Under the pieces are notes generated by a model, which saw only the letters and a program-made list of their open reading frames with translations, had not been told where the DNA came from and did no database searches. The position numbers were made by a program, and so were the translations under genes. 64,000 nucleotides of DNA from Chloracidobacterium sp. GTDB taxonomy: Bacteria > Acidobacteriota > Blastocatellia > Chloracidobacteriales > Chloracidobacteriaceae. The first letter of the stretch is position 1; every line of letters begins with the position of its first letter. Below, in pieces: positions 1 to 64,000 of the stretch. The stretch spans positions 62,001 to 126,000 of the forward strand of contig JANWUV010000009.1 in NCBI GenBank assembly GCA_025057975.1, given 5' to 3'.

Positions 1-38
1 TTGACGGTGGGACGGCTCGAAGGTGTGGGTGCGCTCAT
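1..38 (-). CDS. Possible start of a polysaccharide ABC transporter ATPase (partial)
   Basis: An ATG on the minus strand opens a frame that runs off the window edge after 12 codons (reads MSAPTPSSRPTV). A GGAG lies about 13 bases upstream of it. Polysaccharide-export ABC-2 permeases are commonly followed directly by their ATP-binding subunit, and this frame starts about 100 bases behind the permease stop. Too little of the coding sequence is present to show a Walker motif, so the assignment rests on position alone. Confidence 0.3.
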   Translation of the reverse strand, partial: MSAPTPSSRPTV

Positions 39-140
39 AGGCCGACGACTCTCCTACGTGAAAAGCTGCTTACCGACAAACCGCTTGTTGCGGAAACCAC
101 GCGACCGGCGGCGGGAGCGTTCCCGGCTGAGGCGGCGTGG

Positions 141-938
141 CTAAATGAGTTCGGCGAAAGACTCCGCTTGCCGGTTGAACGTGAATTGCCCGCCGTAGAA
201 AACGGCGACAGCGAAGACAAATAGCCACAGCAAGCGGCGTGGGTCGGGGACTTCGCCATAATAGAAGATTTGCTGGTAGCCATAAAAAAGCCCGACCAGC
301 GGATTATGTTCTACAATCCAGCGCGCTCGTTCCGGAATCGCCCTCAGCGGATACATAATCGGCATCATAAAGAACAGGATGGTGATGATGTGGCCGAGCA
401 GGTGTTGGGTGTCGCGAAAGGTGACGCTGAGGGCTGAAAGGGCCATCGTCAGACCACACAGCAGCAGCGTCTGGATGATGACCAGTATGGGGAAAACCAG
501 AAGGCCCCACCCCACGGGCAGCTTGAAAAACAGCAGCAACATCAGGAGCAACGGCAAGGACAGCAGGTAGTTGACCATACCGGCCAGCACCGGTACGAGC
601 GGCAGCACCGGCGTCGGGAAAATGGTTTTCCCCACGTAGGACGCGCCTTCCAGAATGGAGGTCGAGCCTTGCAGCAGGGCCGTCGAGAACCAGATCCAGG
701 GCAGCAGGCCGCTCAGGATGAACGCCGGGTAGGCCGGCGCATTGACTTGGAGGAAGTACCCGAACACCACGCTGTAGGTCAGCATCAGCAGCAGCGGGTT
801 GAGGAACGTCCAGAAAAAGCCGAGAAAGGAACCCTTGTAGCGGCCGCGCAAGTCGCGCAGCACGAGCGAGTAGAGCAACCAGCCGTGGTCGCGGAAGATC
901 GTCAGACGCATCCGCGACATATCGCGTAGGTTTTGCAA
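141..938 (-). CDS. ABC-2 type permease for polysaccharide or O-antigen export
   Basis: This 265-residue integral membrane protein matches the Wzm/RfbA-type permeases that move undecaprenyl-linked polysaccharide, O-antigen or capsule precursor across the inner membrane together with an ATPase. The N-terminal soluble stretch ends in the family-typical DLRGRYKGSFLGFFW, followed by about six hydrophobic segments and a C-terminal NPL-GLFYGYQQIF region. Length is normal. The chosen start is a TTG because GGAGGG lies about 11 bases upstream. An in-frame ATG six codons later has no ribosome binding site. Its partner ATPase is expected just outside the window. The exported glycan cannot be told from sequence. 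Confidence 0.85.
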   Translation of the reverse strand: MQNLRDMSRMRLTIFRDHGWLLYSLVLRDLRGRYKGSFLGFFWTFLNPLLLMLTYSVVFGYFLQVNAPAYPAFILSGLLPWIWFSTALLQGSTSILEGASYVGKTIFPTPVLPLVPVLAGMVNYLLSLPLLLMLLLFFKLPVGWGLLVFPILVIIQTLLLCGLTMALSALSVTFRDTQHLLGHIITILFFMMPIMYPLRAIPERARWIVEHNPLVGLFYGYQQIFYYGEVPDPRRLLWLFVFAVAVFYGGQFTFNRQAESFAELI

Positions 939-1047
939 GTAACGTTAGCCCTCCGACTTTTGCTTGAAACGCTTCTGAAAAGTTATTCCTACCTGTGGTC
1001 AAGCGAAGGCTGGAATAGCGACTCACCACAAAGCAGGGTGTCTACGC

Positions 1048-3780
1048 CTAGGCGTCATTCAGCAACATTTGCCGCAGGACGTAGGGCAGGATGCCGCCGT
1101 GCCGGTAATAGTCAATCTCCACTGGTGTGTCCAGTCGGAGTTGAACTGGGACGCGCTCGACATCGCCATTCACCCGCTCGATGACCAACGTGACGGTCTG
1201 GCGCGGCGCAACGCCTTCCGCCAGTCCAACCAGCGCGTAGGTTTCCGTTCCATCCAGCCCGAGAGACTGCGCGGTCACGCCGTCGGTGAACTGACACGGC
1301 AAAACGCCCATGCCGACCAAGTTGCTGCGGTGAATCCGCTCGAAGCTTTCCGCCACGACGACGCGCACGCCCAGCAGCGCCGTTCCTTTGGCAGCCCAGT
1401 CGCGCGAACTGCCCGTGCCGTATTCCTTCCCGGCGAACACAAACAGCGGCGTCTGGGTTTCGGCGTAGCGCATTGCTGCGTCATAGATTGGCATGCGCTC
1501 GCCGCTCGGCTGGTGGACTGTAACGCCGCCCTCTGTCCCCGGCAGCATAAGGTTTTTGATGCGAACGTTGGCGAACGTCCCGCGCATCATGACCTCATGG
1601 TTGCCGCGCCGCGCGCCGTAGCTGTTGAAGTCGGCGACGGCGACGTTCCGCTCCTGCAAATACCGGCCGGCCGGCGAAGTCGGTTTGATGCTGCCCGCCG
1701 GGGAAATATGGTCGGTCGTGACTGAATCGCCAAAGATGGCCAGCGCCCGCCCGCCGTGAATGTCAGCGAATGTCTTGGTCGCAAGGCTGAAGTCGGCGAA
1801 AAACGGCGGCTCCTGAATGTAGGTTGAATCCGGCCGCCACTCGTACACCTGTCCGGCGACAGAGGGGATGGCGTTCCACAGCGGATGGTTTTCGGTGAAG
1901 TCGGCGTAGAGTCGCCGGTAGGTGTCGCGGTCAAAAGCGGCGTCCATGACGGCGGCGAGTTCGTCGGTCGTCGGCCACACGTCGCGCAGATACACAGGCT
2001 GGCCGGCGTCGTCGTAGCCAAGCGGTTCTTGAGTGAGGTCAAGGGTGACGCGCCCGGCCAAGGCGAAGGCGACGACCAGCGGCGGACTCATCAAAAAGTT
2101 CGCCTTGACATTCGGGTGGACGCGCGCCTCGAAGTTGCGATTACCCGACAGGACGCTTGCGGCGACGAGGCTGTGCGTGGTGATGGCTTCCTCGATGGTC
2201 GGCTCCAGCGGGCCGGAGTTGCCGATGCACGTCGTACAGCCGTAGCCCACCACGTCAAAGCCGACCCGCCGCAGGTCATCGAGCAACCCGGTTTTTTCAA
2301 GGTAAGCGGTGACGGCGCGCGAGCCAGGGGCGAGCGAAGTTTTGACCGTTGGGCGAACGCGCAAGCCGCGCGCGACGGCTTTCCGCGCAACGAGGCCCGC
2401 CGCGAGCATGACGCTCGGATTGGAGGTGTTTGTGCAGGACGTAATCGCCGCGATAACGACATCGCCGTGGCCAAGGTCGCCGAAGTAGGGGTCGCTGGTC
2501 GGCGCGCGCATTGTCGTTTGCTCAGGGGGGATGCCGAAGCCACCGGCGGCGGTTGGTTTCGTGAGCGTTTCGCTGAAGACCGTCGCCACTCGGTTCAGCG
2601 CAATGCGATCCTGCGGGCGTTTCGGCCCGGCGACGCTTGCCTCGACGGTCGCCAGATCGAGTTCAAGGACGGTCGAGTACCGGCACGCGCCCGCAGCCGG
2701 AATCCCAAACAAACCCTGCGCTTGGAAGTAGTTGCGGACGACGGCGACCTGCTCCGGCGCGCGACCCGTCGCCAGCAGGTAGTCGCAGGTTTTTTCATCA
2801 ACGGGGAAAAAGCCCATCGTTGCACCGTATTCGGGAGCCATATTCGCCAGCGTTGCGCGGTCGGGGACGCTCAGCGCGGCTGCGCCGTCGCCGTGGAATT
2901 CGACGAACTTGCCGACCACGCCCGCCTTGCGGAGCATTTCGGTAACAGTCAGCACGAGGTCGGTCGCCGTCACGCCTTCGCGTAGGCGTCCTGTGAGGTT
3001 GACGCCGACGACATCAGGCGTCAGGAAGGAGACTGGCTGACCCAACATGGCGGCTTCCGCCTCGATGCCGCCGACGCCCCAGCCGACAATGCCCAGGCCG
3101 TTGATCATGGTGGTGTGGGAGTCCGTCCCAACGAGTGTGTCGGGGAAGTACATCCCATCGCGCGACAGGACGCCTTGGGCGAGGTATTCGAGGTTGACTT
3201 GGTGGCAGATGCCGACGCCCGGCGGGATGACGCGGAAGGTTTTGAACGCCTGCATACCCCACTTCAAAAACTCATAGCGCTCCCGGTTTCGCTCGAACTC
3301 GAGTCGCATGTTGAGGGTCAGCGGGTCGGCCGGCGTACCGTTGTCGCCGAGGGTAGGCAGGTTGCGTTCGCGGCCGGTGAAATCCACCTGTACGGAGTGG
3401 TCAATGACCAGATCCACAGGGACGAGCGGCTCAATCAGGGCCGGGTCCTTCCCCATACGAACGAACGCCGAACGCATCGCCGCCAGATCGCACAGGAGCG
3501 GCACGCCGGTGAAGTCTTGGAGCAGGACGCGCGCCACGACGAAGGGGATTTCGGTCGTCCGTTCAGCGTTGGGTTGCCAGTCGGCTAGACGCCGCACGTC
3601 GTTTTCGGTGATGCGTCGGCCGTCGCAGTTGCGAAGAACGGCTTCGAGGACGATACGAAGTGAAATCGGCAGCGTTGAGACTTCGCCGAAGCCGGCGGCT
3701 TCGAGCGCGGGCAACGAGACCAACCGGCCTTCGCCGCCGTCGCCGAGAGGAAACGTTCGGATCAGGGTTGTCAGGTCCAT
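1048..3780 (-). CDS. acnA: Aconitate hydratase A
   Basis: Aconitase interconverts citrate and isocitrate in the cytoplasmic TCA cycle using a [4Fe-4S] cluster. At 910 residues it has the usual AcnA/IRP length. The [19 protein letters not shown] segment lies near residue 220. [12 protein letters not shown], with the first cluster cysteine, is in the middle, followed by [12 protein letters not shown] with the other two. The swivel-domain [17 protein letters not shown] is near the C-terminus. All three cluster ligands are therefore present. It stands alone, about 150 bases beyond the pentose-phosphate gene pgl and on the same strand, so it may be read from its own promoter. No regulatory element is evident. 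Confidence 0.97.
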
Positions 3781-3903
3781 AGGCGGGTCGTGGTGGTTTG
3801 TATCCTTGGGAACACTTTGGTCATAAGTAGCACAGTACGCCGACGTGTGCGAGTACCGGCGGCTTGGGGCGGGTTGTCGCCGTCATAGCGCGAAATGACG
3901 GGC

Positions 3904-3937
3904 AAGGATGAGATTCAAATAAGGATGAGATTCAAAT
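3904..3937. repeat. 17-bp perfect tandem duplication over the pgl stop codon
   Basis: Two adjacent identical copies of aaggatgagattcaaat are present. The copy nearer pgl contains the last Ile codon and the TGA stop of that gene, read on the minus strand. The second copy lies entirely downstream, so the duplication does not alter the protein. Confidence 0.9.
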
Positions 3938-4678
3938 TACGGCCTGCCGCACAAGTTCCGCCGGAAGCTGCGCGGCGGCGTCGGCGGTAACAAGCCATGT
4001 CAGTGTTCCGTGCGTCGGGTGAATCATTTGCGCCGGATAACGATCTTTCCGGTCGCCGACCAGCACCTCCCGCAGCACGCCGGCCTTACCGCTGCCGGTG
4101 ACAAAAAACTCCACGGCCTGCGCTTCGTTGATGAGCGGTGCAGTGAAGGTAAGGCGCATCGTGTTCAGTTGCGGTACGGCATTAGCCACCACCTTCGCCT
4201 CGGTTTCGGCGAGTGCTGCCGTGCCGGGAAACAGCGACGCCGTGTGGCCGTCCTCGCCCATGCCAAGGTGAATCAAATCAAAGCGCAGGGGGGCGTCGCG
4301 GAAAAACGCCCGTAAGCGGGCGTTATACCGCGCCGCCGCTTCAGCCGGAGGAAGCTCGCCTTCCATCCGATAAATGTTGCTTTCCGAGACGCCCAGCGGC
4401 GCTAGGAGGATTTCCCAGGCGAGCCGAAAGTTGCTGTCGGCATGGTTGGGCGGGACGCACCGCTCGTCGCCCCAGAAGCAATGGACGGCGCTCCAGTTGA
4501 CGCGCCGAGCGAAGGCCTCGGTCGCCAGAAGGCGAAAAATAACGCGCGGCGTGTTTCCTCCCGAAAAGGCGACGGCGAATCGGCCGCGCGCGTCAATTGC
4601 TGCGTTAGCCTGCGTCACAAACGACTCAGCGGCATGACGCGCCAAATCGTCAGCGGTCGGGAAGACGAAAATGTTCAT
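3932..4678 (-). CDS. pgl: 6-phosphogluconolactonase
   Basis: This enzyme hydrolyses 6-phosphogluconolactone to 6-phosphogluconate, the second step of the oxidative pentose-phosphate pathway. The 248-residue product shows the DevB/NagB-like fold signatures: AFSGGNTPR near residue 40, FWGDERCVPP near residue 70 and HLGMGEDGHTASLFPG near residue 135. An upstream in-frame ATG would add ten residues inside opcA. The later ATG, four bases after the opcA stop, fits the family N-terminus better, although no clear ribosome binding site precedes it. Translation is probably coupled to opcA. It is the last gene of the tkt to pgl run. Confidence 0.94.
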   Translation of the reverse strand: MNIFVFPTADDLARHAAESFVTQANAAIDARGRFAVAFSGGNTPRVIFRLLATEAFARRVNWSAVHCFWGDERCVPPNHADSNFRLAWEILLAPLGVSESNIYRMEGELPPAEAAARYNARLRAFFRDAPLRFDLIHLGMGEDGHTASLFPGTAALAETEAKVVANAVPQLNTMRLTFTAPLINEAQAVEFFVTGSGKAGVLREVLVGDRKDRYPAQMIHPTHGTLTWLVTADAAAQLPAELVRQAVI

Positions 4679-4682
4679 GGCG

Positions 4683-5852
4683 TTATTCGCTTTGCGCGTC
4701 CAGCTCAAGCTCGGTCATCATTTCAAGCGCCATCCGCAACGCACGTTCATATGGCTTGGAGCGACCGAAAATTTCAACTTCCCGCGACATCAAGCGCGCG
4801 TCAGTCAGCGGCGGCAGGGTGATGGTCGTATGGTGGCGCGCACCGCCGGTAATATCCACCGAGGTGATGTAGAGCAGGTCTGCGCCTTCCGACAGCTGAC
4901 AAACGACGCTGAAACGCGCCGGCTCGGGCCGTTCGGCGATCAGCAAAACCTCGGTCAGTTCACGCTGCGGCAGGCGGCTGTCGGGTTGCGGCTCAATGGT
5001 CAACATGACGCGCCGCCGATGGGCGCGAAAGCGAAGTTCGGCCTGATGAGGGCTGATCTCATAGGCGTCTCTGAGCGTCCAGTTGAGCTGCGCTGCGAAG
5101 AAGCCCGCCAGCAGCAATGTCTGTAATGGCAGCCCCGGCGCTTCGGCGTCTTTAGCGTAACGAATGGTCACGCGCGTCAATTCATTGAGGTAATGCGTCA
5201 AATCCGGCGCGTCAAACAGGCCGGCGATGAGATCGCGCCATCGCGTCAGGCGCGTCCAGTTTAGGTCGCTAAAGGCCGCACGCCGCTGGGTTTCAAGGAC
5301 GAACTTCGCCAGTTGCACAGCTAGACTGTCGCGGTGCGTCAGACCGCGACTGTCCACAATAACGCGATCGACGTCGGGCAGGAAATCGGCGAAGTATTTC
5401 TCGCGCAGCGTCTGGATGTCGCGCCACCAGAGAAACACTGGCAGATCAGGGACGATGAGCGGCGCGACGGTGCGCGCCAGATATTTGACGGCCGAGCCGC
5501 CGACGGAGACCCGAATTTCCTCGCAGCACACCTGCCGCATGTGGTCGTCAAGGTGGCAGTGTGACGCAATCCAGGCGTGAGTTTCCGCCTCCGGCCCGGC
5601 CGGGTTGGCGTGCATAATGATGGCGCGGCATGGAGCGGATTCCGTCACCTTGGCAACAACTTCCGAAACGGCGCCGAAATGCGCTTCGTCGGTGATCAAC
5701 ACAAGGAGGTTGAGCAGACAGACGCGCATAACGGCGGCGGTGGCGTCGCCTTCCTTGGCTTCCGCTGCGACCTGCCACAACTCGGTTAGTTCGCGCTCAA
5801 TCGCCGCCACATCCACTTGACGACGCCGTTCAATGTCTTCGACGATGCCCAT
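4683..5852 (-). CDS. opcA: Glucose-6-phosphate dehydrogenase assembly protein OpcA
   Basis: OpcA is an allosteric/assembly partner of glucose-6-phosphate dehydrogenase, known from cyanobacteria and actinobacteria. In those groups it tunes the enzyme's redox response and activity. The 389-residue protein shows the family core: MRVCLLNLLVL near residue 42, then EEIRVSVGG, and PLIVPDLPVFLWWR near residue 130. It begins 21 bases after the zwf stop, with GGGAG upstream, and is followed closely by pgl. This is the zwf-opcA-pgl order seen in other phyla. Several cysteines (two adjacent in VCCEE) are present, but whether they act as redox switches here is unknown. Confidence 0.92.
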   Translation of the reverse strand: MGIVEDIERRRQVDVAAIERELTELWQVAAEAKEGDATAAVMRVCLLNLLVLITDEAHFGAVSEVVAKVTESAPCRAIIMHANPAGPEAETHAWIASHCHLDDHMRQVCCEEIRVSVGGSAVKYLARTVAPLIVPDLPVFLWWRDIQTLREKYFADFLPDVDRVIVDSRGLTHRDSLAVQLAKFVLETQRRAAFSDLNWTRLTRWRDLIAGLFDAPDLTHYLNELTRVTIRYAKDAEAPGLPLQTLLLAGFFAAQLNWTLRDAYEISPHQAELRFRAHRRRVMLTIEPQPDSRLPQRELTEVLLIAERPEPARFSVVCQLSEGADLLYITSVDITGGARHHTTITLPPLTDARLMSREVEIFGRSKPYERALRMALEMMTELELDAQSE

Positions 5853-5873
5853 GCCGGAGTTCTCCCGCCGTCG

Positions 5874-7406
5874 TCAGAGCCGCCGCCAGGTGCGTCCCTC
5901 CTCCATCAACTGATTGGCGGCTTCCGGACCCCACGTGCCGGCCTCGTAAAAGTGCAGGTTGCGTTCGCCGCTCGCCGCCCAGTGCTCAAGAATCGGCGTC
6001 ATGAGCGCCCAGCCGGTTTCCACCATGTCGCGGCGCGTAAAGAGCGTCGCGTCCCCGAACATGCAATCCAGCAGCAGCCGCTCGTACGCCTCCGACGACC
6101 GTACGCCAAAAGATGTGCCGTAGCGAAACTCCATGTTGACGGAGCGCAGGTGAATGGCGTGACCGGGCAGCTTCGCTGCTAGCCGCAGCGTCAGCCCTTC
6201 GTCGGGCTGAATCTTCATCACCAGCAGGTTCGGCTCGTGCAAGTCAGCCTCGGTCGTGGTGAACAACCGCATGGGAACCTGGCGAAACTGGACGGCGATC
6301 TCGGCGGCGCGTTTGGTTAGGCGTTTGCCGGAGCGCAGATAAAACGGCACGCCCGCCCAGCGCCAGTTGTCAATTTCCAGCTTGACGGCGGCATAGGTTT
6401 CCGTCGTGGACTTTGGGTTGACGCCCTCCTCTTCGCGGTAGCCGGGGACGGCTTTGCCGCCGACCCACCCGGCGGTGTACTGCCCGCGCACGGCATAGGC
6501 GTCCACGGCGTCAGGCGGGATGGGCCGAATCGCCTTGGCGACTTTGACGGCCTCATCGCGGATGGCGTCAGCGTCCAGCGACGTGGGCGGCTCCATGCCG
6601 ACCAGCGCCAGCAGTTGGAGCAGGTGATTCTGGAGCATGTCGCGCACCGCGCCTGCCTCTTCGTAATAGCCGCCGCGCCCCTCGACGCCGACCACCTCCG
6701 CCGCCGTAATCTGAACGTGGTCAATATAGCGCCGATTCCAGACTGGCTCAAAAATGCCGTTGGCGAACCGCATGACCACGATGTTCTGCACGGTTTCCTT
6801 CGCCCGGTAGTGATCAATGCGATAGATTTGCTCTTCGTCAAAGATGCGGCCGACGTGCGCGTTGAGTGCGCGCGCTGTCTGAAGGTCGTAGCCGATGGGT
6901 TTTTCAATAATGACGCGCGTCCAGCCGCCCGGCGTCCGGCGCGCCAGACCTGACGCGCCAAGCGCGTCCATAATCGGCCCAATCAGGCTGGGCGGCGTAG
7001 AAAGGTAGAAAATCCGGTTGCCGCCCGCGCCGCGTTCTGCGTCAATTGCGGCAAGCCGCGCCTTGAGCCGTTCGTAGCCAGCAAGGTCGTCGTACCCGCC
7101 CTGACAGTAGAATAGGCCGGCGGCGAAGCTCTCCCATTCCGCCTCGGTCGGCGGGCCTGAACTGGAAAACTGCGCCACCGCGTCGCGCATCAGCGCCCGC
7201 AGGGCTTCGTCACTCATGGGGCTGCGGGCATAGCCGACCATTGAAAAGCCGCCGGGCAGCCGACGCTCACGGGCAAGGTTGAAGAGCGCCGGTACCAGTT
7301 TGCGTTTCGCCAGATCGCCCGACGCACCGAAGATGACAATGATGCAGGGGTCAGGGGTGCGCTCCACGCGCGCTTCTTCGCGCAGGGGGTTCAGATCGTT
7401 CGCCAT
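5874..7406 (-). CDS. zwf: Glucose-6-phosphate 1-dehydrogenase
   Basis: Zwf oxidises glucose-6-phosphate to 6-phosphogluconolactone with NADP+, the entry step of the oxidative pentose-phosphate pathway. The 510-residue protein has the nucleotide-binding IFGASGDLAKRK at about 25-36, EKP at 168-170 and the catalytic RIDHYRAKE at about 196-204. A longer frame upstream gives an unlikely leader. The ATG chosen (MANDLNPL) has GGGAG about ten bases upstream and the expected N-terminal length. It lies between gnd and opcA in one operon-like run, 56 bases from the gnd stop. Confidence 0.96.
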   Translation of the reverse strand: MANDLNPLREEARVERTPDPCIIVIFGASGDLAKRKLVPALFNLARERRLPGGFSMVGYARSPMSDEALRALMRDAVAQFSSSGPPTEAEWESFAAGLFYCQGGYDDLAGYERLKARLAAIDAERGAGGNRIFYLSTPPSLIGPIMDALGASGLARRTPGGWTRVIIEKPIGYDLQTARALNAHVGRIFDEEQIYRIDHYRAKETVQNIVVMRFANGIFEPVWNRRYIDHVQITAAEVVGVEGRGGYYEEAGAVRDMLQNHLLQLLALVGMEPPTSLDADAIRDEAVKVAKAIRPIPPDAVDAYAVRGQYTAGWVGGKAVPGYREEEGVNPKSTTETYAAVKLEIDNWRWAGVPFYLRSGKRLTKRAAEIAVQFRQVPMRLFTTTEADLHEPNLLVMKIQPDEGLTLRLAAKLPGHAIHLRSVNMEFRYGTSFGVRSSEAYERLLLDCMFGDATLFTRRDMVETGWALMTPILEHWAASGERNLHFYEAGTWGPEAANQLMEEGRTWRRL

Positions 7407-7462
7407 CGTGTATCGCTCCCGGTTTGCGCCGCCCTGCCGGGCGGCGCAGGGAAGAGACGGCG

Positions 7463-8896
7463 CTACCGGACAAGCGCCTTCCAATCGGTATGGATAGGGC
7501 CGGCTTCTGGTTTGTCAAGGCGTTCGTAGGTGTGCGAGCCGAAAAAGTCACGCTGCGCCTGGGTGAGGTTCTGCGGTAGGGTGGCTGTCCGGTAACTGTC
7601 GAAGTAGGCCAAGCTGGCGCTCATAGCGGGCAATGGAATCCCGGCTAGCGCGCCGATGCTGACGACCGTCCGCCAACTGGTTTGCGTGTCAGCCATCCAC
7701 TGGTTGAAATCTGGGTCGAGTAGGAGATTCGGCAGGTCGGGCCGCCGCTGGTAGGCTTGTTTGATCTTGTCGAGGAACTGCGCCCGGATAATGCAGCCCC
7801 CCTTCCAGATGCGGCTAATCTCGCTCAGGTTGAGATTCCAGTCATACGCCCGCGAGGCGGCGGCAAGTAGCGCCATCCCCTGGGCGTAAGAGCAGATTTT
7901 GCTGGCGTAGAGCGCATTGTGGACAAGAATAATAAAATCTTTCAAATCAGGCATTTCCGGCGATGTCGGCGGGCCGACAATGACCTGGCTCGCCGCTACA
8001 CGCTCCGCCTTCATCGCGGACAGCAGCCGCGCGTCAATCGCGGCCTGAATCGTCGGGACAGGAACGCCCAACTCCAGCGCCGCTTCGGACGTCCACTTGC
8101 CCGTGCCTTTTTGCCCGGCCTTGTCGAGGATCAGGTCTACGAGCGGTTGCTGGGTTTCGGGATCGACAGCGCGGAAAATCTGCGCCGTGATTTCGATGAG
8201 GAATGACTGCAGGACGCCTTCATTCCAAGCTGCAAAGACGACGCCAAGTTCAGGCGCGGTCAAGCGGCCGACGCGCTTGAGCAAATCGTAAGCCTCGGCG
8301 ATAAGCTGCATATCGCCGTACTCAATACCGTTGTGCACCATCTTGACGAAGTGCCCTGCGCCGTTGGGACCGATGTAGGTCACGCAGGGGCCGTCGTCCA
8401 CCTTTGCAGCGATGGCTTCCCAGATGGGACGGAGCTGTTCGTAAGCGTCGCGGTCGCCGCCTGGCATTAGCGACGGCCCCAACAGCGCGCCTTCTTCACC
8501 GCCCGACACGCCGCAGCCGATGAAGTGCAACCCTTCCGCCTTAAGCGCCTTTTCGCGGCGAATTGTGTCGTGGTAGAGCGCATTGCCGCCGTCAATCAGG
8601 ATGTCGCCCGGCTCAAGGTAGGGCTTGAGCTGAGCAATCGTCCAGTCGGTCGCCTCGCCGGCTTTGACCAGCAGCATGATCTTGCGCGGACGCGCCAGCG
8701 CCGCGACCAAGTCCTGTGGCGTTCGGGTCGGAATAAACTTCTTGTCCGGGCCAGCGGTCGCCATAAACTTGTCCACCCGCGCTGGATCACGATTCCAGAC
8801 GGCAACCGTGTAGCCGTTGCGCGCCATGTTCCGCGCCAAGTTGCCGCCCATGACCGCCAAACCGACGAGGCCGATGTCGGCCAACTGTTCCGTCAT
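7463..8896 (-). CDS. gnd: 6-phosphogluconate dehydrogenase, decarboxylating
   Basis: Gnd converts 6-phosphogluconate and NADP+ to ribulose-5-phosphate, CO2 and NADPH. The 477-residue product shows the Rossmann GLAVMGGNLARNMA at about 12-25, the GCGVSGGEEGALLGPSLMPGG substrate loop, KMVHNGIEYGDMQLI with the catalytic Lys near residue 185, and ISRIWKGGCIIRAQFL in the C-terminal helical domain. The track upstream is open for another 51 codons, but GAGGTG just before MTEQLADIG decides the start. The length is that of ordinary long-form Gnd dimers. Confidence 0.97.
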   Translation of the reverse strand: MTEQLADIGLVGLAVMGGNLARNMARNGYTVAVWNRDPARVDKFMATAGPDKKFIPTRTPQDLVAALARPRKIMLLVKAGEATDWTIAQLKPYLEPGDILIDGGNALYHDTIRREKALKAEGLHFIGCGVSGGEEGALLGPSLMPGGDRDAYEQLRPIWEAIAAKVDDGPCVTYIGPNGAGHFVKMVHNGIEYGDMQLIAEAYDLLKRVGRLTAPELGVVFAAWNEGVLQSFLIEITAQIFRAVDPETQQPLVDLILDKAGQKGTGKWTSEAALELGVPVPTIQAAIDARLLSAMKAERVAASQVIVGPPTSPEMPDLKDFIILVHNALYASKICSYAQGMALLAAASRAYDWNLNLSEISRIWKGGCIIRAQFLDKIKQAYQRRPDLPNLLLDPDFNQWMADTQTSWRTVVSIGALAGIPLPAMSASLAYFDSYRTATLPQNLTQAQRDFFGSHTYERLDKPEAGPIHTDWKALVR

Positions 8897-8978
8897 ATCC
8901 ACCTCACGTTCTGAAAAGACTTGACCAAAGTCAGAGCGGGGACGGCGTCCGCCCGCCGCCCGTGGCGGAGCTGACAGG

Positions 8979-11825
8979 CTAGGAGCGCGCGCTGGACGCC
9001 AGCGCCTGCGCGAACGCCTCTCGCAGCTTAAACAACTGCGCCGGTACATCCGCGCCTAAGTGAATCCACAGCACGCGCCGCTTCCGCTCGGCGAGGACTT
9101 GAAAATCCCCTCGCGCCTGGGCCGCCTTGACGACGCCGAAGGTATAGGCATGACCCGGTACGGGCAGGTCATGGGCGTCATCGCAGGTCAACTGCACAAA
9201 GACGCCGGTGTTTGGGCCGCCCTTGTACGCCTGGCCAGTTGAGTGCAGGAAGCGTGGGCCGAACCCCAAACAGGTGGCGACGCGCTTCTCGTCCCGGACA
9301 GCGTGCCGAATCGCCTGGAGGTGAGCTTTGTTGATCTGGTTCATTTCAAGATACGCCAGCAGGGCGAAGTAATCCCCGGCGGACAACCGCGCCAGATGCG
9401 CTTGTAGGTAACCGGCGAGGTTGTCGTGCGTGCCCAGCGCCGCCGCGTTCGCCGCGTCGGCAAACAGCTTGACGCCGTCGGCGGCGAAGATCGGCGTTTC
9501 CTCCGGTAGTGCGCCCGTGTGTTCATAGGCGGCGGTCAGTTCACGGGTGGCGACTTTACTCGCCTCGACATCCGGCTGATCAAACGGATTGACGCCCAGA
9601 ATTGCGCCGGCGACTGCTGTGGCCATTTCCCAGCGGAAGAACTCCTGCCCCAAGGTCATTTCGTTGGTCAGTCGGTTGACAATGACCGGATAGCCCGCGT
9701 CTTTGAAGGCGGCGACGGCGGCGTCGGTGGCATCGTTGTCATCGTCGTCAAGCCGCAGGTAGGCGAAAACACGGTCGTCGCCGTAAGATGAAATGTCGGT
9801 CGGGAACTCCAAATCCACCGGAATGATGGCTTTGCCTTGCTTGCCGAGCGATTCCGCGATGAGCTGTTCCAGCCATGCGCCCATCGCCCACAGCTTGGGC
9901 GAGGTGATAAAGGTCAACTTGTCCCGCCCGACTTTGGCGAGCGCGCCCAGCGTACAGCCCAACACCACGCCGGGGTTTTCGGCGACCGGTACGCAGGAGG
10001 AGCAGGCGGCCGCCATGTCGGCGGCTAAGTCGAGGAACTCGCCCACCGGCACGCCCATCACCGCCGCTGGAACCATCCCAAAGTTCGACAGCGCCGAATA
10101 CCGTCCGCCGACGCTCGGCACGCCGGCGAAGACATACCGGAAGCCGTCGGCTTTGGCGACGGCTTCCAGTTTTGAGCCGGGGTCGGTAATGGCGACAAAG
10201 TGCGCGCCGACGCGCTCCGGTCCAACAATCTGCTTCATCCGTTCAAAGAAGTACTGCTTGAAGATGTTTGATTCGAGCGTCGTCCCCGACTTGCTCGCCA
10301 CGATGAAGACGGTGCGCTCAAGGTCGAGTTGGGCCTCCAGCGCGCTGATCTGGGCTGGGTCAGTGGAATCCAGCACGTGTACCACCGGTGCGTCGGCCAG
10401 CACGCCGAACGTCATGCGCAGCACTTCCGGGCAGAGACTCGATCCGCCCATACCGAGAACAACGGCGTGTTGGAAGTTCCCCCGCAGGTCCGCCGCCGCC
10501 GCCGTCAACGTCGGCAGGTTGGCGAGCTGATCCTCAATCAGACCTAGCCAGCCCAGCCACCGGCTTTCATCTCCGCCTGTCCACAACCGCGCGTCGCGCA
10601 TCCAGAGACGGCGCCCCTTGCCGTTGATTTTCCAGTCGTCGAGTTCGGCGTCCACCAGTCGGCGGTGAGCATCCGTTAGGTGGAGTTCCTGCGCGTTGAG
10701 GCGCGTCCAGTTGACGGCCTTGCACTTTTTGTCGAGCGAGTTAAGCAGCTTGTCAAACGGCTCGGCGAAGAGGCGGACGGCCTCAGTCAGCAGCGTGTCG
10801 GTGACCTCCTTGAGCGAAATGCCGACCTTTTCAAGTGTTTCAAGTGTGTCGTGGGCAGCTTCAAGGTCGCTTTCGAGCGTTGGTTGGACGCGCCCGTGGT
10901 CACGAAACGCCTCCCACGTCGCCGGTGGCATGGTGTTCACGGTGTCGGGGCCGATGAGCGCCTCGACGTAGAGCACGTCGCTGTACTGCGGGTTTTTCGT
11001 TCCCGTACTGGCCCAGAGCAGGCGCTGCGTCCGCGCGCCAGCTGCCGCCAGCCTTTCCCACCGCTCGCCGGAAAAGATTTTTTTGTAGGCCTGATAAGCC
11101 AGTTTGGCGTTGGCAATAGCCACCTTTCCCTTGAGGCTTTCAAGTAGCGCCCGGTCACCGTCGCCGGCCTTGAGTTTGGCGTCGAGCTTAGCGTCCACCA
11201 GTGTGTCAATACGGCTGACGAAGAAGCTGGCGACGCTGGCGACGCGGCGCAGGTCGCCGCCGCCGGCCGCCAAGGCTTCGAGGCCGGCAAGGTAGGCTTC
11301 CGCCACCTGCCGATACACGTCCTGCGCGAAGAGCAGCGTGACGTTGACATTGACGCCCTCGCTGATGAGCGTTTGGATGGCAGGGAGACCTTCCGGGGTC
11401 GCCGGTACCTTGATCATCAGGTTCGGACGGTTGACGGTCTGCCACAACCGACGCGCTTCGGCGATGGTGCCGTCGGTGTCTCTGGCAAGGTACGGCGACA
11501 CTTCGAGGCTAACGTATCCATCCCGCCCCTGCGTCCGTTCGTAGACCGGCCTAAGAATGTCAGCGGCGTTCTGGACGTCCTCGACGGCCAGCCGCTCATA
11601 CAGCGTCATGGCATCGAGGTTTTCCGGTTCGAGCGCCGCCAGCGCCGCCGTATAGTCTTGGCTGCCAGTGATTGCTTTTTCAAAAATTGCGGGGTTGGAC
11701 GTAACGCCCATCAGCCCGTCTTCGTCAATGAAGCGTTGCAGTTCGCCGCTGGTCATCAGGCTGCGCCGGATGTAGTCAAGCCACGGCGACTGCCCATGCT
11801 CATGTAACGCTCGAAGAGGATTCAT
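8979..11825 (-). CDS. tal-pgi: Bifunctional transaldolase / glucose-6-phosphate isomerase
   Basis: One 948-residue polypeptide joins two enzymes. Residues 1 to about 370 form a transaldolase: GVTSNPAIFEKAI near 40, MIKVPAT with the Schiff-base Lys at 139, SEGVNVNVTLLFA, and LLWASTGTKNP. From about 400 to the end it is a phosphoglucose isomerase of the compact type: VVLGMGGSSLCPEV, FIVASKSGTTLESN, and a C-terminal GFGPRFLHSTGQAYKGGP. The fusion links sedoheptulose/fructose carbon shuffling with fructose-6-phosphate to glucose-6-phosphate conversion, which closes a cycle back to Zwf. Fused tal-pgi genes are known in some bacteria. A GGAG lies about 13 bases before the ATG. Confidence 0.95.
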   Translation of the reverse strand: MNPLRALHEHGQSPWLDYIRRSLMTSGELQRFIDEDGLMGVTSNPAIFEKAITGSQDYTAALAALEPENLDAMTLYERLAVEDVQNAADILRPVYERTQGRDGYVSLEVSPYLARDTDGTIAEARRLWQTVNRPNLMIKVPATPEGLPAIQTLISEGVNVNVTLLFAQDVYRQVAEAYLAGLEALAAGGGDLRRVASVASFFVSRIDTLVDAKLDAKLKAGDGDRALLESLKGKVAIANAKLAYQAYKKIFSGERWERLAAAGARTQRLLWASTGTKNPQYSDVLYVEALIGPDTVNTMPPATWEAFRDHGRVQPTLESDLEAAHDTLETLEKVGISLKEVTDTLLTEAVRLFAEPFDKLLNSLDKKCKAVNWTRLNAQELHLTDAHRRLVDAELDDWKINGKGRRLWMRDARLWTGGDESRWLGWLGLIEDQLANLPTLTAAAADLRGNFQHAVVLGMGGSSLCPEVLRMTFGVLADAPVVHVLDSTDPAQISALEAQLDLERTVFIVASKSGTTLESNIFKQYFFERMKQIVGPERVGAHFVAITDPGSKLEAVAKADGFRYVFAGVPSVGGRYSALSNFGMVPAAVMGVPVGEFLDLAADMAAACSSCVPVAENPGVVLGCTLGALAKVGRDKLTFITSPKLWAMGAWLEQLIAESLGKQGKAIIPVDLEFPTDISSYGDDRVFAYLRLDDDDNDATDAAVAAFKDAGYPVIVNRLTNEMTLGQEFFRWEMATAVAGAILGVNPFDQPDVEASKVATRELTAAYEHTGALPEETPIFAADGVKLFADAANAAALGTHDNLAGYLQAHLARLSAGDYFALLAYLEMNQINKAHLQAIRHAVRDEKRVATCLGFGPRFLHSTGQAYKGGPNTGVFVQLTCDDAHDLPVPGHAYTFGVVKAAQARGDFQVLAERKRRVLWIHLGADVPAQLFKLREAFAQALASSARS

Positions 11826-11923
11826 ACGGTACTGCTCCAGGTTAATGAAACCGTTGAGGAACTTTTATTTAGAGTATCGAAACCTAGATGGTTTCGAGGT
11901 TTTTCGGGCGCTGGGCGAGCCGG

Positions 11924-13960
11924 TCAGTCGGTGGTTTTTGCGAGGAGCGCCTTGGCGGTCGCCACGACGTTTTCGGTGGTAAAGCCGAACTCACGCATGA
12001 GAACCGTAAATGGAGCCGACGCGCCAAAGCTTTTCATAGCAATGATTGCGCCTTCATCAGTAATGTAGTTTCTCCAGCCCAGTGGGGAAGCCGCCTCAAT
12101 GGCGAGGCGCTTTTTGACGTTTGGCGGTAGGACGCTGCGGCGGTACTCCTCCGGTTGCCGTTCAAACAGTTCCCAACTCGGCATGCTAATGACGCGCACG
12201 GCGACGCCTTCCGCCTGGAGCCGGGCTTGCGCGGCGACCGCCCATTGGAGTTCCGAACCACTGCCAATCAAGATGAGATCAGGTGGGCTATGTTGTTCTT
12301 TGGAAAAGACATATGCGCCACGTGAGAGTTCGCTTGCCGGCGCGTGGTGGGTACGGTCAAAAGTCGGTATTTTCTGGCGGGTGAGAATAATCGCCGTTGG
12401 CCCGTCGGTGTTGCGGACGGCTGTGCGCCAGGCCTCGGTGACTTCGTTGGCGTCGGCCGGGCGAATGACCGTCAGATTGGGGATGGCGCGCAGGCCGGCG
12501 AGTTGTTCAACGGCCTGATGCGTCGGCCCGTCTTCGCCAAGGCCGATGCTGTCGTGGGTGAAGACGTAGATGACGCGCAGCCGCATGAGCGCCGCCAGCC
12601 GAATAGCGGCTTTCATATAGTCGGAAAAGACGAGAAACGTGCCGCCATACGGGATAAAGCCGCGACTGAGCGCCAGGCCGTTGAGGATGGCGCCCATGGC
12701 GTGTTCCCGAACGCCGAAGTGGAAGTTACGCCCGTGGCGGTCAGTGGCGCTGTAAGCGGTTGCGCTCTTGATGGCTGTGTTGTTGGAGGGCGTCAAATCG
12801 GCCGAGCCGCCGATGAGAAAAGGCAGCCGCTCCGCCAGCGTGTTGATGACCACACCGGACGCTTGCCGGGTCGCCATGTCGTCGGTGAAGGTCGGCAGGT
12901 CAGCGTCCCAGCCGGGCGGAAGTTCGCCGGCGTGAAACGCGCGCCATTCAGCGGCGAGGTCGGGGTAAGCGGCTTCATAGGCGGCGAAGCGCGCCGTCCA
13001 GTCGGCTTCCAGCTGTTCACCGCGCGGAATGCAGGCGCGGTACACTTCCAGTGCTTCGGCGGGGATCGTAAACGGCGCGTCGTAGGGCCAACCGTACGCC
13101 TGTTTGGTCAGCTTGACTTCCTCAGCGCCGAGCGGTTCACCGTGCGCCTTGGCTGTATCCTGCTTGTTGGGGCTGCCGTAGCCAATGTGTGTCCGGGCGA
13201 CGATGAGCGACGGGCGGGTGGTTTCGGCGCGCGCCTGTTCAATGGCTTGGGCGATTTGCTTGAGGTCATTGCCTTCGATGGACTGGACGTGCCAATCGTA
13301 GGCGAGAAAGCGGGTCGCCACGTGTTCGCGGAAGGTTAGATCGGTGCTGCCGTCAATGGTGATGCGGTTGTCGGCGTAGTAGACGATGAGTTTACCGAGT
13401 TTAAGCGTCCCGGCGAGGCTACAGGCTTCGGAGGCCACGCCTTCCATTAGATCGCCGTCGCTGCACAGCACGTAGGTGTTGTAGTCCACGATGGTGTGGC
13501 CCGGGCGGTTGAAGTACGCGGCGAGTTTAGTTTCAGCAATCGCCATCCCGACGGCTGTGGCGATGCCTTGACCGAGCGGCCCGGTCGTGGTTTCGACGCC
13601 GGGCGTGTGGCCGTACTCCGGGTGGCCCGGCGTTTTTGAGCCCCACTGGCGGAATCGCTTGATGTCTTCGAGCGGCAGGTCATACCCGGTCAGGTGCAGC
13701 AGCCCGTAAAGCAACATACAGCCGTGGCCGGCGGAGAGAACGAAGCGGTCGCGGTTGGGCCAGTGTGGATTGCGCGGATTGTGGCGGAGATAGCGGGTGA
13801 AGAGCAGGTAGCCGAACGGCGCATTTTCCATCGGCGCGCCGGGATGGCCTGACTGCGCCTGCTCGACGGCGTCAATAGCGAGCGTGCGGAGCGTTGTGAC
13901 GCAGAGTTGGTCGCGTTCGGTCGTCCGGGCGGCCGGTTGGACGGCAGGTAGGGAAGCCAT
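11924..13960 (-). CDS. tkt: Transketolase
   Basis: The thiamine-diphosphate enzyme transfers two-carbon units in the non-oxidative pentose-phosphate (and Calvin-type) pathway. The 678-residue product has [19 protein letters not shown] at the start, [18 protein letters not shown], the TPP-motif region [15 protein letters not shown], and the [21 protein letters not shown] pyrimidine-domain signature. The substrate loop reads GAPMENAPF where many transketolases have GLPMGAAP. The longest frame adds 51 improbable residues. The ATG used begins MASLPAVQP, although no strong ribosome binding site is visible. It is the promoter-proximal gene of the minus-strand tkt, tal-pgi, gnd, zwf, opcA, pgl run. 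Confidence 0.95.
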
Positions 13961-14307
13961 GAGCGTTTGGGATGTAGGGAATCTGGAATGAGCGCGGCGG
14001 CGCGTGTGGACGTAAGGTAAGAAAACAAACGGTGGGTATGTTCTATCGCCAATCGTCGCGCCAAAGCAAGTCAAAACCGAGCGCCTCGTCGTTGCCGAGG
14101 GGAGCCGCTTCACAAGGGGGGGAGGAGTCCGCCAAAGGCGTCCGACGGTGTGGTTGAGAGGGGGGATGAGGAAAAGAGTGAAACTTCATGTAACGCCTCA
14201 AGCCGACGATGAGCCGTTGGTTGGGTGTCTGACTGGAAACAGTTGGCAGTGTTGGCTTATACGCCGCGGCCGGGCGTGGGGCGCAAGGCCTCAAGCAAAG
14301 TCTTGGC
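13961..14307. other. Intergenic stretch without a recognisable gene
   Basis: This 347-base gap separates the transketolase start from the end of the methyltransferase gene, both on the minus strand. The reading frames crossing it give low-complexity Pro/Arg/Ser-rich translations and no family resemblance. It should contain the promoter of the pentose-phosphate run, but I could not identify a convincing -35/-10 pair. Confidence 0.6.
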
Positions 14308-14961
14308 TTAGGAAACAGGGCGCTGGCGAGCGGACGGCATTTCCGTCTGGTTGGCGTGTGCCGTGGTTCTGGCGGGCTTGGGCGCGACGGCTTGAACTTC
14401 CGCCACAATGTCAAAGATGGAAAGCGTTTCGCGCTCGATGATAAAGCCAGCGGCCGCAATGGCGTGGCACGTGGCGCGGTTGAGGTGGCAGCCGGCGGCG
14501 AGGCGTTTTTGGAGCGGTGTCAGGGCGTCGGCGACGTAGCCGAGGAGTCCCGGCGGACGGATGTGTTCCAGCGCGAGCAGTTGGCCGCCTGGGCGCAGGA
14601 CACGCCGGATTTCGTCCAGCGCCTGTTTTGGATCGGCGACGGTGCACAGCGCAAGGGTGACGACAACGGTATCGAATGTTTCATCGGGAAAGGGCAGCGC
14701 TTCGGCGGCGGCTGTGCAGAACGTCACCGGCAGGTCGGCCGGACGCGGTTTGGCTTGCGCTAGGCGCAGCATGGCGGGGTCAGGGTCAGTGAAGGTCAAC
14801 GACCGGACCTGCCGGTAAAAGGGAAGATTCGCGCCCGTGCCGCCGCCAATTTCGAGAACATCACCAGTCGCCTGCGGGATCAGGCGTTGTCGTCGCACGG
14901 CGAAGATACGCCGTTCGAGCGGGCGCATGTAGGCGTCGTAGTTGTCGGCGAACTTACCCAT
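14308..14961 (-). CDS. Class I SAM-dependent methyltransferase, UbiE/MenG-like
   Basis: This 217-residue cytosolic protein carries the classical methyltransferase motifs: DVLEIGGGTGANLPFY (motif I, residues about 35-50), DPDPAMLRLA (post-I), FDTVVVTLALCTV (motif II) and RVLRPGGQLLALEHIR (motif III). Such small Methyltransf_11 proteins act on lipids, quinones or small molecules. The C-terminal 25 residues are Ala/Pro/Thr-rich and probably unstructured. GGAGGAG lies nine bases before the ATG. It lies 152 bases downstream of an ABC ATPase gene on the same strand. The substrate cannot be inferred. An ubiquinone or menaquinone role is possible, but context does not support it. Confidence 0.82.
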   Translation of the reverse strand: MGKFADNYDAYMRPLERRIFAVRRQRLIPQATGDVLEIGGGTGANLPFYRQVRSLTFTDPDPAMLRLAQAKPRPADLPVTFCTAAAEALPFPDETFDTVVVTLALCTVADPKQALDEIRRVLRPGGQLLALEHIRPPGLLGYVADALTPLQKRLAAGCHLNRATCHAIAAAGFIIERETLSIFDIVAEVQAVAPKPARTTAHANQTEMPSARQRPVS

Positions 14962-15113
14962 ATTTGGTGGTCTCCTCCGGGCGGGCCTGGGGGGATAAGC
15001 TGCGGAAGCGCAGGCCGGTTCTCGGCTGGCTGGAGCGTCACCGGCCTGCCGTTATCGTCAGGAGCGCTGGGGGTAGTGTATCACGGCGTTGGGTTGCCCA
15101 AGGCGAGGCGGCG

Positions 15114-16052
15114 TTAGACGATGTCGCTGGCGTCGGCGTTGCGGATGAAAAACTCTTCCAACGCCGATTTGACCGGCGTAATGGAGACAAGCCGCCCGCC
15201 ATGGCGACGCAGTTCAGCTAGGGCGTCGCCGACCTCGTCCGCCGACTTGAGTTCGCAGTGCAGTCCGGCGGCGGTTTGGCGCAGTCGCGCGGCGTATCTC
15301 TGCAGAGCTTGGACGGTTTCAGGTGTTGTTTCCGTAGCGACAATTTCCAGTGTCGCTGACCGTCCAGCTTGAAGCTCCGCTAGGGTGCCGTACGCCACGC
15401 GCCGTCCCTGTTTGAGGATGGCGACGCGGTCACATAAAGCCTCCACATCGGACAGAATGTGTGTTGAAAGGAACACCGTTTTGCCGCGATCGCGTAAGCC
15501 GGCGATGATGTCCCGCACTTCGCGGCGTCCGATAGGGTCAAGCCCGGTCATCGGTTCGTCTAGGAAGACCACTTCGGGGTCGTGCAGGATGGCCTGGGCG
15601 ATGCCGATGCGTTGGAGCATGCCCTTGGAGTACTTGCGCAGCGGACGATTGGCGGCGTGCCGCATCCCGACCAGTTCGAGCATTTCCTCGATGCGCCGCG
15701 CGCGCCGGTCGGCGTCCATGCCGCAGAGCCGGCCGAAGTAATCCAGCAGTTCGCGTCCGGTCAAATAGTCGTAAAAGTAGGGCGTCTCCGGCAGGTAGCC
15801 GATTCGCCGACGCATGGCAACGTCATCCAGCGGACGACCGAGGATGCGAGCTGTTCCGCCGGTCGGATAAACGATGCGCATCAGGATTTTGAGCGTCGTC
15901 GTTTTTCCGGCGCCGTTGTGGCCGAGGAAGCCAAATACTTCGCCTTCGTAGACTTCAAGACTGACATCCTCAAGCGACTTGACACGCTTGTTGCGCCAGA
16001 AGCCGGTGACGTACTCCATTGAGAGCCGTTCGATTTCAACAACGGGTCGCAT
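15114..16052 (-). CDS. ABC transporter ATP-binding protein (ABC-2 exporter type)
   Basis: The 312-residue protein is a single nucleotide-binding domain of the CcmA/DrrA/NatA class. Walker A is GHNGAGKTT at 44-52, the signature is YSKGMLQR, Walker B is VVFLDEP followed by [12 protein letters not shown], and the H-loop is STHILSDVE. After about residue 220 comes the DUF4162-like C-terminal extension typical of ABC-2 exporters. No ABC-2 permease is adjacent: the next gene on the strand is a methyltransferase and the upstream gene is divergent. Its membrane partner must therefore be encoded elsewhere. Substrate is unknown. Confidence 0.9.
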
Positions 16053-16165
16053 GTAGGCCTAGGCCGCCGAGGATTTTCGGTGCGTTGTTTGTGGCGCTCG
16101 CAGTATGGTGAAAGCAGGTGGTCGGTTCAACCGCCGTTTTGCGTCAGGGCAGGAGGGGGGTGGGT

Positions 16166-16882
16166 ATGAGTTTGTTGTCGCCCACGGTCTGGGTGATTCA
16201 TATCGCAAGCGTCACGGAGTGGACCTTGGCGATAGGTTTGGCGTGGCGGTTGGGTGCGGCGCTGGGGCGAGTGGATGTCCAACGGTTGGCCGTGGCGATG
16301 TTGCCGCACTGGGGGGCGGGGTTGTGCGTTCTTGCGTGGCATGCGACGAATGACGCGCCGGATGTGATGTGGCTTCCACGGACGCACGAGCTGCTGACGC
16401 TTGTTGGAAGCGTTGGGCTGGCGACGGCGGCGCTGCATTTGCGTGAATGGGTGCGGCGCTATCCGCGTTTTGTTTTGGTGCTGACGGCGGCGGCGGCGCT
16501 AACGGTCGGCGGCTTCCTGTTGGCGCGGGCGTGGCTGCCCTATGGCGGGACGCGCGGTGCGATGATCCAAGCAGCCGGACTCGCTTATGCGCTGTTTGTC
16601 GTCTTTCTGGCGCTGAATCGGCGGTGGGATCGGGAGGCGTTCAACGTCCAGACGATTGTCGGCTATGGGTTGCTGATCCTGTTCGTCGTTGTCACGATAG
16701 CGTTGAGCGGTGTCGCCCGAACGGTTTATCGCGCACCTTCGCTGACGCATGTGGACTGGCTGCACGGCGTCGCCGAAGGGACGATGACCGTTGCCAACTT
16801 AGTGTTGGTGTTGGGTTTACGCCGGTCGCTCCGGTCGGTGGAAGCCGCCGCCGTTCCGACGGCGACCATTGCGCCGGCTTGA
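16166..16882 (+). CDS. Membrane protein fusing DUF2499 (Ycf49-like) and DUF3593 domains
   Basis: The 238-residue protein has about six to seven hydrophobic segments. Residues 5-85 resemble DUF2499 (Ycf49-like): WVIHIASVTEWTLAIGLAWR, MLPHWGAGLCVLAWH and LTLVGSVGLA. The C-terminal part resembles DUF3593: YGLLILFVVVTIALSG, then SLTHVDWLHGVAEGTMTVAN and LVLGLRRSLR. I know both families from cyanobacteria and plastid-bearing eukaryotes, where they are small separate proteins of unknown function. The domain assignment is from memory of their consensus and was not searched. AGGAGGGGGG directly before ATG selects this start over a leader 16 codons longer. It is divergent from an ABC ATPase gene and precedes tRNA-Arg. 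Confidence 0.75.
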   Translation: MSLLSPTVWVIHIASVTEWTLAIGLAWRLGAALGRVDVQRLAVAMLPHWGAGLCVLAWHATNDAPDVMWLPRTHELLTLVGSVGLATAALHLREWVRRYPRFVLVLTAAAALTVGGFLLARAWLPYGGTRGAMIQAAGLAYALFVVFLALNRRWDREAFNVQTIVGYGLLILFVVVTIALSGVARTVYRAPSLTHVDWLHGVAEGTMTVANLVLVLGLRRSLRSVEAAAVPTATIAPA

Positions 16883-16918
16883 AAAGCCGACTACATCTAT
16901 ACGGGCTTAGTTGCTGAT

Positions 16919-16992
16919 GCGCCCGTAGCTCAATTGGATAGAGCATCAGACTTCGGATCTGAGGGTTGGGAGTTCGAGTCTCTCCGGGCGCA
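16919..16992 (+). tRNA. tRNA-Arg (anticodon UCG)
   Basis: A full cloverleaf of 74 nucleotides folds. The acceptor arms gcgcccg and cgggcgc pair, the D-arm follows (agctcaattggatagagc), the anticodon stem is caga/tctg with loop cttcgga, and the T-arm contains gttcgag. The anticodon TCG reads CGA and related Arg codons. The 3' CCA is not encoded. The gene lies in the gap between the DUF2499-DUF3593 gene and the convergent DUF445 gene. Confidence 0.96.
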
Positions 16993-17237
16993 CTCCACTT
17001 CGTTTCCACAAACCTTCCCAAACCCGCACAAGCCCAGTCAAAGTCAAGCCTCGCACCTGACCGCTTCTATTTTGCCGCCGGAACAAGTTTCCGTTGGATG
17101 CTTGCCGGGCTCGTGATTTGTTCTTGTTAGGGCGCGAGTTAGGGTGAGAGACAGGAACGACGCAGGGGAAGCGGTGTTGGGCACAGTAGGGGCGCTGGCG
17201 AAGCCGGCCGTCCGGTCGCCTAGCAAGAGCCAGACGC

Positions 17238-18092
17238 CTATGGCCCAGCGAAGGTGCGCCACAAGTTGACGCTCGTTTGCAGGACGCCGACGACCAAACC
17301 CACATACGTTCCAAACGTCATAATGCCCCGTAGCTCGCGGCCGGCGGTCTCATAGACGAGACTTTCAAAGATGTCGTTCGAGAACGTCTCAAAACGACGC
17401 TTGATGATGCCCCGAATGTCCAGCCGCTCGCTAAGCCGCCGAACAAGATCCTGGGCGATCCGCTTCTGAAGCGGACGTTCGCTGGAAAAGATCGCCTCCG
17501 GCAACCGCCGCAGCGCCTCATCAACGACTTCCCGAATCGCCATACTCTCGGAAAGTTGATCGGCAAGCTCATTGATGGCGCGGTCAACAATGCGGTACAC
17601 CAAAGCGTCGCCGACCAGAAACGTCGCCGTCTGGCGTACCGCCGGGTGGTAGTCCCGCTCTAACCGCCGAACCACAACCGCCCGCAACTCATGGGCGATC
17701 CGCCACTTGGCCTCCGAAGAATGCTTCAGCGTGGCAAGCATCTCCGTCATCCGACCGGCGACCAGCGGCAACAGCGCGTCGGACTGCGACCGCTCGGCGT
17801 AGCGCGAACGCGCCAGCCGCTCCACATCGGCGTCAAGGCGCAGTTCATGGAGTGCGGCGGCCAAGATGTCGGCGGTCAGCAGTTTTTCGGCGATGACGCC
17901 GGCCAGCGCGTCCACAAAACGGTCGCGCTCCGCCGGTAGTAGTCCCGGCGTGAACGGCAACTTCCAGCCGAAGAGGTACACCGGCTTGAGCGGGCGGAAG
18001 AGCATCTTGACCGCCAACCAAGCGGCCCCGTAACCGTGCGCCGTGGCGATGACCAGCGGGCTGCAATCGGAAAGCAAGCGCAGAAGGTTCAT
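17238..18092 (-). CDS. DUF445 family membrane protein
   Basis: This 284-residue protein belongs to the DUF445 family (YheB-like). It has an N-terminal hydrophobic segment with the conserved NWLAVKMLFRP-type sequence (here AAWLAVKMLFRPLKP) and GWKLPFTPGLLPAERDRF. A long predicted helical region follows, and then a C-terminal hydrophobic anchor (MTFGTYVGLVVGVLQ). The architecture of two membrane ends and a helical middle, and the length, are normal for short members. Function is not established for the family. It is transcribed away from the orphan permease gene, separated by 164 bases. Confidence 0.83.
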   Translation of the reverse strand: MNLLRLLSDCSPLVIATAHGYGAAWLAVKMLFRPLKPVYLFGWKLPFTPGLLPAERDRFVDALAGVIAEKLLTADILAAALHELRLDADVERLARSRYAERSQSDALLPLVAGRMTEMLATLKHSSEAKWRIAHELRAVVVRRLERDYHPAVRQTATFLVGDALVYRIVDRAINELADQLSESMAIREVVDEALRRLPEAIFSSERPLQKRIAQDLVRRLSERLDIRGIIKRRFETFSNDIFESLVYETAGRELRGIMTFGTYVGLVVGVLQTSVNLWRTFAGP

Positions 18093-18256
18093 AACTGCGC
18101 GCCGTTGGGGCGAGGAATGTAGGCAAGCGCCGGGTGAAATGAAACTCTAGCGCGCCCGCCGTGCGCTTTGCATCTGGAAATCAAAGCCGTCGGGCGTCAA
18201 AGGCGCTGTTTGGTGCTATTGTAGCGCATCACTTCGCCGACGGTTGTTAAACGCTC

Positions 18257-19318
18257 ATGAGGAAACCCTTGCTTGATGTGTTATTCCCGGCTCTGGCCGT
18301 AGTGTTTGCCTTTGCGCTGGGCGGCGTCATCGTTTGGCTGATGGGCGATAGCCCGTTCACCGTTTATGAACTCTTCTTCTCCAGCGCCTTTGGCTCCCTC
18401 GATGGCGTCGGCTACACGCTGTTCTATGCGACGCCGTTGATTTTCACTGGCTTGGCGGTGTCGGTCGCCTTTCGGTGCGGACTGCTCAACATCGGCGCGG
18501 AAGGTCAGCTAACCGTTGGGGCCTTTGCCGCCGCCTGGGTGGGGTTCACGCTGACGGGACTACCGTCGCCGGTGCTGGCGCCAGCCTGTATCTTGGGCGC
18601 GATGCTCGCCGGCGCGTTGTGGGCGGCCGTGCCGGGTATCCTCAAGGCCCGCTTCGGCGCCCATGAAGTCATCAACACCATCATGATGAACTTCATCGCC
18701 GCCGGGTTAGTCAGCTACCTTGTGCAGTACCACTACCGCGAGCCGGGCGACCCGATTCTCCAAACCTATGAGATCGCGCCCGCCGCCCATCTGGCGCGCA
18801 TGCACCGCTTGATCCCAGCCATTCCTGAACGCATCCCGTTGAGTCTAGCCTTTTTGATCGCCTTGCTTGCCTGCGTCGCCGTTTATGTCTTTCTCTGGAA
18901 GACAAAATGGGGTTATGAGTTGCGCGCCGTCGGGAGCAGTCCGACGGCGGCGGAGTACGCTGGCGTCAACGTCCCACGCAACATTGTGCTGGCGATGGTC
19001 ATCAGCGGCGCGCTCGCCGGATTGGTCGCCGCAAGCGAGGTGCTGGGCTACCGTCACCGCTACTATGACGGCTTCTCGCCGGGCTACGGTTTCACCGGCA
19101 TCGCCGTTGCGCTGCTGGGGCGTAACCACCCGGTTGGGATTGTGTTGGCAGCCGTCCTGTTTGGGGCGTTGATTCGGTCGCAGCTTTTTATCGGCATCTT
19201 TACCGAGCGCGTCTCTAAGGACCTGACCATCGTTCTGCAGGCCGTCATCATCCTGTGTGTCGCCTGTGAGTATCCGGTGCGAAACGCTTTCGCCAAACTG
19301 ACCAAGTCTGACGTGTGA
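18257..19318 (+). CDS. Nucleoside/simple-sugar type ABC transporter permease (YufP/NupP-like)
   Basis: The 353-residue protein has about nine to ten membrane segments and the BPD_transp_2 signatures of nucleoside importers: FRCGLLNIGAEGQLTVGAFAA near residue 75, FGAHEVINTIMMNFIA near 135, KTKWGYELRAVGSSPTAAEYAGV near 215, and GYGFTGIAVALLGRNHP near 275. Normally such a permease is encoded with a BMP-type binding lipoprotein, an ATPase and a second permease. None is adjacent here. The next gene overlaps it (GTGA) and encodes a TPR protein. It may use components encoded elsewhere or be a remnant of a larger locus. Confidence 0.87.
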   Translation: MRKPLLDVLFPALAVVFAFALGGVIVWLMGDSPFTVYELFFSSAFGSLDGVGYTLFYATPLIFTGLAVSVAFRCGLLNIGAEGQLTVGAFAAAWVGFTLTGLPSPVLAPACILGAMLAGALWAAVPGILKARFGAHEVINTIMMNFIAAGLVSYLVQYHYREPGDPILQTYEIAPAAHLARMHRLIPAIPERIPLSLAFLIALLACVAVYVFLWKTKWGYELRAVGSSPTAAEYAGVNVPRNIVLAMVISGALAGLVAASEVLGYRHRYYDGFSPGYGFTGIAVALLGRNHPVGIVLAAVLFGALIRSQLFIGIFTERVSKDLTIVLQAVIILCVACEYPVRNAFAKLTKSDV

Positions 19319-19320
19319 CG

Positions 19321-21333
19321 ATGAGGCCTTTGACAACGACCAAGCTTATCCGCGCCGCCGTTCGTCCTGCCTTGGCGCAGGTCGCTGTTTCCAGCTTCGC
19401 CATTGTCGCTTCGGCGCAGCTGGTACCAACGCAACCCGGCGCTGCGGCGGGCGGTACGCGCCCAAACCTACCGACCACCGCCGATCCATCGCCGCCGGCG
19501 GCGATGGTGGTTTTGGCGGCTCCGACGACGACAACTGAGCTACTGCGCGAGCAAGCCGACCTTGAGGCTGCGCTTGCCGCCGCGACGCTTGAGGAGCGCA
19601 TCGCCCAACTCAGCCAGTTTTTGAGAACGTATCCAGCGTCGCCGCTGCAGATGTCCGCCCGGCAAGCCTTGGTGCGCAGCCAAGCGCAGCTTGGCGAGCA
19701 ACGCTTGCGGGCCGGTGACTTGGCAGGCGCCCAGGCAATCTTTCGCCAAGCCGTCAAGTCGCTACCGGAAGCCGAGGCGTCCCGTGTGTTCCGGTCGTTG
19801 ATCCTGCCAATGCCGTTGCTGCTGGCGACACAGGGCTTTCGCAGGGAAGCGATTCTGCTGATGCGCGAGTTCCAGTCCTGCGCTTGGAACAACGCCGGCG
19901 CGCTGGAACAAATCGGCCTGTTTTATGTCAGTCTGGAAGCGCCGGCTGACGCCCAAGAGGTTTTCAAACGCGCCGTTGAGCTTGATCCGGCGTCCGCCAG
20001 TTTTCATCACGGTTTGGGCGTCGCCTACCAAATTGGGCTGCGGCTTGAGGCCGCCGCCGCCGCCTTTCAAAAGGCAACCGAAATTGATCCGAAAAGTCGG
20101 GTTGCATGGGCGGCGCTGGCTGATCTCCAACGCGCCGCCGGCGACTATGCACAGGCCGAAGCCAACTACCGGCGTCAACTGGAGATTGACCCGGAACATC
20201 CCACCGCGTGGGGTGGACTTGCCGTTTGTTACTTGGCGCAGGGACGCGAAAGCGAGGCCATTGCGCCGATGGCACGCATGTTGACCATTAACCCTCGCGA
20301 TGTACGCTTTCTGACGCAGTTGGCCTATCTGCACGCCGCCAACGGTAACTTCACGGCCGCTGCCGCCGCCAGTGCGCAAGCAAAGCGCCTTCAGCCCAAC
20401 TATCCTTGGCTGCGCATCGTCGAGGCCCACTTGATGCGGCGGGCGGGCGACTTTGCCGAAGCCGAAAACATCCTTGGCGAAGCTCTGCAGACGGCGCAAT
20501 TCGCCACGCTTCAGTTTGAGCTTGGGGCAACGCTCATTCTGGCCAACGCCTACGACCAAGCCCTTGAACCCTTTGAGACCTTTCTCACGGTGACGCCGGA
20601 CGGCGAGTTTGAAGCGGTGTTGGGCGGCGCGCTGCCCGTCCGCAGCCCAAGCCTTATGCGCCTGCTTGACTTTGAACGACGGGCGTCGCTGCTGGTTGCG
20701 CCGACCTTGCTCAAGGAGGATGAAATTGCCGCCGTCGAGCGCTATGTGCGCTTTGCCCTCCTGGCCAAGCAGGCCCGCGCCAAAGGCGTGTCTTCCGGTC
20801 TGGGGTTGACCGAATCGCCGTTGGAGGCGGCCGCCAAGGCGTTTGTCGCCGGCAAGGACCCGGCACGCGGGTGGCGGTTACTGCGCGCGGCCGAGACGCT
20901 GGTGGAAGTCGGCGAGCTGGGTGTCGCCGAACGCTTCGCCCGGCAGGCGATTGACGCCCTTGGTGACGCCGCCCGTGCGGCCGGCGGCGGAGTGGACGGC
21001 CTGCGCGAGGAGGACCGTTTGGCGGAATTTTACGTCCGCGCCCAGATGACGCTGGGGTGGGTGCTTTACAAGCAGGGCGAGACGGCGGCGGCGGTGGTCC
21101 GGCTGCGGGAGGCGGTCAAGGCGTATCCGACGGCGCCGTCGCGGCGGGAAGCCGCGTGGCGGCTCGGGACTGTCCTTGAAGCCGTCAAGCAGGATGCCGA
21201 TGCGTTTGAAGCCTACAAGCTGGGCTATGACGCCAACGCTCCGACGGCCGCCGATCGCCGCGCCAAGCTTGAAGCCGTCTATCGCCGTCTTCACGGCTCA
21301 CTGGACGGCTTCGACGCCGCGCTGGCGCCGTAA
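19321..21333 (+). CDS. Exported TPR-repeat protein
   Basis: The protein of about 670 residues begins with a signal-like hydrophobic segment (VAVSSFAIVASAQL), then a Pro/Ala/Thr-rich linker. An array of tetratricopeptide repeats fills roughly residues 180-420, for example LDPASASFHHGLGVAYQIGL and DPEHPTAWGGLAVCYLAQG. The C-terminal half is helical with further TPR-like segments. TPR arrays mediate protein-protein contacts, and the leader suggests a periplasmic or membrane-attached location. A GTG two codons upstream overlaps the permease stop and could equally be the start. Its 3' end overlaps the convergent queG end by 43 bases. No specific function can be assigned. Confidence 0.78.
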   Translation: MRPLTTTKLIRAAVRPALAQVAVSSFAIVASAQLVPTQPGAAAGGTRPNLPTTADPSPPAAMVVLAAPTTTTELLREQADLEAALAAATLEERIAQLSQFLRTYPASPLQMSARQALVRSQAQLGEQRLRAGDLAGAQAIFRQAVKSLPEAEASRVFRSLILPMPLLLATQGFRREAILLMREFQSCAWNNAGALEQIGLFYVSLEAPADAQEVFKRAVELDPASASFHHGLGVAYQIGLRLEAAAAAFQKATEIDPKSRVAWAALADLQRAAGDYAQAEANYRRQLEIDPEHPTAWGGLAVCYLAQGRESEAIAPMARMLTINPRDVRFLTQLAYLHAANGNFTAAAAASAQAKRLQPNYPWLRIVEAHLMRRAGDFAEAENILGEALQTAQFATLQFELGATLILANAYDQALEPFETFLTVTPDGEFEAVLGGALPVRSPSLMRLLDFERRASLLVAPTLLKEDEIAAVERYVRFALLAKQARAKGVSSGLGLTESPLEAAAKAFVAGKDPARGWRLLRAAETLVEVGELGVAERFARQAIDALGDAARAAGGGVDGLREEDRLAEFYVRAQMTLGWVLYKQGETAAAVVRLREAVKAYPTAPSRREAAWRLGTVLEAVKQDADAFEAYKLGYDANAPTAADRRAKLEAVYRRLHGSLDGFDAALAP

Positions 21334-22334
21334 TGGCTGATTGGTTTTGGGAAGGCGGGTTGTGAGGCGTTGTCGGCCGTGTGACCCTGCGCCGCCGCAA
21401 TGTTGCGTTTTAAGCCACGGTGCTTGGCGCGCAACACCGGCGTTCCGGCGAACCGCTGTTTGAAGGCGTCCGGCGTTAGGGCGTTGAGTTCTTCAAACGT
21501 CGGCGCAACCATTCCCTCACGCGGCGCAAAGCGGGGCTCCGAGGTCGGTTGCCGGAACCGCGACCAGGGGCACACATCTTGGCACACGTCACAGCCGAAG
21601 ACCCATCCGTGCGTGTCCATCTCCGGGGTCTCGCTTTTGGATTCAATCGTCGCAAACGAAATGCAGCGGCGGGCGTCTACCACATAGGGTTCGACGATCG
21701 CCCCTGTTGGACAGGCCTCTAGGCACGCCGTGCACACGCCGCAGTGGTCGGGGACGGTCTCCGTCTCCGGCTCAAGTTCGATGTCAAGGAACAGTTCGCC
21801 CAAGAACACCCACGAACCGAACTCGCGCGTGATGACATTGCCGTGTTTGCCGAGCCAGCCGAGGCCGGCGCGAACGGCCCAGGCTTTGTCCATGGCGGGC
21901 TGGGCGTCAACCGCAATATATCCCTTCGCCGTAGGACGTTCGGCGCGCACCCAATCGAGCAGCGCCGTCAGTTTTTCGGTCAGGACATCGTGGTAGTCAT
22001 CGCCCCAGGCGTAGCGCGAAATCTTAGCAATGCCGGGCGCGTTTGTATGGCGCGGCGGCGTGTCGTAGTTGAGCGCCACGGCGACCACCGACTTGACGCC
22101 GGGTAAGAGCAACTCTGGGCGCATTCGCTTTTCAGCCGTACGCGCCATCCAGCCCATCGTCGCATGGCGGCCGCGCGCCAGCCAATCCGCCAAACGTCGT
22201 CCTTCGGCCTCAAGTGGTTCGGCGCGGGCGACGCCTACCTTAGAAAAGCCCAGTGCTAGTGCCTGTGCCTTGAGCCGTTTGGTGAAGGCGGCGACAGCTT
22301 CGGATGGGGCGGTCGGCGTTGCTGCTTCCCTCAT
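21291..22334 (-). CDS. queG: Epoxyqueuosine reductase
   Basis: QueG reduces epoxyqueuosine to queuosine in tRNA with a cobalamin cofactor and two [4Fe-4S] clusters. The 347-residue protein contains PGVKSVVAVALNY, the KISRYAWGDDYH signature, AVRAGLGWLGKHGNVI, and ferredoxin motifs CGVCTACLEACPTG and CDVCQDVCPW. These supply the cluster ligands. Its ATG overlaps the der TGA by four bases, so translation is probably coupled. The last roughly 15 codons run antisense into the TPR gene end. The C-terminal tail (about 20 residues, Ala/Ser/Pro-rich) is probably not conserved. Confidence 0.95.
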   Translation of the reverse strand: MREAATPTAPSEAVAAFTKRLKAQALALGFSKVGVARAEPLEAEGRRLADWLARGRHATMGWMARTAEKRMRPELLLPGVKSVVAVALNYDTPPRHTNAPGIAKISRYAWGDDYHDVLTEKLTALLDWVRAERPTAKGYIAVDAQPAMDKAWAVRAGLGWLGKHGNVITREFGSWVFLGELFLDIELEPETETVPDHCGVCTACLEACPTGAIVEPYVVDARRCISFATIESKSETPEMDTHGWVFGCDVCQDVCPWSRFRQPTSEPRFAPREGMVAPTFEELNALTPDAFKQRFAGTPVLRAKHRGLKRNIAAAQGHTADNASQPAFPKPISHYGASAASKPSSEP

Positions 22335-23773
22335 GACGACCTGCCGGATTTCCTGCCGCTGCGCGGACGCGACACGATTCGCAGCGGCGTCGCAAAGAAG
22401 TCGAAGTTTTCGCGCAGCCGGTTCTCGACATAACGCAGGTAGGAAAAGTGCAGCTTCTTGGTCGAGTTTGTGAAGAGGACGAACGTTGGCGGGACGCTGC
22501 GCGCCTGCGTCACGTAGTGTACTTTGACCGGCGTACTGGTCGGCAGCGTCGCCCGTGGGGTTTCAAGGTACTCGGCGAAGAAACGGTTGAGTTCACTGGT
22601 TGGGATGCGCCGGTGGCGCGCCTCATAGGCGCGCACGGCCAAATCAAGCAGGCGTGTCACGCGCTGACCAGTGAGCGCCGAAATGAAGACGACCGGGGCG
22701 TAGTCGAGAAACTTCACCCGCTCGCGCAGTTGCCTTTCGTAGCGTTTAGCTGTGTCGGCGTCCTTGGGGATAAGGTCCCATTTGTTGAGGGCGATGAGGA
22801 TAGATGCGCCGCTTTCAAGCGCATAGCCGGCGATGACTTCGTCCAGATGCGTTGGGCCTTCAACGGCGTCCAGCAGCAGGACCGCAACATCCGTCCGTTC
22901 TAGTGCTTTGCGTGCCATGATGACGGAGAGCTTTTCGGCAAGGGCCGTCGTCCTGCCTTTACGACGAATCCCCGCCGTGTCAATGAGGGTGAAGGGGCGT
23001 CCGTTGTGAACGAGGTTGGTGTCAACGGCGTCGCGCGTTGTGCCGGCGATGGGACTGACAATGACCCGCTCTTCACCCAGCAGGGCGTTGACCAGCGACG
23101 ACTTACCGACGTTGGGCCGTCCGATGACCGCCACGCGGATTCGTTCCGGCGGCGGCGGTGCGGCGGCCGGCGCGTTGGTGAACGCCAGAATCTCATCGAG
23201 GAGGTCGGCCGTGCCTGTGCCGTGTTCCGCTGAAATTGGAAACAGCGCGTCAAAGCCAAAGCGATAAAACTCGCTTGCCGCCGTCCGAAGGCTGTCCGAC
23301 TCGACTTTGTTAGCGACGACAAAGACCGGCTTGCCGAAGAGATGAAGGTGTTGGGCTAGAGCTTCATCAAGTGGTGTGACGCCTTCGCGCGCGTCCACCA
23401 CCCACAGCAGCAGCGTCGCGCCTTCGATGGCGAAAGAGGCTTGCTTGAAAACGTTGGCCGGGATGATGGCGTCTTCGTCGGGGACGATGCCGCCGGTATC
23501 CACCACCTCGAAGGCGCGCCCTAGCCACTCGACTACGCCGTAGTGCCGGTCGCGGGTAATCCCCGGTTCGTCGCCGACAATGGCTTGTCGCCGGCCGACG
23601 AGCTTGTTAAAGAGGGTGGACTTCCCGACATTAGGACGGCCGACGATGACGACGCTCGGCAGCATTGGTGGCGGTTGGAGCGCCGGCGGCGGTTCGTCCA
23701 CAAGGTCGGCTAGCTGTTCAACCGGAATGAGGTCGTCGGACGTCAACGGTGGAGCTTGGTTGGGCAGAGCCAT
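22331..23773 (-). CDS. der: Ribosome biogenesis GTPase Der (EngA)
   Basis: Der is an essential two-domain GTPase for 50S subunit maturation. The first G domain has GRPNVGKSTLFNKLVG, then DTGG and NKVE. The second has GRPNVGKSSLVNALLG, DTAGI and NKWD. A KH-like domain follows with the FVLFTNSTKKLHFSYLRYVENRLRE signature. A longer frame upstream adds a hydrophobic leader that is not typical. I chose the ATG beginning MALPNQAPP, which has GGAAGG about a dozen bases upstream, giving 480 residues with an acidic/Pro-rich extension before the first G domain. It overlaps queG by four bases. Confidence 0.95.
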   Translation of the reverse strand: MALPNQAPPLTSDDLIPVEQLADLVDEPPPALQPPPMLPSVVIVGRPNVGKSTLFNKLVGRRQAIVGDEPGITRDRHYGVVEWLGRAFEVVDTGGIVPDEDAIIPANVFKQASFAIEGATLLLWVVDAREGVTPLDEALAQHLHLFGKPVFVVANKVESDSLRTAASEFYRFGFDALFPISAEHGTGTADLLDEILAFTNAPAAAPPPPERIRVAVIGRPNVGKSSLVNALLGEERVIVSPIAGTTRDAVDTNLVHNGRPFTLIDTAGIRRKGRTTALAEKLSVIMARKALERTDVAVLLLDAVEGPTHLDEVIAGYALESGASILIALNKWDLIPKDADTAKRYERQLRERVKFLDYAPVVFISALTGQRVTRLLDLAVRAYEARHRRIPTSELNRFFAEYLETPRATLPTSTPVKVHYVTQARSVPPTFVLFTNSTKKLHFSYLRYVENRLRENFDFFATPLRIVSRPRSGRKSGRSS

Positions 23774-24077
23774 TTTGGAAGCCTTCCGTTTGAGGACGCG
23801 ATGGATGTAGTACGCAGCGACGGCGCCAAAGACGTAGCAACCTGCGATTATACACATCGGTGATGGAGGTAAGCCTACGGGCGTCGTCTGGCGTCGTCGG
23901 CCTCTGCCGGACGGACAGGATGTGGAACCTTGCTTTTCCGCTGGCTGTTATCCCGGCGAGCGAAACCGCGCTCCAAACCAAATGCCTTGGTCGGGCCGGC
24001 CCTGACTCGCCGGCCGCAGCCAAGGCGGAGCGTTTCAGGTGTTTCTAGGTGGTTTGCCTGGAGGTTTTCACCAGCTC

Positions 24078-24683
24078 ATGTTTTGTCCGGCCTGTGGTAC
24101 GCAAACTCAGCTTCCCGATCAAAACTTCCGTAAAGCGTGCGGTATGAACCTGACCGTCGTCGCCGGCGCACTTCAAGCCGGTACTGGGCGGACGCCAAGC
24201 GACCTGGCGGCGGCGGTCACCGAGCAGTTGGCGACGCTTCAGCACTTATCAGCACTTAAAGGAGCAGGCGTTACGCGCCAAGCTGCGCCGAATTGGCTGG
24301 GAGCTGATCGCCGGCAGCCCGCTTCTAGGGGCGACGCTTGCGGTTTCGGCGTCGGTGCTGGAAAACATCAGCCACTGGCCGGCCCGTCTCGTTGACTCCC
24401 TCGGCGGTTTCGGCGGGCTGATGTTTTTGCGGGGATTCTGGTGTTGGTGTATGCGCGGATGGCTTTCAAGAAGGAGCCGTCGCCGCAAGTTGTAGTGGTC
24501 GCCGCCCCACCATCCGGCGCGGCCGGTCATCCGCTGCCTGGTCAGACACCAACCCCGAAGGCTGAGTATCCCTACCGTGCGGCTTTCCCGGCCCCGGCGA
24601 CGGTCGCTGAGCCGCCAAGCGTGACGGAGCACACCACTGAACGCCTCAACGACCCCTATCAGAGACCGCCCAGAGTCTCATAA
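24078..24683 (+). pseudogene. Zinc-ribbon membrane protein gene broken by two frameshifts
   Basis: The frame opens with ATG after GGAGG and encodes a zinc-ribbon start, MFCPACGTQTQLPDQNF. The second cysteine pair is damaged: RKACG where CKACG is expected. An exact 10-bp tandem copy of tcagcactta at 24239-24258 then shifts the frame. Deleting one copy restores a continuous ATLQHLKEQALRAKLRRIGW reading that leads into a hydrophobic segment (LIAGSPLLGATLAVSASVL). A further one-base change near 24430 in the ttgcgggg tract returns to the original frame, giving VYARMAFKKEPSP and a Pro-rich tail ending at 24683. Read straight through, the protein stops at 24395. Similar zinc-ribbon plus membrane-helix proteins are frequent in Acidobacteria. 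Function unknown. Confidence 0.75.
24239..24258. repeat. 10-bp tandem duplication that causes a frameshift
   Basis: Two adjacent copies of tcagcactta lie inside the broken zinc-ribbon gene. Removing one copy restores the downstream frame exactly, so this is a slippage-type insertion. Confidence 0.9.
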
Positions 24684-24843
24684 ACAGTCCCATAATCCAC
24701 CGCCGCGTTGGTTTTCGCATTATCAAGTGCGGTGAAACACACCGTCGGACGCAACGCGGTTGCGGCACATTCGTCGTACCCGTAAGCGTCACATTCGCCA
24801 GCGGCCGGTCAGGTCACCTCTCTGGTCGCCAAGGAGTCTTGCC

Positions 24844-25503
24844 ATGAATCGAAGAACGCTGCTTGGACTGGTGTTGACGGCGCTGATTGCCGTTGGTTGC
24901 GCCGCCTCGGCCGAACAACCCAAGTCGCCTCATTCAAGCCAACATGAAGGAGTCCAACCGTCTATGACGAATGCACCTAACGCGACGTCCAATCCGACGC
25001 CCGGCTGCCCGCCGGCGCTTGACTTTCGGGTAAAGAACATCGAGGGCAGGGAAGTCAACCTGTGCGATTACAAGGGTAATGTGCTGCTGGTGGTTAACGT
25101 CGCGTCGCGCTGCGGCTACACGCCGCAATACAAGGGACTGGAAGCCCTTCATCGGAAGTACCGTGATAGGGGGTTGCGCGTCCTTGGTTTTCCATCCAAC
25201 GACTTTGGCGCGCAAGAGCCGGGGACGGAGGCTGAAATCAAGGCGTTTTGCACCTCGAACTACGGCGTCACTTTTGACATGTTTTCCAAAATCACGGTCA
25301 AGGGACCAAATAAGCACCCGTTTTACCAGTACCTCACGTCGGGCGGCGGGAATGAAAAGCTGGCTGGGGAAGTACGGTGGAACTTCCACAAGTACCTCAT
25401 CGGCCGCGACGGCAAGCTACGCGCCGTGTTTCCATCCAGTGTCGAGCCGCTTTCCCCTGAACTGACGCAGGCTATTGAAGTTGCGCTCAACGAGGGGGCT
25501 TAG
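24844..25503 (+). CDS. Glutathione peroxidase family lipoprotein
   Basis: The 219-residue protein starts with a lipoprotein signal peptide (LTALIAVGC, lipobox Cys at 19). A Ser/Pro/Asn-rich linker follows, then a thioredoxin-fold GPx domain. NVASRCGYTPQYKGLE carries the peroxidatic Cys at 90 (Cys, not selenocysteine), FPSNDFGAQEPG carries the conserved Gln, and WNFHKYLIGRDG carries the conserved Trp/Asn. Bacterial enzymes of this type usually reduce hydroperoxides with thioredoxin-like donors. The lipobox places it in the periplasm, anchored to a membrane. AAGGAG lies nine bases before the ATG. An upstream in-frame ATG would add 28 residues before the signal and is less likely. Confidence 0.9.
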   Translation: MNRRTLLGLVLTALIAVGCAASAEQPKSPHSSQHEGVQPSMTNAPNATSNPTPGCPPALDFRVKNIEGREVNLCDYKGNVLLVVNVASRCGYTPQYKGLEALHRKYRDRGLRVLGFPSNDFGAQEPGTEAEIKAFCTSNYGVTFDMFSKITVKGPNKHPFYQYLTSGGGNEKLAGEVRWNFHKYLIGRDGKLRAVFPSSVEPLSPELTQAIEVALNEGA

Positions 25504-25978
25504 CGCCCCTTCCACGAGCGCACCGCTGGTGTGCAGGTTTGAGTTGACGAAAACTTGGTGGCACCGAGTTTACCTGCGTGGCTGGGAGAGGCGGCTTGCC
25601 GGTAGGTTTCAAGTAAATCAGCCAGGTCAGAGGGCGAGAGGCCGGAGCGGTCCGGTAGGGCGGCGTCCACGCTGAACAAGTCGTGGTCGAGCTTGGCAAG
25701 CCGTCCTGCCGAGCGGTTTGGGCCACTGTCCACCGCGTGGAAGATTTCTACCTCTGGCGACAAACGCAGGCGAAAGGGTGAGTAGTCCGGCAGGTCGCAG
25801 CCGACTTGGACGCAAAATCAGCGGTCGGTCAGGCAGGGAGAGTTGAGCGAAAGAGTGCCTGGCCTCCATCGCTCTGCGGGAGATGCCGGCGCAGACGGTG
25901 TTTCGTTTTGCAAGCGGGTGCGGTAAAGTGCCGCGTACTGCGACTTTTCTCACATTCTCAACCCCTGCGTCATTGCTC
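25504..25978. other. 475-base intergenic stretch without a recognised gene
   Basis: Both strands were read. Short minus-strand frames exist, one giving an 87-residue translation with a plausible-looking acidic stretch (LAKLDHDLFSVDAALPDRSG). It lacks a ribosome binding site and any family resemblance. The region should contain the promoter for the lycopene cyclase gene, but no clear promoter elements were identified. Confidence 0.55.
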
Positions 25979-27637
25979 ATGAGTCATTCCACGATTCTGC
26001 CGCGTCTTGCCTCATCCACCATTGGTGACGTCTATCCTCGCACCGCCGCCGCGTTCGCCGCCATGCCCGACGGTGAGATGTGGCTTGAGCGGCTGATTGA
26101 ACTAGACGCCAACCGGCGGCGCTTACTGGCTCCGCCGGAGTTGCTGCTTGGCTATGGGCCGCCGGCGGAAACACGGCCGGCGAGCGCCGGAACGTTTGAC
26201 GTCATCATCGCGGGCGGTTGTTTCGGTTTGATTGTCGGCGCCACTTTGGCGGCGCGCTATGGATGGCGCGTTTTGGTGTTTGACCGCCATCAGGTTGGGA
26301 AAACCCACCGTGACTGGAACATCTCGCGCGGTGAACTTCAACGGCTGACGGAGGCTGGGCTGTTTACCGACGCCGAAATGGAAACCTTCATCGTGGCTGA
26401 GTACGACCGGGGTTTCGTCAAGTTTCACGCCGAAGGTTGCTTCCTTGACGCCGACCGGTTGTGGTTTGACGACGTGCTGACATTGGCGGTGTCGTCGGAC
26501 CGACTTCTGGCCCAGTGTCGGCGGAAGCTGTTGCAGGATGGCCGCAGTCAGTGTCTTGACCGGACGACGCTGCAGCGGGTGCAGGTAGAAGAAGGCGGCG
26601 TGACGGTGGATGTGGTTAGTCAGGAAGACGGCCGCAAGCGCTTTCGAGGGCGGCTCTTTATTGACACGATGGGTACGCTCTCGCCTATCGCCCGCCAACT
26701 CAATCCGCGTGAGACGGTGACCTACCTGTGTCCGACGGTTGGAACGATCGCCACCGGCTTCGCCAAGGGGACGGCGGCGGACGAAGTAGACGCGCGGGTA
26801 GGGGAAATCCTAGTGACGACTGAGCATGCGCAGCATGGGCGGCAGTTGTTGTGGGAGGGCTTCGCCGGACGCGATGACGAGTTTACGACGTACCTGTTCC
26901 ACTACGCGCCGGTCGAGGCGATTGATCGGCTGTCGCTGCTGGCATTGTTTGAGACGTATTTTGAGACGCTGCCGCGCTACAAGCGGCCCGGCGCGGATTT
27001 TGCGTTTCGGCGGCCGGTGTTTGGGTACATTCCGGGGCTGCACCATGTGGGTTTAGGGCCGCAGAAGCGGACGGCGACGCATCGGGTGTTATTGCTGGGG
27101 GATGCAGCGTCGCTGAATTCGCCGTTGACCTTTTGCGGCTTTGGGTCTTTGGTGCGGAACCTGCGTCGGATAACGCACCTCATTGATTTGGCGCTCAAAG
27201 GGAATCATTTGGATGAAAGATCGCTGCGGCTTATCAACGCTTACGAGCCGGGCGTGGCGATTATGGCGGCGTTTACGCGCTACATGGTGGCGGACGAAGG
27301 CGAGGACCCGAAAGCCGTCAACGAATTACTCAACATCGTCATGGAGGCGCTTCATCGGCTGCCGCCGTCTGTCAGGACAGGTCTTTTCCAAGACTGCATG
27401 GGGTGGGGTGACTTTGTGCAGCTGATGCTTCAGATGCAGAAGCTGCACCCGAACATCTGGGAGGCTGTCCCGCGCAAGTTGGGGACGGTGTACACGTCGG
27501 CGTGGGTGCTGAACTTCATCGAGTTTTCATCCTTTGCGTTGCAAAAGCAGCTTGTTGCGTGGACGGGACGGATTGGGCAGGGGCTGCGGGAAGACTTCTA
27601 CAACTACGCCAACTATTACCGATATGCCTTGGTTTGA
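25979..27637 (+). CDS. cruA: FAD-dependent lycopene cyclase of the CruA/CruP family
   Basis: The 552-residue flavoprotein has an N-terminal FAD-binding Rossmann segment (DVIIAGGCFGLIVGATLAAR, then RVLVFDR). The CruA/CruP-type DWNISRGELQRL follows, then RLFIDTMGTLSPIARQL, the ARDDEFTTYLF-like block (GRDDEFTTYLFHY), and LLGDAASLNSPLTFCGFGSLVR where FAD contacts are expected. CruA cyclises lycopene to gamma- or beta-carotene in green sulfur bacteria and cyanobacteria. CruP is its poorly understood paralogue, and sequence memory does not separate the two. Carotenoids are part of the light-harvesting apparatus that the crtB and bchG genes also serve. The ATG used has no strong ribosome binding site. 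The 3' end overlaps the next gene by 14 bases. Confidence 0.72.
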   Translation: MSHSTILPRLASSTIGDVYPRTAAAFAAMPDGEMWLERLIELDANRRRLLAPPELLLGYGPPAETRPASAGTFDVIIAGGCFGLIVGATLAARYGWRVLVFDRHQVGKTHRDWNISRGELQRLTEAGLFTDAEMETFIVAEYDRGFVKFHAEGCFLDADRLWFDDVLTLAVSSDRLLAQCRRKLLQDGRSQCLDRTTLQRVQVEEGGVTVDVVSQEDGRKRFRGRLFIDTMGTLSPIARQLNPRETVTYLCPTVGTIATGFAKGTAADEVDARVGEILVTTEHAQHGRQLLWEGFAGRDDEFTTYLFHYAPVEAIDRLSLLALFETYFETLPRYKRPGADFAFRRPVFGYIPGLHHVGLGPQKRTATHRVLLLGDAASLNSPLTFCGFGSLVRNLRRITHLIDLALKGNHLDERSLRLINAYEPGVAIMAAFTRYMVADEGEDPKAVNELLNIVMEALHRLPPSVRTGLFQDCMGWGDFVQLMLQMQKLHPNIWEAVPRKLGTVYTSAWVLNFIEFSSFALQKQLVAWTGRIGQGLREDFYNYANYYRYALV

Positions 27638-29204
27638 GGCGCGAGGTGGTGGGCGGCGGCGCTGTCTCTGGTACGTAGCGGCGGCGGCGCTGCTGGTGTG
27701 GTTGCCAAGTGGTTGTCGGCGGCCCGTGGTGATCGCCGCCGATACGCTGGTGATGGCTGTGGAAAAGCCTCCAAAAACGCTGGATCCGCGCGTCGGTAAC
27801 GATGCGGTTTCGGCGCGGCTACACCAGATCATTTTTGATACGTTGGTGAACAAAGACGACCGGCTTGACTTGGTACCAGATTTAGCCGCCGACTTCTCTG
27901 TTTCGCCAGACGGACGGGTGTTTACGTTTCGGTTGCGACCCAACATACGGTTTCACGACGGCCGTTTGTTGACGTCCGAGGACGTGAAATACACCTTCGA
28001 GACGCTACGCGCGCGCGATTTCAATTCGCCCAAGAAGGGCGATTTCGCGCTGGTTGAGAACATTGAGACGCCCGACGAGCGAACGGTGATTTTCCGGTGT
28101 CGCGCGCCGAACTTGCCGATGTTGGGGAGTCTAGTCGCGGTTGGCATTGTGCCAAAGGGAACGACGCCGGACGAGGCGGCGCAGAGACCGGTGGGGACGG
28201 GGCCGTTTAAGGTCGTCGCCTACCGGGAAAACAACGATATTTTGTTAGAGGCCAATCCGGACTACTTCAAGGGTGCGCCGAAGTTGAAGCGGGTGCGGAT
28301 TCGGTTTATTCCCGACGCCGTAACGCGCGAGTTGGAGTTGCGCAAGGGGACAGTGCAGTTGGCGGTCAACGCGGATTTGGCGTACAGCACGAGCCAGGCG
28401 TTAGGTAAGACGCGCGGGTTGAAGCTGGTGCAGGCGAAAGGCACCAACCTTGCTTACCTTGGGTTGAACTGCGAAGACCCGCGGCTGGCGGACGTGCGGG
28501 TACGGCGGGCGCTGGCGCTGGCGATTGACCGGGAGACGATTATTCGGACGGTGTTTCGCGGGATGGCGCGGCCGGCGGCGGGGCCGCTGCCGCCGGAACA
28601 GTGGGCGTACCCTGACGACCTACCGCCGCCGCGCTACGCCCCCGATGAAGCGCGGCGGTTGTTGGCGGAAGCCGGGTACGGCCCGACCAATCCCCTGCGG
28701 TTAGAGTTGAAAACCTCTTCGGCGGAACTACCGCGTCAGATCGCGGCTGTGTTGCAGGAGCAGCTCAAGCGGGTTGGGATTCAGCTTTCCCTACGTTCAT
28801 TTGAGTTCCAGACATTTTTACAGGACACCATTGCCGGCAATTTTCAGATGTTTTACCTCATCAATGTCGGCGGTAATCAGAGCGTGGATTTTTTGAGTTA
28901 CTTTTACGAGTCGTCGCGGATTCCCACCAAAGAGAAGGGGTATAGTGAAGGCGCGAACCGGGGGCGGTATCGGTCGCCGCAGGTGGACGCTTGGCTGCGG
29001 GCGGCGGCGGCTACAACTGACAAAGCGGAGCAGCGCCGGCTGTACGGGTTGGTGCAAAAGCAAGTTGTGGCAGACGCAGCGCAGGTCTTTCTGTGGCATC
29101 CGCACAATGTGGCCATAGCGCACGAGCGTGTGCAGGGGATTGAGCTGGAGTTGTCGGGGAGCTACGCCTTTTTGCGGAAGGTATGGCTGTCTGCGGCGCC
29201 GTAG
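27624..29204 (+). CDS. Family 5 extracellular solute-binding lipoprotein (peptide/nickel type)
   Basis: The 526-residue protein begins with a signal peptide ending in a lipobox (LLVWLPSGC). The SBP_bac_5 fold follows: LDPRVGNDAVSARLHQIIFDTLV, LAADFSVSPDGRVFTFRLRP and FHDGRLLTSEDVKYTFE are the classical OppA/DppA signature region. The C-terminal domain includes RVRRALALAIDRETII. Such proteins deliver peptides, nickel or other ligands to ABC importers, but no permease or ATPase gene is nearby. The start lies within the 3' end of the lycopene cyclase gene, so the two are probably cotranscribed. Longer frames upstream were rejected because the chosen ATG places the signal peptide near the N-terminus. 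Confidence 0.88.
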   Translation: MPWFEARGGGRRRCLWYVAAAALLVWLPSGCRRPVVIAADTLVMAVEKPPKTLDPRVGNDAVSARLHQIIFDTLVNKDDRLDLVPDLAADFSVSPDGRVFTFRLRPNIRFHDGRLLTSEDVKYTFETLRARDFNSPKKGDFALVENIETPDERTVIFRCRAPNLPMLGSLVAVGIVPKGTTPDEAAQRPVGTGPFKVVAYRENNDILLEANPDYFKGAPKLKRVRIRFIPDAVTRELELRKGTVQLAVNADLAYSTSQALGKTRGLKLVQAKGTNLAYLGLNCEDPRLADVRVRRALALAIDRETIIRTVFRGMARPAAGPLPPEQWAYPDDLPPPRYAPDEARRLLAEAGYGPTNPLRLELKTSSAELPRQIAAVLQEQLKRVGIQLSLRSFEFQTFLQDTIAGNFQMFYLINVGGNQSVDFLSYFYESSRIPTKEKGYSEGANRGRYRSPQVDAWLRAAAATTDKAEQRRLYGLVQKQVVADAAQVFLWHPHNVAIAHERVQGIELELSGSYAFLRKVWLSAAP

Positions 29205-29291
29205 CCAGTGGCTGACGGCGGCGTTAGGTGACTTTCGTCTGATAATGGAAAAGCTTCGTCTGTAAACTACGGTGAGGAAAGGGGGCGTGGT

Positions 29292-29843
29292 TTGGGCGGG
29301 ATCAAGCGGGTGTGCGTCTATTGTGGGTCGCAAGCTGGACGGTCGGTCATGTACCGTGCTGTCGCGCAGATGGTTGGAAGGACGTTGGCGCGGCGGGGGA
29401 TTGCGGTAGTGTACGGCGGTGGGCAAGTTGGGTTAATGGGGCTGGTGGCGGCGGCGGCTTTGGCGGAGGGTGGGTGCGTCATCGGCGTCATCCCGGAGCG
29501 ACTGCTGGAGCGTGAGGTCGCCTATCTCGGCGTGACGGAAATGTATGTGACGCGGACAATGCACGAGCGCAAGGCGCGTATGATGGAGCTTTCAGACGCC
29601 TTCGTGGCGCTGCCCGGTGGGATTGGTACGCTGGATGAACTGTTTGAGATTTGGACGTGGCGGCAGCTTGGCTACCACGCTAAGCCGGTTGGTTTACTGA
29701 ATGTCGCCGGGTACTACGATGGGTTGTTAGCGTTCCTTGACCACGCCGTGCAGGAGGGTTTTTTGACGCCGGACTGTCGGGCGCTGTTGTTGGTGGAGAC
29801 GGATTTTGAGACGCTGTTGGAAAGGATGAAGGATGAGAGATGA
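29292..29843 (+). CDS. LOG family protein (TIGR00730), putative nucleotide phosphoribohydrolase
   Basis: This 183-residue Rossmann-fold protein shows VCVYCGSQAG at the N-terminus, VVYGGGQVGLMG, MHERKARM and the catalytic PGGIGTLDELFEIWTW. LOG proteins hydrolyse nucleoside 5'-monophosphates at the N-glycosidic bond (cytokinin activation in plants). Many bacterial members are mis-annotated as lysine decarboxylases. The start is TTG, preceded by GAGGAAAGGGGG. The last codons are built from aggatga heptamers and the stop TGA lies inside the last one. It is convergent with mobA. Confidence 0.88.
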   Translation: MGGIKRVCVYCGSQAGRSVMYRAVAQMVGRTLARRGIAVVYGGGQVGLMGLVAAAALAEGGCVIGVIPERLLEREVAYLGVTEMYVTRTMHERKARMMELSDAFVALPGGIGTLDELFEIWTWRQLGYHAKPVGLLNVAGYYDGLLAFLDHAVQEGFLTPDCRALLLVETDFETLLERMKDER

Positions 29844-29912
29844 AAAGGGAAGAAATGCTCCTTCATCCCTCATCCCTCATCCCTCATCCTTCATCCTTTA
29901 TCCTTTATCCTC
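29823..29912. repeat. Mirrored heptamer repeat array between LOG and mobA gene ends
   Basis: Three heptamers (aggatga, aggatga, gagatga) at 29823-29843 face seven heptamers at 29864-29912 (catccct three times, catcctt twice, tatcctt, tatcctc). The two arrays are reverse complements apart from G-U-compatible changes and are separated by about 20 bases. A transcript could form a stem of about 21 base pairs. The first array encodes the C-terminus and stop of the LOG protein. The other end supplies the last codons and TAA stop of mobA. It may act as a bidirectional terminator. Confidence 0.8.
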
Positions 29913-30545
29913 CTCCTTCCACACCTCCATTGCCTGTCGGTAGTCGTCCGGCGTATTGAGATTGAATAGCAGTCGGTCGGCATGGGGCAGATCGGCGTAC
30001 GCCGGGAAGGGAAGCCGCGCCGCGCCTACAAGGTCAAGAAAGTCTTGGACGCGCCGCCGGCCGCTGTCTAGAAAGGCTGACAGCGCCGGTTGGACGGCCG
30101 GGCTGTAGGCGGCGCAGACGCCAGTAATACAGCTGGTTGCTGAGACTGGGGCGACAGCTGGTGCCGCAGGGAAAGCGGCGGCAAGACGTTCAAGGAAAGC
30201 CGTGGTCAGAAGCGGCATATCGCAGGGGACAACCAGCCAACGTAACGCGCCGAGGTGACGGGCGTGGCAGGCGGCACGTTCGATGCCGGCGAGCGGTCCA
30301 CCGTTTGGTCGGTCATCGAGGAGGAGGTGAGCGGTGAGACGATAGTCTGATAACGTTTTTTCAAGAAGTGGGGCGGTGGCCACTGACGCGACGATCCACC
30401 AATCAGAGTAAACGGAAGCCAGTCGCTCCGCTAAAACCACCAGCAAAGGCCGCTTTGGGAAAGGCAAAAGCGCCTTCGGCCGACCCATGCGCTGGCTGCG
30501 GCCGCCAGCCAGAATGTAGAGCGGCTGCCGACGGAATCTGCTCAC
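29898..30545 (-). CDS. mobA: Molybdenum cofactor guanylyltransferase
   Basis: MobA attaches GMP to molybdopterin to form the guanine dinucleotide cofactor used by DMSO reductase-family enzymes. The 215-residue protein has the nucleotidyltransferase start ILAGGRSQRMGRPKALLPF, DDRPNGGPLAGIERA, VVPCDMPLLTTAFLERL and FNLNTPDDYRQA near the C-terminus. Length is normal. The start codon is GTG. The final residues (WKEEDKG) are encoded by the heptamer repeat, so the C-terminal end may vary between strains. No other molybdenum cofactor gene is in the window. Confidence 0.93.
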   Translation of the reverse strand: MSRFRRQPLYILAGGRSQRMGRPKALLPFPKRPLLVVLAERLASVYSDWWIVASVATAPLLEKTLSDYRLTAHLLLDDRPNGGPLAGIERAACHARHLGALRWLVVPCDMPLLTTAFLERLAAAFPAAPAVAPVSATSCITGVCAAYSPAVQPALSAFLDSGRRRVQDFLDLVGAARLPFPAYADLPHADRLLFNLNTPDDYRQAMEVWKEEDKG

Positions 30546-30657
30546 GGCTGTGGAAACTGAGTACGTGGGGTTTCAAATGACTTGGCAACACAAGCGCTGG
30601 CTGACCTAGTGTTGCGTGCAACTGATGGGTGCAACGGGGTGGCTGCCGGGACGGGCA

Positions 30658-30936
30658 CTACGGAAAGTGGTGTGGCGTGTGGGTGAAGGTTTCGACCATG
30701 TAGTCGTGTAGGTAGTTGAACATGAGGTTTTGGAAGCGCCACCCGTAGCGGGGGTCCTGCAGGTCACGGTGCGGAATCACAAAACTGTATGGTTCTAGAA
30801 TACCGTCCACCTTGAGAGAAATCACCACACGCACGCCTTGTGGGTCGTCTTCGGCGTGAAAGTTAAACAGCGGGTGTTCATACCGCTGTAGTTCGGCCTG
30901 AATTTTCTCAAGGCTTGAAAGGTCGGGCGCAGGCAT
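30658..30936 (-). CDS. Conserved small hypothetical protein
   Basis: The 92-residue soluble protein was not recognised. It starts with an amphipathic helix (LSSLEKIQAELQRY). A probable beta-rich middle (VRVVISLKVDG, LEPYSFVIPHRDL) follows, and then an aromatic-rich helix with RYGWRFQNLMFNYLHDYM. The composition is that of a folded globular protein, and GAGGAA precedes the ATG. It begins 38 bases after fabG and is the last gene of the ppgK to fabG run. Confidence 0.7.
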   Translation of the reverse strand: MPAPDLSSLEKIQAELQRYEHPLFNFHAEDDPQGVRVVISLKVDGILEPYSFVIPHRDLQDPRYGWRFQNLMFNYLHDYMVETFTHTPHHFP

Positions 30937-30974
30937 GGGCGTTCCTCATCGGCGGAAGATTTCCGGGGCGGCGG

Positions 30975-31721
30975 TTACATTGCTAAGCCGCCGTCGGCTT
31001 GAATGACTTGGCCGGTGATGTAGCGTGCGTCTGGGGAAAGCAGGAAGGCGGCAATCCGTGCTACTTCCGTCGCCGTACCAAACCGGCCCAGTGGGATTTG
31101 TTCAAGTAGCTTGGCCCGATATTCAGGGCTCAGCGCCTGCGTCATGTCAGTATCAATAAGGCCCAACGCCAACGCATTGACGGTGATGCCCCGACCAGCG
31201 ACTTCCTTCGCCAACGCCTTGGTAAAACCAATCATGCCCGCCTTGGACGCCGCATAGTTGGTTTGTCCGGCCATGCCGACGACGCCGCTGATTGAGCTGA
31301 TGTTGAGGATCGCGCCGCCTTGTTTTTGCTTGAGAAGGATTGCCACGACGGCCTTTGACATATTGAAAACGCTTTTGAGGTTGGCGTTGAGGACGGCATC
31401 CCAGTCCTCCTCTTTCATCATAACCAGCAGCTTATCGCGGGTTATGCCGGCGTTGTTGACGAGTCCGTGAATTGCACCGAAACGTTCTCGAACCTGCTTG
31501 ACAACATGTTGCGCTGCGTCAAAGTCAGCGGCGTCCGCTTGGTAGCTCTGTACTGTCGCCCCCTGCGCCTGCGCTTCCGCTTCGACAGTCTGGGCGGCGG
31601 CGGCTTGACTGCGGTAGGTGAAGGCAACGTTTGCGCCACGTGCGGCGAGCTCCATGACAATGGCGCGACCGATACCACGCGAGCCGCCCGTAACAAGGAT
31701 GGTTTGACCGTGAAAGTTCAT
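30975..31721 (-). CDS. fabG: 3-oxoacyl-[acyl-carrier-protein] reductase
   Basis: FabG reduces 3-oxoacyl-ACP with NADPH in fatty-acid elongation. The 248-residue short-chain dehydrogenase has TGGSRGIGRAIV at the N-terminus, the NNAGIT motif, Ser-Tyr-Lys catalytic residues in SSISGVVGMAGQTNYAASKAG, and a C-terminal ITGQVIQADGG. A frame 60 codons longer is open but unlikely. The chosen ATG overlaps the stop of the CPBP-protease gene (ATGA), and the resulting length is standard. Neighbouring plsC supports a lipid-synthesis setting. Confidence 0.93.
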   Translation of the reverse strand: MNFHGQTILVTGGSRGIGRAIVMELAARGANVAFTYRSQAAAAQTVEAEAQAQGATVQSYQADAADFDAAQHVVKQVRERFGAIHGLVNNAGITRDKLLVMMKEEDWDAVLNANLKSVFNMSKAVVAILLKQKQGGAILNISSISGVVGMAGQTNYAASKAGMIGFTKALAKEVAGRGITVNALALGLIDTDMTQALSPEYRAKLLEQIPLGRFGTATEVARIAAFLLSPDARYITGQVIQADGGLAM

Positions 31722-32542
31722 GGCGTTGTCGGTGAGGAAGTTGCTAGTAACTCCCAAAAGAAGATAATCGCAACGGCTTGGACGCCATTGAAAGCGTAGT
31801 GGAGCGCCAGCGCCGGCAGGATGGAGCCGGTTGCGGCGCGGAGGAGCGTGAGGACAAAGCTCAGCACAGCCAACATTGTCAGTCCGGCCCAGCCCCCCCA
31901 ATACTGCGGAACATGAACTGCCAAAAACAAGGCGGCGACGAGGACGACGGCGACGGCGGTTCCGAGCTGTCGTTGCAGGCCGCCAAACAAGACGCCGCGG
32001 TACACCACTTCTTCCACCAGTGGGGCTGACAGAGCAGCGACCGACGCGACGGCGAGCCGAATTCCTGGCCCCAGCGCTAGCACCCGGTCAAGGTCAGTTT
32101 TGGCGTTTGGTAGGTAGCGCTCAAGCCAGGCCCCAAACGCCAAGAACAGCGGCGCGGAGAGCGCGGCGGCGACCAGCGCTGCGCCCTGCCGCGACCACAA
32201 GGTGGTGCACCAGTCGAGGCCGAGCGTCGTGCGCAGGCCGCGCGGAGAGGTGTGAGTGATGAGTTTCCAGCACCAGAACAGCGTCACGGCATGGGCGACG
32301 AAGGTTGACAAAACGAGCGCCAACACAAGCGAGCGGGAACCGGCGACATCGGCCTCGGTTGGGAGCGCGGCGTGTCGCCAGTAAAACCAGGCCGTCCAGA
32401 GCAACTGCGCGCCCAGCGAGGTGAGGAGGAGGCTGGCCGTGCTCAGCAACCACGTGAACACCGCCGCGCCGGCCGTCCATCCGACCGTTGGGTGAGGTGG
32501 CGCACTAACCCGGTTTGGGCGGTCAGGTGTGATGAACTTCAT
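31718..32542 (-). CDS. CPBP family intramembrane glutamic endopeptidase
   Basis: The 274-residue protein has about seven to eight hydrophobic segments and the CPBP/ABI (Rce1-like) motifs: APLVEEVVYRGVLFGGLQ (EExxxR, motif 1), LFLAVHVPQ (motif 2 with His) and ALHYAFNGVQ (motif 3 with His and Asn). The catalytic Glu pair and the His residues are all present. The bacterial role is generally unknown. CAAX-like processing or membrane protein maturation have been suggested for the family. It overlaps plsC and fabG by four bases on each side. Confidence 0.9.
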   Translation of the reverse strand: MKFITPDRPNRVSAPPHPTVGWTAGAAVFTWLLSTASLLLTSLGAQLLWTAWFYWRHAALPTEADVAGSRSLVLALVLSTFVAHAVTLFWCWKLITHTSPRGLRTTLGLDWCTTLWSRQGAALVAAALSAPLFLAFGAWLERYLPNAKTDLDRVLALGPGIRLAVASVAALSAPLVEEVVYRGVLFGGLQRQLGTAVAVVLVAALFLAVHVPQYWGGWAGLTMLAVLSFVLTLLRAATGSILPALALHYAFNGVQAVAIIFFWELLATSSPTTP

Positions 32543-33312
32543 GGGCGCGGCGATTCTTCTCTGGGTAGAGGCATCGGCGACGAGGAAGCCGGTCGTGCGG
32601 CTTGCTCAGCATGGGCCGCCAGCTGCCGGTTCATGACGGCGGCGACTTCCCTCATCAGGTCCTCAAGCGAGCCTTGCGGCGGTATGGGAGGATGAACAGT
32701 CATGAAGACTGGACAGGGTGTGAGTCGCCACGTTCGAGCCGGTAGAAAGGCGGCCGTGCCGTAAATCGTGACCGGTATGATTGGAACGCCGGCTTCCTGC
32801 GCTAGGCGAAAACCACCGGGCTTGAACGCCTTGGTCTGCGCCGGTTGGGTGTTGCGTGTGCCTTCGGGAAAAATCACGATGGGCAGGCCTGCCGCCAGCA
32901 CTTTACGCGCCATCCGCATCGTTAGCAGCGTTGCGCTACGGTTACCCCGATCAACGGGGATATGCCCAGCCCGCCACAGAAACCAGCCGAGGAAGGGAAT
33001 ACGGAAAAGTTCCTTCTTGGCCAGAATTCGAAACTGAAAAGGTAGGAAAGCAAACAGCACAGGAATGTCCAGCAGGCTCTGATGGTTCGCCATGATGACC
33101 GCCGGCATGTTGCGGGGCAAGTGGTGGAGGCCAGCGGCGGTAGGGCGCAGGCCAACGATCAGGGCAATCAAGCGGCACCACAGGCGCGCTATACCATGTT
33201 GCCATTCGCCGGTGCGATCAAAGAACGAAAGCAGTAGGGTGACAAGCCCCATCCCGATGGTGAGAGCGGCAATGAGCGTCAGAGCAAGAACGACGTGGAG
33301 GGTGCGAAGCAT
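32539..33312 (-). CDS. plsC: 1-acyl-sn-glycerol-3-phosphate acyltransferase
   Basis: PlsC acylates lysophosphatidic acid at the membrane surface to form phosphatidic acid. The 257-residue protein has an N-terminal hydrophobic helix. The acyltransferase motifs are NHQSLLD (HX4D), the segment around LFRIPFLGWFLWRAGHIPVDR, and FPEGTRN, followed by GVPIIPVTIYG. The C-terminal 25 residues are Pro/Ser/Ala-rich. It starts 11 bases after the FGGY kinase gene stop and overlaps the CPBP gene. This supports one operon that mixes sugar kinases with lipid functions. Confidence 0.92.
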   Translation of the reverse strand: MLRTLHVVLALTLIAALTIGMGLVTLLLSFFDRTGEWQHGIARLWCRLIALIVGLRPTAAGLHHLPRNMPAVIMANHQSLLDIPVLFAFLPFQFRILAKKELFRIPFLGWFLWRAGHIPVDRGNRSATLLTMRMARKVLAAGLPIVIFPEGTRNTQPAQTKAFKPGGFRLAQEAGVPIIPVTIYGTAAFLPARTWRLTPCPVFMTVHPPIPPQGSLEDLMREVAAVMNRQLAAHAEQAARPASSSPMPLPREESPRP

Positions 33313-33323
33313 TGGCGACGGCG

Positions 33324-34820
33324 TCAGGGGTGTGCAGTCGAGCCACCGAACAGGGTGTCAGCAGCAGCGCGGTGCCGCCGGAGACAGGCGCGGTAGCGCG
33401 CATGCGCGGCGGCGTCCGGCTGAAACCACTGTCCGTCGGGCGGGCGGCACCGGTCAGCTGTGATCAGTCCCAGACGGAGGCTAACCCAGAGCGCCGCGCC
33501 ACGGGCGGAGGTCTCTGTCGGAATGACGCACAGGGGGCGTCCCAGCGCGTGGCACAGTATCGTAGCAAAAGCTACCGACGCCAAAACCCCTCCGGACGCC
33601 ACGCACGGTGTGGTCGCTGGAAGCAGTCCCGCCGCTTCAAGTTCGTCGGCAATCCAGGCAAGACGGACGGCGAGCGTTTCGAGCAGCGCCCGCCAGAGCG
33701 CAACGGCGTCGGTGGCAAGCCGCAGTCCGATGATGGCGCCGACGGCGTGTGAGCGCCAGCCGAGGCTGCGCTCGCCGGCCCAGAACGGCAGGACCGTCAG
33801 GCCGGTGTCGTCGGGCCGGGCGGCGCTCGTGGCGGCTTCCAACGCCGCCGGCGGCGGCAGGCGCAGCGTCCGGCGAGCCCAAGCGAGGAGGTTGCCGGCG
33901 TTGCTGAGCGCCCCGCCAATGAGCGCGCGCCGCCGGTCAAGACGGTATGCCCAGAGTCCCGGCGGCGGCGCTTCCGGTTCGCGGTCGGTTGGAACGGTGA
34001 TGCGGAGCGCGGCCGTTGTTCCGATATTGACGGCAGCCCGCGTGTCCGTGAAACACAGGCTGCCAAGGTTGCCGCAGGCGCCGTCCGCCAGCGGTGGGAA
34101 AAACTTCGCTTGGCGAAGCGGCGACCACCGGTTTCGGAACGGCGGACGCAATTGGTCGCCGGCCAACGCAAAATCATCGTCGGCGACGGGCGGAAGGTGG
34201 TGTTTCGTCAGCCCAAGGTCGGCGAGGATTTCCTCGTCCCAATCGGCATCCCGGCGTGAGTAGAGGCCGGTCGCCGACGCCAAGGAAACGCTAGTGTACG
34301 CAACACCGAAGAGTCGCAGCCAGGCGTACTCGGCGAACGACATCCACCGCCATTCAGCAAGGTTCAGGCGGCGCTTGAGCCATGACAGCTTGAGCAGCCA
34401 GTAGCTGGAGTGGAGCGGGCAGCCGGTTCGGGCGTAGAGTCGGCGGGCGGCAAAAGACGTTGCCCAGTGCTCGCGTTCCGTCTCGGAACGTGTGTCGCCC
34501 CAAGCGAAAACAGGTGTTGTCGGCCCGCCGACATCAGCCGTGCCGTCTGGCGTCAAACGGACGCCCATGAGGCTGTGCATCATCGTGGAGACACCGACGC
34601 CGGATAGGCTGCCGCCATAGCGGGCGGCGAGGCGCAACGTCCGACTGACGACTTGTGTCAGGTGAGCGAAAAGCGCCGCCGGGTTATACGTCATTCCGCC
34701 GTCGTCGGTCGTCGTCGGAGCGATGGGCCGTCGCGCCAAGGTGTCAGGCAGGAGGTCGCCAGCGGCGGTAAAGACGGCCGCGCGCAGCGACGACGAGCCG
34801 ATGTCAATCGCCAAGATCAT
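33324..34820 (-). CDS. FGGY-family carbohydrate kinase, gluconokinase-like
   Basis: The 498-residue kinase starts MILAIDIGSSSLRAAVF, the FGGY phosphate-1 motif. VGVSTMMHSLMGVRLT follows, resembling the MHSL segment of gluconokinases. Later come AAVNIGTTAALRI (phosphate-2 region) and CVASGGVLASVAFATILCHALGRP (adenosine motif). It is best explained as phosphorylating gluconate to 6-phosphogluconate, substrate of the gnd product encoded about 25 kb away, but xylulose or another polyol is possible. The ATG overlaps the glk stop by four bases. The open frame upstream (48 codons) lies inside glk and is not used. Confidence 0.8.
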   Translation of the reverse strand: MILAIDIGSSSLRAAVFTAAGDLLPDTLARRPIAPTTTDDGGMTYNPAALFAHLTQVVSRTLRLAARYGGSLSGVGVSTMMHSLMGVRLTPDGTADVGGPTTPVFAWGDTRSETEREHWATSFAARRLYARTGCPLHSSYWLLKLSWLKRRLNLAEWRWMSFAEYAWLRLFGVAYTSVSLASATGLYSRRDADWDEEILADLGLTKHHLPPVADDDFALAGDQLRPPFRNRWSPLRQAKFFPPLADGACGNLGSLCFTDTRAAVNIGTTAALRITVPTDREPEAPPPGLWAYRLDRRRALIGGALSNAGNLLAWARRTLRLPPPAALEAATSAARPDDTGLTVLPFWAGERSLGWRSHAVGAIIGLRLATDAVALWRALLETLAVRLAWIADELEAAGLLPATTPCVASGGVLASVAFATILCHALGRPLCVIPTETSARGAALWVSLRLGLITADRCRPPDGQWFQPDAAAHARYRACLRRHRAAADTLFGGSTAHP

Positions 34821-35800
34821 GGAGCGTGGTGTTTGGCGTACTGCGCCGCGCCCAGCAGGGCGGTTTGTGTATTGAGGATCACAGCGACGGGGATGCGCTC
34901 CAGGAAGCGGCGAAACCTTCCCTTGGCAATGAACGCGCGCAGGAAACCGCCTGCCGTCATCCACTTGAGGATTTTGGGTGCAATGCCGCCGCCGATAAAG
35001 ACGCCTCCAACGGCGAGGGCTTTCAGGGCTAAGTTGCCGGCTTCCGAGCCGTATAGTGAGACGAAGCGTTCCATGACTGCCACGGCGATTGGGAGTCCTT
35101 CGTCGGCGAATTTGGCGACGGCTGCGCCGTAGCCGTGAGCGGCGGCGAAGGCTTCCAGTTCGGCCGAACCGGCAGCGCGGCCAGTGTCGCGTAAGAAACG
35201 GTAAAGATGTTCAAAGCCGAATGTCCCGGAAACCAGCCGTTCCCAACTGACATGTTCGTAGGTTTCCCAGAGATACGCTAGGAGCGCTGCCTCAGTTAGG
35301 TCGCTGGGCGCAAAGCTCGCATGGCCGCCTTCAGAGGGGATGGGAATATGGCGCATCCCATCCCAAAATAGGATGCATTCACCGAGGCCTGTACCAGCTG
35401 AGATCAGCGCCGCATTGCCGACGCGCGGCTCGCCGGCTTGGATGGGATGGAAGTCGCTTTGAGGCAGCAGGGCGATGCCGTTGCCGTTGGCTTCAAGGTC
35501 GTTGATGACAAAAGCCGGGCAGTGAAGCGTTTGGCGGAGCTCGTCTACTCGAATGGCCCAAGACAGGTTTGTGATGTGGCAGACGCCGTCCAGAACAGGT
35601 CCCGCTGCGCTGATGCAGGCGGCGTGACAGCGGGGGTCGCGGTCACCGAAGAAGGCGCGCAGCATGGCCGGCAGGTCGGTGAAATCAGCGCTGGCAAAGG
35701 TCTTAATCTCCACCGGCGTCAAAGAGTCGGCCTCAAATAAGCCAAGGTGGGTTTTAGTGCCGCCGACATCGCCGGCGAGCAGCAGGCGCGTGGTCGTCAT
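34817..35800 (-). CDS. glk: Glucokinase (ATP-dependent, Glk family)
   Basis: This 327-residue Glk-family kinase phosphorylates glucose with ATP. It contains LLLAGDVGGTKTHLGLF (phosphate motif), AGPVLDGVCHITNLSWAI, FVINDLEANGNGI (catalytic Asp), ISAGTGLGECILFW and GVFIGGGIAPKI. The start ATG shares one base with the ppgK stop (TGATG). The longer open frame lies within ppgK. It stands between ppgK and the gluconokinase-like gene, so three sugar kinases are translated from a common message. Confidence 0.93.
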   Translation of the reverse strand: MTTTRLLLAGDVGGTKTHLGLFEADSLTPVEIKTFASADFTDLPAMLRAFFGDRDPRCHAACISAAGPVLDGVCHITNLSWAIRVDELRQTLHCPAFVINDLEANGNGIALLPQSDFHPIQAGEPRVGNAALISAGTGLGECILFWDGMRHIPIPSEGGHASFAPSDLTEAALLAYLWETYEHVSWERLVSGTFGFEHLYRFLRDTGRAAGSAELEAFAAAHGYGAAVAKFADEGLPIAVAVMERFVSLYGSEAGNLALKALAVGGVFIGGGIAPKILKWMTAGGFLRAFIAKGRFRRFLERIPVAVILNTQTALLGAAQYAKHHAP

Positions 35801-36567
35801 CAGGAGGCTTTGGGTTTTTGGGTGGGGAGCGTCGCCAGCGCCGCGCCGACAATGCCGGCCAAGTTCGCCATTTGCGCGGGAAGCACCGGCGCAGGGCATT
35901 CCAGGTAGGCGGCGAACCGGTCAAACTTGTTGCTGGCGCCGCCGCCGATGATGAAGGCGTCGCACCAGAGTAGGCGGTGCAATTCACTCAAGTATTCGCT
36001 GACGTAGCCGGCCCATTTCTTCCATGACCAGTCATGCCGTTCGCGGGCGGCAAGAGACGCGCGGCGTTCGGCGTCCTTGTCGCGGATAGTGAGGTGGCCG
36101 AGCTCGGTGTTGGGAATAAGTCGTCCGTCGTAAAACAACGCCGTTCCAATACCTGTGCCGAGCGTAACGACAGCGACCAGGCCGGAGAGGTCGCGGCCGC
36201 TACCGAAGCGCATTTCGGCAAGGCCGGCGGCGTCAGCGTCGTTAAGCAGGGTGACGGTAAAACCGGTACACGTTTTGAAGAGCGCAGCGGCGTCGCAACC
36301 AATCCAGGCTGGATCAATGTTGCCGGCCGTATGAGCAACCCCTTGCTTGACGACAGACGGCAACCCGACGCCGATCGGGCCGTCCTGTTCGCTCCAGCCG
36401 AAGTGCCGGATCAGTTCGAAGGCGGTCTCCACAACAGCGCTGGGTGTCGCCGGCTGTGGGGTAAGCAAGCGGAAGCGTTCCCGGAGTAGTTCACCGGTGT
36501 GGAGGTTGACAGGCGCGCCTTTGACGCCTGTGCCGCCGATGTCAATGCCGAGAGCGGAGGTTGTCAT
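35800..36567 (-). CDS. ppgK: Polyphosphate glucokinase
   Basis: PpgK phosphorylates glucose using inorganic polyphosphate (and often ATP). The 255-residue ROK-fold protein has [15 protein letters not shown] at its N-terminus, [34 protein letters not shown] and [20 protein letters not shown]. The last two are typical of polyphosphate-using enzymes. An in-frame ATG six codons upstream is less likely. It is probably the first gene of the operon, 58 bases downstream of the crtB end on the same strand. An ATP-dependent glk follows directly. Confidence 0.92.
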
Positions 36568-36625
36568 CGCATTGCTTGAAAGCACGGAGCGCTGGCTAGG
36601 GGCAGCTTGAGTCTGATAATTGACC

Positions 36626-37582
36626 TTACGTCCGAAACTGCCAGCGCGCCTGCAGCCACAACCGCGGTAGCGCCCATAACTTGCCGCTCAACGGCACATG
36701 CGCGCGCCGTGAAAACACGTCATAGCCATGACGCTCAATATCACGTAAAATGCCGCCGTACAACCGACTGCTCAAAAACACCGTAAACCGGCTGTCTGGC
36801 GACAGCAGCGGAATACCGCACTCCGCCTCACGGTAAAAATCTCGCGCCCGGCGGATCTGAAATTTCAGCAGCGCAATGACTTCCGGCGTCAGCCGCCCCT
36901 GCAAAATCATTGCTTCTGTACAGCCGAAGCGCCGAAGGTCTTCCAGCGGTAAATAAATCCGGTCCCGCCGGGCGTCTTCGCCGACATCACGCAGAATGTT
37001 CGTCAACTGAAACGCAATGCCGAGCGCCACGGCATACTGCAACGCACTCACGTCGCGGTAGCCAAAAACCTCGCTGGTCATCAGCCCAACTAGGGACGCC
37101 ACCCGGTAGGCGTAGGTATAGAGTTCATCAAACGTTTCAAAGCGGACCGGGCCATCCAGCCGGGCGTCCATCAGGCAACCCTGCATCAACTCCAGTGGGT
37201 GCTCAAGCTTGACGGGAAAACGTGGCAGAAAGTCATACCAAGCCACCAATACCGGATGGGCCGGAAACGGTTCGCCGGCATAGACAGCGCGGAGCGCCTC
37301 CGACCAAGCATTCACGGCGCGCGCGATGTCCTCGGCCGCCGCCCGGCGGTTCGTGTCTACCAGATCGTCTATTCGCCGACAGAGAGCGTAGATGCCGTAA
37401 ATTGCCGGGCGCTTCCAGGCCGGGAGCGTCTGCGTACAAAAGTAAAAGCTTTTGGCGTGCGTCCGGGTTACGTCGCGGCAGTAGGCATAGGCAGCGGCGA
37501 CCTGCTCCGCCTGCGGTTGTTGAATCCGCGCGTAACCTGCAAAGGGGTCGCTGCCAGTGATGACGCCGACGTTGGCTGGCAT
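36626..37582 (-). CDS. crtB: Phytoene synthase
   Basis: CrtB condenses two geranylgeranyl diphosphates to phytoene, the first committed carotenoid step. The 318-residue protein has [19 protein letters not shown], the Mg-binding CRRIDDLVD near residue 68, [32 protein letters not shown] with the second Asp-rich motif, and [10 protein letters not shown]. The frame is open further upstream, but the ATG used ([10 protein letters not shown]) gives the usual length. It is transcribed divergently from bchG, with 162 bases between the starts, and shares its pigment-synthesis context. Confidence 0.94.
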
Positions 37583-37744
37583 GGCGGTCGTGCAACGGGC
37601 GGTTCTGGGGGGCTGCCTGTGCGTGAAAACACAGCGCACTATGGTATAGACTATGCCCTGGCGTCAACGGCGGCGGCTGAGCGCCCTCTGGGTCCGACGG
37701 CGACGCCGGGATGTTTTCATCGAGGTTTTCCAGAAAATCGCTCA
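37583..37744. promoter_or_regulatory. Divergent crtB/bchG control region with two inverted repeats
   Basis: The 162 bases between the two starts must hold both promoters. Two inverted repeats are visible. One is TGTGCGTGAAAACACA at 37618-37633, with TGTG/CACA arms. The other is the near-palindrome GGTATAGACTATGCC at 37643-37657, with seven-base arms and one mismatch. They lie ten bases apart near the middle. They resemble binding sites for a dimeric regulator, although TATAGACTAT could also include a -10 element. The repeats are seen; the regulatory role is inferred. Confidence 0.4.
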
Positions 37745-38755
37745 ATGCCGTCTTCGAATGCGATTGCCCGACCCACGTTTACGCGGGCGCTTCTCACCCA
37801 CATCCAACTGCTTGATCCCGTGACTTGGCTTGGGCCATGGCAGTCTTTTTGCTGCGGCGTTCTGGCGACCGGGCTTCGGTGGTCGGAGGTAACGCCGACC
37901 GATGGGCTAAAGTTTTTCCTTGCCTGTGGACTGATTGGCCCGCTCCTGACCGGCTTCAGCCAATCCATCAACGATTATTTCGACCGCCACTTAGACGCCA
38001 TTAACGACCCCGAACGCCCAATCCCGTCGGGGCGGATTTCGCTGGCGGCCGCCAGAGCCAACTTTACCCTAACGGGCTTGCTCGCGGTCGGCAACATGCT
38101 CGCGCTCTACCTTGTCACCGGCAGCGTGCTGATTTTGGTGTTGGGCGTCGCCGGCCTGCTTTTAGCGTACGCCTACAGCGCGCCTGGTTTTCGGCTGAAG
38201 GAAAACGGCTGGCTGGGCACAACCTCGGTTGGCATTGGCTACTGTTTTGTCCCGTGGCTTTTGGCGGCGCACCTCTTTTCACGCGAGCCGGGAGTGCCGA
38301 CCTTTCATTTGACATTGGGCGTCGTCAACACGCTGGTCGCCATGGGCCTCATTACCATGAACGACTTCAAGTCAATTGAGGGCGACCGCCAGAACCGGCT
38401 ACGGACGCTGCCGGTGCTCTATGGGGAGCGCGGCGCGATGCTCATTGCTTTCACCGAAATCAACCTTGCTCAACTGATCTTTGTCGCTGCCTGTTTTCAC
38501 TTCGGCCACCCGACGATTGGTTGGGTGGGCGTGGCGTTCTTTGTTCCGCAAATTATTCAGCAAGTGCAGCTATATCGTGCGCCGAATGACGCCCGTCTCC
38601 TGACTAGTTTGGGGCGCAACGCCGCCGGACGGTCGCTCATTACTCAGCGTCAGACCGGCGCGCACCCCGGCTTCATTCGTTTTCTGTTCGGCAGTAATCT
38701 GTTTACCGTCACGGCGCTGACGGCGCTGGCCGTGGTTCATGGTTATGGACGATGA
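37745..38755 (+). CDS. bchG: (Bacterio)chlorophyll synthase
   Basis: BchG esterifies (bacterio)chlorophyllide with geranylgeranyl or phytyl diphosphate in the membrane, the last step of pigment synthesis. The 336-residue UbiA-superfamily protein has about eight to nine membrane segments. The prenyl-diphosphate site is QSINDYFDRHLDAINDPERP near residue 75. SAPGFRLKENGWLGTTSVG and MGLITMNDFKSIEGDRQNR carry the second Asp-rich motif. RTLPVLYGERGAML follows, also typical of ChlG/BchG. The frame is open far upstream antisense to crtB, but homologous sequence begins near this ATG. The start has no strong ribosome binding site. A paralogue making a different esterified pigment (for chlorosome pigment, BchK) cannot be excluded from sequence alone. 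Confidence 0.9.
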   Translation: MPSSNAIARPTFTRALLTHIQLLDPVTWLGPWQSFCCGVLATGLRWSEVTPTDGLKFFLACGLIGPLLTGFSQSINDYFDRHLDAINDPERPIPSGRISLAAARANFTLTGLLAVGNMLALYLVTGSVLILVLGVAGLLLAYAYSAPGFRLKENGWLGTTSVGIGYCFVPWLLAAHLFSREPGVPTFHLTLGVVNTLVAMGLITMNDFKSIEGDRQNRLRTLPVLYGERGAMLIAFTEINLAQLIFVAACFHFGHPTIGWVGVAFFVPQIIQQVQLYRAPNDARLLTSLGRNAAGRSLITQRQTGAHPGFIRFLFGSNLFTVTALTALAVVHGYGR

Positions 38756-38797
38756 ACGCTACGTGTCCCTTGCATTCATCTTTTGGAGGTTCTCGTC

Positions 38798-38998
38798 ATG
38801 CAGGAAAAACCGACGGCGCCCATTGGAGAATCCCCCACTGTCAAAGCTTCTTTGGAAACATTTCGGATGCTTTCCCTGCCGGAGAAAGCGCTGGCCATCG
38901 CCCAGACGCAGGCGATGCTCTTTTCCAACACGGTAGTGCGAACGCTCGCCGCACTACTGCGAGGCGCAGCGCAAACGCCACCGAAAGCCAGCTCATGA
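38798..38998 (+). CDS. Small unrecognised protein encoded behind bchG
   Basis: The 66-residue protein follows bchG by 42 bases on the same strand. GGAGGT is eight bases before its ATG, so expression with bchG is likely. A polar N-terminus (about residues 1-17) is followed by a long helical, mostly hydrophobic segment (about 18-56, including KALAIAQTQAMLFSNTVV and RTLAALLRGAAQ). The tail is short and Pro/Lys/Ser-rich. There is no His residue, so it does not look like a classical light-harvesting polypeptide, and it does not match the chlorosome protein CsmA as I remember it. The length and locus invite a role in pigment handling, but no function is shown. Confidence 0.75.
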   Translation: MQEKPTAPIGESPTVKASLETFRMLSLPEKALAIAQTQAMLFSNTVVRTLAALLRGAAQTPPKASS

Positions 38999-39025
38999 CT
39001 GGCCTCTAAACTCCCTGCACGGCGT

Positions 39026-39871
39026 TCAAGCGCGCGCCAGCGCGGCGTCGAGATCAAAGTTGGGCTGCCAACCAAGCTTTTGATGAATGCGTGTTAGGTC
39101 GCTGACGTAGCGCCGCTGTTCTCCCGGCGGCGGCGTCTCATCCGTTAGCGTTAGCAGCGGCGTCACGCCGTGGAGGCGACCCAGCCGCTGCGCCAGTTCC
39201 GCCAACGTCATGGCATAGGCAGGGCCGCCGCCGACGTTGAATGTTTCATTGGTCAATGACGACGCAACGCAGGCGCGGATCACGGCGACCAGCTCTGTTA
39301 CCGGCAGCAGATCACGGACTTGCTGACCGCGCCAACGCAGCGTGAGCGGCTGTCCGGCGCGAATTGTCCGCGCCAATCCGCTGACTAACCCGCCCGGGTT
39401 ACCTGGCGTCGGTGGGGCGAAGATGGTTGAAAGGCGTAGAATAAACAACCGGAACCCGCGCTGCGCAGCGTAGAAACGGGCGTATTCTTCGGCCAACCAT
39501 TTTGACCAAGCGTAGGCGTTTTGTCCGTTGAGCGTCGTCTGGCACGTTTCGGGGACGGCGGCGTACGCTTCAGCGTGTGCGCCGTACACATCCTTGGTTG
39601 AGGCCACAATCAGCGTGTGGCGTTCGGTCAGTTGCGCGCACAACCAGCGGGTTCCGTCGCTGTTGACCTCGAAACATTGCAACACTGCGGCGGGCTGCTT
39701 GGCGACATGCGCGGCGAGGTGAACAACCAAGCGGTGCTCCGCCACCATTTCCGCCAGCGCCGGCTCGAACAAACCACACCCAACACGGCGTCCGACAGCC
39801 GTTGCACCAAGCGCTGCCGCCACATGAACGCCTAAGTACCCCGTACCACCTGTCACTAACCAGTCGGTCAT
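39026..39871 (-). CDS. NAD-dependent epimerase/dehydratase (extended SDR)
   Basis: The 281-residue protein opens with the Rossmann motif VTGGTGYLGVHVAAAL and has HLAAHVAKQP. It carries the catalytic STKDVYG serine and the YAWSKWLAEEYAR Tyr-Lys pair, then RLSTIFAPPTPGNPG and FNVGGG. This is the nucleotide-sugar epimerase/dehydratase pattern. Substrate is unknown. It is slightly shorter than typical sugar epimerases. The ATG overlaps the stop of the histidine kinase gene (ATGA). Confidence 0.87.
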   Translation of the reverse strand: MTDWLVTGGTGYLGVHVAAALGATAVGRRVGCGLFEPALAEMVAEHRLVVHLAAHVAKQPAAVLQCFEVNSDGTRWLCAQLTERHTLIVASTKDVYGAHAEAYAAVPETCQTTLNGQNAYAWSKWLAEEYARFYAAQRGFRLFILRLSTIFAPPTPGNPGGLVSGLARTIRAGQPLTLRWRGQQVRDLLPVTELVAVIRACVASSLTNETFNVGGGPAYAMTLAELAQRLGRLHGVTPLLTLTDETPPPGEQRRYVSDLTRIHQKLGWQPNFDLDAALARA

Positions 39872-41085
39872 GGCGTTGGTTGTGGCTGAGCGGGGGTTGC
39901 GGCAGCGACGTCCGGCGGCGCGTACTGCTGCGGCAAAACCACCGTGACGGTTGTTCCCTGCCCCGGTTGACTGACAATTCCGACACGCCCGCCATAGGCG
40001 GCGACAATGTCGCGGACGAGCGTCAGACCAATGCCCAGGCCGCCTCCTTTGAAGTTCGTCTGTGATGTGCTGTGGTACTGTGTCTTGGCGGCTTCGTAAA
40101 ACGATTCAAAGGCGACGGCGACTTCCTGCGCATTCATGCCAATGCCGTTATCTTCCACCTCAAGGCGAAAGTTTGGGCCGTCGGTTGTCAGCGCCAGGCG
40201 GATGCGACCCTGATCGGGCGTGAACTTGACGGCGTTGAACAGCAGCTCACGGACAATCTGGGTAATCCGCAGTGGGTCGCCTAGAACCGGCAGCGTCTCC
40301 GGCCCGGTCAGCACATACTGGTGCGCCCGGTGGCGGGCCTGCACCTTGATTTCTGCCAGCGTGGTTCGTAAGACGCTCATTACGTCAAACGGCTGGCGGC
40401 TGATCGGCAGGGCATCGGTCGTGGCCGTCATCAACAGCGTTAGGTTCTGAACAATGGTTGTCAGGTTGGAAATGGCGACCTGCATTGCGGCGCGCGCCTC
40501 GCGCACATCGTCAGGCGACTCGGCCATGTCGTCCAGCAAATCACAGTAGCCCTGTAAGACAGTCAGCGGCCCACGCAGCTCATGGCTGGTCAGGCGCAGA
40601 AACTTCTCCTTGAGCTCCGTTATACGGCGCAGTTCCTCGTTAGCCTGACGCAGCACCGTGTTCTGCCGTCGGAGCGCGAGGCGCTCGAAGCACTTTTCAA
40701 TGGCGGCGCGCATTTGCTCAATCTCAAATGGCTTGAGGATAAAGTCGCTCGCGCCGAGCTTCATTGCTTGGACAGCTTCTTCAATGCGTCCGTAGCCGGT
40801 GATGACCAACACTTCCGTAAACGGATCGTGGCCTTTGACGACCTCAAGCACAGCCAACCCACTCTGGCGCGCCATCCGCAGATCGGTGATGACTAGATGC
40901 GGGCGAAACGCCGGCAGGATCGGCGCTACTTCGCTGCCGTCGGCTGCTGTCCGCACGTCGCAATCCGAAAGAAAGTCGCGGAAAAACTCCCGGATTTCAG
41001 CCTCGTCATCCACCACGAGAACACGGCGGGACAGTCCAAGGAGTGGTTCAGAGACGGCAGCAGTGATCGGCGGCTCATCAGTCAT
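39868..41085 (-). CDS. Response regulator-sensor histidine kinase hybrid, no membrane segment
   Basis: The 405-residue cytoplasmic protein has an N-terminal receiver domain: VLVVDDEAEIREF, phospho-acceptor Asp at 68 in VITDLRM, and the Lys in DFILKPF. A coiled linker (about 130-160) is followed by a HisKA dimerisation domain with His at 168 (LTSHELRGPLTVLQGY). A HATPase domain comes next: ELLFNAVKFTPDQG, DNGIGM, and GGGLGIGLTLVRDIVAAYGG. Such receiver-first kinases are usually switched by another kinase rather than by an external ligand. The Pro/Gln-rich tail is short. It overlaps coaBC by eight bases and the epimerase by four. No cognate regulator gene is adjacent. Confidence 0.93.
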   Translation of the reverse strand: MTDEPPITAAVSEPLLGLSRRVLVVDDEAEIREFFRDFLSDCDVRTAADGSEVAPILPAFRPHLVITDLRMARQSGLAVLEVVKGHDPFTEVLVITGYGRIEEAVQAMKLGASDFILKPFEIEQMRAAIEKCFERLALRRQNTVLRQANEELRRITELKEKFLRLTSHELRGPLTVLQGYCDLLDDMAESPDDVREARAAMQVAISNLTTIVQNLTLLMTATTDALPISRQPFDVMSVLRTTLAEIKVQARHRAHQYVLTGPETLPVLGDPLRITQIVRELLFNAVKFTPDQGRIRLALTTDGPNFRLEVEDNGIGMNAQEVAVAFESFYEAAKTQYHSTSQTNFKGGGLGIGLTLVRDIVAAYGGRVGIVSQPGQGTTVTVVLPQQYAPPDVAAATPAQPQPTP

Positions 41086-42358
41086 GGGGTGTCGCAGGAG
41101 GTCGTGGCGGTTGCAGTCGATCCAAAACGGCGTCGAGAATTTTATGGGCCAGCGCCTCTTTCGTCATCAGCGGCAATGGCTCAATCGAACCGTCGGCGGC
41201 GATCAGCGTGGCGCGGTTGGTGTCGGTGTCAAACCCAGCGCCCGTTTCGGTGACGTTGTTGAATACCAGTAAGTCGGCTTGTTTGCGACGCAGCTTTTCA
41301 AGCGCCGCCGTCGGCGACCACGTGGTCTCGGCGGCGAAGCCGACAACGAAGCGCTTCCCTTTACGGGCACCGACCGCCGCCAAAATATCCTCCGTTGGCT
41401 CTAATTCGAGACACACAAGCGGCGTCTGGTTTTTCTTGAGCTTTTCTGCAGCGGTTCGCCGCGGGCGGTAGTCGCACACAGCCGCCGCCTTGACTACGAT
41501 GGTCGCGGCGTCCAACCGCGCCATCACGGCGTCGTACATCTCGCGCGTCGAACAAACCGGAACAACTTCTACGCCGGCCGGTGGGTCAAGCCGTGTTGGT
41601 CCCGTCACCAATGTCACCGTCGCCCCCCGCGACTGGGCGGCGCGCGCCACGGCGTAGCCCATTTTGCCGGACGAGCGATTCGTCAAGTGGCGCACCGGAT
41701 CAATCGCCTCGACCGTTGGGCCGGCCGTCACCAAAACGTGCTGCCCGGCTAGCGAACGCGCGGCGCGCCATGCCAGACGCTGTACCACCGTCTCGACAAT
41801 GCGCTCCGGCGCCGCTAAGCGCCCTTCGCCCGTCATCCCGCAGGCAAGAAAGCCGGCTTCCGGCTCAATGATGTCAACACCCCGCGCACGAAGCCGAGCG
41901 AGGTTTTCTTGGGTCGCCGGATGCCGCCACATCTCAACGTTCATCGCCGGCGCGACAAACACTGGGCGTGTCGTCGCTAGGTACAGCGCTGAAAGAAAGT
42001 CGTCCGCTAAGCCGTGGGCGAACTTCGCCAAACAGTTGGCGGTCGCCGGCGCGACAATCAGCGCCTGCGTTCGCTGCGCCAGCGCGATGTGGGCGATGCT
42101 TGCGTTGGTGTTTGGCTCCCACAGCGATGTGTGGACGGGACGGCCGGAAATCGCCTCGAAGGTCAGCGGTTGGATGAACCGTTGCGCGCCCTCCGTCATC
42201 ACGACTTCCACCGTTGCACCTGCCTGCTGCAAACCACGCAGCACAAGGACGGCCTTGTAGGCACCGATACAGCCCGTCACGCCAAGTGTCAGGTGGGCGG
42301 CGGGCAAGCTCGGCGCGGTCTCAGCGGTGGACTCAATCGGCGTCGTTTCAGCAGACAC
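41078..42358 (-). CDS. coaBC: Phosphopantothenoylcysteine decarboxylase / phosphopantothenate-cysteine ligase
   Basis: This bifunctional coenzyme A biosynthesis enzyme has 426 residues. The flavin-dependent CoaC domain comes first: LGVTGCIGAYKAVLVLR, then TGRPVHTSLW-like sequence with the catalytic His, PAMNVEMWRHPATQENL, and EAGFLACGMTGEGRL with the Cys of the active-site flap. The CoaB domain follows: VLVTAGPTVEAIDPVRHLTNRSSGKMG, KAAAVCDYRP and EKLKKNQ, then FAAETTW and ADLLVFNNVT. All expected motifs are present. It is the first gene of the coaBC-kinase-epimerase run and divergent from glpX, with 203 bases between them. Confidence 0.95.
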   Translation of the reverse strand: MSAETTPIESTAETAPSLPAAHLTLGVTGCIGAYKAVLVLRGLQQAGATVEVVMTEGAQRFIQPLTFEAISGRPVHTSLWEPNTNASIAHIALAQRTQALIVAPATANCLAKFAHGLADDFLSALYLATTRPVFVAPAMNVEMWRHPATQENLARLRARGVDIIEPEAGFLACGMTGEGRLAAPERIVETVVQRLAWRAARSLAGQHVLVTAGPTVEAIDPVRHLTNRSSGKMGYAVARAAQSRGATVTLVTGPTRLDPPAGVEVVPVCSTREMYDAVMARLDAATIVVKAAAVCDYRPRRTAAEKLKKNQTPLVCLELEPTEDILAAVGARKGKRFVVGFAAETTWSPTAALEKLRRKQADLLVFNNVTETGAGFDTDTNRATLIAADGSIEPLPLMTKEALAHKILDAVLDRLQPPRPPATPHD

Positions 42359-42561
42359 AGGAAACTTTCGTGCAGGCTTTTTTGTGGAAGTAGCCGTGTG
42401 AAATTTTGACTTGGTTTCTTGCCGGGAGAACGGTATCGTAGTCGGCGACAGGCACCAAGACTTTCCGTCGGTTTGACCTTCTTAGTTTCGCGCCGCACCT
42501 GCGCCGCCGGTCGGTGCGCCACCGTTCGGCGCTTGTCTCCCGCCGCTTAGGGTAACGCACT

Positions 42562-43605
42562 ATGTCCGTCGAAACCAAGTTTTCCCATCTTTCAAAAGAG
42601 TTCCTACACGTTGTGGAAGTCGCCGCCATCGCTGCTGCGCGCACCATGGGCTTCGGGCAACGGAAACAGTCTGACCGCGCCGCCGTTGAGGCGATGCGCG
42701 AAGCCATGCGGACGGTGCGCATGAATGGTCGCATCGTCATCGGCGAGGGCGAGCGCGACAAAGCGCCGATGCTGTACATTGGCGAGCGCGTTGGCGCTGG
42801 CGCGGAGTTGCCCGATGACGATGAGACATTTCCGGCTGTGGACATCGCCGTTGACCCCCTGGAAGGGACGAACCTCTGTGCCACCGGCGCAGCCAATGCC
42901 ATTTCGGTCCTAGCCGCCGCTGAGCGCGGTGGGCTCTTACACGCGCCGGATATCTACATGGACAAGCTTGTGGTTGGGCCGGCGGCGCGCGGGCGGCTCG
43001 ATATTGACGCGCCGGTGGCGGAAAATCTCAAGATTTTGTCATCCTGTCTGCGGCGGGCAGTCAGCGATTTAGTGGTGTCCGTCCTCGACCGCCCACGCCA
43101 CGCAAAGCTCATTGCTGACATTCGCGCCGCCGGCGCTCGCATCCAGCTGATTCCGGATGGCGATCTCTCAGCCGGCATCAGCGCCGCCGTTGGCGGTTCT
43201 GGCGTCCATGCCGTGATGGGCATCGGCGGCGCGCCCGAAGGCGTCCTGACGGCGGCGGCGATGAAATGCCTCAACGGTGAAATTCAGGCGCGCTTCGTTC
43301 TCAAGGACCAATTGCACGCTGAAGACTACGCCAAGGTCCCAGAGGACAGCGAAACCATTGCGCGCCTGCAGGCGATGGGCATCACCGATCCAACCCGTGT
43401 CTACCGGACAGATGACCTTGCGCCGGGACGAAATATCATCTTCGCCATGACCGGCGTCACCAACGGCACGGTGTTGCGCGGCGTGCGGTTTTTCGGGGAT
43501 GGCAAGCGCACATCCTCGCTCCTCATGACCACGCAGCCGCATACGGTGCGCTTGGTCGAGACGGTACACGTGGATGGCGGTCCCGAAACGGTCATTCGGC
43601 TCTGA
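42562..43605 (+). CDS. glpX: Fructose-1,6-bisphosphatase class II
   Basis: The 347-residue metal-dependent phosphatase shows the GlpX-type motifs: [39 protein letters not shown] with metal-binding Glu residues, [18 protein letters not shown] and [21 protein letters not shown]. It dephosphorylates fructose-1,6-bisphosphate in gluconeogenesis. Cyanobacterial relatives are dual fructose-/sedoheptulose-bisphosphatases, and the same double activity is possible here but not shown. With transketolase and the transaldolase-isomerase fusion it would allow carbon to be recycled to glucose-6-phosphate. Only a weak AGGGT precedes the ATG. Confidence 0.94.
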
Positions 43606-43778
43606 CCGTTTTCCGCCTCTTCAGCTGGAACTGACCGCTTGACAAGGCGTAGCGGCGCGCCATTTGATTATATCGCCTTCCAGCGGCGGGCTTGCTTACG
43701 TCAAACCAACCCATGGGCAATCGCAAGCCGACGCCGCCAAACATCCTACCTGCCGGGACGCCGGCGCTTAGCGAGTGC

Positions 43779-45341
43779 ATGCGATACCTCATTGGCGGTT
43801 TTCTCCTGAGCCTTGTGTTGTTGGCGGCCGGCCCAGCGACGGTTGCGGCAAGCAAGCGCTCTGAAGGCTGCCGTGTGACTGGCGTCATTATGGACTCCCA
43901 CGGAACGCCCATCGCGCATGCTGTTGTTTCTCTGCTCCGCGATGGGAACGACCAGGAGGTGGTGGTGACGACGGCGAGCGACCGCAATGGACGGTTCACT
44001 CTGTCACGCCTGTCGCCTGGCCTCTATCGCCTGCTAGCGGCAGCGCGCGGCTTTCAAACGCTGATGACGGAGCGCTTGACGCTGACACCAGGCGACGCCA
44101 CGCCGATGCGCCTGACGCTTCGCCCGGCGCCGGACGCGAAAACCTCTGGCGTTAACCCGGTCAAGTACCAGAACCGGCGTCACCGCAGTATTTTCAACGC
44201 CGCCCCGGCCGCCGCTGCCTCGGCGTCGCCTTCTCTTCAGACAACCTTCCTAGCGGGTTCTCCGGGATACAGCGCCCAAGCCGTGGCGGAAGTTCGTCCG
44301 GGACTCGAAGTCGGCGCGCTGTTGCGCCGCGACTGGGCCGGTAGGAACACCATGGTCGGCGGCGCGGTGCGGTACGTGACCGACCAGCACCAAGTCATTG
44401 TCCGAATGGCAACCGACCGCATCACGCTAGCCAACCTGTCCCCTGATGAAGCCCCGCCCGCTCCGCCTGTCTTTTTCCGCCGCACTACGACGCAAGCGGC
44501 GGACGCTTGGCAAGTCACCGAAGCGCTACAACTGGTGTATGGTTTTGACTACATCCAGATGGGGCGAGCGCAGGCGACCGCTTGGCAACCACGGGTGGCG
44601 GCGCACTGGCGGCCATGCCCCAGCCTGCATTTTCACACGGCGTTGACCGCCGACGGCCGAGCGACGCCGGACTGGGTTGGCGCAGAAGGGGTGTTGTTCG
44701 CCGAGGATTTCCCAACGCCGCCAACGCCGGCGGCGGGTGACGCGGACGGACTGGTTGCAACGCGCGCCCTGCGGGCGGAATTCGGCGTCGCCTGGCGGTT
44801 TTCCCCTAAGGTAACCGCCCAAACGTTTGCTTATCAAGATTGGCTTGATGGACGCGCTTGGCCGGCGGCGGCACAGATGGCCGCTCGCATGAACGGCCGG
44901 GCGCAGGGGGGCGGTGGCGTGGTCGCTTACCGTCCACACCATCGCCTGACCATCTCCACCGCCTACGCCGCCGGGCGAGCGCCGGCCGTCGCGCCGGACA
45001 GCGGTTCCCGCACGGCGACAACCTACCATGTGGTCGCCGTCGTGGCGGAGACCTTCCTGCCGGCTACAGGTACTCGTCTGAGCATTGGCTACCGGGGAGC
45101 CACTGGCGCGGCGGTTCATGCCATTGATCCCTTGACGGCGCGATTGCCGTGGACGGAATCAGGGTTAAGCTTTGCTTTTGTCCAGGCGCTTCCCGCGTGG
45201 CTGACGCCGCTTGGTCGCTGGGAAGCTGTCGTTGAGGGGCGAAACCTAGATGAACGCCGGGGCGAGATCACGGGACTGAGCGCGCAGTTCGGTTTGCCCT
45301 ACCGCCGGTTGGTGCGGGGCGGGCTGCGGGTTCGTTTCTGA
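43779..45341 (+). CDS. Carboxypeptidase-regulatory-like domain protein with predicted outer-membrane barrel
   Basis: The product of about 520 residues has a signal peptide (LIGGFLLSLVLLAAGPATVAA). A single CarboxypepD_reg-like beta-sandwich follows (GVIMDSHGTPIAHAVVSLLR, GRFTLSRLSPGLYRLLAAARGF), then a Pro/Ala-rich linker. The long C-terminal region has alternating hydrophobic and polar strands (AEVRPGLEVGALLRRDW, VAAHWRPCPSLHFHTAL) and ends LRVRF. A terminal Phe is the usual outer-membrane barrel targeting residue. It resembles small acidobacterial TonB-dependent-transporter-like proteins but lacks a plug domain. In-frame starts exist up to 29 codons upstream; the one chosen puts the signal peptide at the N-terminus. 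No ligand can be inferred. Confidence 0.75.
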   Translation: MRYLIGGFLLSLVLLAAGPATVAASKRSEGCRVTGVIMDSHGTPIAHAVVSLLRDGNDQEVVVTTASDRNGRFTLSRLSPGLYRLLAAARGFQTLMTERLTLTPGDATPMRLTLRPAPDAKTSGVNPVKYQNRRHRSIFNAAPAAAASASPSLQTTFLAGSPGYSAQAVAEVRPGLEVGALLRRDWAGRNTMVGGAVRYVTDQHQVIVRMATDRITLANLSPDEAPPAPPVFFRRTTTQAADAWQVTEALQLVYGFDYIQMGRAQATAWQPRVAAHWRPCPSLHFHTALTADGRATPDWVGAEGVLFAEDFPTPPTPAAGDADGLVATRALRAEFGVAWRFSPKVTAQTFAYQDWLDGRAWPAAAQMAARMNGRAQGGGGVVAYRPHHRLTISTAYAAGRAPAVAPDSGSRTATTYHVVAVVAETFLPATGTRLSIGYRGATGAAVHAIDPLTARLPWTESGLSFAFVQALPAWLTPLGRWEAVVEGRNLDERRGEITGLSAQFGLPYRRLVRGGLRVRF

Positions 45342-45347
45342 CGGTGT

Positions 45348-48287
45348 ATGCCCACCCGCTCTTCTGCAACGGCTCTGGTCATCACAGTCAGTCTAGCGAT
45401 TGTTCTGCTCGGCGTCGGCAACTTGGTTGAGCGGGCCGTCCAACCGCCTCCGGCTGATGACGGCGTCCGCTGGCGGATGACGCGCTTGGGACTGACGGCC
45501 GAGTACGTCCGTCCCGGCAGCTCAGCGGAGCGGGCCGGCGTCATCCGAGGCGACGTTTTGCGAGCGATGGTGTTGCCGCCAGTCGCTGGCGGCGATCCAG
45601 AACCACTCGCCGTCTCTCAGGAATGGCATGTCCAGTATTACCTTGATGAGTACGTTCATGTCGGCGGCCATGTGACCTACCTTGTCGAACGTTACAACCC
45701 ACTGGGCGTCAGCCTTGGGCTCTGGCAAGCCGAGCTGCGCGACTTGGACTCGCAACCCAGTCGGTTTTGGCTCGAACTGTACGCCGCTGTGGTCGGGGCC
45801 CTGTACCTGCTCATCGGGTTGGTTGTGTTCGTCAAGCACGAGCATCTGCGACAGTCGTTGCACTTTTTTGCCATTTGCGCGTTGTCGTTTGTGTACTTGG
45901 TCTGGAACACCAGCGGCACGCTGGGCACCTTCGACACGTTCATTCTCTGGGGCGACCGGGCCGCGCTGACGCTGTTGTGTCCGACCTTCCTGCACTTCTG
46001 CGCTGTTTTTCCGCTGCGGAGTGCTTGGCTGGAACGCCACCGGCGGCTGGCATGGCTGGTTTATGCGCCCGCCTTTTTGCTGGTCATTTTTGAAGCGCTG
46101 CATCTGTATGCCGGGCGCTACAGCGCCTGGCTGCTTAACCTGCGTTCGACGCTCGACCGACTCGCCCTACTCCACTTTGCCGCAGCATTTACCGCGGCCT
46201 TGGTTGTCGTCACCGTCACGTTCTTCCAAACCGAGACGGCGTTGCTCAAGCAGCAGCTGAAGTGGATGGTCGTTGGGTTAACGCTGGGGATTGTGCCCTG
46301 GCTGGCCTTCTATGGCGGGCCGGTGGTCGCCGGCGTCGAACCCACCCCGACTATGGAGGCGCTGGCGCTGGGACCAACGGTCTTTATCCCGCTGGCCTTC
46401 GGGTACGCGATTGTCCGCTACCGCCTCATGGACGTGGATGTCATCGTTCGTCGCAGCCTGACCTATGCGCTGGCGACCTTCAGCGTCGTCATGCTGTTTA
46501 TGCTCGGCGTGGTCAAGGCCGCCGACTGGATGCGTGAAACGTATCCCACCATACCGGCGGGCACGACGACGTTCCTTCAAGTCATCATCCTGTCCTGTGG
46601 CGCCATCCTCTACGCGCCGTTCAAAAACTGGCTTCAGGAACGGATTGACCGGCTCTTCTACGGTGCGCGCTACGACACGCGGCTGGGCGTCGCCGACTTT
46701 GGCCGCGCCATGGCGACGACAACGGCGCTCCCAGAACTGCTTTCCGCCATCGCCGCCAAGCTCTCTGAAACAGTGTCCGTGACCGACTTGGCGATTTTTT
46801 TGCCGGACGCCCTACACACCGGCGACGCCGCCCTAATGCCTGTTCCGTTGCGCCCAGTTTTCGTCGGCGGACTCGATGCGCCGGAAGCCCCACCCCACAT
46901 TCGGGAGCGCTTGCTTCAGGCGGGGCCGCGCGGGTATCTGGTAGATGAGGCTGGACTAGCGGCTGGCGGCTTAGCCTACTACTTCCCCTGCCTAGCACGG
47001 GGACGACTGGTTGCTGTCATTGCGCTAGGTAAAACCACCCAGCGCACGCTCCTAACCTCTGAAGACACCGAACTGCTGCGCAGCCTATCGCCGTACATCG
47101 CCGTGGCTATCGAGAACAGTTTGTTCTATGAGCGTGAGCGCGCGCGCGTCGCAGAACTGGCCCGGCTCAAGGAGTTTAACGAAAGCATTATTGAGTCGAT
47201 CAATGTCGGCATCACCGTCATTGACCGGTGTGGCCGGCTGACAACCTGGAATCACGCCTTTGAAAAGCTGTTCGCCATCCCGGCGACCGCCGCTCCGACT
47301 GTCGAGGCGGTGTTTGATCCCGATTTGCTGCGTACCATGCGCGAGGTTGGCGGCGACGACTGGTCCATCCCTGACGCTCGCACCATCTACCGACGCCGTA
47401 CGCAGGGGCGCGACGGCCAGGCGCTGGTTCTCAACATCACGCTGTTGCCGTTTCGGAGTCGAGCGGCGGAAGAGGGGGTCTTGATGTGCTTTGAAGACAT
47501 GACCGCGCACGTTCGGCTGGAGGAGCAACTCCGTGAAGCCGACAAACTCTCCTCCATTGGCTTACTGGCCGCTGGTGTGGCGCATGAAGTCAATACGCCG
47601 CTGGCCGGCATCTCCAGCTATACGCAAATGTTGTTGGCGAGATGCGCCGCCGACGATCCGAACCGGGTGATTCTGGAGAAGATTCGTCGCCAGACACTCC
47701 GCGCTTCCAACATCGTCAACAACCTCTTGAACTTTTCCCGTACCGGCAACGCCACCTTTGCGCCGGTATCGCCGTCCAGCGTGTTGGACGACACACTCCA
47801 GCTTTTGGAAACACACTTGCGCGGGACGGCGATTGACATCCGACGCTGCTACAGCCGCGACCTTCCACCGGTTTGGGGCGACGCCGGCAAGCTGCAGCAG
47901 GTGTTTATGAACCTCATTCTCAACGCGCGGGACGCCATGCCGCACGGCGGTGTCCTGACAATTGCGGCGACTGGGCAGGGCAACGCCGTCGTTATCGAAG
48001 TCACAGATACTGGCGTTGGAATCCCGGCCGATGTCATCCACCGCATCTACGATCCCTTTTTCACGACCAAGGAAATCGGACGAGGAACGGGACTTGGTCT
48101 CGCCGTCAGCTACGGGATTGTGCAAGAACATGGCGGCCATATTGTTGTTGACAGCCGGCCTGGCCACGGTACGACGTTTCGTGTCAAGCTGCCGGCGGCA
48201 CCGCACAGCACTAGCGCAACGCCAGCCGAGCCGGAACGTGCGCCGGCCGCTGCTGGCGCTTCCGCTCAAGCGCCAGCAGGCGGCTAG
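45348..48287 (+). CDS. Membrane sensor histidine kinase with PDZ, GAF-like and PAS domains
   Basis: The 979-residue kinase begins six bases after the preceding stop. A signal-anchor helix (about 8-28) is followed by a PDZ-like segment (GLTAEYVRPGSSAERAGVIRGD region, about 45-100). A block of seven or eight hydrophobic helices comes next (about 138-430), resembling the membrane module of cyanobacterial and acidobacterial kinases. A GAF-like region follows (about 450-600), then a PAS domain (about 615-735; ESINVGITVIDRCGRLTTWN). The HisKA His is at 746 (GVAHEVNTPLAGISSY). The ATPase domain has NLILNARDAMP, DTGVGIP and GTGLGLAVSYGIVQEHGGHI. The C-terminal 30 residues are Ala/Pro-rich. No response regulator gene adjoins it. 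Confidence 0.9.
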   Translation: MPTRSSATALVITVSLAIVLLGVGNLVERAVQPPPADDGVRWRMTRLGLTAEYVRPGSSAERAGVIRGDVLRAMVLPPVAGGDPEPLAVSQEWHVQYYLDEYVHVGGHVTYLVERYNPLGVSLGLWQAELRDLDSQPSRFWLELYAAVVGALYLLIGLVVFVKHEHLRQSLHFFAICALSFVYLVWNTSGTLGTFDTFILWGDRAALTLLCPTFLHFCAVFPLRSAWLERHRRLAWLVYAPAFLLVIFEALHLYAGRYSAWLLNLRSTLDRLALLHFAAAFTAALVVVTVTFFQTETALLKQQLKWMVVGLTLGIVPWLAFYGGPVVAGVEPTPTMEALALGPTVFIPLAFGYAIVRYRLMDVDVIVRRSLTYALATFSVVMLFMLGVVKAADWMRETYPTIPAGTTTFLQVIILSCGAILYAPFKNWLQERIDRLFYGARYDTRLGVADFGRAMATTTALPELLSAIAAKLSETVSVTDLAIFLPDALHTGDAALMPVPLRPVFVGGLDAPEAPPHIRERLLQAGPRGYLVDEAGLAAGGLAYYFPCLARGRLVAVIALGKTTQRTLLTSEDTELLRSLSPYIAVAIENSLFYERERARVAELARLKEFNESIIESINVGITVIDRCGRLTTWNHAFEKLFAIPATAAPTVEAVFDPDLLRTMREVGGDDWSIPDARTIYRRRTQGRDGQALVLNITLLPFRSRAAEEGVLMCFEDMTAHVRLEEQLREADKLSSIGLLAAGVAHEVNTPLAGISSYTQMLLARCAADDPNRVILEKIRRQTLRASNIVNNLLNFSRTGNATFAPVSPSSVLDDTLQLLETHLRGTAIDIRRCYSRDLPPVWGDAGKLQQVFMNLILNARDAMPHGGVLTIAATGQGNAVVIEVTDTGVGIPADVIHRIYDPFFTTKEIGRGTGLGLAVSYGIVQEHGGHIVVDSRPGHGTTFRVKLPAAPHSTSATPAEPERAPAAAGASAQAPAGG

Positions 48288-48338
48288 GCCGGGGACCAAC
48301 CGCTGTATCAAAGTCTTGTGCAGCTTGTAACACCCCCA

Positions 48339-49325
48339 ATGAGGTTTTGTGACGCCTTTCGCCCCATTGTTCGCCGCTACCGTGAGGCCCGGATGGTTGT
48401 CCGGGGCATCTTGGACCGTTGGCATCCGGTTTTGGTGCATCTTGTCCCGATTCGCCGATGTAACCTGGCCTGCGCCTACTGCAACGAATACGACGCCGTC
48501 TCTAACCCTATTCCACTCGACGAGATGCTGCGCCGGATCGATAAGCTCGCCGCACTCGGCAGCTCAATCGTTGCGTTTAGCGGTGGTGAGCCCATGCTGC
48601 ATCCCGGCCTCTACGCCATGATTCGGCACATCCGCGCCCATGGGATGATGGCCGGCCTGATCAGCAACGGCTACTACCTCACCCGCGAGCGCATCGAGCA
48701 ACTCAACGAAGCCGGGCTAGAATATTTGCAAATCAGCATTGACAATGTTCAGCCGGATGAAGTTTCCCAGAAAAGCCTCAAGGTGCTCGACCGCCGGCTG
48801 GTCGACTTGCATCACTATGCGCGTTTTGAGGTCAGCATTAACTCTGTCATCGGCGGCGGCATCCGCCGGCCCGAAGACGCTGTGACGGTCGCCAAACGCG
48901 CCGCCGAGCTCGGCTTTGCCGTCTCCTGCGGCATCATCCACGACCACCGAGGCGCACTCAAACCTCTCTCGCCTGCTGAATTGCGCGCTTACCAAGAAGT
49001 CAAACGCATTGGCAAGACAGGCTACTCAATGATTCACACGTTTCAGGATAACCTCGCCCACGGGCGGCCGAACACGTGGAAGTGCCGGGCCGGGGCGCGC
49101 TACCTGTACGTCTGTGAAGACGGCTTGGTGCACTACTGTTCGCAACAGCGCGGTTATCCGGGCATTCCACTCGCTAACTACACCAAGGACGATCTCCGCC
49201 GCGAGTACGCTGCGCCGAAACCCTGTGCGCCGTTTTGCACCATCGCCTGCGTCCATCGAACTTCAATGATGGATTTCTGGCGCGATCCCCAGAATCAGCA
49301 GGCGCCGGCTACCGTCCAAACCTGA
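48339..49325 (+). CDS. Radical SAM protein with C-terminal cysteine-rich segment
   Basis: The 328-residue protein carries the radical SAM cluster motif CNLACAYC near residue 50. [15 protein letters not shown] (GGE, SAM contact) follows, then ISNGYYLT and ISIDNV. After about residue 240 it has a SPASM-like cysteine region: [19 protein letters not shown], and at the end [14 protein letters not shown]. This suggests one or two auxiliary iron-sulfur clusters. The reaction is unknown; SPASM-type members modify peptides or small molecules. A GTG seven codons upstream is an alternative start. No ribosome binding site is obvious. It follows the large histidine kinase gene by 51 bases and precedes tRNA-Leu. 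Confidence 0.85.
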
Positions 49326-49377
49326 GTTTATGGTAGGCTTGTATCCCGCTGGCTGGTGTCGGCCGGCGTGCTTCGGT

Positions 49378-49458
49378 GCGGAAGTGGCGAAATGGCAGAC
49401 GCACCAGACTTAGGATCTGGCGCCGCAAGGCATGAGAGTTCGAGTCTCTCCTTCCGCA
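49378..49458 (+). tRNA. tRNA-Leu (anticodon UAG)
   Basis: An 81-nucleotide class II tRNA folds. The acceptor arms gcggaag and cttccgc pair. The anticodon stem is ccaga/tctgg with loop cttagga, a short extra arm follows (cgccgcaaggcatga region), and the T-arm contains gttcgag. Anticodon TAG reads CUN Leu codons. CCA is not encoded. Confidence 0.96.
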
Positions 49459-49681
49459 CTTCCCCTCTTGCCGCTGCATTGGCCCGTAACTGGCGTGTTC
49501 CCGACGTTCTCTTCAACTGCCAGCCAGTGTCCACTGAGATCCATCAACCGGCACTCCGCCAACCCTCGTTGCGGCCAAGGCGGCCGCGCAAGTAAGGTTG
49601 CCCCGTCCGTTGCTCCGCACGGCGGGGCGGCGCATTGCTGTTTTCACCTTTTTCAGAACTGTTCCCATCAAGGAGTGTCCT

Positions 49682-50215
49682 ATGCTGCAAGTTGGTCAAC
49701 CGGCGCCGAGCTTTGATATGGCGTCTACGAAAGACCTGACCACGCTCCAAGAGCGGGTCAAGCTCGAAGATTACCGTGGCAAGTGGCTCGTGCTGTTTTT
49801 CTACCCACTTGACTTCACTTTCGTTTGCCCGACGGAAGTCACGGCGTTCAGCGACCGTTTGGAAGAGTTCCATGCGCTCAACGCCGAGGTGGTCGCCGTC
49901 AGCACCGACAGTGTGTACTCCCACAAGGCCTGGATCGAGACGCCACGCGAGAAAAACGGCGTCGCCGGTCTGAAGTACCCCCTCGCCAGCGACATCACTA
50001 AGGAGGTCAGCCGCAACTACGGCGTTCTGATAGAGAACGAAGGTGTCGCGCTGCGCGGCCTATTCATCATTGACCCGGAAGGCATCCTCCAATACCAAGT
50101 TGTACACTCGCTCAACATCGGCCGGAGCGTAGACGAGGTGCTGCGTGTCCTGCAGGCGCTGCAATCCGGCGGCCGTTGCCCTGCCAACTGGAAGCCGGGC
50201 CAGCCGAACATCTAA
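49682..50215 (+). CDS. 2-Cys peroxiredoxin
   Basis: The 177-residue AhpC/Prx protein reduces hydroperoxides with the peroxidatic Cys at 49 (FYPLDFTFVCPTE). The resolving Cys at 166 (GGRCPANW) marks it as a typical 2-Cys enzyme. DSVYSHKAW and NYGVLIENEGVALRGLFIID agree with the AhpC/Prx1 group. AAGGAGTGTCCT precedes the ATG, deciding against a start 28 codons upstream. A thioredoxin-like gene follows 29 bases downstream and could supply electrons. Confidence 0.94.
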   Translation: MLQVGQPAPSFDMASTKDLTTLQERVKLEDYRGKWLVLFFYPLDFTFVCPTEVTAFSDRLEEFHALNAEVVAVSTDSVYSHKAWIETPREKNGVAGLKYPLASDITKEVSRNYGVLIENEGVALRGLFIIDPEGILQYQVVHSLNIGRSVDEVLRVLQALQSGGRCPANWKPGQPNI

Positions 50216-50244
50216 CCCTTTCGCCAACCACCGGGAAACGACCC

Positions 50245-50706
50245 ATGCCGATGCGGATTGGAACACCGCTGCCGTCGCTGGACGGTGCCACCGAATGGCG
50301 CAACGGGACCGTCACGGCCGATGATCTCCGCGGAGCGCCAGTGTTGATTCACTTCTGGGCCGTCAGCTGCGGCATTTGCTCCAAACAAATGCCCCAGATC
50401 AATGCTTGGCGTGAGATGCTCGCCGAGAAAGGGGTGCGGTTGGTGAGCGTTCACATGCCACGCTATGAAGCCGATACTGACACAGCCGCTGTGGACGCCG
50501 CTATCGCCAAGTACGGTCTCACTCAGCCTTGCGCCATTGACAATCTCCACCGCATCGCTGACGCCTTTGGCAACGAGTTTGTCCCGGCGTTTTACCTCTT
50601 TGACGCCGAGGGCAAACTCAGAAGCTTCTCCGCCGGTGAAAACGCCGCGCGGTTGGTACAGCCGGCGCTGGAGCGTTTGCTCAACCAGCCTGCTTCCAAC
50701 GGCTGA
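50245..50706 (+). CDS. TlpA/thioredoxin-like redox protein
   Basis: The 153-residue thioredoxin-fold protein has the active-site CGICSKQMP (CxxC) after WAVSCG and VLIHFW, followed by GVRLVSVHMPRYE and a cis-Pro region (FVPAFYLFDAEGKLRSF). No signal peptide or membrane segment is seen, so it is probably cytoplasmic. This is unusual for TlpA relatives but compatible with partnering the peroxiredoxin encoded directly upstream. A longer in-frame start would overlap the peroxiredoxin end. The ATG chosen has only a weak GGGAA upstream. Confidence 0.83.
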   Translation: MPMRIGTPLPSLDGATEWRNGTVTADDLRGAPVLIHFWAVSCGICSKQMPQINAWREMLAEKGVRLVSVHMPRYEADTDTAAVDAAIAKYGLTQPCAIDNLHRIADAFGNEFVPAFYLFDAEGKLRSFSAGENAARLVQPALERLLNQPASNG

Positions 50707-50752
50707 GTTGTTCCACTGAGGCCGGGAGGAAGGCCGACCTGTCAGCTCACGG

Positions 50753-53566
50753 TCACCTTCCCCCCAGCCCAGGCGCCTTCGCGGCGGCGGCCAGCGCAGC
50801 GCCGGTCGCCGTCGCCAGCCGCGCGATGGTCTCCGGCGGTCCCTCGCCCACGAGCTGACCGCCTTCCGTCCCACCTTCTGGGCCAAGGTCAATAATCCAG
50901 TCCGCCGCCCACATCACATCGGTGTGGTGCTCAATGACAATCACTGTATTGCCTTGGTCAATCAGCGCGTGCAGCACCTCCAGCAGCCGCCGGACATCCT
51001 CAAAGTGCAGTCCTGTCGTCGGCTCATCTAGAATGTACAGTGTTCGGCCGGTGGCGCGCCGCGCCAGCTCGCAGGCTAACTTCAACCGCTGGGCTTCTCC
51101 GCCCGACAATGTGGTCGCCGCCTGGCCAAGCGTGACATACCCCAGACCGACCTCAACTAAGGTTTGCAGCTTCCTTGTGATCGCCGGCCACGCGGCAAAC
51201 ACCGTCAGCGCTTCCTCAATGGTCAAGTCAAGCGTTTCGGCAATGTTGCGGCCGTGGTACTTTACCTGCAGGGTTTCCCGATTGTACCTTCGCCCCCGAC
51301 AAACCTCGCACGGCACATACACGTCAGGGAGAAAAGCCATTTCAATCCGCTTGAGACCATCCCCTTCGCACGCTTCGCACCGACCGCCCTTGACGTTGAA
51401 TGAAAAGCGTCCCGCCCGGTAGCCGCGCGCTTTCGCTTCCGGCAAGCTGGCGTAAAGTTCCCGAATCGGTGTGAAAACTCCTGTGTAGGTCGCTGGGTTC
51501 GAGCGTGGGGTGCGACCAATGGGCGACTGGTCAATCTCGATGACCTTGTCAAATGCCTCTGCGCCCTCAATCCGGCGGTGTGCGCCCGGCGGCCCTTCAC
51601 GTTGTCCCGTCCGACTCAGCGCACGGTAGAGCGTGTCAATCACCAACGACGACTTGCCGGCGCCGCTAACGCCGGTGACAACGGTCAGTAACCCAATCGG
51701 GAAGCGGACTGTGAGGTCACGGAGGTTGTTGTGGGAAGCGCCAATCACCGTCACATAACCCCGGCTGGGGGTGCGCCGCGTCCGATGCCGGGCAACCGTC
51801 GCAGCGCCAATCAGATAGCGCCCAGTGACGGATTCCGGCGCAGCCATGATAGCTTCCGGAGGACCGGCGGCAACCAGTCGCCCGCCATGTCGGCCTGCAC
51901 CCGGGCCGAGGTCAACCACCCAGTCCGCCCGACGAATGGTGGCCTCATCATGCTCGACGACAATGACGGTGTTGCCGGCGTCGCGTAGGCGCTCCAGTGA
52001 CGCCAGCAAGCGTTGGTTGTCGCGCGGGTGCAGACCGACGCTCGGCTCGTCCAAAACATACAGCACCCCTCGGAGCGGCGCGCCAAGCTGAGTCGCGAGC
52101 TGCACACGCTGGCTCTCGCCACCGGAAAGTGAGCTGGTTGGACGGTCGAGCGTCAGATAGCCAAGACCGATCTCAATCAGAAATCGCAGTCGCGTCTGGA
52201 TTTCGTGGAGGACGCCAGCGGCAACTTGCGCTTCCCGTGCCGTCAAGCGCAGGCTGCGCACCCACGCTTCCAGTTCCGTCAGCGGCAGTTGGGTCAGTGC
52301 CGCAATCGGCCGCCCCTGCACCGTCACCGCCCGCGCCTCCGGCCGCAGCCGCGCTCCACCGCAGGCCGAACACACCGTCGTTTGTGTCAACTGCTCCACG
52401 TCCGCCCGTAAGCGTGCCGCGCGCCCTACCTCAAGCCGCCCCTTGAGGTAGTTAGCAACGCCAACCCACCGCGTACGGTAGGCGTTCTCGCCATGCTGAA
52501 AAACAAGTTTTTCCGTTGTGCCGTAGAGAAACGCCCGCCGCATCTCAGGCGGCGCGTCACGGAAAGCCGTCTCAAGCGAAACTTGATGGCGGCGCGCTAC
52601 CGCCTGAAGCGCCGCCCGCAACACGCTGACCGCTTGGCGGTCGCTGACCCTAAACGCTAAGTCACCGAGTGGTTGGCCGGGATCGCTTACAATCGCCTCT
52701 GGAACAATCTCCGTCACGGCGCCCAGCCCATTGCACTGCTCACAGGCTCCGAAGCGGCTGTTGAAGGAAAATGAGCGTGGTTCGGGATCGGGGAGGCTCA
52801 TCCCACAATCCGGGCAAGCCAGCCGGAGTGAAAACAACACCTCCTCGCCGTTGCTGAGGGAGAGCACAACCAAACCGTTGGCCAGTTCGGTCGCTGCCTG
52901 AACCGCCGCCCGTAATCGTTCCTCACTCCCCGGCTTGACCACCAGCCGGTCAACAATCACTTCAACATCGTGGGCTTTGCGCTTGTCGAGTTGAATCTCT
53001 CCTTCATCCAGTTCACAGATCACGCCGTCAATTCGCGCCCGCGGAAAACCCCGCTTGAGCGCCACCGCCAGTTCTCGTTTGAACGCACCCTTGCGCTGCC
53101 GGGCCAAAGGCGCAAGGACCATTAGCTTTGTCCCAATTGGTTGCCCCATCGCCCACGCGGCAATCGCTTCCGGCGCCTGCCGGCGAATCGGCGTCCCACA
53201 GGTTGGGCAGTGCGGTATCCCAATCGCCGCGTAGAGTAGCCGCAGGTAGTCGTAAATCTCTGTCGCCGTGCCAACCGTCGAGCGCGGGCTACGGCTGACG
53301 GTTTTTTGTTCAACGGCGATGGCAGGGCTGAGTCCGCGAATGGCGTCGACCGCCGGACGCTCCAGCTTGGCTAGGAACTGCCGTGCGTAGGCTGTGAACG
53401 ATTCAATGTAGCGGCGCTGGCTTTCAGCATAAATCGTGTCGAAAGCTAGTGAGGATTTGCCTGATCCACTGACGCCGGTAAAAACCGTTAGGGAGCGTGG
53501 TGGGATGGTGAGCGTCAGGTTTTGTAGGTTGTGCTCGTGGGCGTTGACAATTTCCAGGGGTTGCAT
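50753..53566 (-). CDS. uvrA: Excinuclease ABC subunit A
   Basis: UvrA recognises DNA damage for nucleotide excision repair and loads UvrB. The 937-residue protein has two ABC ATPase modules: Walker [15 protein letters not shown] near residue 35 and [14 protein letters not shown] about 630. The signatures are [14 protein letters not shown] and [14 protein letters not shown], each with a following LDEP. Zinc-finger cysteines lie in [28 protein letters not shown] and CEACEGDG...CEVCRGRRY. Length is standard. The open frame upstream (48 codons) is a hydrophobic extension absent from the family, so the ATG at [14 protein letters not shown] is used. It is divergent from the PEGA gene, with 142 bases between. 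Confidence 0.96.
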
Positions 53567-53708
53567 CACCGGTTTCAATGTGAGCAATCTAAGGAATGTT
53601 ATCAGACGATTGTCTAGAAGCAGCCAAACACAGGTTGCAATTCCGGCGGCAATAGCAAAATATCGCCCCCACCACGGGTAGGAGCCGACACGGTGCCCAC
53701 CATGGGCC

Positions 53709-54968
53709 ATGCTTGCTATGAACGTTTACCCAAAAACACCCGTAGCTGCACGCCCCCACCCCCGCCCACCTCGCGCGACCCTTCCCAGCCGCCGCGCCGT
53801 CAAACAATGGCTCTATGGGCTGGGAATGCTTTTCGCTCTTATCCTCGGCGGCGCGTTGCTTCTGTTCTTCTCCAAACCAACTGTCATCGTCATCACCAAC
53901 GTCAGCGGCGCCACCGTTTACCTCAACGGCGAACCGCGCGGCGCCACCAACCAGCTGAACCGCTTTTCCATTCCCAGCGTTCCCCCCGGCCGGCATGTCA
54001 TCCGCCTTACGCACCCTGAGTACCTAGACGCCGAACAGGCCGTTACCGTTGAGTATGGCTTCCGCCCCACCAAAATCAACATCCCACTTCGCTCCGCCCT
54101 CTTTACACTCACTGTTCAGACGGAACCGATGACGACGGTGCGGCTGGACGGCGTGCAAGTCGGCGAAACCGACCTGCAAACTGGCGTTCTCGCTGTCCCC
54201 CGCGTGCGGGTGGGCGGCCACCAAATCTCGCTCCAACGCGCCGGCTACCTGCCCGTCGCCACCGCTTTCGACATGCCGGAAGGCGACTACCGCCTCACAC
54301 TGCCGCTCTATCTTGACCTCAACGGCTACTGGAAAGGCGTCGTACAGGACCCCGCCGCCGGTAAGCCCACTGACTTCATCCTCAGCCTTGGCCAAACTGG
54401 CACTGCCCTCTCAGGGCTGTGGGAAGAACCGCCTACTACCTCGACCAAACCGCCCAGAGCCTTCCCTGTCACCGGACGGCTGCTCGACAATCAGCGCCTG
54501 ACGCTCGAACGGAAAAACGAAGCCGGCCGAGTGTTGACCTTTGAAGCCCAGGTCTCTACCACCGGACGCGATTTAGTCGGCGTCTGGCGTGACGGTCAAC
54601 GCACTGGCGCTTGGAGCGGCAGCCGGACGGAAACCAAGCCTTCCTTCACGCCGGTAACCGCCGCCCTCCCAGCGCCGCCAATCACGTTAGAGCCGGGGCC
54701 ACGCCTGACTAACCCACCACCCCTGTCTTCTCCAGCCGGTGTTTCGCCGCCGGACATCCCACCGGCGGAAGCCAGCGTCGTTTCACCACTGGCGCGCGCC
54801 CAAGCGCTCTACGAACAACGCCGTTACGATGAAGCCTTGGCGCAATGCGACGCTATCCTCAAGCAGGACCCAAAAAACACTGCCGCCCGCCACCTCAAGC
54901 GGCGGATTCAAACATCGCTGGAAATTCTCAAGTCACCGCCGGACGCCGCCAAACCGGCGACGCCGTGA
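53709..54968 (+). CDS. PEGA-domain membrane-anchored protein
   Basis: The 419-residue protein has a short basic, Pro/Arg-rich N-terminus and one membrane helix ([18 protein letters not shown], about 38-55), giving an extracytoplasmic body. Two PEGA-type beta repeats follow: [20 protein letters not shown] to [12 protein letters not shown], and [19 protein letters not shown] to [12 protein letters not shown]. Next come a beta-rich region (about 195-300) and a Pro-rich linker. A C-terminal TPR-like helix pair ([24 protein letters not shown]) ends the protein. PEGA proteins are surface- or envelope-associated; the target is unknown. It is followed 61 bases later by another PEGA/TPR protein. Confidence 0.82.
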
Positions 54969-55029
54969 CAGCATCAACGCCGTGATAGTTCTGAACCATA
55001 CAATCATCAATCCAACTCCGCCTTCTGCC

Positions 55030-57435
55030 ATGCGTTTATTACTGCGTTTGTCACTATTGTCACTTGTTTGCTTCACACCGCTGCTTTGGACCATCCCAAC
55101 CGCCGCCCAGAACAGCAGTGGGAAACCACTTTCACTTGAACAAATCAAACGTCTTATCCAAAACGATTTCCCTGATACGGCATTGGCTGGCGAAATCCGC
55201 GATCGGGGCATTGATTTTTCCGACACCTTTGATCGCCAAACCTTGGAGTCGCTTCGCCTGCTGGGGGCCCAGGAAAAAACGCTTCGCGCCCTTGAACCTT
55301 ACCTCCCTAAAGCAGCCGTGCGCATCGTGACCAAACTTGACCGCACCACCGTCTTTATTGACGGCAAACAGTACGGCGTGACCGACTCCACGGGCATCCT
55401 GCAAATCAACGACCTCGAACCCGGTGAACATCTCATCGAAACCCGCAACCGCCCTAAGTACAAAGACGGGCAACGGCGTGTCGTCTTACGCCCGCGCGAC
55501 AACCAAGAAGTCGTCTTTGAGCCGGAGCTCAACGTCGGCAGCCTGACGATTACCCCGTTGACGCCAAACATGGACATCCGCGTGTACAATGAACTGACTT
55601 CGTTGACCGGTGTCTTTGCCAAACGCGAACTGGCGCCCGGCGTCTATACGCTTCAGGCGCGCAGCCGCTGGTACCGGCCCATCACACAAATCATTCAAAT
55701 CCAGTCAGGACAACACTTGACCCTGCCGATTGAACTCGAACTAGACGAAACGCTGATTGAAGACGCCATCAACGAAGCCAGAAAATCTTTCTCAAGTAGG
55801 GATTACAGTAAAGCGGTCAATACGCTGCTTGAAGTTCTGACCGTCGCCCCGCGCCACCTCGCTGCGCTCAATGTACTCGCGCACAGCTACCTCCGCCTCA
55901 ACGACACCCCCAACTTCATCGCCACCGCTAAGCGCATCCTTGACGCCGACGGTACGCTAGACTTCACCCTGCTCCTCCACAACGAGAAAAAAGCGCCTCA
56001 ACCCGTCCGCCTCCAACTGTCGCGCTCCAGTCTGATGCTTGAGCACCTTGACACGGGCGAAACCCAGACCTTTCCGCTGGAGGCTTTCTCCCGCGCCTTC
56101 ATCCGAGGCGATGTCCAAAGTGAAGTGTTTTTGGTGCTCGCCGGCGCGCGCAGCCCAAAACGGCTTCCCGACCTCCAGTTTGCAATGGGCAACAGCTATG
56201 ACCCGCGCAATGACAGCGGCGAAGTGCAACTTTCCCAGCGCGACAAAATCAACATTCTGTGGAACATCGAGGAAATCCTTCGCTTCTCACTTGAGGTTCA
56301 CCGCGAATTTCTGGCTGTGAACCCAAGCCGAGCGACCACCCTCCGTCCCGCCTCCGGAGCATCCAAACCGACGTCCGCCAGTCCGCCAACTACTTCCCTA
56401 CCGGACACAGGTGCAACAACTGTGGAACGTCCCACCCCGGCGCTCGACAACACCCCATCGGAAAGCGCCAAGACCGTCTCGAAGGACGCTAAGCAACCCA
56501 GCAAGGGCAAGCAGCCAAAACCGAAAGCCGCTCAAGGCGACGCCGCCGTCGCTTCCCAGCCGGCTCCCCAACCCACTTCGGATGCTCCTGCGTCGGACGA
56601 AGGTGAAACCGCTGCAAACAAGGCCAAAGAAACCAGTCAGAGCAAGGGCAAACAGCCAAAACCGAAAGCCACCCAAGAGAAAGTTGCCGCTGCTTCCCAA
56701 CCAACGCCAGTCGCCGCTGATGATGTCTCCAAAAGCGCCTCCGCCCCGGTGCGCGCCCGTGCGCTGATTGGGACCATGCTCGGTGCGGTCGGCGGCCGCG
56801 CCAACATCGAACGCATTGCCGCTGCGCAATTCTCTGGGACGCAAATCATCGTCGAGCCGGCACTAGCCGCTCCGGAAGTCGCGCCCGACCCCAAACCCAT
56901 CCGTCAGTTCTGGACACGTAACAAACGTCTACGCTTTGAGGTGGCTCCCGGCAGCCCGACTGGACTGGTCTTCCTGCGCATGGAAAGAACCTTCCAGCAG
57001 CGCGTCAACGGCCGCGTTGAACGCATCTCCCAGCCGGAAACGCTCAAGCAAATTCGCATGCAGTCCAAACTGGCTGGCGTCGGCCTTTACCAGCAACTGC
57101 TAGCGCCCGGCAACGCGGTTGTGCGCTTTTCACGTCACCTAGCCGACGGCCGGGTTGAGGAAACCATCCGCGTCACCGACGGCGACGGCGACACCTACGA
57201 CGTAGTGATTGACCTTGAAACTTACCGTCCAGTCAAATGCGCCTATGAACTCCCAACCGCCCTTGGCCGCCCACTCCAAATTGAAGAACGCTATGAAGAC
57301 TTTAAACCCGTCAACGACATCTGGCTGCCCCACCGCATCGTCCGCAGCGTTCAGGGCGGGCGCACCGTGACGTTGACGTTCACCGACATTCAACTCCCGC
57401 CCGGCCTAAGTGAGGACCTCTTCCGGCGGCCCTGA
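55030..57435 (+). CDS. Exported PEGA/TPR protein with C-terminal LolA-like region
   Basis: The 801-residue product has a signal peptide (LSLLSLVCFTPLLWTIPTAAQ). A helical N-terminal module (about 35-95) is followed by a PEGA-like segment (RIVTKLDRTTVFIDGKQYG, YKDGQRRVVL) and a second beta module. TPR helices come next (about 245-310; SRDYSKAVNTLLEVLTVAPR). A beta-rich domain follows, then a Lys/Pro/Ala-rich disordered linker (about 440-570) containing two copies of SKGKQPKPKA. The C-terminal 220 residues resemble outer-membrane lipoprotein-sorting/LolA-type folds (VGGRANIERIAAAQFSGTQ; WTRNKRLRFEVAPG; YRPVKCAYELPTALG). This would suit a periplasmic protein binding hydrophobic ligands, but that is inference. 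The frame is open upstream inside the neighbouring gene; the signal peptide decides the start. Confidence 0.8.
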   Translation: MRLLLRLSLLSLVCFTPLLWTIPTAAQNSSGKPLSLEQIKRLIQNDFPDTALAGEIRDRGIDFSDTFDRQTLESLRLLGAQEKTLRALEPYLPKAAVRIVTKLDRTTVFIDGKQYGVTDSTGILQINDLEPGEHLIETRNRPKYKDGQRRVVLRPRDNQEVVFEPELNVGSLTITPLTPNMDIRVYNELTSLTGVFAKRELAPGVYTLQARSRWYRPITQIIQIQSGQHLTLPIELELDETLIEDAINEARKSFSSRDYSKAVNTLLEVLTVAPRHLAALNVLAHSYLRLNDTPNFIATAKRILDADGTLDFTLLLHNEKKAPQPVRLQLSRSSLMLEHLDTGETQTFPLEAFSRAFIRGDVQSEVFLVLAGARSPKRLPDLQFAMGNSYDPRNDSGEVQLSQRDKINILWNIEEILRFSLEVHREFLAVNPSRATTLRPASGASKPTSASPPTTSLPDTGATTVERPTPALDNTPSESAKTVSKDAKQPSKGKQPKPKAAQGDAAVASQPAPQPTSDAPASDEGETAANKAKETSQSKGKQPKPKATQEKVAAASQPTPVAADDVSKSASAPVRARALIGTMLGAVGGRANIERIAAAQFSGTQIIVEPALAAPEVAPDPKPIRQFWTRNKRLRFEVAPGSPTGLVFLRMERTFQQRVNGRVERISQPETLKQIRMQSKLAGVGLYQQLLAPGNAVVRFSRHLADGRVEETIRVTDGDGDTYDVVIDLETYRPVKCAYELPTALGRPLQIEERYEDFKPVNDIWLPHRIVRSVQGGRTVTLTFTDIQLPPGLSEDLFRRP

Positions 57436-57459
57436 CGACGGCCGCGCCGGTGACGCCTC

Positions 57460-58404
57460 ATGTCCGACTTGGTTTCTCTCCCGGCCGATTTCAATCCCGA
57501 TCTCACCCTCTGCGGCGGTCAAGCCTTTCGGTGGACGCCCATCGCCGCCGCCCCGTCAGCGGCGGCGTACCAAGGCGTCGTTGGCGACGCGGTTCTGACT
57601 GTTGTCCGCGCCGACCATGGCAACTGGCAGGTGCGGCTTCTCAATCACCCGCCGACTCCAACGTGGCGGCGGCGGATCTGCGCGTACTTTGATCTCGACC
57701 GCGACTACCGCGCCGCGCACCACCTAGTCGTCGAGCGCCTGCGACGACTGTCCGGCACAGCGGCGTGGACGCCAACCACCGACCCACTCGGCGCTTTCTT
57801 CAACCAACTGGCCGGTTTACGCCTGCTGCGACAGCCGTGGTTTGAAACGTTGGTTTCTTTTGTCGTCTCAGCCAACAACCACTTACCCCGTATCCGCCAG
57901 ATTATTGACATTATCAGTCGCACGTTCGGCCAGCCCCTTGGCGACGACCACTATGCCTTCCCCACCCCCGAAGCGCTTGCCGCCGCTGATCCTGCCACCC
58001 TCCGCACCGTCTGCCGCGTCGGCTACCGTGACCGCTACCTCAGCCGTCTCGCCCAGCAAATTAGCCGTGACCGCCGCTTCTGGGAACATGCCGCCACTCT
58101 CCCCACCGCCGCCCTGCGGCAAGCCCTTCGCACTCTGCCAGGCGTCGGCCCTAAAGTCGCCGAATGCGTCCTTCTGTTCGGTTTCCACCGCTGGGAAGCC
58201 TTCCCAGTGGATGTTTGGGTACGCCGCGCCCTCGCTATCCTGCTAGGTGACCCGTCGCCGCCGTCACCGGCCGCCGACCGCCGCCGCATCGCTGCCGTCG
58301 CCGCAACCCTCGGTTCCGTTGCTGGTCTCGCCCAGCAATACCTCTTCGAGCTGATGCGCCGCCGCCTCATCACAGGTAGCCTATCGGGGAATCACCGAGT
58401 ATGA
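57460..58404 (+). CDS. ogg: 8-oxoguanine DNA glycosylase (OGG1-like)
   Basis: The 314-residue base-excision repair enzyme resembles OGG1. It has an N-terminal domain with LTLCGGQAFRW and DLDRDYRAAHHLV, then the HhH-GPD core FVVSANNHLPRIRQIID. The hairpin is LPGVGPKVAECVLLFGF, containing the catalytic Lys position, and FPVDVWVRRAL carries the catalytic Asp. It removes oxidised guanine from DNA and nicks the strand. It follows the PEGA gene by 24 bases. Confidence 0.9.
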   Translation: MSDLVSLPADFNPDLTLCGGQAFRWTPIAAAPSAAAYQGVVGDAVLTVVRADHGNWQVRLLNHPPTPTWRRRICAYFDLDRDYRAAHHLVVERLRRLSGTAAWTPTTDPLGAFFNQLAGLRLLRQPWFETLVSFVVSANNHLPRIRQIIDIISRTFGQPLGDDHYAFPTPEALAAADPATLRTVCRVGYRDRYLSRLAQQISRDRRFWEHAATLPTAALRQALRTLPGVGPKVAECVLLFGFHRWEAFPVDVWVRRALAILLGDPSPPSPAADRRRIAAVAATLGSVAGLAQQYLFELMRRRLITGSLSGNHRV

Positions 58405-58459
58405 TGAGCTGACACCATCCCCGTCCGCACCAAGCAAACGCGCGAAGGAACACATCACA

Positions 58460-60151
58460 ATGTCTGAAACCATACCGACTCAGCCGCCAGCCGCCGACGC
58501 TGCACCGTCCTCTCCACCGCCAAGCCCCCTCTCCGGCCATCTTACCGCCGTCGGCGTCCCCGATCTGATCCGCCGCGCCTACAGTGAACGCTTCACCGGC
58601 GAACTGCTTCTCAAACGCGGCGAGGAACAAAAGCAAATTTACTTTGAGACCGGCAACATCGTTTTTGCCTCGAGTAATCAACCTGAAGACCGCATCGGCG
58701 CGGCCCTCCTGCGGCAGGGACTGATCACGCAAGCCGACTTTGACCGCGTACTAGCGCAGGCCGCCGAAGGCAAACGTTTCGGTCAGGCGCTTGTCGAAGC
58801 CGGACTGATGTCCCAACGCGACCTCATCACGAACATCACCTTTCAAATCCTTGACATTATTTACTCGGTCTTCAACTGGACGACCGGCGCGTTTGAATTC
58901 ATCGCCGGCGAACAGCGCGTCGCGGACGAACTCAAGCTTAACCTCACCACCGCCAGCATCATCCTAGAAGGCGTCCGTCGGATTGAGGACTTCGGTATTA
59001 TCCGGCGCGGCCTCGGCGACCTCAACCGCTTTATCGCGCCCTCGTCGTCGCCGCTGCTGCGCCTGCAAACCATGACGCTTAAGCCGTTTGAGCGCCAACT
59101 GCTAGAACTCATCACCCAGCCGCTTGACCTGCTGCACATTCTGGTAGCGGTCAGCGCGCCGCCAGCCGCCACCCTCAAGGCGTTGTTCGGCCTCATCGCC
59201 GCCGGTGTTCTCGAACAAACCGAGCCACCGACTGTCTCCCGTGATACGGGCAAGCTCGAAATCCCGGCGGCGTTGCGCCCGGTCATTCCCCTTGCATCAA
59301 CGGCCGCCGTCTCGCAAGCGACCCCGGCCTACAGCCCAGACTACACCACTCTGCGCGTCCAACTGGATGATCTCTGGGCGCGCATCCGCCTCAACAACCC
59401 TTACGCCATTCTTAATGTCCCCGCCGGCGCACCCCTTGAGGACCTGACGGCGGCCTATCTCCGCCTAGCCGACCGCTTTCACCCGGACCGTTTTCTGACA
59501 GCGCCGACGCCGCTCCGCCGCGAAATTGATGAAGTCTTCCGGCGCATTGCGCAAAGCTACGAATACCTGCGTCAGCAGTCGCTTCAGACGCGACCGCCGC
59601 GCCCAACAGTCCGCTTCGCCGCCACGCCAAGCTTCGCCCGTGTCACCGGCGCATACCCGGCGGCAACGACCGGCCCGCTGCCCCCACCGCCGACCCCCGG
59701 CGACGCTAACTCGCCGCCGCCAGCGCGTCCGGCCGCCCAACGGCGTCCCAATCCAGTCAAACCCACCGGCGACCCTGACGTGGACGCTGCCATTGACGAT
59801 CTTTTGGCGTACCTTGATGACCAAAAAGCGCCGCTCGTCGTCGGTGATTCGCTGTCGCGCCTGCTGCGCACCGAACCACCCTTTGTGCTGCCTCGTGAGC
59901 GCGTGGCGGAAATCGTCGCCGGCTGGGCCTACAACGAAGCCAGCCGGCGCAACCGTCCCCTGAACGAAATGCTTCTGACCGCTCTGGAGGATATTCGCCA
60001 CGCCGAACAAGCGCGCGTTCTGACGGCCTTCAACCCGGAGGTCTTCTACGAAGCGTTTGTCGCCGACCTGCTGCCGTTCTGCCCGCCTGACGAACAGGAA
60101 TTGCTCCAACTCAAGCTCGGCAGTTTGCGGGAGTTTTTACGTCATTCGTGA
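58460..60151 (+). CDS. DUF4388 (PATAN)-type protein with internal J domain
   Basis: The 563-residue cytoplasmic protein begins with a Pro/Ala-rich stretch. A DUF4388/PATAN-like domain follows (about 25-190; GHLTAVGVPDLIRRAYSERF, GELLLKRGEEQKQIYFETGN, FASSNQPEDRIGAALLRQG). A DnaJ-like helical domain comes next (about 310-375) with NPYAILNVPAGAPLEDLTAA and the HPD motif in LADRFHPDRFL. After a Pro-rich linker comes a helical C-terminus (about 430-563). PATAN domains occur in myxobacterial and acidobacterial signalling proteins, and J domains recruit Hsp70. The combination suggests a chaperone-linked regulator. AAGGAA lies ahead of the ATG. The stop overlaps the next frame region. Confidence 0.82.
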   Translation: MSETIPTQPPAADAAPSSPPPSPLSGHLTAVGVPDLIRRAYSERFTGELLLKRGEEQKQIYFETGNIVFASSNQPEDRIGAALLRQGLITQADFDRVLAQAAEGKRFGQALVEAGLMSQRDLITNITFQILDIIYSVFNWTTGAFEFIAGEQRVADELKLNLTTASIILEGVRRIEDFGIIRRGLGDLNRFIAPSSSPLLRLQTMTLKPFERQLLELITQPLDLLHILVAVSAPPAATLKALFGLIAAGVLEQTEPPTVSRDTGKLEIPAALRPVIPLASTAAVSQATPAYSPDYTTLRVQLDDLWARIRLNNPYAILNVPAGAPLEDLTAAYLRLADRFHPDRFLTAPTPLRREIDEVFRRIAQSYEYLRQQSLQTRPPRPTVRFAATPSFARVTGAYPAATTGPLPPPPTPGDANSPPPARPAAQRRPNPVKPTGDPDVDAAIDDLLAYLDDQKAPLVVGDSLSRLLRTEPPFVLPRERVAEIVAGWAYNEASRRNRPLNEMLLTALEDIRHAEQARVLTAFNPEVFYEAFVADLLPFCPPDEQELLQLKLGSLREFLRHS

Positions 60152-60207
60152 CCCTGTTTCGCTATACTTGCCCAAGCCCCGCTGGGTTGGGCGCGGAGGC
60201 ATCGCGT

Positions 60208-60969
60208 ATGTTGCATCGCACTGACTGGCCTATGTCGTCCACCACTTCATCCCCTGTCGCCGAGCGCCGCTTCCGGCGCAGCCTCATAACGCCGACGCTG
60301 GCTCTGATGCTCGCTCTCGCCGGCGGTCTGCTGGTCGCCGCCGGACAAACGCCGAACGACCCACCGGTGCGTCCTCGGACGGCCACTCTTCCTGCGACCA
60401 ACCGCGTGACGCTGCCGGCCGGTACGCCGCTGGTGCTGGAACTCCTGACCGCCGTCCACACGCGCATCAACAGCCCCGGCGATGAAGTCGTCGCCCAGCT
60501 CAAGGAATCCGTCCGGCTCGCCGATGGGACACTCGTCATCCCGCGAGGTACGGAAGTGCGCGGGACTATCGCCGCCGTCAGCCCGGCGAAGATGCCCCAG
60601 CGCCCGGCGCGTCTCCGCATGGTCTTCGACACCTTGGTGACCGACCTTGGTCACCAGCAGATGGCGGCGGTCGTCGTCTCGGTGGACGATGTCGGTAATG
60701 AAGCCCGCCTGCGCGCCGACCGCGACGGCACCGTCTCCGGCGGCCGGTCAGGGCGGCGCACCGTCCAAAACACCATCAATGGCGGCTGGCTGGGCAGCAT
60801 TGGCGCCGGCGTCATCGTTCTCAGCGGCGGCAGTGGGCCGGCGGCGGCGGCAACGCTCGGCGGCGGCGCGCTGGGCGGCGTCCTCCTCACACGCGGCAAT
60901 GACATCCGGCTGCCGCAAGGGACAATTGTGCGCCTGACCCTCACCAAACCCACCACCATTGCCCTGTGA
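60208..60969 (+). CDS. Conserved exported hypothetical protein
   Basis: The 253-residue protein has an N-terminal hydrophobic segment (PTLALMLALAGGLLVAAGQ), so it is exported or anchored. The middle part (TLPAGTPLVLELLTAVHTRI, DEVVAQLKESVRLADGTLVI, PRGTEVRGTI) is a beta-rich segment seen in many acidobacterial proteins of unknown function and weakly like the TrbI/VirB10 barrel. A Gly/Ala-rich stretch (GGSGPAAAATLGGGALGG) follows, which may be a membrane-associated hairpin. GGAGG nine bases before this ATG selects it over an earlier start and one eight codons later. Its stop overlaps the M16 peptidase start (GTGA). Confidence 0.72.
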   Translation: MLHRTDWPMSSTTSSPVAERRFRRSLITPTLALMLALAGGLLVAAGQTPNDPPVRPRTATLPATNRVTLPAGTPLVLELLTAVHTRINSPGDEVVAQLKESVRLADGTLVIPRGTEVRGTIAAVSPAKMPQRPARLRMVFDTLVTDLGHQQMAAVVVSVDDVGNEARLRADRDGTVSGGRSGRRTVQNTINGGWLGSIGAGVIVLSGGSGPAAAATLGGGALGGVLLTRGNDIRLPQGTIVRLTLTKPTTIAL

Positions 60970-62417
60970 AGAAAGCCATCCCACCCACCCCAACCCCAGA
61001 CGCTGCGCCGCATCAGGCTTCACCTTACATCCCCGCCCACCTGACGACACCGCGCCGTGCGCCGGCGCGGCGCGGCCGTCACCAGACAAAGCTGCCGAAT
61101 GGCCTCAGCGTCATCGTCGAGCCGATGGCGCATGTGCGCTCCGTGGCGCTTTCCGTCTGGAGCCGCATCGGCGCACGTCACGAACCAGCGCTGCTCAACG
61201 GTGTCAGCCACTTCGTCGAGCACATGCTCTTCAAGGGGACGGAACGCCGCACTACCCGCCAGATCGCCGTCGAGAGCGACCGCTTGGGCGGACAGGTTGA
61301 CGCCGCTACGATGATGGAAGGCGTCAACTACCACATCCAAACGCTGGACCTGTACTGGTCGCAGGCGCTTGACTTACTGGCCGACCTGGTGTGCGCGCCA
61401 CGCTTTGACGAAACGGAGTTTCAGCGGGAACGCGCCGTCATTCTCGAAGAAATGAAGATGATCGCCGACAACCCCGAAGAACTCATCTTCGAGCGGTTTT
61501 TGGCCAACTTCTTCCCCAACCACGCCCTAGGGCGACCGATTGAAGGCACGCCGCGCACCCTGCGTCGCCTCACACCGGCCGACCTGCGCCGGTTTCACCA
61601 ATTCGCCTACCATCCCAGCCAGCTGGTGCTGTCGGTCGCCGGACACGTCAACCCCGACGACCTCCTAGAAGCCGCCCGCGCCTACTTCGGAGATGCGCCG
61701 CAACCACCTGAATATCAAGAAGTTGAGCCTTATGTCGGCGCGCCGACATTCTGCCTCAACCACGAACGCGACGTTGAACAGGCCCACCTGCTGCTCGGCC
61801 TGCCCGCCCCCCCTCTCCTATCGCCGCACCGGACGGCGTCCACCCTGCTGACGACGCTGCTCGGCGGCGGCCTCAGTTCACGGCTCTTCCTACGCATCCG
61901 TGAAGAAGCCGGCCTCGCCTACAACATCTACGCTGACACCATGGCGTACCGCGACGCGGGCGTCCTGCTCATCTACGCCGCCGTCGCTCCCCGTCACCTC
62001 AAGCGCACCGTGCAGGCCATCATCCGCGAAGTCGCCGCTATCGCCCAAGGCGACTTCACCCCCGAAGAGGTCGAACTAGCTAAGGCGCAACACCTGACCA
62101 ACCTCCACCTCGGCCATGACGCCGCCGGCGTTCGTGCCAACCAGAATGGTTACCAGGAAATTACCTTCGGACAAATCTTTAGCAACAAAACTCTAGAGCG
62201 GGAGATTAAGGCTGTGACTCACGCCGACCTGCAACACTTGGCGCAGGCAACCTTCGCCGGCCGCACCTTCTCCGGCCTCGCCCTCGGCCCCCTAGGGCGC
62301 TTCGGCCTGCAACCCGACTGGCTCCACATCCCGCGCCATGTTTCACGTTCAACGGTTCATGTAACAGCTGAACTCCCAGATCATAAATTACCAGATGCGG
62401 TTCACTATTCTTGCTAG
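60966..62417 (+). CDS. M16 family zinc metallopeptidase
   Basis: The 483-residue pitrilysin-family peptidase has the inverted zinc motif HFVEH at 82-86 (VSHFVEHMLFKGT), with the distal glutamate region ERAVILEEMKM. A C-terminal inactive half follows, with GGGLSSRLFLRIREEAGLAYNIYA. This is the single-chain, mitochondrial-processing-peptidase-like bacterial form. The N-terminal 35 residues are Pro-rich without a signal, so it is probably cytoplasmic. The start is GTG sharing bases with the previous stop. The 3' end overlaps the next gene by 23 bases. Confidence 0.92.
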   Translation: MKKAIPPTPTPDAAPHQASPYIPAHLTTPRRAPARRGRHQTKLPNGLSVIVEPMAHVRSVALSVWSRIGARHEPALLNGVSHFVEHMLFKGTERRTTRQIAVESDRLGGQVDAATMMEGVNYHIQTLDLYWSQALDLLADLVCAPRFDETEFQRERAVILEEMKMIADNPEELIFERFLANFFPNHALGRPIEGTPRTLRRLTPADLRRFHQFAYHPSQLVLSVAGHVNPDDLLEAARAYFGDAPQPPEYQEVEPYVGAPTFCLNHERDVEQAHLLLGLPAPPLLSPHRTASTLLTTLLGGGLSSRLFLRIREEAGLAYNIYADTMAYRDAGVLLIYAAVAPRHLKRTVQAIIREVAAIAQGDFTPEEVELAKAQHLTNLHLGHDAAGVRANQNGYQEITFGQIFSNKTLEREIKAVTHADLQHLAQATFAGRTFSGLALGPLGRFGLQPDWLHIPRHVSRSTVHVTAELPDHKLPDAVHYSC

Positions 62418-63186
62418 TGGCAGCACCGGCAACGCCGCCCTGATTGAAACCACCCGCACGGCCGTTCTCCTCGACGCCGGCCTGTCCGCCCGCGCCCTCG
62501 TCCAGCGCATGACCGCCCTTGGCTTTGATCCGACCCGCCTCGCCGCCATCGTCGTCACCCACGAACACACCGACCACATCGCTGGACTGTCGGTCATCGC
62601 ACGCCGCCTGAACCTTCCGGTCTTTATCGCTTCAGACGCCCGGCGCAACCTGCGCCTACCGGAAAAAGACGCCGCCGCCATTCGCTGGGCCGACCCGCTG
62701 ACGGCCGAACAGCCGATTGTCATCGGCGACCTCACTCTCACCCCCATCGCTGTCCCCCACGACGCCGCCGAACCCTTCATCTTCACAGCGACTGCCGGCG
62801 GCGTCAAACTCGCCGTCGTTACCGATCTCGGCTACATCCCGCCCCACGTCGCCCGCCGCCTAACCGGCTGCCACGCCCTCGTCCTTGAAGCCAACCACGA
62901 CCGCGACCTACTCCGCGCCGGCCCGTACCCATGGGAACTCAAGCAGCGCGTCGCCGGACGGCTCGGCCATCTTTCCAACGATGAAATGGCCCGCTTTCTA
63001 CGCGAGGACTTCGACGGCGACGCCGCCTACATCATCCTGGCGCACCTTAGCCGCCACAACAACCACCCCGACCTAGCCCGTCTGGCCGCGCTTCAGGCGC
63101 TGGACGGCGTCCGACCGCACCGCGATTGGGAAGCGGTTGTCGCCGTCGCCCCGCCCGACGGTCTGCCACACTGGTACACCCTGTAA
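62395..63186 (+). CDS. Metallo-beta-lactamase fold hydrolase, YycJ/WalJ-like
   Basis: The 263-residue protein opens with MRFTILASGSTGNAALIET, typical of YycJ/WalJ proteins. The metal-binding THEHTDHIAG carries His 56, His 58, Asp 60 and His 61. VPHDAAEPFIFTA, LEANHDRDLLRAGPYPWELK and ILAHLSRHNNHP supply the other metal ligands. YycJ-type enzymes are putative double-strand DNA exonucleases in other bacteria. The start is nested in the end of the M16 peptidase gene. It precedes the thioesterase gene by three bases. Confidence 0.92.
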   Translation: MRFTILASGSTGNAALIETTRTAVLLDAGLSARALVQRMTALGFDPTRLAAIVVTHEHTDHIAGLSVIARRLNLPVFIASDARRNLRLPEKDAAAIRWADPLTAEQPIVIGDLTLTPIAVPHDAAEPFIFTATAGGVKLAVVTDLGYIPPHVARRLTGCHALVLEANHDRDLLRAGPYPWELKQRVAGRLGHLSNDEMARFLREDFDGDAAYIILAHLSRHNNHPDLARLAALQALDGVRPHRDWEAVVAVAPPDGLPHWYTL

Positions 63187-63189
63187 GCC

Positions 63190-63639
63190 ATGCCCCTGCC
63201 CCGCTCAGATTTCACCTTCATGCATACGCTGCGCGTCCGCTGGGCCGAAGTGGACGCCCAAGGCATCGTCTTCAACGGCCACTACCTGACCTATTTTGAC
63301 GTAGGCATTACAGAGTACTGGCGCGCAGCCGGTCTGCGCTACCCTGACGCCTTCGCCACCGCTGATACCGACCTCTTTTTGGTCAAGGCGACGCTTGAAT
63401 ACCGCGCCCCGGCCCGCTTTGATGACTTACTCGACATCGCTGTCCGGTGCACACGCCTCGGCCGCTCCAGTATGACCTACGCCCTCGCCGTGTACCGTCA
63501 GGACATCTGCCTGACCAACGGTGAACTGATCTACGTCCACGCCAACCCCCACACCCGCACCGCCCAGCCGCTCCCAGATGTTGTTCGCAACGCCCTGTGC
63601 CGGTTCGACCCCAGCCTTGCTACCGCCCCACAGCTATGA
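63190..63639 (+). CDS. Acyl-CoA thioesterase (YbgC/4-hydroxybenzoyl-CoA family)
   Basis: The 149-residue hot-dog fold protein has VRWAEVDAQGIVFNGHYLTYFD near the N-terminus, with the catalytic Asp of the 4HBT family. LEYRAPARFDDLLDIAVRCTRLGRSSMTY follows. It hydrolyses acyl-CoA or acyl-ACP thioesters; the substrate is unknown. The stop overlaps the purB start (ATGA). Confidence 0.9.
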   Translation: MPLPRSDFTFMHTLRVRWAEVDAQGIVFNGHYLTYFDVGITEYWRAAGLRYPDAFATADTDLFLVKATLEYRAPARFDDLLDIAVRCTRLGRSSMTYALAVYRQDICLTNGELIYVHANPHTRTAQPLPDVVRNALCRFDPSLATAPQL

Positions 63640-64000
63640 TTCCACGCTACGCCCTGCCCGAAATGTCCGCTCTGTGGAGCGATGAACGGCGCTTTGCGAC
63701 GTGGCTCGCCGTCGAACTCGCTGTCTGTGAGGTTCAGGCTGAAATGGGCCTCATCCCGGCCGACATCCCAGCCGAGATCCGCGCCAAAGCTCGGCTTTCC
63801 GTCGAACGCATCGCTGAGCTGGAGCAGACAACGCGCCACGATGTCATCGCCTTCACGACGGCGCTTGCGGAACACATCGGTCCCGCCGCACGCTACGTTC
63901 ACTTCGGCCTCACGTCGTCTGACGTGGTGGACACCGCCAACGCTATTCTGATGCGGGACGCCTGCGACCTGCTTCTGCGCCGCTTGGACGCCTTCGCCGC
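63636..64000 (+). CDS. purB: Adenylosuccinate lyase (5' part, runs off the window)
   Basis: The 121 visible codons begin MIPRYALPEMSALWSDERRF, the characteristic PurB start. ELAVCEVQAEMGLIP and LEQTTRHDVIAFTTALAEHIG follow, and then VHFGLTSSDVVDTANAILMRDA. The last contains the SSDVVDT substrate-binding motif of bacterial PurB. The enzyme acts twice in purine synthesis, cleaving SAICAR and adenylosuccinate. The ATG overlaps the thioesterase stop by four bases. The rest of the gene, including the C-terminal signature loop, lies beyond the window. Confidence 0.94.
   Translation, partial: MIPRYALPEMSALWSDERRFATWLAVELAVCEVQAEMGLIPADIPAEIRAKARLSVERIAELEQTTRHDVIAFTTALAEHIGPAARYVHFGLTSSDVVDTANAILMRDACDLLLRRLDAFA

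Follow-up and report, generated by a model that had tools for sequence, protein, structure and literature searches.

A fused DUF2499-DUF3593 membrane protein in Chloracidobacterium and its possible role in type-I reaction-centre or chlorophyll biogenesis

The fused gene, its surroundings and its occurrence in Chloracidobacterium

The window analysed here, a stretch of 64,000 nucleotides from a Chloracidobacterium sp. genome, encodes a membrane protein in which DUF2499 (Ycf49) and DUF3593 are joined in a single chain (Table 1). The reading frame runs from an ATG at 16166 to a TGA ending at 16882; a longer frame with a GTG start at 16118 seems less likely. Within the 238-residue product, Pfam profiles matched DUF2499 (PF10693) at 88.1 bits (E 4.7e-25, model positions 2-88 of 89) and DUF3593 (PF12159) at 70.8 bits (E 1e-19, model positions 4-87 of 88), compared with curated cut-offs of 22.1 and 25 bits, respectively. 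An earlier note on this DNA had proposed that the two families are fused in a non-cyanobacterial phototroph, and these scores, far above chance for both domains, together with the identity of the host, bear this out. NCBIfam gave no match to the protein up to E 10. The motif DWLHGxAE occupies residues 197-204 in the DUF3593 half. The gene is present as a single copy in the 3.52 Mb assembly of the host, whose reaction centre we take to be type-I and not type-II.

Table 1. Features at and around the fused gene. Positions are those of the window; residue numbers refer to the fused protein.
Feature	Position	Strand	Basis
ABC transporter ATP-binding protein; divergent neighbour, kept in the genus, outside the system	15114..16052	-	ORF/neighbour comparison
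AGGAGG, ribosome-binding-like, nine bases 5' of the ATG	16151..16156	+	read from sequence
Fused DUF2499-DUF3593 membrane protein, 238 aa	16166..16882	+	ORF, Pfam, model
DUF2499 (Ycf49) half, residues 4-90; helices 6-33, 36-60 (kinked), 69-90	16175..16435	+	Pfam PF10693, model
Linker transmembrane helix, residues 100-123	16463..16534	+	model; mean hydropathy 2.3 over 19 residues
DUF3593 half, residues 133-222; helices 130-151, 161-186, 197-229	16562..16831	+	Pfam PF12159, model
tRNA-Arg(tcg), neighbour	16919..16993	+	

The gene had also been described as lying near other photosynthesis genes, a description that did not fit the locus. Its direct neighbours are the ABC ATPase gene, the tRNA-Arg gene and an ORF at 17238-18092, for which NCBIfam gave nothing and whose product we take to be a DUF445-type protein. 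Two pigment-type genes lie about 20 kb from the fusion: a (bacterio)chlorophyll synthase inside ORF 37199-38755 (TIGR01476, 235.3 bits versus a cut-off of 212.3) and a phytoene/squalene-synthase relative at 36626-37639, probably crtB, whose best matches fell below their cut-offs. At this distance, nearness to photosynthesis genes carries little weight. The ORF at 25883-27637 showed weak likeness to geranylgeranyl reductases. Within the genus, G096, G123 and G165 have the fusion between the same two flanking genes, one of them the ABC ATPase gene.

DUF2499 and DUF3593 were each found in four of the 297 Acidobacteriota genomes searched, all four of them Chloracidobacterium, and both were absent from the remaining 293. 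Six other Chloracidobacterium genomes also carry the fusion (G096, G123, G165, G297-G299). Three of these six came from a scan of named genomes, under the names 'uncultured Blastocatellia bacterium', 'uncultured Chloracidobacterium sp.' and 'Chloracidobacterium sp. CP2_5A', the last of which encodes a fusion 88% identical to that of the window. In one named-genome scan with narrow patterns, all ten matches belonged to Chloracidobacterium or cyanobacteria.

All seven Chloracidobacterium genomes examined contained both the fusion and AcsF, and five contained BchE over the cut-off, split across two contigs in one of the five. Only fragments of bchE were seen in G165 (C2:1047258-1047404) and G299 (C288:115305-115563), one of them with a stop. 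Since G165 and G299 keep the fusion without intact BchE, the fusion is not bound to BchE, and a dependence on this enzyme, which we had considered, is weakened. The available part of a 2026 species description reports bchE in all strains, with acsF missing from most C. aggregatum strains (PMC12816986).

Predicted structure and ancestry

The best AlphaFold2 model, based on 40 aligned rows, reached a pLDDT of 89.8 and a pTM of 0.85 (pLDDT 72.8-81.3 for the other four models) and showed seven helices in a 3-1-3 plan, the second being divided into residues 36-44 and 46-60. Loop charges predicted an N-out/C-in arrangement for both halves in all five row groups, more weakly for DUF3593. Since the two three-helix units are parallel, they can be connected only if the count of added helices is odd, as it is with helix 4. 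This linker helix is missing from the separate cyanobacterial proteins, each of which has three predicted membrane helices. H12, E18, W19, W58, H59, D197, H200, G201 and E204 were invariant in 58 rows, and the predicted topology would place these residues towards the outer half of the helix bundle.

No PDB chain was related above chance to the fusion or to either half: the DUF2499 profile matched PsaA best, at E 0.99, and there was no match to the DUF3593 profile. Foldseek returned 751 matches at E up to 10 (best E 1.6e-2, none at or below 0.001; TM-score up to 0.62), the best 50 of which were all GPCRs or rhodopsins. The best match in the fold comparison had a Z of 13.0 and an rmsd of 4.0 over 206 residues, a level common for helical bundles. 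The 3-1-3 helix plan recalls SWEET transporters; no SWEET transporter was among the best 50 matches listed of either fold search.

There were initial hints of an internal repeat, in that an iterated profile seemed to match both halves and MAFFT once overlaid their third helices. An origin of DUF2499 and DUF3593 as paralogues by internal duplication was nevertheless unproven: profile-profile comparison gave E 0.057 and a probability of 1%, and the hhalign score was equalled by 9 of 200 hydropathy-preserving shuffles, in a different register.

The Chloracidobacterium forms grouped as a single clade (100/100) in a 58-row tree, separated from the cyanobacterial forms by a branch of 9.56 changes per column. 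The best tree set this clade beside the low-oxygen cyanobacterial copies described below with weak support (59/92), and an alternative grouping with Gloeobacterales-type forms was not rejected (p-AU 0.213). With so long a branch and so poorly supported a placement, the tree speaks neither clearly for nor clearly against the earlier suggestion that the gene was perhaps carried by transfer. The motif SVTEW is common to the Chloracidobacterium proteins and the bchE-linked copies, which fits this placement, but these copies were found with a pattern that contains SVTEW.

The fusion is not unique. A table in the available part of a 2012 study assigns both DUF3593 and DUF2499 to Thalassiosira pseudonana protein 38514 (PMC3478156). 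Among cyanobacteria, a contig of Oscillatoriales Centralia_MAG_596 (L020:1495-1947) encodes in frame a DUF2499, a linker as hydrophobic as that of the window protein (hydropathy 2.3 over 19 residues) and the start of a DUF3593 at the contig end. This is probably an independent fusion.

Co-occurrence and gene order in cyanobacteria and plastids

Among 386 genomes of a single phylum, the Cyanobacteriota, which share descent, DUF2499 was found in 182, DUF3593 in 186 (185 over the cut-off) and PsaA/B in 185. PsaA/B was present in all 182 genomes with DUF2499 (listed rows compared by eye). Of the 185 genomes with PsaA/B, 182 had DUF2499 and 183 had DUF3593, counting the broken copies in G489 and G574. 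The same fusion could have proved common in non-phototrophic bacteria, which the earlier note had named as evidence against its reading. This did not arise in the genomes searched: the 293 other Acidobacteriota had neither domain, and the 201 Cyanobacteriota genomes without PsaA/B included none with DUF2499 and two with DUF3593, one copy broken and one match weak.

PsaA/B occurred without DUF2499 in G393, G489 and G513, and DUF3593 outside the DUF2499 set in G453, G489, G513 and G530. Closer inspection covered seven odd genomes. In G489 and G574, psaA and psaB were full of stop codons, and the leftover DUF2499 and DUF3593 were likewise broken. G453 had no PsaA/B and a DUF3593 interrupted by three stops, and G530 gave a weak DUF3593 match riddled with stops and nothing more. 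G393 had PsaA/B without either domain, and G513 PsaA/B with DUF3593 only; G565 proved ordinary, with PsaA/B in two pieces and both domains intact. In Cyanobacteriota, DUF2499 and DUF3593 thus occur with PSI and decay with PSI, the exceptions being G393, G513 and the control genome, Synechococcus elongatus, in which DUF2499 was matched and DUF3593 was not, even at E 10. The S. elongatus result counts against an obligatory pair. PSI, PSII and chlorophyll synthesis are kept or lost together, so co-occurrence cannot tell them apart.

G489, G574 and G453 presumably resemble non-photosynthetic diatom endosymbionts. With psaA/psaB broken or missing, these genomes may be useful for finding photosynthesis-only genes via shared decay.

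The fusion had been read in the earlier note as a Rosetta-stone hint that the separate proteins interact, and the survey of their cyanobacterial neighbours favoured this logic. DUF3593 followed DUF2499 on the same strand within 1.5 kb in 18 of the 30 best-scoring loci (L017, L032-L060), with a 4-base overlap of the two genes in L042, L047, L051, L055 and L058; at the remaining 12, DUF3593 was elsewhere in the same genome. The same order held throughout a small-genome group, presumably picocyanobacteria, that forms one clade in the tree (100/99). Here, psaK lay 3' of the pair on the same strand in 23/23 loci (L082-L084, L089-L108), of which the first three came from 20 regions sampled without regard to psaK and the other 20, from genomes that resemble these and score low for DUF2499, were picked afterwards as a test of the psaK link. 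The distance to psaK was at most 105 bases in 21 loci and about 1.1 kb in two. PF01241 confirmed psaK in L082 and L083, and a profile identified it in the other loci. The psaK profile, iterated from two loci, found none beside the other cyanobacterial loci compared, although a divergent PsaK could escape it.

Elsewhere, a Gloeobacterales MAG has chlD immediately upstream of DUF3593. Genes for CsaB-type polysaccharide pyruvyl transferases stood divergently beside 6 of 20 copies (by inspection of the sequence, and by Pfam for one); this neighbour was taken as lineage synteny. In two cyanobacteria, a pentapeptide-repeat protein is encoded 3' of DUF2499-DUF3593 without an adjacent bchE (L086:2614-3390, L015:576-1364). 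The available part of a plastid study gives the order petL-ycf49-ycf4-trnG-psbE in cyanidiophytes and eustigmatophytes (PMC4603697), and Ycf4 is a PSI assembly factor according to the portion available of a PSI review (PMC11449065).

Two Pseudanabaena genomes and one Oculatella genome contained two DUF2499 copies each, with bchE after the second DUF2499-DUF3593 pair, and a plasmid of Pseudanabaena sp. ABRG5-3 carried such a pair followed by bchE. The gene was directly downstream of the pair in L005, L010, L011 and L012, identified by TIGR02026 in L012, by annotation in L005 and by eye in L010 and L011; psbA was also near the pair in L005 (annotated) and L012 (by eye). The second pair of G366 was accompanied by a psbA-type gene, an ArsR-type regulator and a nitronate monooxygenase, with no bchE within the 8 kb examined. 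On plasmid pA of Kovacikia minuta (L006:6001-6150), a 40-residue DUF2499 remnant was located between a psbA-like gene and acsF, and the cluster continues with ho2-like and hemN/bchE-like ORFs (acsF confirmed, the rest identified by eye). According to the part available of a review, 2 of 37 cyanobacteria have bchE, and chlAII, ho2 and hemN (chlAII-ho2-hemN) form a low-oxygen cluster (PMC4500134). Plasmid searches gave one match with the fused protein, one more with the DUF2499 partner and nothing new with the DUF3593 partner. Viral and phage searches found no relative.

Possible function and likeness to known systems

We tentatively favour the reading that the fusion unites in one chain the two parts of a membrane factor for type-I reaction-centre or chlorophyll biogenesis. 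The psaK operon, the plastid ycf4 neighbour and the type-I host lean towards biogenesis of PSI and the type-I reaction centre; bchE, chlD and the low-oxygen cluster lean towards chlorophyll supply. Loading of chlorophyll into new type-I subunits would fit both leanings. Chloracidobacterium would have tied the Ycf49 and DUF3593 proteins together via one extra helix, giving the 3-1-3 plan, and both halves would form one helix bundle with H12, E18, W58-H59, D197, H200 and E204 towards its outer face. The bundle would act as a biogenesis factor and not as a stable subunit, possibly helping to load or assemble the chlorophyll-carrying type-I subunits of PSI and of the acidobacterial homodimeric centre. 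The second cyanobacterial copy might then serve a low-oxygen photosynthesis gene set. The broader proposal, that Ycf49 and DUF3593 constitute a conserved two-part type-I biogenesis factor common to PSI organisms and the acidobacterial homodimeric centre, with a split bundle of two three-helix proteins in cyanobacteria and a second, low-oxygen version with BchE, is rather doubtful. Against a role in biogenesis, psaK adjacency was seen in one clade only, and no photosynthesis gene adjoins the Chloracidobacterium fusion.

The links to bchE and to low oxygen are as compatible with pigment synthesis as with assembly. The protein could be an auxiliary membrane component of chlorophyll synthesis, passing intermediates at, for example, the E-ring cyclase step (BchE/AcsF), as the four loci where the second copy stands in an apparent operon with bchE would suggest. 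The Kovacikia remnant inside its psbA/chlAII(acsF)/ho2/hemN-bchE-like cluster, the chlD gene beside DUF3593 in the Gloeobacterales MAG and the presence of AcsF in every Chloracidobacterium genome examined point the same way. However, the persistence of the fusion without intact BchE in G165 and G299 speaks against such a component, the psaK operon gives no reason to expect one, and inspection by eye recognised no pigment gene next to most of 20 copies. The available part of one study, moreover, describes the prokaryotic O2-dependent cyclase as AcsF, plus Ycf54 in cyanobacteria (PMC7319587). On balance, we consider it unlikely that the protein is an auxiliary component of chlorophyll synthesis itself.

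Two further alternatives were weighed. A seven-helix bundle of 3-1-3 plan with conserved H, E and D residues would also suit a transporter, a channel or a handler of lipids, quinones or metals in the photosynthetic membrane that phototrophs alone need but that has no link to reaction-centre assembly. However, none of the recognised operon partners is a transport gene, and no transporter stood out in the fold search, the best 50 of 751 matches all being GPCRs or rhodopsins; we regard this function as improbable. It is more improbable still that the Chloracidobacterium protein has taken on a different function and tells little about cyanobacterial Ycf49. The very long branch (9.56) to the cyanobacterial forms and the absence of a pigment gene next to the fusion are what such a shift would predict, but H12, E18, W58, H59, D197, H200, G201 and E204 were kept in 58/58 rows, and the fusion is found in all seven examined genomes of the genus and absent from the non-phototrophic relatives searched.

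A single pair that can be tested emerges from the fusion, the overlap within gene pairs, the psaK operon and the decay shared with psaA/psaB. Through its Chloracidobacterium form, the Ycf49/DUF3593 question extends to an anoxygenic type-I reaction centre. These proteins are near-universal in PSI cyanobacteria and, as ycf49, encoded in some plastids, yet neither a functional study nor a mutant of Ycf49, DUF2499 or DUF3593 was found in the open-access literature searched. As far as this search can tell, it is new that the fusion is a fixed trait of Chloracidobacterium and follows a 3-1-3 plan, that psaK and bchE are gene partners, and that the domains decay together with psaA/psaB. Both domains are already known, as is one eukaryotic protein with both (2012).

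Ycf3, Ycf4 and Ycf37/PYG7 are families other than DUF2499 and DUF3593. The likeness lies in a proposed PSI assembly role in cyanobacteria and plants, and the portion available of the PSI review describes them as plant factors that are also present in cyanobacteria (PMC11449065). Mutants and interaction data exist for Ycf3, Ycf4 and Ycf37, whereas the role of DUF2499-DUF3593 is drawn from the genes. The review considers that further assembly factors likely remain, and 'ycf49' occurs zero times in its text (PMC11449065). CEPA1, a recent plant factor, has no homologue in photosynthetic prokaryotes according to its authors in the available part of their paper (PMC11449006), and is a single-helix protein in the portion available of the review (PMC11449065). 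In soybean, a chlorosis interval includes the YCF49-like gene Glyma11G028600 with a Q39K change outside the domain; the part available of that report makes no causal claim (PMC13358223).

In the available part of its description, the diatom protein 38514 resembles the fusion in having both domains and multiple membrane helices (PMC3478156), but it is eukaryotic. Cyanobacterial Ycf49 is a separate protein of about 100 residues, whereas the Chloracidobacterium form is fused and strongly diverged, with about 25-42% identity between the fusion and either separate half. Cyanobacterial DUF3593, too, is a separate protein, with the probable exception of L020, and is often encoded directly after DUF2499, whereas in Chloracidobacterium it is fused. 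H12, E18 and W58-H59 are common to the fusion and to the Ycf49/DUF2499 proteins of cyanobacteria, of cyanidiophyte and eustigmatophyte plastids and of plants, and cyanobacterial DUF3593 has the same D-x-LHGxAE motif as the fusion.
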